NCBI GenBank assembly: GCA_014384675.1
Contig: JACNFK010000023.1
Span: 60,222-105,676, forward strand
Reading direction: 5' to 3'
DNA: 45,455 nt
Origin: Candidatus Thiopontia autotrophica
Lineage (GTDB): Bacteria; Pseudomonadota; Gammaproteobacteria; GCF-002020875
Both the position numbers and the translations under genes were made by a program. Below, piece after piece: positions 1 through 45,455 of this stretch (its first letter is position 1; each line of letters starts with the position of its first letter). Below the pieces are notes generated by a model. The model saw nothing but the letters and a program-made list of their open reading frames with translations, searched no databases and was not told where the DNA came from.

Positions 1-59
1 GCTGATTGGGTAACGAAGTGACTTAATCAGAGCTTCCTTAGATAAGGAATCAACAGCTG

Positions 60-407
60 ATGAGTGTGAAAATTTACCATAACCCAAAATGCTCCAAGTG
101 TCGTCAGACCCTGGAGTTGATCAAAAATAAGAGTATTGAGCCTGAGATCGTGGAGTATATGAATACTCCGCCCACAGTAGATGAGCTGGATAATATTCTC
201 AATATGTTGGGGCTGGAGCCAGAGGCATTGATGCGCAAAAGAGAGACAGAGTATAAGGAGTCTGGTCTGGATCAGCCAGGGCTAAGCCGTTCACAACAGA
301 TCGAAAAGATGGTTGCCTTCCCCAGAGTAATTGAGCGCCCTATTGTTGTTAACGATGGCAAGGCTGCTGTAGGCCGCCCACCAGAGATGGTGCTCGATAT
401 CCTGTAA
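60..407 (+). CDS. arsC: ArsC-family reductase (arsenate reductase-like, YfgD/ArsC)
   Basis: A 115-residue thioredoxin-fold protein of the glutaredoxin-linked ArsC family, which reduces arsenate to arsenite through one catalytic cysteine. The N-terminal HNPKCSKC motif places the likely catalytic Cys at residue 11, with a second Cys at 14. The family arginines appear in the LMRKRE, ERPIVV and GRPPE segments, and the protein ends in VLDIL as in E. coli ArsC. Length is normal for the family. The ATG is preceded by AAGGA about 11 nt upstream. There is no arsenite pump or arsR beside it, so a housekeeping YfgD-like role is as likely as true arsenic resistance. It converges on mlaA with only 7 nt between stop codons. 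Confidence 0.88.
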   Translation: MSVKIYHNPKCSKCRQTLELIKNKSIEPEIVEYMNTPPTVDELDNILNMLGLEPEALMRKRETEYKESGLDQPGLSRSQQIEKMVAFPRVIERPIVVNDGKAAVGRPPEMVLDIL

Positions 408-414
408 AGATTTA

Positions 415-1185
415 TTAAAAGTCTTCTGGAAGCTCAGGAAGCGGAGCATTGCCATCAAAGATCAGATCTTCACGTTTCTGCAGGTAGGAGTCACGCATGA
501 AGGCATAGGGATCAAAGCTTGCATCGTCAATGATCTCTTTCGTGCCCAGCAGATCTGCACGGGTACTGATTGCCTTGGTAACAAACAGGGTGTTTCTTGT
601 CCCTTCTGAGTCTATCTCGTCAGTGAGCTTGAAGATTTGGGTATCATCAACCTCTACGGTATTTCCGATCCACATCTCCGTACCTGTTCCAAAAGCATCA
701 CGTATTGTGCTTGGGCCCAGAACAGGGATTACAAAGTATGGCCCACTACCAACACCCCATACGGCAAGTGTCTGCCCCAGATCCTCGTCATGCTTTGTGA
801 GGCCTGCCGCGGTAGCAACGTCAAACAGTCCGGCAATTCCTATGGTTGTGTTGATACCAAAGCGTACTGTGTCGGATGCGGCATCTCCCAGTTTGAACTG
901 AAGCAGATTATTAAGAATGTTGAATGGCTCGTGCAGATTGCTGAAGAAGTTGCTGATGCCACGCTCAATAGGATCAGGAAAGAGGTCATGGTACCCCTCC
1001 GCAATCGGTTTCAGAATATTCTCGTCCAGGGCCTCATTAAACCCAAACATGGCTCTGTTATACCCTTCCAGAGGATCATTTACTGTTACCTCGTCTAAAT
1101 CCAGTATATCCTCCGCAGACCATGCGGTTGTAAGAGGGGCCGATATAGCCAATAGCAGGATAACTGGGAGCGCAATTTTTTTCAT
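415..1185 (-). CDS. mlaA: MlaA/VacJ outer-membrane phospholipid removal protein
   Basis: A 256-residue MlaA (VacJ) protein. The family forms a ring in the inner leaflet of the outer membrane and passes mislocalised phospholipids to MlaC. Diagnostic segments are DPLEGYNRAMFGFNE near residue 37, the FFSNLHEPFNILNNLLQ region and GPYFVIPVLGPST near 150. The N-terminus (MKKIALPVILLLAISAPL) is a signal peptide with probable cleavage near AWS-A. It has no lipobox, and the whole protein has no cysteine, unlike the lipidated E. coli protein. The mlaFEDCB genes are not nearby. It is transcribed divergently from the DUF218 gene at 1276, and a candidate promoter lies at 1219-1247. Confidence 0.92.
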   Translation of the reverse strand: MKKIALPVILLLAISAPLTTAWSAEDILDLDEVTVNDPLEGYNRAMFGFNEALDENILKPIAEGYHDLFPDPIERGISNFFSNLHEPFNILNNLLQFKLGDAASDTVRFGINTTIGIAGLFDVATAAGLTKHDEDLGQTLAVWGVGSGPYFVIPVLGPSTIRDAFGTGTEMWIGNTVEVDDTQIFKLTDEIDSEGTRNTLFVTKAISTRADLLGTKEIIDDASFDPYAFMRDSYLQKREDLIFDGNAPLPELPEDF

Positions 1186-1218
1186 AAGATAGCTGATAAT
1201 TTATCGAAGCGGCCGACC

Positions 1219-1247
1219 ATTGTATAAAAATGGCGCTGTAAGAGCAA
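1219..1247 (-). promoter_or_regulatory. Candidate sigma70 promoter for mlaA
   Basis: On the minus strand, TTGCTC (1242-1247) and TACAAT (1219-1224) are separated by 17 nt, about 35 nt upstream of the mlaA ATG. Spacing is ideal and the -10 matches 5 of 6. Assigned by motif only. Confidence 0.4.
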
Positions 1248-1275
1248 TGAATGTAAAAAGAGTGATGAAACATAG

Positions 1276-2061
1276 ATGACCGAGACAATAAGATTGATTG
1301 AAGCCTGGTTAATGCCGCCGGGGGGAGTGCTGCTGGTACTTATGTTGGCACTATTGGTTGCCTCAAGGAGACGACGATTTGCCACAACATTAATATGGGC
1401 GGCAACCAGCGCGCTCTATCTGTTCAGCACGCCGTGGATGATGTTTAAGTTGGCAGAGCAACTAGAGACTATTTCTCCCCTACAGGAGATGCCAGTGTTG
1501 GAGAGAGGCCAGTTGGCGGCCATCGTTGTTTTGGGAGGCGGACGCTATACTGCAGCACCTGAATTTGGTCGTGATGTGGTGGGGACATCAACCTTGGCAA
1601 GGTTGCGATATGGGGCCTATCTGCACAGGCAGACTGCACTTCCAATTCTTGTTACTGGTGGTACGCCTCTGAACGAGGCTGCCCCGGAATCGCAACTGAT
1701 GGCCGATAGTCTTAGGGATGACTTTGCGATCGCTGATGTCTGGCAGGAGAACAAGAGCATTAATACCTGGGAGCATGCCCGTTTTGTTCCTCCTGTTCTT
1801 AGGCAGAAGGGGGTCTCTACAGTGGTATTGGTAACCCATGCATCCCATTTGCCGCGTGCACTGCGGGTTTTCCAGAGCTCTCCGGAGATGGAGGGGATGA
1901 CCATAATACCGGCACCAACGGCCTTTACCACCAAAGGGAAGATGGATCATGGTTTTGGGATGTGGCGCCCAAGTGCTGGTGCACTGAGTAAAAACGTAAC
2001 TTTTCTCCATGAGTGGGGCGGCATGCTCTGGTACCAGATCAGATATTCGGCCGACACCTAG
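1276..2061 (+). CDS. YdcF/ElyC-like DUF218 envelope protein
   Basis: A 261-residue DUF218 protein of the ElyC/SanA/YdcF group. ElyC-type proteins affect peptidoglycan or lipid-carrier homeostasis in the envelope, but the biochemical reaction is not settled. Two N-terminal hydrophobic segments (about residues 14-30 and 37-53) anchor it, followed by the DUF218 Rossmann-like domain with VVLGGG (84-89), ILVTGG, ENKSINTWEHA and VLVTHASHLPRA. The ATG at 1276 has only a weak ribosome site. mnmG follows 16 nt after the stop, so the two may be cotranscribed. The family is clear; the exact cellular role is inferred. Confidence 0.82.
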   Translation: MTETIRLIEAWLMPPGGVLLVLMLALLVASRRRRFATTLIWAATSALYLFSTPWMMFKLAEQLETISPLQEMPVLERGQLAAIVVLGGGRYTAAPEFGRDVVGTSTLARLRYGAYLHRQTALPILVTGGTPLNEAAPESQLMADSLRDDFAIADVWQENKSINTWEHARFVPPVLRQKGVSTVVLVTHASHLPRALRVFQSSPEMEGMTIIPAPTAFTTKGKMDHGFGMWRPSAGALSKNVTFLHEWGGMLWYQIRYSADT

Positions 2062-2077
2062 TTGATATAATTCCCTG

Positions 2078-3970
2078 ATGGATTATCCAGATAAGTTTGA
2101 TGTCATCATTATTGGCGGCGGCCATGCCGGCACTGAGGCCGCGCTGGCGGCAGCCCGCATGGGTGTACGCACGCTGCTATTGACTCACAACATAGAGACT
2201 CTGGGGCAGATGAGCTGCAATCCGGCAATTGGTGGGATTGGTAAAGGGCATCTGGTCAAGGAGGTGGATGCGCTTGGTGGTTTTATGGCGCATGCTGCAG
2301 ATCGTTCTGGCATTCAGTTCCGCACTCTCAACCGCAGTAAAGGGGCTGCTGTACAGGCAACCAGGGCTCAGGCAGATCGCCAATTATATAAACAGGCGGT
2401 AAGGGGTGCTCTTGAAAACCAGCCCAATCTGACAATTTTTCAACAGTCGGTTGATGACCTGTTGCTTGATGGTGATTGTGTTGTTGGGGTAGAGAGTCAA
2501 GCGGGGATACGTTTTTCTGCACCATCTGTTGTGCTGACTGCAGGCACTTTTCTGAATGGGGTAATCCATGTGGGGCTCTCCAATATGTCTGGTGGACGCA
2601 TGGGTGATCCTCCATCATTCAAGCTTGCAGAGAGATTGCGTGAGCTACCATTTAGGGCGCGGCGACTAAAAACCGGTACCCCGCCCCGTATTGACGGACG
2701 TACTATTGACTATGGACTGCTTGATGAGCAGCCAGGCGATAAGCCGCTGCCGGTATTCTCCTATCTGGGAGATCTTTCGGAGCATCCCCAACAGATTTCA
2801 TGCTGGATAACACATACCAATGAGCGGACACATGAAATCATTCGTGGTGGATTGGATCGATCCCCCATGTACAGCGGAGTAATTGAGGGAGTTGGCCCAC
2901 GCTACTGTCCATCTGTTGAGGATAAAGTGGTCCGTTTCTCGGAGCGAGAATCACATCAGATCTTTGTAGAGCCTGAGGGGCTCAACACCCATGAGGTATA
3001 TCCCAATGGAATCTCAACCAGTCTGCCTTTTGATATTCAGCTTGACCTTGTTCGCTCTATAAGAGGCCTTGAAAAGGCGCACATCACACGGCCAGGTTAT
3101 GCCATAGAGTATGACTTTTTTGATCCACGTGATCTGAGACCGTCACTGGAGACCAAAGCCCTGCATGGACTGTTCTTTGCTGGTCAGATTAATGGTACAA
3201 CCGGATATGAAGAGGCCGCTGCCCAGGGGCTGGTGGCGGGGTGTAATGCTGCACGGAGGGCACAAAACCGGGAGGCATGGTCTCCCAGGCGTGAGGAGTC
3301 ATATATCGGGGTTTTGATTGATGACCTGATTACCCGTGGCACCAATGAGCCATATCGCATGTTTACCAGCAGGGCGGAGTACAGGCTGTTGTTGCGAGAA
3401 GACAATGCTGATCTGCGGCTGACAGAACAGGGGCGTGAATTAGGTATGGTTGATAACCAACGATGGGATGCTTTTCGGCAAAAAAGGGATTTAATTGCGA
3501 ACGAGCAGCAACGATTACGAGAGAGCTGGGTTCGCCCTCAAACAGTGACAGAGAGTGAGGCGATACGAGTGCTGGGAGATAAGATGCGCCGTGAACATAG
3601 CCTTATGGACCTACTGAGTCGCCCCAAAGTTGGTTATCGTGAACTTGTGAGCATGGATGGAGTGGATGACCCGGGGCTGGATCAAGCTGTGATAGAGCAG
3701 GTGGAGATTCAGGCCAAATATGCGGGCTATATTGAACGTCAGCAGCAGGAGATTGAGAAGAACAGGCGTCATGAGGAGATGAGGCTGCCTGACTCACTGG
3801 ATTATCGACAGGTCTCAGGGCTCTCCATTGAGATTCAAGAGAAGCTGGAGAAACAGTCTCCAGAAACCCTGGGTCAGGCCGGAAGAATTCCAGGAATGAC
3901 GCCAGCTGCACTCTCTCTGTTACGTGTTCATCTAAAAAAACGAGACCTCCAAAAGAGGGCTGCTACGTGA
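2078..3970 (+). CDS. mnmG: tRNA uridine-5-carboxymethylaminomethyl modification enzyme MnmG (GidA)
   Basis: Full-length, 630-residue MnmG. With MnmE it installs the carboxymethylaminomethyl group on U34 of certain tRNAs, using FAD, NADH and methylene-tetrahydrofolate. The FAD-binding GGGHAG motif is at residues 13-18, the SCNPAIGG signature at 46-53, and the C-terminal MnmE/tRNA-binding helical domain is intact (LRVHLKKR near the end). mnmE is not adjacent. The gene opens the classical mnmG-rsmG-parA-parB-atp block found near the replication origin in many Gammaproteobacteria, and its last codons overlap the rsmG start. Confidence 0.97.
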
Positions 3971-4587
3971 GTTACAGCCAGATGGCTGTAGCAGCAGAAG
4001 AGATGGGTGTTGATCTGACAGCCAGTGACCAACAGCAGATTGAGCGCTATCTACAACTGCTGACACGATGGAACAGAGTATATAACCTGACTGCTATTCG
4101 TGATCCCGCAAAGATGGTGACCCACCATATTCTTGACAGCTTTTCCGTTATCCCTTTTTTATCGGGCAAGCGCATTGTCGATCTGGGAAGCGGGGCAGGC
4201 CTTCCGGGTATTCCCATCGCGATAATGCATCCTGATATGGAGGTGGTTATGGTGGATAGCAACATTAAAAAGAGCCGTTTTATCCAGCAGGCAATTCTTG
4301 AGCTGGGCTTGTCAAACGCATCTGTTGTACACTCTCGAGTTGAAGATATTGTTGAGGGCCAGCCATTTGATACAGTTGTCTCTAGAGCATTTACCTCATT
4401 GAGCAATTTTCTTGTGACATCGTTACCTCTACTGAAAGCTGGTGGAAGAGCTGTTGCAATGAAAGGAAAATGGCCTGAAGAGGAGGGTGGTGAGGTGATC
4501 AGTGGTTTTGAGTTGGAGCAGGCGGTTCCGGTTAAGGGGCCGGGCATCCATGCAGAGAGGCACATGGTTGTTTGCAGCAGGCAGTAA
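3967..4587 (+). CDS. rsmG: 16S rRNA (guanine527-N7)-methyltransferase RsmG (GidB)
   Basis: A 206-residue RsmG, the SAM-dependent methyltransferase that makes m7G527 in 16S rRNA. The SAM-binding motif I ([11 protein letters not shown]) starts at residue 71, and the [14 protein letters not shown] segment near 35-47 is typical of the family. Translation appears to begin at a GTG overlapping the mnmG stop by 4 nt (GTGA), which suggests translational coupling. Loss of this enzyme causes low-level streptomycin resistance in other bacteria; here the gene looks intact. Confidence 0.96.
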
Positions 4588-4637
4588 CTGCTGAGATCAC
4601 GACAAGTTGCAGCGATATAATTTACAGAGAAGAGTGA

Positions 4638-5438
4638 ATGAGCAAGATTTACGCAATAGCAAACCAGAAAGGGGGGGGAGGCAAGACCACTACGGCAGTC
4701 AACCTTGCGTCTGCTCTTGGCTATTTTGAAGAGAAGGTATTGCTGATCGATCTGGATCCACAGGGTAATGCGACTACGGGCAGCGGCATTGACAAGCAGT
4801 TTGTGGAGTGGAGCGGTGTGGATGTGTTGTTGGGTGATGTGTCCATCCAGGAGGCGATTCAGAAAACAGATGGAGCGGGCTATGATCTGCTGGCGGCCAA
4901 TAGTGAATTGACAGCCGCAGAGGTTGAGCTTATGGCGGTGGAGGACCGTTTCCAGCGCCTTTCAACGGCACTTCAAGAGGTATCAACCGAATATAGTTAT
5001 GTCCTTATTGACTGCCCACCAACTCTGAACATTTTGACTTTGAACGCATTTGTTGCATCACATGGGGTGATTGTGCCTCTGCAATGTGAATATTATGCGC
5101 TGGAGGGGCTGACTGCACTGATGGAGACGATGGGGAGAGTACAAGAGACCCAAAATCCTGGCCTGAGGCTGCAGGGTATCGTTCGTACCATGTATGATGC
5201 AAGAAACCGTCTTTCGGTAGAGGTCTCGGAGCAGTTGATGTCCCATTTTGGTGATCAGGTTTATGAGACGGTGATTCCGAGAAATGTAACACTGGCGGAG
5301 GCACCCAGTTATGGCAGGCCCATAATCCACTATGCGCCGTCTTCTCGAGGAGCCTATGCGTATGTCGACCTGGCGGCAGAGATCCTGGAGCGCGCAGAGA
5401 AGGAAGTTAAACAGTCTGAAAATGGAGTTGATGAGTGA
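4638..5438 (+). CDS. parA: Chromosome partitioning ATPase ParA (Soj)
   Basis: A 266-residue ParA/Soj ATPase that binds nucleoid DNA in the ATP form and moves ParB-parS complexes. The deviant Walker A at residues 11-17 reads KGGGGKT instead of the near-universal KGGVGKT, so residue 14 is Gly, and it is encoded across eight consecutive G (4671-4678). Other motifs are normal: LIDLDPQGN, YVLIDCPPTLN and the VIPRNVTLAEAPSYG segment. The reading frame is intact. parB begins at the parA stop (TGATG), so the genes form one unit. Confidence 0.95.
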   Translation: MSKIYAIANQKGGGGKTTTAVNLASALGYFEEKVLLIDLDPQGNATTGSGIDKQFVEWSGVDVLLGDVSIQEAIQKTDGAGYDLLAANSELTAAEVELMAVEDRFQRLSTALQEVSTEYSYVLIDCPPTLNILTLNAFVASHGVIVPLQCEYYALEGLTALMETMGRVQETQNPGLRLQGIVRTMYDARNRLSVEVSEQLMSHFGDQVYETVIPRNVTLAEAPSYGRPIIHYAPSSRGAYAYVDLAAEILERAEKEVKQSENGVDE

Positions 5439-6364
5439 TGTCTGTAAGAAAAGGGGGGTTGGGGCGAGGGTTGGATTCACTTCTTGGGGCAGCTAAGGTG
5501 CCGAAGGTGCCGGTCGATCCCTCAGGATCGACCAGTGTGTCAACGGGAGGATCTACTGCACAAGGTCAGGCACCCAGCTCATTGCCACCAGTAACATCCC
5601 TGAAAACCCTGCCTGTCGATCTGCTGCAGCGCGGACAGTATCAGCCACGACGAGAGATTAACCAGGACGCCCTGGAAGAGCTGTCCAGCTCTATTCGTGC
5701 ACAGGGCGTTATTCAGCCGATTGTTGTGCGCTCCATCGGTGAAGGGCGCTATGAGATTATTGCTGGTGAGCGACGCTGGCGGGCTGCACAATTGGCGGGA
5801 CTTCAAGAGATTCCGGTGGTTATCAAACAAATTTCAGATCAGGCAGCCATGGCGATGGCGCTGATTGAGAACATTCAGCGAGAAGATCTAAACCCTATTG
5901 AGGAGGCCGTTGCACTGCAGAGGTTGATCAAGGAGTTTGGGCTAACTCAGCAGAAGGCGGCAGATGCAGTAGGCCGCTCTCGTACCTCGGTAACCAATAT
6001 GTTGCGCCTGCTGAACCTTAATGCAGAGGTGGGACAGTTACTGGAGAAGGGCAAGCTGGAGATGGGGCATGCCCGCGCCTTGCTTGCACTGGAGGGTGAA
6101 CAGCAGAGCGAGGCAGCCAAACAGGTAATCCTGTTGGGGCTCTCGGTCAGGGAGGCAGAAAAACTTGTCCGCAAGATGCTGAACCCCCCGAAGAGAAGAG
6201 TAGTCGAAGAGGTTGATCCCAACGTCAGACACCTGCAGACGAGGCTTTCAGAAACACTCGGCGCATCGGTTACCATTCATCAGAGTGGTAAAGGGCGGGG
6301 AAAATTGACCATTCAGTACAACTCCCTGGATGAGCTGGATGGCATTCTTGAACATATAAAATAG
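5438..6364 (+). CDS. parB: Chromosome partitioning protein ParB (Spo0J)
   Basis: A ParB of about 308 residues, the CTP-dependent clamp that loads at parS and spreads along DNA. The N-terminal KGGLGRGLDSLLG is the ParA-interacting peptide. The ParB/Srx nuclease-like fold contains YEIIAGERRWRA and ENIQREDLNPIEEA, followed by a helix-turn-helix around QQKAADAVGRSRTSVTNML and a C-terminal dimerisation domain. The ATG at 5438 overlaps the parA stop by one base; a GTG at 5435 is also possible. No parS-like palindrome was found in this window. Confidence 0.95.
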   Translation: MSVRKGGLGRGLDSLLGAAKVPKVPVDPSGSTSVSTGGSTAQGQAPSSLPPVTSLKTLPVDLLQRGQYQPRREINQDALEELSSSIRAQGVIQPIVVRSIGEGRYEIIAGERRWRAAQLAGLQEIPVVIKQISDQAAMAMALIENIQREDLNPIEEAVALQRLIKEFGLTQQKAADAVGRSRTSVTNMLRLLNLNAEVGQLLEKGKLEMGHARALLALEGEQQSEAAKQVILLGLSVREAEKLVRKMLNPPKRRVVEEVDPNVRHLQTRLSETLGASVTIHQSGKGRGKLTIQYNSLDELDGILEHIK

Positions 6365-6400
6365 TTACTTTTCTCAATATTCTAATTGACCAGCCTATTT

Positions 6401-6832
6401 ATGATTTCTATAATACCGCCAGTTGGAAGGTTGGGGGTTCTGCTTCTTCAGGCTGTTTTTGTCGCCTTTTTGGCGCTGTTGGCTGAATGGGCATGGAGAG
6501 CTGACTCGGCGTTGCCTATTCTATACGGCGGTACAGTGTCTGTTGCCAATATGGCCTGGTTGTTGTGGCGGCTCAAACGGGAAGAAAAAAACAGTTCCCG
6601 GAGTGGTGTCGGCCATGATTCAGAGCAGAGTGCTCGCAGGACGGTGATATCGCTTTACATGACCGCGGTAGAGCGTTTTGTTTTGGTCTCTGCCCTGTTT
6701 GTGTTTGGAATGGTGAGTTTGGAGTTGGAGCCGGTAGCTCTAATCACAGGGTTCATTGCAGGACAGTTGGCGCTACTTATCGGAAGCGGCTACAATGAGT
6801 CCCGTGATATAAAAAAATTAAAGAACAAATAA
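6401..6832 (+). CDS. atpI: ATP synthase protein I (AtpI)
   Basis: A small membrane protein of 143 residues with four hydrophobic segments, placed directly before atpB as atpI normally is. AtpI proteins aid assembly or stability of the c-ring and perhaps magnesium uptake; sequence conservation is low, so the call leans on position and topology. The ATG at 6401 has no clear ribosome site. An in-frame TTG at 6386 would add five residues. Confidence 0.8.
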   Translation: MISIIPPVGRLGVLLLQAVFVAFLALLAEWAWRADSALPILYGGTVSVANMAWLLWRLKREEKNSSRSGVGHDSEQSARRTVISLYMTAVERFVLVSALFVFGMVSLELEPVALITGFIAGQLALLIGSGYNESRDIKKLKNK

Positions 6833-6846
6833 TTAATAATTTATAG

Positions 6847-7713
<867 letters not shown>

Positions 7714-7738
7714 GATTTTGAATTTATTTTATTACTAG

Positions 7739-7981
<243 letters not shown>

Positions 7982-8008
7982 ATCGCTGGATAAACTCGGG
8001 AATAGGCT

Positions 8009-8479
8009 ATGAATATCAATGCCACACTGATCGGACAGTCGATCGCATTTTTCCTGTTCGTACTTTTTGTAATGAAGTACGTTTGGCCTCCTTTGATGGC
8101 GGCTCTGGATGAGCGTAAAAAACAGATAGCTGACGGGTTGGCTGCAGCAGAGCGAGGTCATCGTGAGCATGAGCTTTCTGAACAACGTGCGACAGAGGTT
8201 ATTAGAGAGGCGCACGATGAGGCCGGCCAGATTATCGGTCGAGCGCAGCAGCGTGCCAGTGAGGTGGTTGAGGAGTCAAAAGGAAAGGCGACCGATGAAG
8301 CGGACCGCATTATTGAATCAGCACACTCCACTATTGAGCAGGAGATAAACAGTGCCCGTGAGAAATTGCGAGCAGACGTCTCGGCCCTGGCCCTGGCAGG
8401 CGCATCACAGATTCTTCAGCGTGAGGTGAATGAGTCTGATCACCAGCAGATCCTCGCTGAGTTGAGCGCCAAGCTGTAG
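8009..8479 (+). CDS. atpF: F1Fo ATP synthase subunit b
   Basis: A 156-residue peripheral-stalk subunit: one N-terminal membrane helix (about residues 8-27), the short KYVWPPLMAALDERKKQIADGL segment seen in the E. coli b subunit, then a long charged coiled coil that dimerises and reaches the top of F1. Length equals that of E. coli AtpF. It sits between atpE and atpH in the standard order. Confidence 0.97.
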   Translation: MNINATLIGQSIAFFLFVLFVMKYVWPPLMAALDERKKQIADGLAAAERGHREHELSEQRATEVIREAHDEAGQIIGRAQQRASEVVEESKGKATDEADRIIESAHSTIEQEINSAREKLRADVSALALAGASQILQREVNESDHQQILAELSAKL

Positions 8480-8491
8480 AGGCTACAGGAA

Positions 8492-9028
8492 ATGGAAGAG
8501 AGAACAACAGTTGCTCGACCCTATGCAGAGGCTGCCTATGCGCAGGCACGTCAGGAAAATCGGATTGAAGAGTGGGCCGGTGCCACCGAGCTACTTTCAA
8601 TGATTGTTAGTGATTCTGCCGTTGCAACGCGATTGAATGATCCAAGAGTACCTGGTCAGCAACTAACGGATCTGGTAATTGGTATTGATAGCGACACATT
8701 TTCGGGCACAACTGAGAATTTCGTCAAGGTTCTACAAGAGAATGGGCGACTTGGTTATGCGCCAGAGATCTCGACCCTTTTTCATCAGCTTAAGGCAGCA
8801 GATGAAAATAGTCTGGACGTTGAGGTAATTTCGGCTTATTCGTTGGATGCGGCATCAGAGGATGCAATAGCATCAGCAATAAAAGATAAAATGGGTAAAG
8901 AGATCCAGATGACCACAAAGGTTGATCAATCTCTAATTGGGGGCGTCATTGTTCGTGTAGGTGATCAGGTGATTGATTCATCACTGCGCGGCAGAATGAA
9001 CCAACTTTCAAATGAACTGCATGGCTAA
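8492..9028 (+). CDS. atpH: F1Fo ATP synthase subunit delta
   Basis: A 178-residue delta subunit that links the b stalk to the top of the alpha3beta3 hexamer. The start resembles family members (ARPYAEAAYAQA, residues 8-19), and the C-terminal QSLIGGVIVRVGDQVIDSSL motif is diagnostic. It lies 12 nt downstream of atpF, in the normal order. Confidence 0.96.
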   Translation: MEERTTVARPYAEAAYAQARQENRIEEWAGATELLSMIVSDSAVATRLNDPRVPGQQLTDLVIGIDSDTFSGTTENFVKVLQENGRLGYAPEISTLFHQLKAADENSLDVEVISAYSLDAASEDAIASAIKDKMGKEIQMTTKVDQSLIGGVIVRVGDQVIDSSLRGRMNQLSNELHG

Positions 9029-9076
9029 CCATCAGTTCAGATAATTTAATTTTACGTACTGTTTTAAGGAGTAATC

Positions 9077-10618
9077 ATGCAACTCAACCCTTCTGAAGTC
9101 AGCGAACTGATCCGGAAGAAAATCGAGAGCTTTGAGCCGCTTGCCGAGGCCCGTACAGAGGGAACGGTAGTCAGTTTGGCAGATGGCGTGGTGCGCTTGC
9201 ACGGCCTTAGTGATGCCATGCAGGGCGAGATGATCGAGTTTCCGGGAAATACTTATGGCATGGCACTGAACCTTGAGAGAGATTCAGTTGGTGCAGTAAT
9301 TCTAGGTTCATACGAACATATTTCAGAGGGCGACACAGTTCGCTGTACCGGCAAGATTCTTGAGGTTCCTGTTGGTGAGGCGCTGTTGGGACGAGTTGTC
9401 GATTCACTGGGTAATCCACTGGATGGGAAAGGTCCCATTGAGGCAAGTGAGACTCAGCCTATCGAGAAGATTGCACCAGGTGTAATTGCACGTAAATCAG
9501 TCGATCAACCAGTACAGACAGGACTTAAAGCGGTTGACGCAATGGTTCCAATTGGCCGTGGTCAGCGCGAGTTGATTATTGGTGATCGTCAGACTGGAAA
9601 GACGGCTGTGGCAGTGGATGCAATCATCAACCAGAAGGGAACTGGTGTTAAATGTATCTATGTTGCGGTGGGACAAAAGGCATCATCAATTGCCGAGGTT
9701 GTACGCAGGCTGGAAGAGCATGATGCACTGGAGCACACGATTATTGTGGCAGCGGCAGCATCTGATTCTGCTGCAATGCAGTACATCGCGCCCTATTCAG
9801 GCTGCACCATGGGAGAGTACTTTCGTGACAAGGGTGAGGATGCACTGATTGTTTATGATGACCTGACCAAGCAGGCATGGGCATATCGTCAGGTTTCACT
9901 GTTGCTGCGTCGTCCGCCGGGTCGTGAGGCCTATCCTGGTGATGTTTTCTATCTTCACTCTCGTCTGTTGGAGCGTGCATCACGCATTAATGAGGATGAG
10001 GTAAGCAAGCGCACCAATGGTGCAGTAACCGGGCAGACCGGTTCACTAACGGCGTTGCCAATTATTGAGACTCAGGCGGGCGATGTATCTGCCTTTGTAC
10101 CAACCAATGTTATTTCGATTACAGATGGACAGATCTTCCTCGAAACCGATCTGTTTAACTCAGGCATACGTCCAGCAATCAATGCAGGTCTTTCGGTATC
10201 TCGTGTGGGTGGTGCAGCACAGACCAAAATCATTAAAAAGCTTGGTGGTGGCGTCCGTCTTGATCTGGCGCAGTATCGTGAGCTGGCAGCATTTGCCCAG
10301 TTTGCATCCGATCTTGATGAGGCTACTCGTAAGCAGATTGAGCGTGGTCAGCGTGTTACCGAGCTAATGAAGCAGAAGCAGTATGAGCCAATGAAGGTTG
10401 CAGAGTTGGCAACTTCACTGTTTGCAGCGAATGAGGGTTATCTGGATGATATTGACCCGTCCAAGATTGTTGATTTTGAAGAGGCGCTACAGTCTTACAT
10501 GAAGAGCTCGCAGTCTGAGCTGCTTGATACCATCAATGAGTCTGGTGACTACAACGACTCAATCGAATCATCATTGCGTGCCGCAATTGATGACTTCAAG
10601 ACAAATCACAGCTGGTAA
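9077..10618 (+). CDS. atpA: F1Fo ATP synthase subunit alpha
   Basis: A 513-residue alpha subunit, the non-catalytic nucleotide-binding partner of beta. The P-loop GDRQTGKT is at residues 169-176, and the [10 protein letters not shown] segment near 370 carries the arginine that reaches into the beta active site. Length is identical to E. coli AtpA. AAGGAG about 6 nt before the ATG gives a strong ribosome site. Confidence 0.99.
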
Positions 10619-10633
10619 GGGTATTTTTATCTC

Positions 10634-11494
10634 ATGGCAGTAGGTAAGGAAATTCGAGAAAAGATCAAGAGCGTCAAGAGTACGCAAAAGATCACTAGCG
10701 CCATGGAGATGGTCGCTGCAAGCAAGATGCGCAAGGCGCAGGATCGAATGGAAGCATCTCGCCCCTATAGTGACAAAATTGCAGCAGTTGTTAGCCATCT
10801 TGCCAATGCACATCCGGAGTATCACCACGGCTATCTGACAGAGAGAGAGGTAAAGCGAGTAGGTTTCGTCATAATCTCATCGGATCGAGGCTTGTGTGGC
10901 GGACTGAATGTGAATATGTTCCGTGAGGCTGTTAAGGCCATCAAGGAGAAGAGTGAGCAGGGTATTGAGATTGATTACACCGCACTTGGCAGCAAGGCCC
11001 TCGGTTTTCTGGGGAGAATGGGAGGCAATCTGGTCTCCGAATCATGCCAGTTAGGTGATCAGCCTGAGATATCGAGCCTGATTGGCTCAATAAAAGTGAT
11101 GCTCGATGCATTTGATGAGGGCCGTATTGATCAGCTTCATATTGTCTACAACCAGTTTGTAAACACCATGACCCAGAAGCCAACGGTTCGTCAGGTATTA
11201 CCAATACAGCATGACGAGAGTGAAGAGTACAGCCACCACTGGGACTATATTTATGAACCTGATGCAAAAGTGGTAATGGATACGCTATTGCAGCGTTATG
11301 TTGAATCGATTATCTATCAGGGTGTGGTGGAGAATATTGCATGTGAGCAGTCCGCTCGTATGGTTGCGATGAAGAGTGCAACAGATAATGCTGGAGATTT
11401 GATCAATGATCTGGAGCTGGTCTATAACAAGGCTAGACAGACAGCGATTACTGCAGAACTTGCAGATATTGTAGGCGGAGCAGCAGCAGTTTAG
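10634..11494 (+). CDS. atpG: F1Fo ATP synthase subunit gamma
   Basis: A 286-residue central shaft. The N-terminal helix has [21 protein letters not shown], the middle Rossmann-like domain contains [11 protein letters not shown], and the C-terminal helix ends in [20 protein letters not shown], all family hallmarks. Start and length agree with E. coli AtpG. It follows atpA by 15 nt. Confidence 0.97.
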
Positions 11495-11516
11495 TTGGTT
11501 GTATAGAATATTTTGA

Positions 11517-12914
<1,398 letters not shown>

Positions 12915-12938
12915 GGTTAGAGAGACAGGAACAGCATC

Positions 12939-13367
12939 ATGAGCATGACCGTACATGTGGATATCGTAAGTGCAGAGAAGGAGATCTTCTCTGGTGTTGC
13001 GGAGATGGTCTATGCTCCTGCAGAGATGGGTGAGGTTGGTATTGCCCCTCGCCATGCCCCAATGCTTACTCGCATGAAAGCCGGTGAGGTGCGAGTTCAG
13101 CAGGGAGGGGGAGAAGAGATCGATTTCTTTATCTCTGGCGGAATGCTAGAGGTGCAACCTCATGTTGTGACAGTTTTGGCAGATACCGCAATTCGTGCAG
13201 CAGATCTTGATGAAGCTGCAGCACTAGAGGCCAAGCAGCGTGCCGAGGCAGCCATGGAGGATAAGCAGGCAACTATGGATTATGCTGCCGCACAGGCAGA
13301 GCTTATTCAGGCAGCAGCTCAGCTACAGGCGATAGATCGCTTACGTAAGCGCTCAGGGGTATCCTGA
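12939..13367 (+). CDS. atpC: F1Fo ATP synthase subunit epsilon
   Basis: A 142-residue epsilon subunit with the N-terminal beta-sandwich ([30 protein letters not shown]) and a C-terminal two-helix region that can inhibit ATP hydrolysis. It is the last gene of the operon. A weak hairpin at 13373-13397 may end transcription before glmU. Confidence 0.96.
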
Positions 13368-13372
13368 TTGCC

Positions 13373-13400
13373 GAGATACTGCAAAACAGAGTATCTTCTT
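13373..13400 (+). terminator. Possible weak terminator after atpC
   Basis: Arms GAGATACT (13373-13380) and AGTATCTT (13390-13397) pair across a 9-nt loop just after the atpC stop. The stem is AU-rich and the following T-tract is poor (CTTG), so it could give only partial termination. Confidence 0.35.
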
Positions 13401-13492
13401 GTACACTGCCGACAGGCTATCGGCCAATTCAATTAACAGAAGAGAGAGAATATTGTAGTGGCTGTTTATGTCACCTACGATTCTGATTCAAT

Positions 13493-14878
13493 ATGAGAGA
13501 GATGGCATCCAACCCTGCTGTTATTGTGCTGGCTGCAGGCCAGGGCACGCGGATGCGTTCATCACTCCCCAAGGTATTGCACTCAATTGCAGGTAGACCA
13601 CTGCTTGAACATGTTGTGGCTAGTGCTGCATCACTGAATCCGGATTCAATAAATGTTGTATATGGTCATGGCGGTGACCTGGTAAAGGAGAGGCTCTCCC
13701 ATCTGGATATCAACTGGGTGCATCAATCTGAACAACTTGGTACTGGACATGCTGTTGAGCAGGCCCTGCCCAATATTCAGCCCGGGCAAACAGTTTTGGT
13801 GTTGTATGGAGATGTTCCGCTTATAGAGCCTGAGACGCTGCACAGTTTGCTTGGACAGTCTGCAGAGAGCGGCTTCTCTCTGTTGACTGTCTCCATGGAT
13901 GACCCCACAGGATATGGACGAATTGTTCGTAACACGGTTGGTGCTGTGGAACGTATTGTGGAACAGAAAGATGCCTCAGCAGATGAGCTTGATATTCATG
14001 AGATCAATACAGGAATTCTTGCGGTTTCGGCAGAGAGGCTAAAAATCTGGATTGATGCACTGGATAGCGATAATGCGCAGGGTGAGTTTTATCTGACAGA
14101 TGTTGTTGAGTTGGCAGTTAGAGATGGGGTTGAGATCAAAACCTCCTCTCCATCAACTGTAGAGGAGGTGCAGGGGGTAAATGATCGACAGCAACTCTCT
14201 TATCTGGAGCGATTTTACCAGCGTAAACAGGCAGAGCAGCTGATGCAACAAGGCGTAACTCTGATTGATCCATCTAGATTTGATCTGCGCGGCAGACTTG
14301 ATGCTGCTCAAGATGTAACTATTGATGCAAATGTAATTTTTCAGGGTAACGTTATATTGGGTGCAGGGGTGGAAATTGGAGCTAACTGTCATATCAAGGA
14401 TGCAGTGGTTGAGGCGGGCACGGGGGGGTTACCAAACTCTGTTATTGATTCTGCCGAGATTGGCCCCAACTGCAGAATTGGACCATTTGCAAGAATACGT
14501 CCTGGAACAAAATTAACTGCAGCAGCCCATGTAGGTAATTTTGTAGAGCTGAAAAATGCACAGGTTGCCGAGGGATCAAAGATCAACCACCTCTCTTATG
14601 TTGGAGACAGCACAATCGGGGCACGGGTAAATATTGGTGCCGGTGTGATTACCTGTAATTATGATGGTGCCAACAAACATCAAACAGTTATAGGGGATGA
14701 TGTATTTGTAGGGTCAGACACACAGTTGGTTGCGCCGGTTGAGGTGGGTGATGGAGCAACTATTGGTGCAGGATCTACTATTGTGAAGTCTGTCCCCGAG
14801 AGCCAGTTAACCCTGAGCAGAGCTAAACAGGTAACCATAAAAGGGTGGAAGAGACCTCGTAAAAAAGAGGCTACATAG
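13493..14878 (+). CDS. glmU: Bifunctional N-acetylglucosamine-1-phosphate uridyltransferase / glucosamine-1-phosphate acetyltransferase GlmU
   Basis: A 461-residue bifunctional enzyme that makes UDP-GlcNAc for peptidoglycan and LPS. The N-terminal pyrophosphorylase domain carries LAAGQGTRM (residues 13-21) and PKVLH. The C-terminal left-handed beta-helix has hexapeptide repeats, VGNFVELK, NIGAGVITCNYDGANKH and DVFVGSDTQLVAPV. A second in-frame ATG at 13502 is an alternative start. A run of seven G near 14420 lies in the acetyltransferase half without breaking the frame. glmU after the atp operon is the usual gammaproteobacterial order. It converges on ubiC with 4 nt between the stops. Confidence 0.97.
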   Translation: MREMASNPAVIVLAAGQGTRMRSSLPKVLHSIAGRPLLEHVVASAASLNPDSINVVYGHGGDLVKERLSHLDINWVHQSEQLGTGHAVEQALPNIQPGQTVLVLYGDVPLIEPETLHSLLGQSAESGFSLLTVSMDDPTGYGRIVRNTVGAVERIVEQKDASADELDIHEINTGILAVSAERLKIWIDALDSDNAQGEFYLTDVVELAVRDGVEIKTSSPSTVEEVQGVNDRQQLSYLERFYQRKQAEQLMQQGVTLIDPSRFDLRGRLDAAQDVTIDANVIFQGNVILGAGVEIGANCHIKDAVVEAGTGGLPNSVIDSAEIGPNCRIGPFARIRPGTKLTAAAHVGNFVELKNAQVAEGSKINHLSYVGDSTIGARVNIGAGVITCNYDGANKHQTVIGDDVFVGSDTQLVAPVEVGDGATIGAGSTIVKSVPESQLTLSRAKQVTIKGWKRPRKKEAT

Positions 14879-14882
14879 CCCG

Positions 14883-15458
14883 TTAGTTTGGGAATCTGGG
14901 CAGAAAGATCTCATTGACCAGCAGGGGATCTCCATCAATCTGATAGAGGATACGCCGTCCCCATAATGAAGCAGGTTTTCTGTTCAAACATTCGGCCGCC
15001 TCTTGAAACAGAAGGTGTTGGGGAAGAAGTTCCGCATATTCAACTGTTGAGCGCTCCATAACCCTGGATGAGTGGAGTACGGCACCCAACGAGCGGTTTC
15101 CAAGCTGAGTAAGTCGGCGCAGAGACCGTTTAAGAGCATAGTGTGGTATCACGGTATGGGCAAATACCCAGGGATGTTCACCACAGTATAGAAGGACGGA
15201 TCTCACATTGGCGGTTGAGCCACTTCGCAACCCCAGCAGCTGCCTTTCACTATGGTTTATTGCAGAGAACTTTTGCATGACCACATCCACTCTAAACTGA
15301 CTGCTACAGGATTGGACAATTTTTCTGGTTAGAGACCCGGAGTGAACAAGATGTCTACGCATTTGGTTGTCGGGATTAAGCAGTGAAAGCCGGTTTTCAG
15401 TAACCCAATGCGGTTCTCTGTCAGGAAGATTCATGTATCTGATTATACGCATCCTCAC
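14883..15458 (-). CDS. ubiC: Chorismate lyase UbiC-like (4-hydroxybenzoate synthase)
   Basis: A 191-residue protein matching chorismate pyruvate-lyase, the first committed step of ubiquinone synthesis (chorismate to 4-hydroxybenzoate plus pyruvate). Family landmarks are HSGSLTRKI near residue 40, EHPWVFAHTVIP, NRSLGAVL, the WGRR motif and the C-terminal LLVNEIFLPRFP with the conserved glutamate. The GTG at 15458 has AGGGA 8 nt upstream; ATGs at 15452 and 15434 are alternatives. ubiA is not adjacent, which is unusual but not rare. Similarity is moderate, so confidence is below that of its neighbours. Confidence 0.82.
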   Translation of the reverse strand: MRMRIIRYMNLPDREPHWVTENRLSLLNPDNQMRRHLVHSGSLTRKIVQSCSSQFRVDVVMQKFSAINHSERQLLGLRSGSTANVRSVLLYCGEHPWVFAHTVIPHYALKRSLRRLTQLGNRSLGAVLHSSRVMERSTVEYAELLPQHLLFQEAAECLNRKPASLWGRRILYQIDGDPLLVNEIFLPRFPN

Positions 15459-15567
15459 TCATAGTTTCCCTGTCTCAATTCGTTGTAAATTTAACAGAAA
15501 TTTAATGGTAATTAGCTGATAGAACTGTATTATCAATCGTATCAATATGCACCAACCGGGGGAGTGG

Positions 15568-16977
15568 ATGATTCAAAAAACAGATAGTGAAACGCGACTT
15601 TTTGTGCTGGATACAAATATCCTGATGCACGACCCGACCTCACTATTTCGTTTTCAGGAGCATGATGTGTATCTCCCCATGGTTGTGCTTGAGGAGTTGG
15701 ATCGAGGCAAGAAAGGGGTCTCGGAAATAGCACGCAATGTTCGTCAAGTAAGTAGATTTATTGATGAACTGGTTGAGAACAGCCCCCTTGATGAGATTGA
15801 TCAGGGCGTATCTCTGCTTCCGCCAGGCAGCCTTGGCAACCTTCCAAACCAGTCATCTGGGCGCCTCTATTTTCAGACATCCACAGACAGTGTCAAGCTG
15901 CCGGAGTCACTACCAGGCAATACAGCAGATAACAGTATTTTGGCCACAGTAATGGCCCTGCAGGGTCAGGTCAACGATGTGCGCCTGGTGACACGAGATA
16001 TAAATCTACGTATCAAGGCATCTATCCTTGGGGTCCCGAGTGAGGATTATCGTAATGACAAGGTATTGGATGATGTGGATCTGTTGCAGACAGGCTTTCA
16101 TGAGCTTCCAGCAGGTTTCTGGGAGAGTCATGGCAAGGATCTAGAGAGTTGGCAGGAGGAGGGCCACTCACTTTACCGGGTTAAGGGGGAGGCTGTATCA
16201 GATTGGGAGATCGGTGAGTTTCTTGCTAATCCAGAGGCAGAGAGTAACGACTATATTGTTCGAGACATAGAGGGTGATAGTGCAGTGTTGGAACGGGTGC
16301 ACAACTATAGCTCGGAGCACAATACTATCTGGGGAATTCAGGCCAGAAATCGGGAGCAGAACTATGCGCTAAATTTGTTGATGGATCCTCAGTTTGATTT
16401 TGTTACCCTGCTGGGGCCGGCAGGCACAGGAAAGACACTGCTGACGCTGGCGGCTGGCCTGGAGCAGATTCTGGAGCAGAATCTATACAGTGAAATAATA
16501 ATGACCCGTATCACCATTCCGTTGGGTGAGGATATAGGATTTCTTCCAGGGACTGAGGAGGAGAAGATGGCTCCCTGGATGGGTGCTCTGATGGATAACA
16601 TGGAAGTTTTGACCACGCATGACAAGAGCTCTCAATTTGAGCGTGAGGCCACCCAGGAGCTTATTAACCATCGTATCAAGATACGCTCAATGAACTTTAT
16701 GCGTGGTCGTACTTTCGTTAATCGTTATCTGATTATTGATGAGGCGCAAAACCTTACCTCCAAGCAGATGAAGGCACTGATAACTCGCGCTGGACCCGGC
16801 ACGAAAATAATCTGTATAGGTAATCTGGCACAGATAGATACCCTTTATCTAACAGAGACCAGCTCAGGATTAACTTATGCGGTGGATCGCTTCAAAAATT
16901 GGGCTCATAGTGGACATGTAACGCTGCAGATGGGAGAGCGTTCACGTCTCTCTGATTATGCAATTACGGTGTTATAG
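15568..16977 (+). CDS. PIN-domain / PhoH-family ATPase
   Basis: About 469 residues. The N-terminal PIN domain (residues 10-150) has acidic residues in FVLDTNILMHDP, VVLEELDRGKKG and ADNSILATV. The C-terminal PhoH ATPase domain has the Walker A GPAGTGKT at about 282-289, the LIIDEAQNLT Walker B and the IGNLAQIDT motif. PIN-PhoH (PhoH2) proteins are described as RNA-unwinding and RNA-cleaving enzymes. The ATG at 15568 is preferred because the start at 15547 lacks a ribosome site and homologues begin shortly before the FVLDTN motif. It is transcribed divergently from ubiC. Confidence 0.9.
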   Translation: MIQKTDSETRLFVLDTNILMHDPTSLFRFQEHDVYLPMVVLEELDRGKKGVSEIARNVRQVSRFIDELVENSPLDEIDQGVSLLPPGSLGNLPNQSSGRLYFQTSTDSVKLPESLPGNTADNSILATVMALQGQVNDVRLVTRDINLRIKASILGVPSEDYRNDKVLDDVDLLQTGFHELPAGFWESHGKDLESWQEEGHSLYRVKGEAVSDWEIGEFLANPEAESNDYIVRDIEGDSAVLERVHNYSSEHNTIWGIQARNREQNYALNLLMDPQFDFVTLLGPAGTGKTLLTLAAGLEQILEQNLYSEIIMTRITIPLGEDIGFLPGTEEEKMAPWMGALMDNMEVLTTHDKSSQFEREATQELINHRIKIRSMNFMRGRTFVNRYLIIDEAQNLTSKQMKALITRAGPGTKIICIGNLAQIDTLYLTETSSGLTYAVDRFKNWAHSGHVTLQMGERSRLSDYAITVL

Positions 16978-17021
16978 AGAGGTGTGCAGATATCATTTGA
17001 TGCCGGGATGATGTGGTAGTA

Positions 17022-17660
17022 ATGATCACAGATAATTTGTTTAATCTCGTGGCATGTCATAACTGTGATCTACTTCACAAGGTGGACACTCGGGAGGCGG
17101 TTGGCCACATGGTGCGCTGCACTCGCTGCGGAACGGTACTGCAGCGCTCAACGAAAGACTCACTAAATCGAACCCTGGCTTTTGGCATATCTGGCCTGGT
17201 ACTATTTATTGTGGCCAATATGTTTCCAGTTATATCCATTCAGGCCAATGGAAACCTTTATGAGAGCACGTTGTTATCAGGGGTAATGGCTCTCTATCAT
17301 GACGGGATGTGGGGGCTGACGATCCTGGTTTTATTGACCAGTATTGTCGCGCCACTGTTATATCTGTCTGCGCTTGTCTATCTGTTATTGCCGTTATGTA
17401 TGGGCCGTGTCGCATGGCAATCAAAAAAAATATTTCGTAGCTTGACTCTTGTTGGGCAGTGGGAAATGGTTGGTGTGTACATTATTGGAAGCATGATATC
17501 CATTGTAAGGCTTGAAGATATCTCTGCTGCTGCACCTGGAGTTGCCATTTTTGCCCTGGGAGGAGTAATGTTTTCTGTGGCCGCAGTCAGAACAACAATT
17601 AATCCGGATGAAATCTGGAGGAGCCTGGAGAGGGGATCTTTGAAGGCAGGTAATAACTGA
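17022..17660 (+). CDS. pqiA: Paraquat-inducible protein A, first half (PqiA-like)
   Basis: About 212 residues, equivalent to one of the two halves of E. coli PqiA. A cytoplasmic zinc-ribbon-like segment with CHNC and CTRC pairs (residues 12-37) precedes four membrane helices. PqiA is the inner-membrane partner of PqiB, which forms a tunnel for lipids across the periplasm. The ATG at 17022 is preferred over a GTG at 17013. The stop overlaps the next start by one base (TGATG). Two separate half-length proteins instead of one fused PqiA is a known arrangement, and both frames are clean. Confidence 0.9.
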   Translation: MITDNLFNLVACHNCDLLHKVDTREAVGHMVRCTRCGTVLQRSTKDSLNRTLAFGISGLVLFIVANMFPVISIQANGNLYESTLLSGVMALYHDGMWGLTILVLLTSIVAPLLYLSALVYLLLPLCMGRVAWQSKKIFRSLTLVGQWEMVGVYIIGSMISIVRLEDISAAAPGVAIFALGGVMFSVAAVRTTINPDEIWRSLERGSLKAGNN

Positions 17661-18292
17661 TGGATGATTCTCCTACAGCACTACAGCACTCACTGGTGCA
17701 GTGTCATGTATGCGGCAGGGTGACAAGATTGGATTCGGTAGATAATGGGAAAGAGGGCGCCTTTTGTCCCCGTTGTGATACTTCGCTGCGTGCAAATATC
17801 CGGACCGGACTATTGCGTAGCTGGACACTTGTGGTTACAGCATCAGTTTTTTATGTTTTCGCCAACATCTATCCAATTATAACGGTTAAGCGTTTTGGCA
17901 GGGGAGAGCCGGATACTATTATCAGCGGTGTCTCTCATCTTATTGAAGAGGAAATGTATCTTCTGGCAGTGGTTATCTTTGTTGCCAGTATTGTCGTTCC
18001 GTTGATGAAACTGCTAACATTAACTTATCTGCTCATATCAGTTGGTTATTCTTCAACCAGGAGACGAATAGAGCGAACCAGAATGTATCGAATAATTGAA
18101 GGTATTGGGCACTGGTCAATGGTAGATATATTTGTACTCGCTACTCTTGTCGCACTTGTCGATTTGGGCTACCTCGCCACAGTCCATGCTGGCTTGGGGG
18201 CTGTTTTTTTTGCTCTGGTTATTGTCACCTCCAGATTTGCTGTATGGAGCTTTAATCCCAAGCTGATCTGGAGCAGAGGAAACAGAGCATAA
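17660..18292 (+). CDS. pqiA: Paraquat-inducible protein A, second half (PqiA-like)
   Basis: A 210-residue paralogue of the preceding gene: CHVC and CPRC pairs in the N-terminal cytoplasmic segment, then four membrane helices. It likely pairs with the upstream half to form a functional PqiA. Its start overlaps the upstream stop by one base and its stop overlaps the pqiB start by one base (TAATG), so all three are probably translated together. Confidence 0.9.
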   Translation: MDDSPTALQHSLVQCHVCGRVTRLDSVDNGKEGAFCPRCDTSLRANIRTGLLRSWTLVVTASVFYVFANIYPIITVKRFGRGEPDTIISGVSHLIEEEMYLLAVVIFVASIVVPLMKLLTLTYLLISVGYSSTRRRIERTRMYRIIEGIGHWSMVDIFVLATLVALVDLGYLATVHAGLGAVFFALVIVTSRFAVWSFNPKLIWSRGNRA

Positions 18293-19989
18293 TGACAGAA
18301 GAAGAGAAACAAAAATTATTTGATGATATTCCGGATGCATTGCTGGAGCGGCGTCGCGGATTCTCGATTATCTGGGTAATCCCTTTGATTGTCGTGTTGA
18401 TGGCGGGCTGGTTGACGGTAACAACAATAAGTGAGTATGGGCCAGAAATTTCCATCACCTTTCAAAACGGTGATGGGCTTGAGGTAGGAAAAACCCGTAT
18501 TCGATACAAAAATATTGAGGTTGGTATTGTTGAACATGTGAGGTTTAGCGACGATAAAAGAGAGGTTATTGTCGAGGCCAGAATGGATAAGGGGACGAAG
18601 TCATTCTTGGGTAGCGGAGCCAAATTCTGGATTGTCAGGCCACAAATATCTCTGCGTGAGGTTTCAGCCTTGGGGACGCTTTTCTCTGGATCGTATATTG
18701 CACTTATCCCTGGAGATGGATCTCCCCAGGAAGAGTTTGCAGGGCTGGAGCAACCACCAATTTCAACTGCTGAAACATCAGGACGCAAGTTTGTGTTGAG
18801 AACTGCAAATCTCAACTCCATAGAGGCAGGCACACCAGTCTATTTCCGTGGCATTCATGTGGGTGATGTTCTCAGTTACAAACTTGCCGATGACAACAGT
18901 ATTTTGGTACATATATTTATCAGCTCTCCGTACCACAGGAAGGTTGATCAAAACAGCTACTTTTGGAATGTTGGCGAAACCAAACTGACCCTAAGTGCTG
19001 ATGGATTACAGTTAAAAACTGATTCACTTGAGACGTTACTTTATGGCGGTATTGCTTTTGATTCACCAGATAGCGCAGACACATCAGCACCTGCAGATGA
19101 TGGAGGGCTGTTCATTCTATATGAGAACAAAGATAGTGCATCTCGACAGAGGGGCACCAAAAAAACCTCATATGTGACCTATTTCGACAGGTCAATCAGA
19201 GGGTTAAAGATTGGCGCACCCGTAGAGTTCAAGGGGATAAGAATCGGCTCTGTTGCTGATATACGTATGGAGATCGATAGCAAGGAGAGCACCATTCTGA
19301 TTCCGGTTCTGGTGGATATTGATGCTGAAATAGTTGCCAATATAGTACGGGTGAATGGCTCGACTTCGCCCGAGGTAACAATGGACTTCCTCATGAACAG
19401 TGGATTAAGGGCCAGATTATCTGTGGATAGTTATCTGACTGGGCAGCTGTTTATAGATATGGTGCTGGATCCAGAAAGTAATGCTCATGTTGTAGGTTAC
19501 AATGAACAGTATCCAGAAATACCAACGTTATCATCAGCCACAGTTGACGATGTTGTAAGTGCCATTGCTGCTATTTTGAAAAAAATTCAGGGGCTACCAA
19601 TAGAAGACATTGGACAGGAGTTGCTTGAAACCGCACAGGGCACAAACAGACTGGTAAACTCCAGTGAGATTCAAACGGTTGGCTCTTCTCTGCAACATAC
19701 GCTTGCTTCACTCGATGAACTGTCTATCAGATTGAGAAGTAATAGTAAAAGCATGGAAAGCGATGTGGTTAAAACAAGCGCTATGATTCGTTCTGTGCTA
19801 CAGCAAACCGAAACAACAATTAAACTTATGAACAATATTCTTGACCCAGGCTCACCGGTGCAATATCAGCTAAATGAGATGACAACAGAGTTAACTGCTG
19901 CAGCCCGCTCAATGAGAGATTTTATTGAATACCTTGAAAGAAACCCGCAAGTTTTAATTCATGGCCAGGGAGGAATCGCATCACCATGA
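18292..19989 (+). CDS. pqiB: PqiB-type MCE-domain lipid transport protein
   Basis: A 565-residue protein anchored by one N-terminal helix (about residues 22-42) with three MCE/MlaD domains in the periplasm (near 48-140, 165-225 and 290-385) and a long C-terminal helical region. This matches PqiB, whose hexamers stack into a needle that bridges the inner and outer membranes for lipid traffic. MCE signatures such as GLEVGKTRIRYKNIEVG and GAPVEFKGIRIGSV are clear. It lies in the middle of a four-gene overlapping operon. Confidence 0.94.
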   Translation: MTEEEKQKLFDDIPDALLERRRGFSIIWVIPLIVVLMAGWLTVTTISEYGPEISITFQNGDGLEVGKTRIRYKNIEVGIVEHVRFSDDKREVIVEARMDKGTKSFLGSGAKFWIVRPQISLREVSALGTLFSGSYIALIPGDGSPQEEFAGLEQPPISTAETSGRKFVLRTANLNSIEAGTPVYFRGIHVGDVLSYKLADDNSILVHIFISSPYHRKVDQNSYFWNVGETKLTLSADGLQLKTDSLETLLYGGIAFDSPDSADTSAPADDGGLFILYENKDSASRQRGTKKTSYVTYFDRSIRGLKIGAPVEFKGIRIGSVADIRMEIDSKESTILIPVLVDIDAEIVANIVRVNGSTSPEVTMDFLMNSGLRARLSVDSYLTGQLFIDMVLDPESNAHVVGYNEQYPEIPTLSSATVDDVVSAIAAILKKIQGLPIEDIGQELLETAQGTNRLVNSSEIQTVGSSLQHTLASLDELSIRLRSNSKSMESDVVKTSAMIRSVLQQTETTIKLMNNILDPGSPVQYQLNEMTTELTAAARSMRDFIEYLERNPQVLIHGQGGIASP

Positions 19990-20609
19990 CTGGATATAAT
20001 TCAAGAGACAAAAAAGTAAATTCCATCCTGCTTTGGTTGGCAATGTTTGCTTTTCTTTTTGGGACCTTGGCTGGATGCTCAGTTGTACCAACTGTTGCTC
20101 CAACCACAACACATTTCTTTCTTCTTGATGCTGTTGATATTGTTGAGCGGGCAGATAAGGAAGATGATGGGTATTCAGTTGGCATACATCCTGTGGTTCT
20201 GCCATCATATCTGAATAGGCCGCAGCTGGTGTCCAGAATTGCGCTTAACGAACTCTATCTATCGGAGAACAATCGATGGGGGGAGCCACTAAAAGAGAAT
20301 ATTTCCAGGGTCCTGTTCGAGAATATAAAGGCGATACTGGAAAACAGTAAGGTGGAAAGATTGCCAAAACAGGGCAAGCAACCAGCATATGCAATACAGG
20401 TTTATATAGACAGATTTGAGCGGTTCCCAGACCAGAGAATTTATCTGGATGCATACTGGAAAATTGGTGGAGGAGATCGGGGCGAGCTGATGCGATCTGC
20501 TTCTCTGATAAGTGATCCAGTTGATGTTGCGGGAGAGTCTGCGACAGTCAAGAGTATGAGTGAGCTGCTGAAACAGCTCTCAATTGAGATCAGTGCGTCT
20601 ATAAAATAG
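19986..20609 (+). CDS. pqiC: PqiC-like outer-membrane lipoprotein (ABC-type transport auxiliary, DUF330)
   Basis: A 207-residue lipoprotein. The signal peptide ends in LAGC (Cys about residue 29), a good lipobox. The body contains VGIHPVVLPSYLNRPQLVSR and the SEILEN-like LFENIKAIL region typical of PqiC/YmbA proteins, which contact PqiB at the outer membrane. The start overlaps the pqiB stop by 4 nt (ATGA). It ends the pqi operon and converges on the methyltransferase at 20633. Confidence 0.92.
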   Translation: MTGYNSRDKKVNSILLWLAMFAFLFGTLAGCSVVPTVAPTTTHFFLLDAVDIVERADKEDDGYSVGIHPVVLPSYLNRPQLVSRIALNELYLSENNRWGEPLKENISRVLFENIKAILENSKVERLPKQGKQPAYAIQVYIDRFERFPDQRIYLDAYWKIGGGDRGELMRSASLISDPVDVAGESATVKSMSELLKQLSIEISASIK

Positions 20610-20632
20610 CCAACTGAATACAGCCAGATTTT

Positions 20633-21280
20633 TCAGGCCATTTTTGGTGCCTTCCTGGCGCTGATAACAACAAACGCACCATCCCCATGGCCCTTGGCAG
20701 AGGATGATTCCGTATGACCGGTTTTTGGGAAAAGAGCCTGTCTATATTGAAAATGGCTGAATCCGGTTTTACGCGCTATCTCCACTATCTCTTTAACTGA
20801 GTAGAAGTAGGCATGTTGATAAAAGATGCTGTTATGCCTGTTTCGTTCGTACTCTTTTCCAAGGTGGCTTGCCTTATCGATCATGCCAATGATTAAGGTG
20901 CCATTTTCTCGCAGGACTCGATAGGCCTCATATAGGGCCTGTGATGCTGAGTCGACAAAACAGAGAGCGGTTATAAAAAGCAGATAGTCGTAGCTGTTGT
21001 CTGATAATGGCAGATCTTCTGCAACTCCATCTTGCAATACGAGCCCATGCTTTGCTGCGATAGTACGCATCGAGGCTGAGGGCTCAATGCCGTTCTCTAT
21101 TCCGAGTGGCCCCATAAAGCGACCGGTTCCAGCACCTATCTCAATGCCTTTGCCATGAGTGGGCAAGAGCTCTTTAATGGCAGCCAGCTCTAGTTGATAG
21201 GTTGTCTGATGGCGCTCAAACCACTGGTCATACCGAGCTGCATTAGAGTCGAATGGATTTGTTAGATTTGGTTTTGGCAA
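20633..21280 (-). CDS. Class I SAM-dependent methyltransferase, substrate unknown
   Basis: A 215-residue class I methyltransferase. Motif I is GIEIGAGTGRF near residue 44, followed by GIEPSASM, DLPLSDNSYDYLLFITAL (motifs II-III) and a post-core EAYRVLRENGTLIIGM. The closest general group is the UbiE/Methyltransf_11 superfamily, and the substrate cannot be told from sequence. The only reasonable start is a TTG at 21280, one base after the maeB stop, so translation is probably coupled to maeB. It may be the last gene of the gltBD-maeB unit. Confidence 0.82.
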   Translation of the reverse strand: MPKPNLTNPFDSNAARYDQWFERHQTTYQLELAAIKELLPTHGKGIEIGAGTGRFMGPLGIENGIEPSASMRTIAAKHGLVLQDGVAEDLPLSDNSYDYLLFITALCFVDSASQALYEAYRVLRENGTLIIGMIDKASHLGKEYERNRHNSIFYQHAYFYSVKEIVEIARKTGFSHFQYRQALFPKTGHTESSSAKGHGDGAFVVISARKAPKMA

Positions 21281-21281
21281 A

Positions 21282-22535
21282 TCAGAACTCGGATTGTCCA
21301 GCTACCCCACTCTCAATAGCTGCTCGCCTCACCGCTGTGGAGACATAGCCTCGTAGTCGAGGATCCAGTGGTTTTGGAATAATGTAGTTTGGCCCATACT
21401 GCAGCTCCTCATCTGGGTAGGCCTCTCGCATCTCATCAAGGATTGGTTCACAGGTGAGATGCTGCAGAGCCTTGACGGCAGCAACTTTCATCTCGGTATT
21501 GATGGTTGTGGCCTTGGCATCCAGCGCGCCACGAAAGATATATGGAAAGCAGAGAACATTATTTACCTGGTTTGGAAGGTCGCTGCGCCCGGTAGCCATG
21601 ATCAGGTCTGATCGAGCATCACGAGCCTGTTGTGGATGAATCTCCGGATCGGGATTTGAGAGAGCAAAGATGATGGGACGTTCTGCCATGCTCTTGATCA
21701 TGGCCTGAGTGACCAGGTTGGGGCCGGAGAGACCGATAAATATATCCGCACCTTCCATTGCCTCAGAGAGAGTTCGTCGATCTGTGGTTCTGGCAAAGAG
21801 TTGCTTGTAGAGGTTTATATCTGTTCTCCCCCCGTGAACTACACCTTTTCGGTCTACCATGGTTATCTGTTCTTTGCATGCTCCAAGGGTGAGTAGAAGT
21901 TGCATCGAGGCGATGGCGGCAGCACCTGCACCAAGACAGACAATGTTGGAAGATTCCAGTGACTTCTCCTGCAGCTTGAGCGCATTGAGCAGACCGGCCG
22001 CAATGATAATGGCTGTACCATGTTGATCATCATGAAATACAGGTATGTTGAGGCGATCAATCAGTGCGCGTTCAACCTCAAAGCAGTGCGGCGCCGAGAT
22101 ATCCTCAAGATTTATTCCACCAAAAGTGGGGGAGATGCGTGCTACGGTTTCGATAAATGCCTGGTTGGATGATGCATCAATCTCTATATCAAAGACATCA
22201 ATATCAGCAAATTTCTTGAAGAGGACAGCCTTTCCTTCCATCACCGGCTTTGCAGCCAGAGGCCCCACATTGCCCAGACCGAGAACGGCACTGCCGTCAG
22301 TTACAACGGCAATCAGGTTGCCCTTGCCGGTATAGCGGTTAACCTCTTTAGGGTTGGCGGTGATTTCACGCACAGGGGCGGCAACCCCAGGGCTATATGC
22401 CAGACTCAGATCATGTTGGGTCTCGAATGGTTTGGTCGGAAGTGTCGCAATCTTGCCGTATGGTTTTCTCGCATGATAGTCGAGCGCCTCTTGCAGCAGG
22501 TGATGGTCTTCCGGGTGTAGTGGCTCATCCGTCAC
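21282..22535 (-). CDS. maeB: Malic enzyme (oxaloacetate-decarboxylating, short form)
   Basis: A 417-residue malic enzyme that converts malate to pyruvate and CO2 with reduction of NAD(P). It carries [27 protein letters not shown], the metal-binding [10 protein letters not shown] motif and a Rossmann segment [10 protein letters not shown]. It lacks the phosphotransacetylase-like C-terminal domain of the longer E. coli MaeB; short forms occur widely. The start is a GTG with GAGGAGG six nt upstream, but that ribosome site sits inside a 14-bp hairpin (22539-22573). It lies 49 bp downstream of gltD on the same strand. Confidence 0.94.
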
Positions 22536-22538
22536 GGA

Positions 22539-22573
22539 CTACCTCCTCTATATGGTGAATATAGAGAAGGTAG
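22539..22573 (-). promoter_or_regulatory. RNA hairpin sequestering the maeB ribosome binding site
   Basis: On the minus-strand transcript the 5' arm (22573-22560) pairs with the 3' arm (22552-22539) over 14 positions with a 7-nt loop. Thirteen pairs are Watson-Crick and one is G.U. The maeB Shine-Dalgarno (GAGGAGG, 22548-22542) lies wholly inside the 3' arm, six nt from the GTG start. There is no U-tract, so it is not a terminator. The expected effect is translational control of maeB relative to gltBD. Confidence 0.65.
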
Positions 22574-22584
22574 CCTGTAGTCAA

Positions 22585-28490
<5,906 letters not shown>

Positions 28491-28550
28491 GATTAGCTTG
28501 ACTGTTTTAGATGAGCGGACACACTCTTCCACTCCAAAAATCGGCCGGCA

Positions 28551-28579
28551 AGTATAGAACAGCAGGCCATTTTATTCAA
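28551..28579 (-). promoter_or_regulatory. Candidate sigma70 promoter for gltBD-maeB
   Basis: Minus-strand TTGAAT (28574-28579) and TATACT (28551-28556) are separated by exactly 17 nt, about 60 nt upstream of the gltB ATG. The expected start of transcription near 28544 gives a roughly 55-nt leader. Position and spacing are good; no operator for a known regulator is obvious. Confidence 0.55.
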
Positions 28580-28647
28580 TTTTCTGGCGTATATTCTGGT
28601 GGATATTCAGGCTCTTGATCATGTGATCTCTTCTGTAGAGACAAAGA

Positions 28648-28685
28648 AAAATGGCATTGAGAAGTTGCCGCCTCAATGCCATTTT
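28648..28685 (-). terminator. Rho-independent terminator of the RND efflux operon
   Basis: A perfect 14-bp stem (28648-28661 with 28672-28685, core ATGGCATTGAG) with a 10-nt loop, followed on the minus strand by a T-rich stretch (TTTTTCTTTG). It lies 27 bp past the RND stop codon and upstream of the gltB promoter. The A-rich left side makes it usable in one direction mainly. Confidence 0.85.
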
Positions 28686-28712
28686 CGGGAGTTATAGTTG
28701 TTGCAGCTGGTT

Positions 28713-31700
28713 CTACTGTGCCCCCTTGTCCTCAGGCTCCATAAATACCTTATCACCTGCACTGATGCAGCCTAGAGGAATCACCAACAGGGTCAGCAGG
28801 GTTGAGACGAAAACCCCAAACAACAGGGATACCGCCATCCCCTGGAAGATAGGATCTGTCAGAATTACCGCAGAACCAAGAACCAGAGCAAGTGCGGTAA
28901 TCAGGATGGGCCGTGTTCTGGATTTTGCTGCGAGAATAACCGAATCAGTCAGGGACATTCCTCCACGGAAGGCGTGCATGGTGAAGTCCACCATAAGAAT
29001 GGAGTTTCTTACAATAATACCAGCCAGGGCGATCCATCCAATCATTGATGTCGCAGTAAATTCTGCATTCATGATCCAGTGACCAGGCACGATTCCAAGC
29101 AGGGTAAGCGGGATTGGTGACATGATAATTGCAGGAATTACAAAATTGCCAAAGGCCCATACCACCAGCATGTAGATTGCTACCAGTGCAACACCGAAGG
29201 CAATTCCCATATCACGGAAGGTTTCGTAAGTAACAGTCCACTCGCCACCCCACTCAAAGCCGGTCTGCTTGTCGTTGGCCGGAGCACCTGTGTACTCACC
29301 GCTACGGAGAGAGACTCCATCTGGGGTCACATAACCAGTCTCTTCGAGCAATCTCTCTACATCAAGCATGGCGTAGATTGGTGCACCAAGACGACCGACG
29401 GCATCACCAACCACAAACTCGACATTTCTGAGGTCTTTGTGGAAGATAATCGGATCACGTTGAACCTTCACAAACTTGCCGAGCTCGGAGAGGGGGATAG
29501 TTCTCTGATCCATGGTCATGATTGGAAGATCTCCCAGGCGATGGAGGTGAGACCTCTTCTCGATGGGGATTGTCATGACAATATATGTTGGCTCAAGAAT
29601 GAGAGACTGGAAAATAGTTGCAGCCTTGAACTCACCCATCACCATTGCCAGGTGCTGATTGATGGTCTCGACGGAGATCCCCTGTCGTGATGCCTTCTCA
29701 CGATCAATCTCGAAGCGCCAGGTCTCCATGGAGCTGCGCATCAGGTTATCAACATCGGAGATGCGCTCTGAATCACGAAAGATCTGGGTAATATCATCTG
29801 CAACCTGTCGGCGAGTCTCTGCATCAGGGCCATGAATTTCGGCAACAACTGTTTGTAGCACAGGAGGCCCTGGCGGCATCTCTACTACTGTGATCGCTAC
29901 GCCTGCTGCCTCGGCAATTGGTTGCAGCTGCTCACGAACATAGCTGGCAATCTCGTGACTGGTTCGGTCACGCATGGTCTTGTCTGTCAGCTGGACCGCA
30001 ACTTCTGCCTGCCATGGGAACTGGCGCAGATAGTAGTGACGCACCAGACCGTTAAAATCAAATGGCTGTGCAGTACCAATATAGTTTTGGGTAGCCACAA
30101 TCTCCTCGATATTACTTAGCTCGGCAGCAACCTGACGGGTAAAGTTGGCTGTAGTTGGTAGTGCGGTGCCATCAGGCATATCAATTACAACACTGAAGCT
30201 TGATTTGTTATCAAAGGGCAACATTTTTACTGGAACGACTGTGTTGTAGAACATATACATGGCAGCAAAAAAGCTGAGAATCAAACCCAGGAGAAAACTC
30301 CAGCCGAGAGTTTTGTTGTTAGCCAGTGAGAGGATTGCCTTGCGGAAGAAGACATCCATCTTCTCGTCAATCTTCTCGTCACGCTCCTCCATCTTGCGCA
30401 ATTTGTCCATACTAGGGGCGATACGCATTGCCAGCCATGGGGCGAAAACCAGTGCTGCAAACAGAGAAAGTACCATGGCAACAGAGCCGAGAGCAGGGAT
30501 TGGTTCCATATAGGGCCCCATCATTCCGGAGACAAACCCCATAGGAATGAGCGCAGCAACAACAGTATAGGTGGCGAGTACGGTTGGGTTTCCTACCTCA
30601 CGTACTGCATCAACGGCAGTCTTGGTGTCCATGGTGCCTGCCATCAGCCAGCGACGGTAGATGTTCTCTACGATAACGATGGCGTTGTCGACTAGGAAAC
30701 CAATGGAGAAGATCAGAGCGAAGAGACTCACTCGATCAATGGTGTAACCCATTAGCATGGCAACAAATACTGTGCCGACCAGCACCACAGGGATAGTTAG
30801 CAGTACCACAATGGAGGGCTTGATGCCGAGACTGAGCCAGACTAGCAGGGTAACGGCAGCGGTTGCCACAAAGAGTTTGAACAGCAGGTCATTTACCTTG
30901 TTATTGGCGCTCTCACCATAGTTTCTGGTCACCTCAACATGAACATTGTCAGGGATCAGATATCCCTTGAGGTTGTTGTTTACCTCATCGAGAATGCTGT
31001 TGACCACGGAGACACCGTTGGAGCCACGCTGTTTTGCAAGAGCAATGGTGACGGCTGCGGCATCTTTCACCGATTTTTCATGTGTGCTGGCAAGACCGGT
31101 TGAGAAGGTGACAATCTCCTTGGTCTCTTGCGGACCCTCAGATACACGGGCAACATCTCTCAAGAAGACAGGGGTTCCGCGGTGCTGTCCTACCACAAGC
31201 TGTTTTACTTCATCGACCTTTGAGAGGAAGCCTCCTGATTCAACGAAGAAGAAACGATCCTGCATCTCAATAGAGCCTACAGTGTGACCGGTATTGGCAG
31301 TCTGAACTGCATGGACAATCTGCCCCGGACTTACCCCAAAGCCGGCCAGCCGCTCAGGCAGAATCTCGATTCTCACCTGTCTTGAGCGTCCACCAGTAAC
31401 AAATCCGACACCTGTCTGTGGTATCTGTTTGAGGTGCTGAAGCACACTAACCCCAAGAGTCCTCAGGGTCTCGTCATCAACCTCTTCAGACCACAAGGTC
31501 AGGGTGACAGATGGAACATCATCAACCTCTTTGGGTTTAACCATTGGGGGCTTTATCCCCTGGGGTAGCAGATCGAGATTGGATTGAATTTTGCTGTGAA
31601 CCTGAACAATAGATGGGCCCATGGGCTCACCAACCTTGAACTGGATGGTGATAATGCCATACTCGCGATCACTGGCAGAGTAGACATGCTTGATTTTCGG

Positions 31701-32048
31701 GATCTCGCTCAGAACTCGCTCAAAAGGGTCAATAATCTGATTGGCAACCTCGCCTGATGAGAGGCCTGGTGCAGGGAAGAAGATATCGATCATCGGTACC
31801 GAGATCTGAGGATCCTCCTGACGAGGAGTTGCGATCAATCCCCATATACCTACCACCATCATGGCGATAAAAAACAGAGGAGAGAGTGGTGAGTGAATAA
31901 ATGACTCTGCCAGGCCACCAGCAAAACCAAGCTCTTTGGTTACCTCATCAACATCGCCAGTCACATTCCCTGTAAAATCATGTGATTCAGGCTCACTTGT
32001 TTCAGGAGGGAGCTCTTCCCCTGGGGTTGGTTCTTTGTGATCACTCAT
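28713..32048 (-). CDS. RND-family efflux permease (AcrB/HAE-like)
   Basis: An 1111-residue inner-membrane RND pump with the usual 12 membrane helices and two large periplasmic loops, preceded by an acidic cytoplasmic N-terminal extension of about 50 residues not found in AcrB. In TM4 the AcrB Asp407-Asp408 pair is Asp454-Asn455 (GFLVDNAIVIVEN). In TM10 the position of AcrB Lys940 is Arg (IIVRNSILMVDF, near residue 1014). The RPILIT segment keeps the conserved Arg and Thr. Substrate cannot be predicted: HAE-type multidrug export is likely, and the heavy-metal subfamily motif is absent. Its adaptor lies immediately upstream; no outer-membrane channel is encoded nearby. Confidence 0.92.
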   Translation of the reverse strand: MSDHKEPTPGEELPPETSEPESHDFTGNVTGDVDEVTKELGFAGGLAESFIHSPLSPLFFIAMMVVGIWGLIATPRQEDPQISVPMIDIFFPAPGLSSGEVANQIIDPFERVLSEIPKIKHVYSASDREYGIITIQFKVGEPMGPSIVQVHSKIQSNLDLLPQGIKPPMVKPKEVDDVPSVTLTLWSEEVDDETLRTLGVSVLQHLKQIPQTGVGFVTGGRSRQVRIEILPERLAGFGVSPGQIVHAVQTANTGHTVGSIEMQDRFFFVESGGFLSKVDEVKQLVVGQHRGTPVFLRDVARVSEGPQETKEIVTFSTGLASTHEKSVKDAAAVTIALAKQRGSNGVSVVNSILDEVNNNLKGYLIPDNVHVEVTRNYGESANNKVNDLLFKLFVATAAVTLLVWLSLGIKPSIVVLLTIPVVLVGTVFVAMLMGYTIDRVSLFALIFSIGFLVDNAIVIVENIYRRWLMAGTMDTKTAVDAVREVGNPTVLATYTVVAALIPMGFVSGMMGPYMEPIPALGSVAMVLSLFAALVFAPWLAMRIAPSMDKLRKMEERDEKIDEKMDVFFRKAILSLANNKTLGWSFLLGLILSFFAAMYMFYNTVVPVKMLPFDNKSSFSVVIDMPDGTALPTTANFTRQVAAELSNIEEIVATQNYIGTAQPFDFNGLVRHYYLRQFPWQAEVAVQLTDKTMRDRTSHEIASYVREQLQPIAEAAGVAITVVEMPPGPPVLQTVVAEIHGPDAETRRQVADDITQIFRDSERISDVDNLMRSSMETWRFEIDREKASRQGISVETINQHLAMVMGEFKAATIFQSLILEPTYIVMTIPIEKRSHLHRLGDLPIMTMDQRTIPLSELGKFVKVQRDPIIFHKDLRNVEFVVGDAVGRLGAPIYAMLDVERLLEETGYVTPDGVSLRSGEYTGAPANDKQTGFEWGGEWTVTYETFRDMGIAFGVALVAIYMLVVWAFGNFVIPAIIMSPIPLTLLGIVPGHWIMNAEFTATSMIGWIALAGIIVRNSILMVDFTMHAFRGGMSLTDSVILAAKSRTRPILITALALVLGSAVILTDPIFQGMAVSLLFGVFVSTLLTLLVIPLGCISAGDKVFMEPEDKGAQ

Positions 32049-32057
32049 GGTCTATTC

Positions 32058-33173
32058 TTATTTTGTAGAGGTTGTTGTAGATGATGGGTTTGCAAGCACA
32101 AGCTCTCCGGGCTTAACTCCAGAAAGTACACTCTGCCAGCCGTTATCTGCACGATCTCCGACACGGACCAGACGCATCTCGAGGTTGCCGTCTTCTTTCT
32201 GGACGAAGATTGCAGGAAGGCTGCCACGCCACTCAATGGCGGAGTGTGGAATGGTAACCAGTTCGGTTGCTTCTGCTGATGGGTCAGGAATCATTACCTC
32301 TGTATACATTCCAGGAGCAGCGTCTGCATCGTTAGGGATATTGAATTTTACGGTAACGGTATGGCCCATCATGTCTGCCATTGGGAAGATTCGGGCAACG
32401 GTAATGGGGATAACTGCGTTGCTTTGATCCAGCCTGGCACTGAGCACCATTCCCTTATGTAGTCCACGAACCAGGCGTGCAGGAACCTCGGCACGGATCT
32501 GTAACTGGCTGGTATCGCCAAACAGGAAGAGAGGAACCCCCGGTTGTGCAGGTTGCCCTACCTCTACCATTTTTCTCAAAATAACCCCGTCAAATGGGGC
32601 CACAATGGTGGCCTGCTCTATATTTTCATCAAGCTCACGAATTGCTGCCAGCGCCTGATTGTATGCATTCTCGGCAGTCTCAACCTGTACATTCATACCG
32701 TATACATTTGTCTCTCGCTGAATGCCGGAGTCACCACGGCCGCTCATGTTTCTCATCGGGTTGGAGAACATTGTCATCATGCTGGGGAGACCTCCCATCA
32801 TGGCGTTAGGCTGAGAGTTGGGGTTTTCAATCTCGTTACGCAGTTGCATCTGTGCATTTCTGATGCCTGCATCAGCACTGGCCAGTTGGGCCTCTGCCTG
32901 AGCACGTTTTGCCATCATTGCATCAATGTCCTGACTGGCAAGACGCTCACCTTTATTGAAGGCGTCTCCTTCCTGTCCCGCTATGAAGAGGACATCACCA
33001 GGCATTTTTGCCACTAGATTGACCTCCAGATGGGGTATAACAGTCCCTCCCAGAGAGATCATTGCACCTACGCGGCTACTCTTGGCAGCAATAAACTCAC
33101 CGGCAAAGAGGGTGGTTGAGGCAGATAGCAGAAGGAGTGATGTAATGGTGCGTTTCATAAAAGGTTTTTTCAT
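32058..33173 (-). CDS. RND efflux periplasmic adaptor (membrane fusion protein)
   Basis: About 371 residues. The signal peptide (MKKPFMKRTITSLLLLSAS) has likely cleavage at LFA-G and no lipobox. The HlyD/AcrA layout is present: barrel-sandwich halves (PHLEVNLVAKMPGDVLFIAGQEGD; IVAPFDGVILRKMVEVGQP) flank a helical hairpin rich in Met and Asn, followed by beta-barrel and membrane-proximal domains. The start at 33173 is preferred because the candidate promoter at 33213-33242 overlaps the longest possible frame. The stop is 9 nt before the permease start. Confidence 0.9.
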   Translation of the reverse strand: MKKPFMKRTITSLLLLSASTTLFAGEFIAAKSSRVGAMISLGGTVIPHLEVNLVAKMPGDVLFIAGQEGDAFNKGERLASQDIDAMMAKRAQAEAQLASADAGIRNAQMQLRNEIENPNSQPNAMMGGLPSMMTMFSNPMRNMSGRGDSGIQRETNVYGMNVQVETAENAYNQALAAIRELDENIEQATIVAPFDGVILRKMVEVGQPAQPGVPLFLFGDTSQLQIRAEVPARLVRGLHKGMVLSARLDQSNAVIPITVARIFPMADMMGHTVTVKFNIPNDADAAPGMYTEVMIPDPSAEATELVTIPHSAIEWRGSLPAIFVQKEDGNLEMRLVRVGDRADNGWQSVLSGVKPGELVLANPSSTTTSTK

Positions 33174-33175
33174 GG

Positions 33176-33189
33176 ACTTGGTCCCAAGT
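33176..33189 (-). promoter_or_regulatory. Palindrome in the leader of the RND operon
   Basis: ACTTGG and CCAAGT arms with a 2-bp centre, immediately before the preferred adaptor start codon. It could be an operator or a small hairpin over the ribosome site. No regulator gene is next to the operon. Confidence 0.35.
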
Positions 33190-33212
33190 TTGTCGTGCGA
33201 AAAATAATGCAC

Positions 33213-33242
33213 ATTGTATTCCAGAGAATACTTGAGTGTCAA
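33213..33242 (-). promoter_or_regulatory. Sigma70 promoter with palindromic operator for the RND operon
   Basis: On the minus strand, TTGACA (33237-33242, consensus) and TACAAT (33213-33218) are 18 nt apart. The spacer holds a 16-bp palindrome, GTATTC and GAATAC arms with a 4-bp centre (33216-33231), overlapping the -10 edge. An operator between -35 and -10 is typical of repressor or MerR-type control of efflux genes. Confidence 0.6.
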
Positions 33243-33275
33243 CTAATATAAGGAAAGCGGAGTGAGCGATAACTT

Positions 33276-33545
33276 TTATAAATCAGTGGCTGAGGAGTTA
33301 TTCGTGGCCCCGGTAGCAAAGGTGGTTTGAAACCCTTTTCGGAGTTGTTGGTCTCTAAGTGCCAGCAGTGCATGCTCGGCATCTTCGCGGCACTCGTAAT
33401 GAACTTCTCTGTAGCTGCTTCGTCCTCCCTGAGTCCCGGATTCACGAATCAGGGTCCAGCCATCAATCAGATCTTCCTGGATCTGGAGCTGGTAGAAGCG
33501 GAGAGGTGCGCCTTCAACAGGAGGCGTCTGCATATAGATGCGCAT
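33276..33545 (-). CDS. Small WGR-domain protein
   Basis: An 89-residue protein covering essentially one WGR domain: LRFYQLQIQEDLIDGWTLIR, then a glycine-rich SGTQGG loop where the WGR motif normally stands, then EDAEHALLALRDQQLRKGF. WGR domains bind nucleic acids in PARPs and in bacterial MolR-type proteins; the role of stand-alone bacterial versions is unknown. The ATG at 33545 is one base beyond the dgt stop, so it is likely coupled to dgt. The signature Trp-Gly-Arg is degenerate here. Confidence 0.75.
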   Translation of the reverse strand: MRIYMQTPPVEGAPLRFYQLQIQEDLIDGWTLIRESGTQGGRSSYREVHYECREDAEHALLALRDQQLRKGFQTTFATGATNNSSATDL

Positions 33546-33546
33546 A

Positions 33547-34710
33547 TCAAGCAGTTTGGTCAGGAGAGCTGAAGAGGCGCTGATGTTCTGACAGGGCATA
33601 GCGATCCGTCATCCCGGCAATATAATCGGCAACTATACGCGCACAGCTCTGTTCCCGCTGCTCTGGGCTCTCTCCCATAATCTCTCTGTATGGCTCATCA
33701 GGTAGAAGTCGCGACTCTTCCATAAAGGCCTCAAACAGCTCGGCCAGGATACGTTCTGCCTTTGCGCTCATGCCCACCACACGATGGTGACGATATAGAT
33801 TTTCTCGTAGGAACTGCTTTAATTCACGATTGAGACCTGCCTGTTCACTGCTGAATTGAATCAATGGTGACGGATGGTTGCGGACAGTCTCAATATTATC
33901 CGGATTGGCACTGGAGATGTTGTTCTGGCTGGTCTCTATCAGGTCAACCACCAGGCGGTTTATCATGCGGCGAACAACCTCGTGAATTGTCCGTCTCTGA
34001 TTGAGTTCAGGGTGCTGCTGGATAACAGACTCATACTGCTCTCGAAACAGGGAGACCTCTTTTAGTTGCTCAATAGTAAGAAGACCGGCGCGCAGACCAT
34101 CATCAACATCATGGTTGTTATAGGCGATCTGGTCGGCAAGATTGACTAGCTGAGCCTCCAGGCTTGGTTGAGTCTGGTTGATAAAGCGCTCACCTACAGC
34201 ACCAACATCTTTTGCATTGGCGATACTGCAGTGTTTGAGAATTCCTTCGCGTGACTCGAAGGTGAGGTTGAGGCCGGAGAACTTGGCATACTTCTCCTCC
34301 AGGTGGTCAACCACACGAAGTGATTGAAAATTATGTTCAAACCCTCCGTATGGAGCCATACAGCGGTTAAGTACATCCTGTCCGGCATGACCAAAGGGGG
34401 TATGCCCCAGATCATGTGCCAGTGCAATTGCCTCGGTAAGGTCCTCATTTAGTCTCAAGGTTCGGGCGATGGAGCGGCTTATCTGTGCCACCTCGATGCT
34501 GTGGGTAAGGCGGGGACGGGAGAGATCACCCTCGTGGGTTACGAATACCTGGGTCTTGTACTCCAGTCGTCTAAAGGCGGTGGAGTGTACAATTCGATCA
34601 CGGTCTCGCTGAAATGCACTTCTGTATTCCGGCAGCTCTTCCGGGTACAGTCTGCCTAGTGTGGAGCTGTCATGGGCTGCATAGGGGGCAAGATTGCAGG
34701 GGTCAGCCAT
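33547..34710 (-). CDS. dgt: Deoxyguanosinetriphosphate triphosphohydrolase-like protein
   Basis: A 387-residue HD-superfamily dNTPase that hydrolyses dNTPs to nucleoside and triphosphate. The metal ligands are in RLTHSIEVAQ (His70) and ALAHDLGHTPFGHAG (His99-Asp100), with the later DQIAYNNHDVDD aspartate. The N-terminal RRLEYKTQVF segment is characteristic of the type 2 (Dgt-like) group. It lies 11 nt downstream of aroB in the pilQ-aroK-aroB-dgt row. Confidence 0.94.
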   Translation of the reverse strand: MADPCNLAPYAAHDSSTLGRLYPEELPEYRSAFQRDRDRIVHSTAFRRLEYKTQVFVTHEGDLSRPRLTHSIEVAQISRSIARTLRLNEDLTEAIALAHDLGHTPFGHAGQDVLNRCMAPYGGFEHNFQSLRVVDHLEEKYAKFSGLNLTFESREGILKHCSIANAKDVGAVGERFINQTQPSLEAQLVNLADQIAYNNHDVDDGLRAGLLTIEQLKEVSLFREQYESVIQQHPELNQRRTIHEVVRRMINRLVVDLIETSQNNISSANPDNIETVRNHPSPLIQFSSEQAGLNRELKQFLRENLYRHHRVVGMSAKAERILAELFEAFMEESRLLPDEPYREIMGESPEQREQSCARIVADYIAGMTDRYALSEHQRLFSSPDQTA

Positions 34711-34721
34711 GATCTATCTTG

Positions 34722-35807
34722 TCAGGCTTCTGAGCGGCAGTGCTCAAGAGTTTCAAGCAGTTTCTCCTGCGGGAATTGGTTGGTAACCACTGCCTCGCCA
34801 ATCTGTCTCTGCAGAACCAGATGAATTTTTCCAGCCTCGGCTTTTTTGTCAACAGCCATAAGCTCCAGATAACGTGATGATGTCAGTTGAGTAGGCCCTG
34901 AATCAGGCAGGTTGGCGCGCTGAATGAGTTTGCGTAGACGCTCAAGATCATTGTCGCCGAGCCATCCCATTCGTACCGAGAGATCGGTAGCCATCACCAT
35001 CCCTGCGGCAATAGCCTCTCCATGTAGCCAGGCCCCGTATCCCATTCCTGCCTCGATGGCGTGGCCAAAGGTGTGTCCGGAGTTTAGAAGGGCACGTTGT
35101 CCTGCTTCAAGCTCATCAGCGGCAACAATCTCTGCCTTGTTCTCACAAGAGCGCTTGATTGCATAGGAGAGTGCCCCTGGATCTCTAGCGGTCAATTTCT
35201 CCATGTTCAGTTCCAGCCATTGGAAGAAGTCAGGATCACGAATCAGGCCATATTTGATAATCTCGGCAATGCCCGCACTGAGTTGGCGGTCATCCAGGGT
35301 GTCAAGAGTGTCAGTGTCGGCAACTACGCAGCGGGGCTGGTGAAATGCCCCAATCATATTTTTTCCCAGAGGATGGTTGACCCCGGTTTTGCCCCCTACC
35401 GAAGAGTCCACCTGGGCAAGCAGTGTGGTGGGGATTTGAATGAAATTGACCCCGCGTTGATAGCTGGCGGCAGCATAGCCGGTAATGTCACCGACAACAC
35501 CGCCACCAAGAGCAACCAGGGTACATTTGCGGTCAAAGCGTGCACCGAGCAGAGCATCAAAGATGGTATTCCATACATCCAGGTTTTTATACTGCTCTCC
35601 ATCAGGCAGGATGACACTCTCAACCTGAAAACCCGAGAAGGCCTTTTTGGTTTTTTCGAGATAGAGGGGGGCAACAGTCTCATTGCTGACAATCATTACC
35701 TGGGTTCCAGAGAGATGAGATGAAACCAGTTGTGAGTCCCCAAGTAGACTGGACCCAATATGTATCGGGTAGCTTCTTGCCCCTAAATCAACTTCAAGCG
35801 TAGTCAT
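34722..35807 (-). CDS. aroB: 3-dehydroquinate synthase
   Basis: A 361-residue AroB, which converts DAHP to 3-dehydroquinate in the shikimate pathway using NAD and zinc. The NAD-binding [13 protein letters not shown] starts at residue 101, and [22 protein letters not shown] and the zinc-ligand HTFGHAIEA segment are intact. Its ATG overlaps the aroK stop by 4 nt. The shikimate genes here may also feed ubiC, whose substrate is chorismate. Confidence 0.97.
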
Positions 35808-36325
35808 AAGTTCTCGATTTTCTCAATTAGTGAGGGTAGCGCCTGTTGTATAGAGCGATCATCAGTTTCTGCCACCAGATCGGCAATCTCACGGTAAAGT
35901 GGGTCACGCTCCTCAAACAGTGATTGCAACCGCTCTTTTGGGTTGGATGTCTGTAGCAGTGGGCGGTTACGGTCCATTCTGGTTCTTTTGTAAAGTTGCT
36001 CCACAGAGGCGTTAAGGTAGATAACCATGCCACGAGCAGCCAGATATTTGCGGTTTTCCGGGCGTAGAATGGCGCCCCCGCCTGTTGCCAGAATAACCCC
36101 TTTTTTCTGGGTTAGTTCATCTATTATGGCGCTTTCACGGTTACGAAAACCCTCTTCCCCCTCAATATCGAAGATGGTCGGGATAGTTACACCCGTGCGT
36201 TCCTCTATCTCGTGGTCACTGTCGATAAACTTTTTACCCATGGACTCTGCCAGTCGTTTGCCAATTGTGGTCTTGCCGGCTCCCATCAGTCCAACCAGGA
36301 ATATATTTTTTGTTGTTCTACTCAA
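35804..36325 (-). CDS. aroK: Shikimate kinase
   Basis: A 173-residue shikimate kinase: P-loop GLMGAGKTT at residues 12-20, [11 protein letters not shown] for shikimate binding, FRNRES and the GGGAI motif near residue 80. The only usable start is a TTG two nt after the pilQ stop, since no ATG or GTG lies between the stop and the P-loop strand. Translation is probably coupled to the gene before it. Confidence 0.96.
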
Positions 36326-36327
36326 GA

Positions 36328-37872
36328 TTAATGCTCTAAATTCTGCAGACCACTATTTTGATCTGAAAGTATGGATGGAGTGATAAAAATTAGTAGCTCA
36401 TCCTTGCCATCAGTCTTGCTCTTGCTCCGGAAGAGCGGTCCGATTAACGGAATATCAGCAAGCAGGGGCACCCGGTTTTCGGTCTGAGAATTTCTCTCTT
36501 CATAGATGCCACCAATCACCAGGGTCTCACCATTTTCCATCATTACCCGTGTCTTAACCTCTCGAGTGTCGACGCTAGGCTCACATCCGCTGCAGAGGAT
36601 AGCACCAACTGCATCTTTTTTAACCAGTAACGTAAGGATAATTCGGTGATCCGGGGTTATTTGTGGGGTGACACGAAGCTCCATCACTGCATCCTTGAAG
36701 TTGATATCTGTTCCTCCACTCAGAGTGTCAGAGCGGTACGGGATCTGTACACCCTGCTGGATAGTGGCCTCATATCCATCAGAGGTTATGATTCTGGGGC
36801 TGGCTATAATCTCGGTCTTTCCATCTATCTGGGCGGCAGAGAGCTCTAGATCGATCAGGCTGCCGGTTGCCAGTTTTGCCAGAGTCAGGCCAACCCTTCC
36901 TGTCGGGTTGGCTACAGGCATATTAACGGAGAGCCTGTTGGCATCGCCTGTTACCCCTGGAGTGGTGCCGGACAGCGCGCTATCTGCTGCCTCACTACTG
37001 CCGGAGAGTGAAAAACCCCATTGGTTTTGGGCAGATTCAAGATGGGTTAGCCCGAGACGGGCCCCCAGTTCATGGCTGAAATCATCGGTAGCAATAACGA
37101 TTCTGGATTCAATTAATACCTGTTTGGATGGGGTGTCTAGCTCTTTGATCAGTTTGCGAATCTGCCTGAGGTTTTCTATGGTGTCACGAATCAGCAGAGA
37201 GTTTGTCCGTTCATCAACTCCCAGAATCCCCTCCTTTGATAGTAGTGGATTCTGTTGCCCACTCTCCAGAGTTTTTTTCAGGTCAGATGCGCGTGAGTAG
37301 TGAAGCTGGATAATCTCTGTCACCACCTCTGGGACGTGAGGCTCGGGAGGAGTGTGGTCTGGAGTTACAGTAATAGGCAGCTCCTCCACTATTACGGGCT
37401 CTGCTGGTCCTGCTGATTCTGTAGAGGTGGTGACACTCTTCTGCTCGTAAAGTGAGAGTCTTAGTGAGTGTGCCTCATATTGCAGACGATAGAAGAGGGG
37501 GGCCAGTGTCGATATAACAATCCTGGTTTTATCTTCACTAGAGGCGAGTTGAATTTGTTGCAGAGGTTTTGGCAGCAGCTCTGGTAGAGAAACACTGTCG
37601 GAGCGAATGCTGGTAAAGTCGATCACCAGCAGTTCCGGATTGTGTATCGAGAATATACGTGGAGTTGGAGCAACCTGATCAAACTGAAATAGAATGGTGG
37701 CAACATGATTTTTGGTTGGGTCTGCGGCAACCTCTTCAGCAGTGGATTGGGGGGCAAGCAGGATATGGTGCAGGGCCACCCTGTTTGCTTCAGCAGATGC
37801 GTCTACTGTAGAGAGCGCAACAGAGAGAAGAATAAATATAACCCTTGAGGGCAAAAACAGTATGGTTTGCAT
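36328..37872 (-). CDS. pilQ: PilQ-like secretin, reduced form without N0 domain
   Basis: About 514 residues: signal peptide (residues 1-26), one AMIN domain (about 50-145), a Pro-rich linker, one secretin N1-like domain (EIIQLHYSRASDLKKTLE to about 260), and a secretin pore domain with VLIESRIV, VTPQITPDHRIIL and ENGETLVIGGIYEE...VPLLADIPLIGPLFRS. The STN/N0 domain that typical PilQ has between AMIN and N1 is not visible, and the protein is about 200 residues shorter than usual. It keeps the canonical position before aroK-aroB, but pilM, pilN, pilO and pilP are absent. A miniature element begins 17 bp before its ATG. A different secretin function is possible. Confidence 0.85.
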   Translation of the reverse strand: MQTILFLPSRVIFILLSVALSTVDASAEANRVALHHILLAPQSTAEEVAADPTKNHVATILFQFDQVAPTPRIFSIHNPELLVIDFTSIRSDSVSLPELLPKPLQQIQLASSEDKTRIVISTLAPLFYRLQYEAHSLRLSLYEQKSVTTSTESAGPAEPVIVEELPITVTPDHTPPEPHVPEVVTEIIQLHYSRASDLKKTLESGQQNPLLSKEGILGVDERTNSLLIRDTIENLRQIRKLIKELDTPSKQVLIESRIVIATDDFSHELGARLGLTHLESAQNQWGFSLSGSSEAADSALSGTTPGVTGDANRLSVNMPVANPTGRVGLTLAKLATGSLIDLELSAAQIDGKTEIIASPRIITSDGYEATIQQGVQIPYRSDTLSGGTDINFKDAVMELRVTPQITPDHRIILTLLVKKDAVGAILCSGCEPSVDTREVKTRVMMENGETLVIGGIYEERNSQTENRVPLLADIPLIGPLFRSKSKTDGKDELLIFITPSILSDQNSGLQNLEH

Positions 37873-37884
37873 GGGTATGTAGTA

Positions 37885-38055
37885 TATGCCCCAAACCCCC
37901 AGATAGAAACATGAATACGGCACAAGCTTTTGATCCGTATAACAATATTTGTTCCTTTGGGGGTATCAATAAATACACCACACCGTCACAGATTTGTTCT
38001 GCAAATCAATATGTTGCACATTATCCTATGTTTCTATCTGGGGTTTTGGGTATGC
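37885..38055. mobile_element. Miniature inverted-repeat element A (MITE-like), with 5-bp target duplication
   Basis: A 161-bp element (37890-38050) bounded by 23-bp terminal inverted repeats (37890-37912 and 38028-38050) that match at 22 of 23 positions. It is flanked on both sides by TATGC (37885-37889 and 38051-38055), consistent with a 5-bp target-site duplication. It has no credible coding sequence; a short internal palindrome (GATTTG and CAAATC, 37991-38007) is present. The repeat pattern is CCCAAA, two variable bases, CCCA, two variable bases, TAGAAACAT, shared with element B at 39404. It occupies most of the gap between pilQ and tsaC. Confidence 0.7.
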
Positions 38056-38103
38056 GATTGGAATGGATTGAGTTGATGCTGAGTGTTATCGTTGAACGCA
38101 GTT

Positions 38104-38679
38104 ATGTTTGACAGCCACTATACTCCGTGGAAATTACGCCAGTTCTCCAGTATGTTTCATGGAGGTGGGGTCTTTGCATACCCTACGGAATCAGTCTATG
38201 GGCTTGGGTGCGACCCATGGAATCCGGAGGCAGTTTCTGATCTATTGACAATAAAACGGCGTAATCCATCCAAGGGGCTGATTCTGATTGCATCCTCTGA
38301 GGAGCAGCTGGCTCCGTTTGTCTCGCTGAGAAGGGTGTCAGACTGGAAAAAAATGAGATCAACTGGCAACAGGCCGATTACCTGGGTCGTCCCTGTCTCG
38401 GAAGAGACACCATGGTGGATCAAGGGCAACCACACAAGTGTGGCAGTGAGAATTACAGAGTTTAAGCCAGTGGTACAGTTATGCAACAGAGTCAACTCTG
38501 CTCTGGTATCTACCAGCGCAAACCAGGGAGGACGTCCGGCATGCAGGAATAGTGTCTCAGTGAGACAGCTCTTTGGAAATCAAGTAGATATGTTGATTTC
38601 TGGGGGTACCAGTGGAGTTTCAATGCCTAGTGAGATCCGTGATTTTTACTCAAACAGGGTGATTCGTGCAGGCCAATAA
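38104..38679 (+). CDS. tsaC: Threonylcarbamoyl-AMP synthase TsaC (YrdC-type)
   Basis: A 191-residue YrdC-domain protein that makes threonylcarbamoyl-AMP for the t6A37 tRNA modification completed by TsaD (encoded at 42921). It has the N-terminal FAYPTESVYGLGCDP, KRRNPSKGLILIAS, the TSANQGG-like STSANQGG motif and a VRITEF strand. The ATG at 38104 fits the family; an in-frame GTG at 38083 would add seven residues. Its promoter region is bounded upstream by element A. Confidence 0.94.
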   Translation: MFDSHYTPWKLRQFSSMFHGGGVFAYPTESVYGLGCDPWNPEAVSDLLTIKRRNPSKGLILIASSEEQLAPFVSLRRVSDWKKMRSTGNRPITWVVPVSEETPWWIKGNHTSVAVRITEFKPVVQLCNRVNSALVSTSANQGGRPACRNSVSVRQLFGNQVDMLISGGTSGVSMPSEIRDFYSNRVIRAGQ

Positions 38680-38681
38680 AT

Positions 38682-38722
38682 AGTGATTCATTGGGGACAA
38701 TCACTGTCTCAGAGTGTATCAT
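38682..38722 (+). promoter_or_regulatory. Candidate promoter and operator for the HTH gene at 38757
   Basis: AGTGATT (38682-38688) and AATCACT (38699-38705) form a perfect 7-bp inverted repeat over a 10-bp centre, overlapping a possible -35 (GGGACA, 38694-38699). TATCAT at 38717-38722 lies 17 nt further on as a possible -10. This could be an autoregulatory site. Confidence 0.4.
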
Positions 38723-38756
38723 ATAGACCATCTTCTTGGTCACTTGGGATATAGAG

Positions 38757-39365
38757 ATGCTTCACAATATTAAGGAAGTTTGTGAGTTAACGGGGAAAAG
38801 TCGCTCCAGTATCTATCGCATGTTCAGTCGCGGAGATTTGACTTACGTTGTGGGAAAGGATGGGAAACGTCGTGTAGAGACATCCGAACTACTACGAGTG
38901 TTTGATGACATAAATTTCAATGACTCACCAACCCTTTCTGTTCCGGAGGATATTCCTTCTAGCCCTGCATCTGGAGGTGACCCTTACGTTACAGCCAGAG
39001 AGCTTACTGATCTGCGAGGCCTTATCCATGACCTAAGATCCGAGCTTGATGATATTCGGGAGGATAACCGTAGATTGTTGCGTCTACTGGAATATCAGAC
39101 TGTTCAAGGGTCTGCGCAACCGCAGAGTCGACCAGTCGAGCCACAGGGTCAGGCTCAGGGTGATTGGGTAGATGATATATCAGCAGAAGAGGATACGGTT
39201 CCGGTTACCGAGGTGGCTGGACAGGGCTGGAAAGCCTATCGTCAACAACGCACAGAACAGACCCAATCTGGATCCCAAACAGCGTCACCAGTCACGTCAG
39301 GTCTGTTTGGAGAGCTGGGTATGTGGTTGAGAAACTTTTTTCTGGGTGAGTGGCAGAAACGTTAA
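38757..39365 (+). CDS. DNA-binding protein with excisionase-type HTH and coiled coil, function unknown
   Basis: About 202 residues. The N-terminal 48 residues form a MerR/excisionase-like helix-turn-helix (NIKEVCELTGKSRSSIYRMF, then a GKDGKRRVETSELL wing). A charged coiled coil follows at about 79-114 (LRGLIHDLRSELDDIREDN), then a Gln/Pro-rich linker, and a C-terminal amphipathic Trp/Phe segment ending in NFFLGEWQKR. The layout resembles plasmid-type KfrA or entry-exclusion-like DNA-binding proteins, but I do not recognise an exact family. The ATG at 38757 is chosen over an in-frame TTG at 38736. An inverted repeat lies just upstream. Confidence 0.65.
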   Translation: MLHNIKEVCELTGKSRSSIYRMFSRGDLTYVVGKDGKRRVETSELLRVFDDINFNDSPTLSVPEDIPSSPASGGDPYVTARELTDLRGLIHDLRSELDDIREDNRRLLRLLEYQTVQGSAQPQSRPVEPQGQAQGDWVDDISAEEDTVPVTEVAGQGWKAYRQQRTEQTQSGSQTASPVTSGLFGELGMWLRNFFLGEWQKR

Positions 39366-39398
39366 TACGCTACCAACTGTTGTCCTGCACAGTTTTTC

Positions 39399-39464
39399 TA
39401 TTACCCAAATCCCCACTTAGAAAGAGTGCAGTATGCATGTTTCTAAGTGGGAATTTGGGTATTG
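39399..39464. mobile_element. Miniature inverted-repeat element B (short relative of element A)
   Basis: A 56-bp palindrome (39404-39459): left arm 39404-39423 and right arm 39440-39459 match at 19 of 20 positions around a 16-nt centre. It is flanked by TATTA (39399-39403) and TATTG (39460-39464), an imperfect 5-bp duplication. The right arm carries the full CCCAAA / CCCA / TAGAAACAT pattern of element A; the left arm departs only in its last three bases. It lies between the convergent HTH and arsR genes, where it might also influence transcript ends, though no T-tract follows on either strand. Confidence 0.6.
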
Positions 39465-39473
39465 ATTTGGATA

Positions 39474-39821
39474 TTACTGAATCAGGCTGAAGACACCATG
39501 TTCCGCAGCGACCTGTTGTGAACAGAACAGCTCCTTGATCTTGGCAATCAGGGGTCGCATCTCTGCCGTCTGGACTGAGCAGTAGACCTTGTTGTGTACG
39601 CGTCTCGACTGGATGACTCCAGCATTCCGGAGCACCTCCAGATGCTGGGATATGTTGCTCTGAGTGCTGCCGGCATACTCCAGTATTTCGTTGACAATCT
39701 TCTCCTGATCACCAAGGAAACAGAGAATCTTCAGTCGTGTAGGGTGGCTTATTGCCTGCAGTGCAGACGAGATCTGCTGGATCTCACCCTTATCAGATGG
39801 CAAATCAAGATTATCTTCCAT
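39474..39821 (-). CDS. ArsR-family repressor, SqrR/BigR/YgaV-like persulfide sensor candidate
   Basis: A 115-residue winged-helix ArsR protein: ALQAISHPTRLKILCFLG, helix-turn-helix QSNISQHLEVLRNAGVI and wing RRVHNKVYCSV. It lacks the ELCVCDL metal site of ArsR/SmtB arsenic sensors. Cys34 (in KILC) and Cys100 (in LFC) are 66 residues apart, the same separation as Cys41 and Cys107 of SqrR, which form a polysulfide bridge in response to reactive sulfur. A third Cys (81) is extra. No sulfide-oxidation gene adjoins it, so targets are unknown. The start has GGAGGAG upstream. Confidence 0.85.
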   Translation of the reverse strand: MEDNLDLPSDKGEIQQISSALQAISHPTRLKILCFLGDQEKIVNEILEYAGSTQSNISQHLEVLRNAGVIQSRRVHNKVYCSVQTAEMRPLIAKIKELFCSQQVAAEHGVFSLIQ

Positions 39822-39848
39822 TTCTCCTCCTCGAAAACAAAACAGCTT

Positions 39849-39858
39849 AATAGCTATT
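39849..39858 (-). promoter_or_regulatory. Possible operator of the arsR gene
   Basis: A perfect 10-bp palindrome, AATAGCTATT, lies 12-22 bp downstream of the -10 of the arsR promoter, a position suited to autorepression. It is short and could occur by chance in AT-rich DNA. Confidence 0.3.
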
Positions 39859-39870
39859 TAGAGTTATCTA

Positions 39871-39899
39871 ATTATACGGTAATATTTTTCTGTTATCAA
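39871..39899 (-). promoter_or_regulatory. Sigma70 promoter of the arsR gene
   Basis: Minus-strand TTGATA (39894-39899) and a consensus TATAAT (39871-39876) are separated by 17 nt. The -35 overlaps the end of the XRE gene. Expected transcription starts near 39864, about 40 nt before the arsR ATG. Confidence 0.65.
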
Positions 39900-40231
39900 A
39901 TCGTTATGCAGCACTTGATGTTGTATTTCTCTTCAATGTAACGCGCAAGCACTCTCTGTTGATCCTTGTCTAGCTGGACGCAGAGAAGAATAAGCTGGGC
40001 AAGTTCATTATCATCTGCATGAAAGAAGGCAACCGGCACCCTGAGGACGGCAGACAGTTTTGCAATTGTCTGGTCACTGGGGCGATGACGGTTGTTTTCG
40101 TATTGGTTTACGCGTGGGCTGGCAGTTGCCGGATCAATCCCTATCTCCAGCCCCAGCTGTTTCTGTGACAATCCCAATTGTTGCCTTGCCTGTTTCAGGC
40201 GTTCACCGAATACTATCTTCTGGCTTCCCAT
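39896..40231 (-). CDS. XRE-family helix-turn-helix regulator
   Basis: A 111-residue regulator with an N-terminal Cro/C1-type domain (residues 8-65: RLKQARQQLGLSQKQLGLEIG, then RVNQYENNRHRPSDQTIAKLSAVL) and a short C-terminal helical tail (ELAQLILLCVQLDKDQQRVLARYIEEK). The ATG at 40231 with AGGAGG 11 nt upstream is preferred over a TTG at 40240 that lies almost on the ribosome site. The target is unknown. A perfect inverted repeat at 40296-40312 in the divergent region is a plausible binding site. Confidence 0.88.
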   Translation of the reverse strand: MGSQKIVFGERLKQARQQLGLSQKQLGLEIGIDPATASPRVNQYENNRHRPSDQTIAKLSAVLRVPVAFFHADDNELAQLILLCVQLDKDQQRVLARYIEEKYNIKCCITI

Positions 40232-40258
40232 GCCTTGCAAGGCCTCCTTCCCTTATAG

Positions 40259-40286
40259 AATGTAGGCACTTTATGTTGAATGGCAA
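40259..40286 (-). promoter_or_regulatory. Candidate promoter of the XRE gene
   Basis: Minus-strand TTGCCA (40281-40286) and TACATT (40259-40264) with a 16-nt spacer, giving a short leader before the AGGAGG ribosome site. Moderate consensus match. Confidence 0.35.
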
Positions 40287-40295
40287 GCAAAAACA

Positions 40296-40312
40296 ATTAA
40301 GTAAAACTTAAT
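40296..40312. promoter_or_regulatory. Perfect inverted repeat, candidate XRE operator
   Basis: ATTAAGT and ACTTAAT arms with a 3-bp AAA centre, between the divergent XRE and repeat-protein genes. Size and symmetry suit a dimeric Cro-like regulator. It lies about 10 bp upstream of the candidate XRE -35 and about 78 bp upstream of the candidate -35 for the repeat protein. Confidence 0.4.
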
Positions 40313-40389
40313 GTCATGGCCTGTTTATGGATCTCTATGTTGGGGGGTGGCCCTGGATTTGTGAGATGGTATGGCGGTCAGGGTATTAT

Positions 40390-40418
40390 TTGACTAGACT
40401 GTTTAACATGTCTCAAAT
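40390..40418 (+). promoter_or_regulatory. Candidate promoter of the repeat-protein / DNA ligase pair
   Basis: TTGACT (40390-40395) and TCAAAT (40413-40418) are separated by 17 nt, 35 nt before the GTG start of the repeat protein. The -35 is good and the -10 matches 4 of 6. Confidence 0.35.
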
Positions 40419-40453
40419 TTGTTGGATGAAGTGAAAAAAAAAGGGAGCTGTCT

Positions 40454-41995
40454 GTGAAAAAATTTATCTCATTAGTGTTGTTGGTCTTTTCAGCGGGGGC
40501 ATTTGCGAATCCTGTAGCTGACTTGGAGGGAAAACATGGATACGATAGAAGAGCAGCCATTACCAGAATGTCTGATACAGATTGGGGTGGACAGCGATTC
40601 TCGATAGAAAAAGGTATTGAGCTTCTGCAGGGTTTGACAGGTACAGACAGATACTATGCTGCTAAATCATTGCTGGGATCGAATCGCTACAAAAGAAATA
40701 TGTTGCCTGGCAATATGTCTGTGCGGCAGATGAATGCTGTTCTGGATGGTGTTGGTGAGCAGCGCGGCGATCTTATTGCCCATCTTGCTGACTTTGAGAT
40801 ACCCGCAGGAAATTTTGGAGTGGCAGAGATCCAGTCATTAATTGGTGATGTGGCCGGTGATGATTATGAGCGCTCAATGAAAGCCCTTATGGGATCTAAT
40901 CAGATGCACAGAAATTATGCCATCTCCTCTCTTGGTGTAGATCAGGTTGATGCTCTTCTGTCCAGAGACACGAATCGTGCGGGGATGATTCGTTACATGG
41001 CGGACTACGCAATTCTTGAGGGAAATTTTACAGTTGATGGTGCAGAAAAGATGATGCGTACCCAGAGCGGCATGGATCGTCATGACTCTGTCAAGGCGCT
41101 GTTGGGGTCCAACCAGCAGAAACGTAATTACCTCAATATACCTCTCAGCTTTGTAGATGCACAACGTCTGCTCGACGGTACTGCATTGAGATCTGAGCTG
41201 ATCAATTACTTTTCTGACCGTGGGGTTTTTGCGGACAGGCTGACAGCAGATGAAGCAGCCAGATTGCTGGAGAACATCAAACATACTGATCGTTTTGAGA
41301 CGTTGAAGACCCTGCTTGGATTCAATCAGCAACAGAGGGACTATCTGCGGTCACCCCTCAGTGTGAATGATGTGTATACACTGCTTGCCGGCACAGCATA
41401 TCGTGACGAGATGATCGGATTAATGGCAGATCGTGGTGTAATCGTCGACGGTATCTCAGTGGCTGATGCAGTTATGATGATGGAGCAAATCACGCGTGCC
41501 GATCGGTATGATGCAGTTAGTTCTCTGCTGGGAAATAATAAACAGAAGAGAAGCTATATAACTTTGCCGATTACAGCTGCCGGTGCCATTCAGCTAATGG
41601 AAGGCGGCGCATATCGGGATGAGTTGATAGGTTTTATGGTTGATCATGGCCTTATTGAAAATAGACTGAGTGCCGATGACACAGTAGCGCTACTAGAAGA
41701 TCTTGTTGGTATGGACAGGTACGACGCTCTTCTCGCACTGATGGGAGAGAACGGGCAGACAAGAAATTATCTCGATATGCCAATGGGTCCATCCTCAATG
41801 GTATCGCTATTCGAGAGGACGGCTAACAGAAAGGAGCTGATAGCATTGATTGCTGATCAGGGAATGGTTGATGGCACCATAAATGCTGCAGAGGCAGAAC
41901 ACCTTCTGGGGAGGCTTTATGGAGAGGAGCGTGAGCAGGCGCTGAAGATTCTGCAGGGTGATAACAGACTCAAGAGGATATACCTCTCCAATTAG
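40454..41995 (+). CDS. Secreted tandem-repeat protein (about seven 71-residue repeats), family not recognised
   Basis: A 513-residue protein with a signal peptide (MKKFISLVLLVFSAGAFA, cleavage before Asn19). Almost the whole mature chain is a tandem repeat with a 71-72 residue period. Units start at residues 62, 134, 205, 276, 347 and 418, with a half unit at 30-61 and another at 489-513. The common pattern is DR-x-(D/E)-A-x-x-x-L-(L/M)-G-x-N-x-x-x-R-x-Y, then L near position 27, then R-x-E-(L/M)-I-x-x-(M/F)-A-D-x-G, then A-x-x-L-(L/M)-E. It is mostly helical and probably solenoid-like. The start is GTG with AAGGGAG six nt upstream. The exported DNA ligase begins 11 nt after its stop. Function unknown. 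Confidence 0.85.
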   Translation: MKKFISLVLLVFSAGAFANPVADLEGKHGYDRRAAITRMSDTDWGGQRFSIEKGIELLQGLTGTDRYYAAKSLLGSNRYKRNMLPGNMSVRQMNAVLDGVGEQRGDLIAHLADFEIPAGNFGVAEIQSLIGDVAGDDYERSMKALMGSNQMHRNYAISSLGVDQVDALLSRDTNRAGMIRYMADYAILEGNFTVDGAEKMMRTQSGMDRHDSVKALLGSNQQKRNYLNIPLSFVDAQRLLDGTALRSELINYFSDRGVFADRLTADEAARLLENIKHTDRFETLKTLLGFNQQQRDYLRSPLSVNDVYTLLAGTAYRDEMIGLMADRGVIVDGISVADAVMMMEQITRADRYDAVSSLLGNNKQKRSYITLPITAAGAIQLMEGGAYRDELIGFMVDHGLIENRLSADDTVALLEDLVGMDRYDALLALMGENGQTRNYLDMPMGPSSMVSLFERTANRKELIALIADQGMVDGTINAAEAEHLLGRLYGEEREQALKILQGDNRLKRIYLSN

Positions 41996-42006
41996 AGGCG
42001 CATGTT

Positions 42007-42849
42007 GTGAAGATTGAGAAAGGTCTGCAGTGGGTGTTATTGCTATGGATCTTTGGATTATCTCCGCTCTATGCGGATGATTATTCTGATCCGATTCTGG
42101 CAAAGGTCTATCAAAGTGAGGATTTGACCGGTTGGTGGGTAAGTGAGAAGCTGGATGGAGTGCGCGCTATCTGGAATGGCAAAATTCTTCTTTTTCGTAG
42201 TGGACGTCCTATTAGTGCCCCGAACTGGTTTACAGAGTCATTTCCAGAATACTCTATGGATGGAGAGCTCTGGATGGGGAGGGGCACTTTTGACAGGCTT
42301 TCCGGGACGGTGCGAAGAGATGTGCCTGTGGATGATGAGTGGAGGAGAATACGCTACATGCTGTTTGAGCTCCCGGATCAGCCAGGTACATTTACAGAAA
42401 GAGTGGAGAGAATGGAACAACTTGTGCGCTCTTTGAAGATACCCTGGTTGCAGGTAGTTTCGCAGGAACGTGTGGGGAATGACGCTCTGTTGATGCAGCA
42501 GCTGGAGCAGATAGTGCAGCAGGGAGGGGAGGGTTTGATGTTGCATCGGGCAGATTCACACTATCATGGAGGTCGTAGCAGCGACCTGTTAAAGCTGAAA
42601 TCATGGCAGGATGCTGAGGCCGCAGTGGTTGAGATTCTGCCTGGTAAAGGGAAGTATGACGGCATGATGGGATCTCTGCTGGTGGAGAGCGAGAATGGGA
42701 GACGTTTTCGTATCGGCAGTGGCTTTAAGCTGCAAGAGAGGAAAAATCCGCCATCCGTGGGAACCGTGATTACTTACAAATATACTGGCCTAACCCCAAA
42801 CGGGTTGCCGCGTTTTGCCAGTTTTTTACGTATTCACCATACGTTTTGA
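42007..42849 (+). CDS. Exported minimal ATP-dependent DNA ligase (LigE-type)
   Basis: A 280-residue ligase that joins nicked DNA using ATP, with an N-terminal signal peptide (GLQWVLLLWIFGLSPLYA, cleavage near Ala23) that directs it to the periplasm. Catalytic Lys48 lies in EKLDGVRA. Further nucleotidyltransferase motifs are MDGELWMGRGTF, GGEGLMLHR and LLKLKSW, followed by an OB-fold domain (GKYDGMMGSLLVE; FRIGSGF). It lacks extra DNA-binding domains, as LigE proteins do. These are found in Gram-negative bacteria and linked to extracellular DNA or competence. The GTG start has GAGG 8 nt upstream, just past the stop of the repeat protein, so the two are likely one transcript. Confidence 0.92.
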   Translation: MKIEKGLQWVLLLWIFGLSPLYADDYSDPILAKVYQSEDLTGWWVSEKLDGVRAIWNGKILLFRSGRPISAPNWFTESFPEYSMDGELWMGRGTFDRLSGTVRRDVPVDDEWRRIRYMLFELPDQPGTFTERVERMEQLVRSLKIPWLQVVSQERVGNDALLMQQLEQIVQQGGEGLMLHRADSHYHGGRSSDLLKLKSWQDAEAAVVEILPGKGKYDGMMGSLLVESENGRRFRIGSGFKLQERKNPPSVGTVITYKYTGLTPNGLPRFASFLRIHHTF

Positions 42850-42920
42850 TGTAATAATTGTCATCAGGTTACAACGCCAAGCCACCCAGCTGCTAGAGTG
42901 GATAATAGTGAATTAGAAAA

Positions 42921-43937
42921 ATGATTGTTCTAGGAATTGAAAGCTCCTGTGATGAGACGGGTGTTGCGATCTATGAAACAGATATCGGTCTGCGAGGAGA
43001 TCTGCTCTACAGTCAGGCCGAGATGCATGCACAGTATGGAGGGGTGGTTCCGGAGCTGGCCTCACGTGACCATATTCAACGGGTAATCCCACTGATTGAT
43101 CAGTTGCTCAATGAGGCAGACATCACTTCAGAGCAGGTGGGCGGTGTCGCCTATACTGCCGGCCCCGGCCTGATGGGTGCCTTGATGGTTGGAGCATGCG
43201 TAGGTAGAAGTCTCGCATACTCATGGGGGGTTCACGCGGTCGAGGTGCACCACATGGAGGGGCATCTGTTGGCACCACTGCTGGAAGATAAGAGGCCAGA
43301 ATTCCCATTTATTGCACTCCTGGTTTCCGGTGGTCACACCCAGTTGATTCGGGTAGATGGAGTTGGTCGGTACCAGTTGTTGGGGGAGTCGGTAGATGAT
43401 GCTGCTGGCGAGGCCTTTGACAAGACAGCCAAGCTGTTGGGCCTGAGGTATCCGGGAGGCCCAGCCCTCTCAAAATTGGCTGAGGAGGGCAATCCTGAAC
43501 GCTTTACTTTTCCGCGACCAATGGTAGATCGTCCCGGACTGGACTTCAGTTTTAGCGGACTCAAGACTTATGCTCGCAACACACTACAAAATGGTTCTGA
43601 AGAGCCAACAATCGGTGCTGATGTGGCGCGCGCATTTGAGGATGCAGTTGCAGATACATTGGCAATCAAGTGCAGACGAGCCCTAAGAGAGAGTGGTCTG
43701 AATCGGTTGGTAGTGGCAGGTGGCGTTAGTGCAAACCAGAGAGTTCGTCTGCGACTCTCAGAGATTGCAGAGAAAGAGGGGGGGGAAGCATTTTTTCCTC
43801 GCCTGAATTTCTGTACCGATAATGGCGCCATGATCGCTTTTGCCGGAGCATTGCGTCTGCAGGCCGGGGAGCATAGCTCGCTTGCTATCGAGACTAGGGC
43901 ACGTTGGCCGCTGTCGGAATTGACCGCAGTCAGCTAG
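42921..43937 (+). CDS. tsaD: tRNA N6-adenosine threonylcarbamoyltransferase TsaD
   Basis: A 338-residue Kae1/TsaD protein that transfers the threonylcarbamoyl group to A37 of tRNAs, acting after TsaC (38104). The N-terminal [15 protein letters not shown] is canonical, the metal-binding HMEGH is at residues 111-115, and SGGHTQL, SFSGLKT and [12 protein letters not shown] are intact. A run of eight G (43778-43785) is inside the coding sequence without disturbing the frame. The rpsU gene that often lies opposite tsaD is absent. The stop overlaps the plsY end by 8 bp (convergent). Confidence 0.97.
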
Positions 43938-44544
43938 ATTTTTTTGCCCCAATCCGGTCTTCTCTGCCTGAGATGAGGTTCTGTATATTGCTGCGGTGTC
44001 GCCAGTACAGAAGAGCAGTAACAGTAGCCATGGTGGCTGTGAGGATTTCGCTATTGGGCTCTGGAAACAGATGCCAGACATAGAGAGGTGCCAGCAGTAT
44101 GGCAGTTAGTGCCGACAGTGATGAGTAGCGGAAGAGTGCGGCCATCAGCACCCAGGTGGTGACAGTAGCTAGTCCAATGCTCCAGTGCAGCCCAATCAGA
44201 GCTCCCAGTGCGGTGGCGACCCCCTTTCCCCCTTTGAACCCAAAGAAGATGGGGTATAGGTGACCCATAAATGCAGCCAGCAGAGTGAGAGAGAGCGTGA
44301 TCTCGTCTACCCCCAGCTGGACAGCAATAGCCACCGGCATAAGCCCCTTCAGCATATCGCCACCCAGGGTAAGAAGGGCGGCTTTCTTCCCTCCAAGACG
44401 GAGTACATTGGTCGCTCCCGGATTTTTGGAGCCTTCTGATCGGGGGTCGGGCAGTCCAAGTAGACGACAGACCAGTATTGCGGCGGATAGTGAGCCGATC
44501 AGGTATGAGGCTGCAACAAGTGCTATATCAGTCAGTTCATTCAT
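43930..44544 (-). CDS. plsY: Glycerol-3-phosphate acyltransferase PlsY
   Basis: A 204-residue membrane acyltransferase that moves an acyl group from acyl phosphate to glycerol-3-phosphate, the first step of phospholipid synthesis with PlsX. The signatures are [35 protein letters not shown] and a family-typical multi-helix membrane layout. The ATG at 44544 ([10 protein letters not shown]) is preferred over the longest frame from 44586, which would overlap the promoter region. It lies divergently to folB; the plsY-folB pair is common in Gammaproteobacteria. Confidence 0.95.
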
Positions 44545-44553
44545 AATGAGGGA

Positions 44554-44582
44554 ATTATGGGATAATCTGAACAGGGTTACAA
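44554..44582 (-). promoter_or_regulatory. Candidate promoter of plsY
   Basis: Minus-strand TTGTAA (44577-44582) and CATAAT (44554-44559) with 17 nt between. The predicted start is only a few bases before the plsY ATG, so the mRNA would be almost leaderless. Confidence 0.3.
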
Positions 44583-44610
44583 ACATAGTAGAGGAAGAGA
44601 GGTCAGGGCC

Positions 44611-44967
44611 ATGGATATCGTCTATATCAAGGATCTACAGATTAAAACGGTGATTGGAATATATGACTGGGAGCGTGAGATAAAGCAGACAGTCAGTATC
44701 GACCTGGAGATGGGAACAGATATTTGCAAGGCTGCAGAGAGCGACACCATAGAACACACACTTGATTACAAGTCTGTATCCAAAAGAATCATCAGTTTTG
44801 TGGAGGAGAGCAGCTTTCAGCTGGTGGAGACAATGGCAGAGAGAATTGCCGCGATTGTGCGCTCGGAGTTCACTGTGTCATGGGTTCGTCTTCGGGTCAG
44901 TAAGCCTGGTGCAGTAACAGGATCCAGGGATGTGGGAGTTATAATTGAGCGCGGCGAGAAGATCTGA
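44611..44967 (+). CDS. folB: Dihydroneopterin aldolase FolB
   Basis: A 118-residue dihydroneopterin aldolase/epimerase of folate synthesis, converting dihydroneopterin to 6-hydroxymethyl-dihydropterin. The start DIVYIKDLQIKTVIGIYDWERE and the LDYKSVSKRI segment are typical, with the conserved glutamate in LVETMAERIA. Length is normal. Its stop overlaps the folK start (TGATG), so the two consecutive enzymes are made together. Confidence 0.95.
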   Translation: MDIVYIKDLQIKTVIGIYDWEREIKQTVSIDLEMGTDICKAAESDTIEHTLDYKSVSKRIISFVEESSFQLVETMAERIAAIVRSEFTVSWVRLRVSKPGAVTGSRDVGVIIERGEKI

Positions 44968-45455
44968 TGCCGCGAATTTATCTCAGTATTGGCAGCAATA
45001 TTGACCGTGAGCAGAGCGTATCGAGGGCGGTTGAGCAGTTGAGAGAGGATTTTGGAGGGCTGACAGTATCAACAGTCTATGAGAGTGAGGCTGTGGGTTT
45101 TGATGGTGATGCCTTCTACAATCTGGTGGTCGGCTTTGACTCAGAGATGGGGCTAAACGAGATTCAGCAACAGCTACGAACAATTGAGACAGAGAATGGA
45201 AGAGAGCGTGGTGCAGAGAAATTCAATCCGCGCACCCTGGATCTGGATCTGCTTCTCTACGGAGATCTGGATCTACAGGACCGGGGGGTAGATATTCCAC
45301 GTGCAGAGATATTCCGTTATGCGTTTGTGCTAAGACCGCTGTCCGAGATTGCGGGCAATGAGCGTCATCCACAGACTGGAGAACAGTACAGCACCATATG
45401 GGATGGGTTCGATCACTCCAGCCAGCCTCTTTGGCCCGCACCGCTACAGTTTTAA
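44967..45455 (+). CDS. folK: 2-amino-4-hydroxy-6-hydroxymethyldihydropteridine pyrophosphokinase FolK
   Basis: A 162-residue HPPK that adds pyrophosphate from ATP to the FolB product. It has YLSIGSNIDRE at the N-terminus, the catalytic-loop FNPRTLDLDLLLYGDL and PLSEIAG. The stop codon is the last three bases of the window, so the gene is complete. Confidence 0.96.
   Translation: MPRIYLSIGSNIDREQSVSRAVEQLREDFGGLTVSTVYESEAVGFDGDAFYNLVVGFDSEMGLNEIQQQLRTIETENGRERGAEKFNPRTLDLDLLLYGDLDLQDRGVDIPRAEIFRYAFVLRPLSEIAGNERHPQTGEQYSTIWDGFDHSSQPLWPAPLQF

Follow-up and report, generated by a model that had tools for sequence, protein, structure and literature searches.

A predicted exported helical-hairpin repeat protein of seven 71-residue units in Candidatus Thiopontia autotrophica

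We analysed a stretch of 45,455 nucleotides from Candidatus Thiopontia autotrophica (contig JACNFK010000023.1, positions 60,222 to 105,676; hereafter the window), in which an open reading frame with a GTG start codon encodes the repeat protein described here (Table 1). Its leader, VKKFISLVLLVFSAGAFA followed by N, was judged by eye to be a typical Sec signal peptide, with a Kyte-Doolittle 19 maximum of 1.95 versus 1.26 in the mature part, and the leaders of both orthologs resemble it, suggesting that the protein is exported via this Sec leader. No membrane helix was evident in the hydrophobicity profile of the mature protein. The protein is acidic (pI ~5), and cysteine is absent from the mature part in all three orthologs. 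A promoter and terminator scan around the gene was uninformative, and an Rfam search of the region gave no match. On the same strand, 11-12 nt after the stop codon, follows a gene for a Lig E-type ligase that likewise carries a hydrophobic leader peptide, with tsaD downstream of it, while the minus strand upstream of the repeat gene encodes Xre-type and ArsR-type regulators. The former, which adjoins the ArsR-family gene, matches a restriction-modification ‘control protein’ (PADLOC PDLC03667, 77.6 bits), and no gene for restriction or methylation was noticed next to it. Elsewhere in the window, an HTH_17 protein has a sub-threshold match to the plasmid replication DNA-binding family NF038291 (32.5 bits vs 85), and a pqi-like operon comprises two separate PqiA proteins, a 565-aa MlaD-domain protein and an ABC_trans_aux lipoprotein.

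Table 1. Positions of the repeat-protein gene, its parts and other features of the window
Feature	Position	Strand	Basis or remark
pqi-like operon	17013..20609	+	
HTH_17 protein	38736..39365	+	
ArsR-family regulator	39474..39821	-	
Xre-type regulator	39896..40240	-	
GGGAG ribosome-binding-like sequence	40443..40447	+	6 nt before the GTG start; direct reading
Repeat-protein gene	40454..41995	+	codes for 513 aa (predicted exported, seven helical units); coordinates include the stop codon
Sec-type signal peptide, residues 1-18	40454..40507	+	hydrophobicity; cleavage placed by eye between AFA and N
Unit 0, residues 30-87	40541..40714	+	without first helix; E = 1.5e-7 with profile excluding unit 0
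Unit 1, residues 88-159 (72 aa)	40715..40930	+	unit alignment, profile
Unit 2, residues 160-230	40931..41143	+	unit alignment, profile
Unit 3, residues 231-301	41144..41356	+	unit alignment, profile
Unit 4, residues 302-372	41357..41569	+	unit alignment, profile
Unit 5, residues 373-443	41570..41782	+	unit alignment, profile
Unit 6, residues 444-513	41783..41992	+	runs to C-terminus
Exported Lig E-type ATP-dependent DNA ligase	42007..42849	+	PRK09125 (NCBIfam), 369.1 bits, cut-off 200

Under BLOSUM62 scoring, the autocorrelation of the mature sequence is highest at lag 71 (z = 19.6), with multiples of this period also prominent (lag 142, z = 17.1; lag 213, z = 11.8; lag 284, z = 8.4) against a largest z of 4.5 at any lag in 500 shuffles, bearing out the 71-residue period proposed in an earlier note on this DNA. 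Cutting at the LLGxN anchors (residues 73, 145, 216, 287, 358 and 429) yields units of 71-72 residues. The same note had counted six complete and two half units; the array is the same but the phase differs, the structural register giving seven units. Searching the gene with a profile built from the complete units recovers seven copies; one of these is the partial unit at the N-terminus, which the profile did not include (unit 0 in Table 1). This partial unit holds the only tryptophan of the mature protein, which is kept in all three orthologs. Secondary autocorrelation lags of 39 and 32, together with a score of 20.1 between the profiles of half A and half B (column-shuffle null 8.2 +/- 2.0, reached by 0 of 150 shuffles), indicate that each 71-residue unit is a pair of related helical hairpins of ~32 and 39 residues. 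The units share 23-41% pairwise identity within the protein and no 213-nt repeat was found at the DNA level (TRF), so the array is old and not a recent DNA expansion, as had been argued before. Across 16 aligned units only I, L, G, N and Y positions are invariant; the invariant G-N and Y, which fall within the turn region LLGxN...Y, seem to have a structural role and not a catalytic one, and no conserved catalytic motif is visible in the protein, as noted before.

AlphaFold2, in a model that rests on the alignment of the three orthologous sequences, predicted a regular all-hairpin solenoid (mean pLDDT 84, pTM 0.72), consistent with the helical repeat fold suggested earlier. In the model ~26 short helices alternate along the mature protein, with single-residue beta bridges between hairpins, and a single-sequence run returned the same helix pattern at a pLDDT of 67. 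Foldseek found no match in the PDB at E <= 0.001, the best 50 matches including TPR, PPR, PUF and importin-type solenoids with a TM to the query of at most 0.25. The predicted fold shares the general stacked-hairpin design of TPR, PPR, Pumilio and ARM solenoids, but its unit is 71 residues long (32 + 39) rather than 34-42, and no TPR, PPR, PUF, HEAT or ARM family was among the Pfam matches of the orthologs or units.

Seven-unit orthologs are present in three of the six species of the genus, the window species included, at 42-48% identity. The two relatives (L004, genome G002, 48% identity, JABHIC010000197.1; L005, genome G005, 43% identity, DUYW01000012.1) come from isolate SI037_bin54 and from SI34jun09_200m, names which we take to be Saanich Inlet sample codes, so that both would be Saanich Inlet MAGs. 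The gene was not found in the other three species, two of which are represented by genomes 99% and 95% complete. No convincing relatives were detected in samples covering ~370 genomes from the class and 398 from the phylum, the collections being scanned by sample or by peptide pattern, nor were any found in phages, plasmids and viral contigs. A class-wide match in genome G307 (E = 2.6e-4) was discarded as its frames overlap clpB on the opposite strand, and single-unit matches in five further Gammaproteobacteria (per-genome E of 0.002-0.006; 369 genomes) are at chance level. As far as sampled, relatives of the protein therefore appear to be confined to its own genus. Between species, units at the same position are on average 50% identical versus 29% for units at different positions, with unit 6 the most diverged (31-47%), and the best unit matches are positional in 35 of 36 cases, indicating that the seven-unit array predates the three species. 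Identities between genus members are 42-48% for the repeat protein, 59-69% for the ligase and 78-86% for intact copies of TsaD, the repeat protein being the fastest of the three to diverge, and we read its gene as an accessory, fast-evolving one. The tsaD copies of two MAGs are interrupted, by an in-frame stop in G001 (L049) and by a broken frame in G002 (L050/L051); these are probably assembly errors, the gene being essential.

No Pfam or NCBIfam family scored above its curated cut-off with the repeat protein, in agreement with the previous statement that the repeats match no known family. Weak matches to SHOCT-like, PAS_7, RPAP3_C and REase_II families and to an Mtu_PIN fragment (Pfam, NCBIfam, PHROGs, PADLOC) were mutually inconsistent and were rejected, as was clathrin by phmmer (E >= 0.39). 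The most persistent sequence signal, itself weak, appears to be MgtE_N (PF03448), raising the prospect, in our view an unlikely one, that the protein descends from the MgtE_N/FliG ARM-like superhelix and serves as a periplasmic ring or assembly scaffold like FlgY. Sub-cut-off MgtE_N matches occur in two of the three orthologs (best E = 9e-4, in an ortholog) and in one of the 16 units, and among solved structures the MgtE chain 8gpv ranked first with one profile (E = 0.029) and second with the other (E = 0.48). The unit profile aligns with 30 MgtE_N domains over 49 columns (P = 0.0011), a score reached by none of 100 column shuffles nor by the reversed profile, and both share helical hairpins in the register LTxxExxxLLxxLxxxDRxxxLxxL. 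FlgY of Campylobacter jejuni, a periplasmic scaffold with a signal peptide and an MgtE_N-like domain, provides a precedent (PMC11870540), the repeat protein being likewise exported on our reading of its leader. However, the window protein scores 12.7 bits against a Pfam cut-off of 25.9, hhalign gives the 49-column alignment a probability of only 20% and double units 7%, and MgtE is not among the best 50 Foldseek PDB matches. Unlike MgtE_N, a single short domain on the cytoplasmic side of a transporter that also has CBS and membrane parts, the protein consists of seven 71-residue units with predicted beta bridges between hairpins, and it has a signal peptide in place of the transporter setting, with no membrane helix, CBS match or coiled-coil part. 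Flagellar genes are absent from all repeat-gene neighbourhoods read.

DUF4476 (PF14771) presents the opposite case, a possible fold similarity without sequence-profile similarity. This hairpin domain is known from giant viruses, too, and from exported Bacteroidota proteins. The best Foldseek matches among viral models are uncharacterised mimivirus-group proteins of ~10% identity (A0A167RP74, the best, E = 2.5e-4, prob 1.00; L7RCI7, TMt 0.56), and two viral models annotated as DUF4476 also match (E = 1.0e-2, prob 1.00; E = 7.6e-2, prob 0.89; TMt 0.28-0.33), the common element with DUF4476 and mimivirus-group proteins such as L750 being repeated short hairpins. DUF4476 probe sequences, which scored 102 and 110 bits in a Pfam check, located two real plasmid-borne members, and both of these proteins, once fetched, proved to have signal or lipoprotein leaders and so resemble the repeat protein in being exported. 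A Phocaeicola plasmid DUF4476 protein (L060:1054-1731) has a lipoprotein-like leader and, by eye, an N-terminal SmpA/BamE-like stretch. Nevertheless, it seems quite unlikely that the repeat protein is a very diverged, expanded relative of DUF4476: with E allowed up to 5-10, neither the three orthologs nor any of the 16 units matched this family in Pfam (gathering score 22.5 bits), and profile-profile comparison with a shallow DUF4476 profile of two database sequences was at chance (probability 0.1-0.3%, the score being reached by 10 and 28 of 100 shuffles). No DUF4476 was found in a six-frame search of genome G000, nor above cut-off in the sampled Gammaproteobacteria (185 genomes) or Pseudomonadota (398). 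DUF4476 further differs in being ~91 residues long, single in the two proteins fetched and found in different phyla. It is defensible to describe the repeat protein as a helical-hairpin solenoid outside assigned families, with MgtE_N and DUF4476 as two competing weak leads.

The earlier note had also asked whether homologues sit beside exported ligases. Within the window, the shared strand, the 11-12 nt gap and the signal peptides on both products would suit an accessory factor of the Lig E ligase, for example one binding extracellular DNA, but this association is not conserved. All six genus members have a Lig E-type gene, including the three without the repeat protein, and in the other carriers of the repeat gene (L005's genome among them) it and the ligase are on different contigs. 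Three of the six (window, G004 and G005) have the ligase a short way upstream of tsaD; elsewhere the two are apart or on different contigs. In G004 and G005 the ligase is itself preceded by yqeY, then dnaG and rpoD (names by eye from translations). Synteny rules out Lig E as a conserved partner and, the protein's acidity being unlike that of a typical DNA binder, we regard an accessory role for the ligase as very improbable. A convergent sensor kinase follows the repeat gene in L005 and a GGDEF gene precedes it in L004; no neighbour is shared among the three carriers, so gene context names no partner. An enzyme or a calcium-binding protein of annexin-like or EF-hand-like type is hardly credible, for although annexin repeats are also ~70 residues long and an annexin is the 50th entry among the PDB fold matches, the TM to annexin is 0.12, the units have two hairpins versus five helices, no annexin or EF-hand Pfam match was obtained and the sequence has no DxDxDG motif.

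We favour, with a probability of about 0.62, an exported, soluble and elongated solenoid that acts as a non-enzymatic accessory scaffold or binding protein. In this model the solenoid would be a stack of ~13 two-helix hairpins, each 71-residue unit contributing two, and after Sec export it would fold in the periplasm or outside the cell and work without being an enzyme. A partner, be it protein, peptide or glycan, would be bound along one of its faces, with the invariant LLGxN...Y, D and I positions holding the stack together and the variable positions setting binding specificity. The predicted helical fold, the signal peptide and the lack of a membrane helix in the mature part agree with the earlier proposal of a periplasmic or extracellular scaffold or binding protein; the scaffold or binding role in that proposal is plausible, and we infer binding from the predicted architecture. 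The protein may instead be an enzyme of unusual type whose active site is dispersed, and it could be a cytoplasmic solenoid if the leader is not used. For the favoured exported solenoid, a surface- or niche-related partner is more likely than a housekeeping machine because the gene appears to be accessory and fast-evolving. The best reading of the protein is as a lineage-restricted variant of the broad hairpin-solenoid class.

On its own the protein opens no long-standing question. It is a clean orphan family of a common design. It is possible, though doubtful, that it represents a new exported solenoid family in which a two-hairpin 71-residue module with a beta-bridge ladder links the DUF4476 hairpin of giant viruses and Bacteroidota to an extracellular scaffold of bacteria; the family would then be limited to a single marine lineage, some members of which come from oxygen-depleted water. 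Structural work could test its weak links to MgtE_N/FliG and DUF4476. The repeat protein is an orphan restricted to its lineage, its architecture is unusually clear and its fold is predicted with confidence, which together make it a practical choice both for establishing a new family of helical repeats and for learning what these marine Gammaproteobacteria bind, whether periplasmically or extracellularly.
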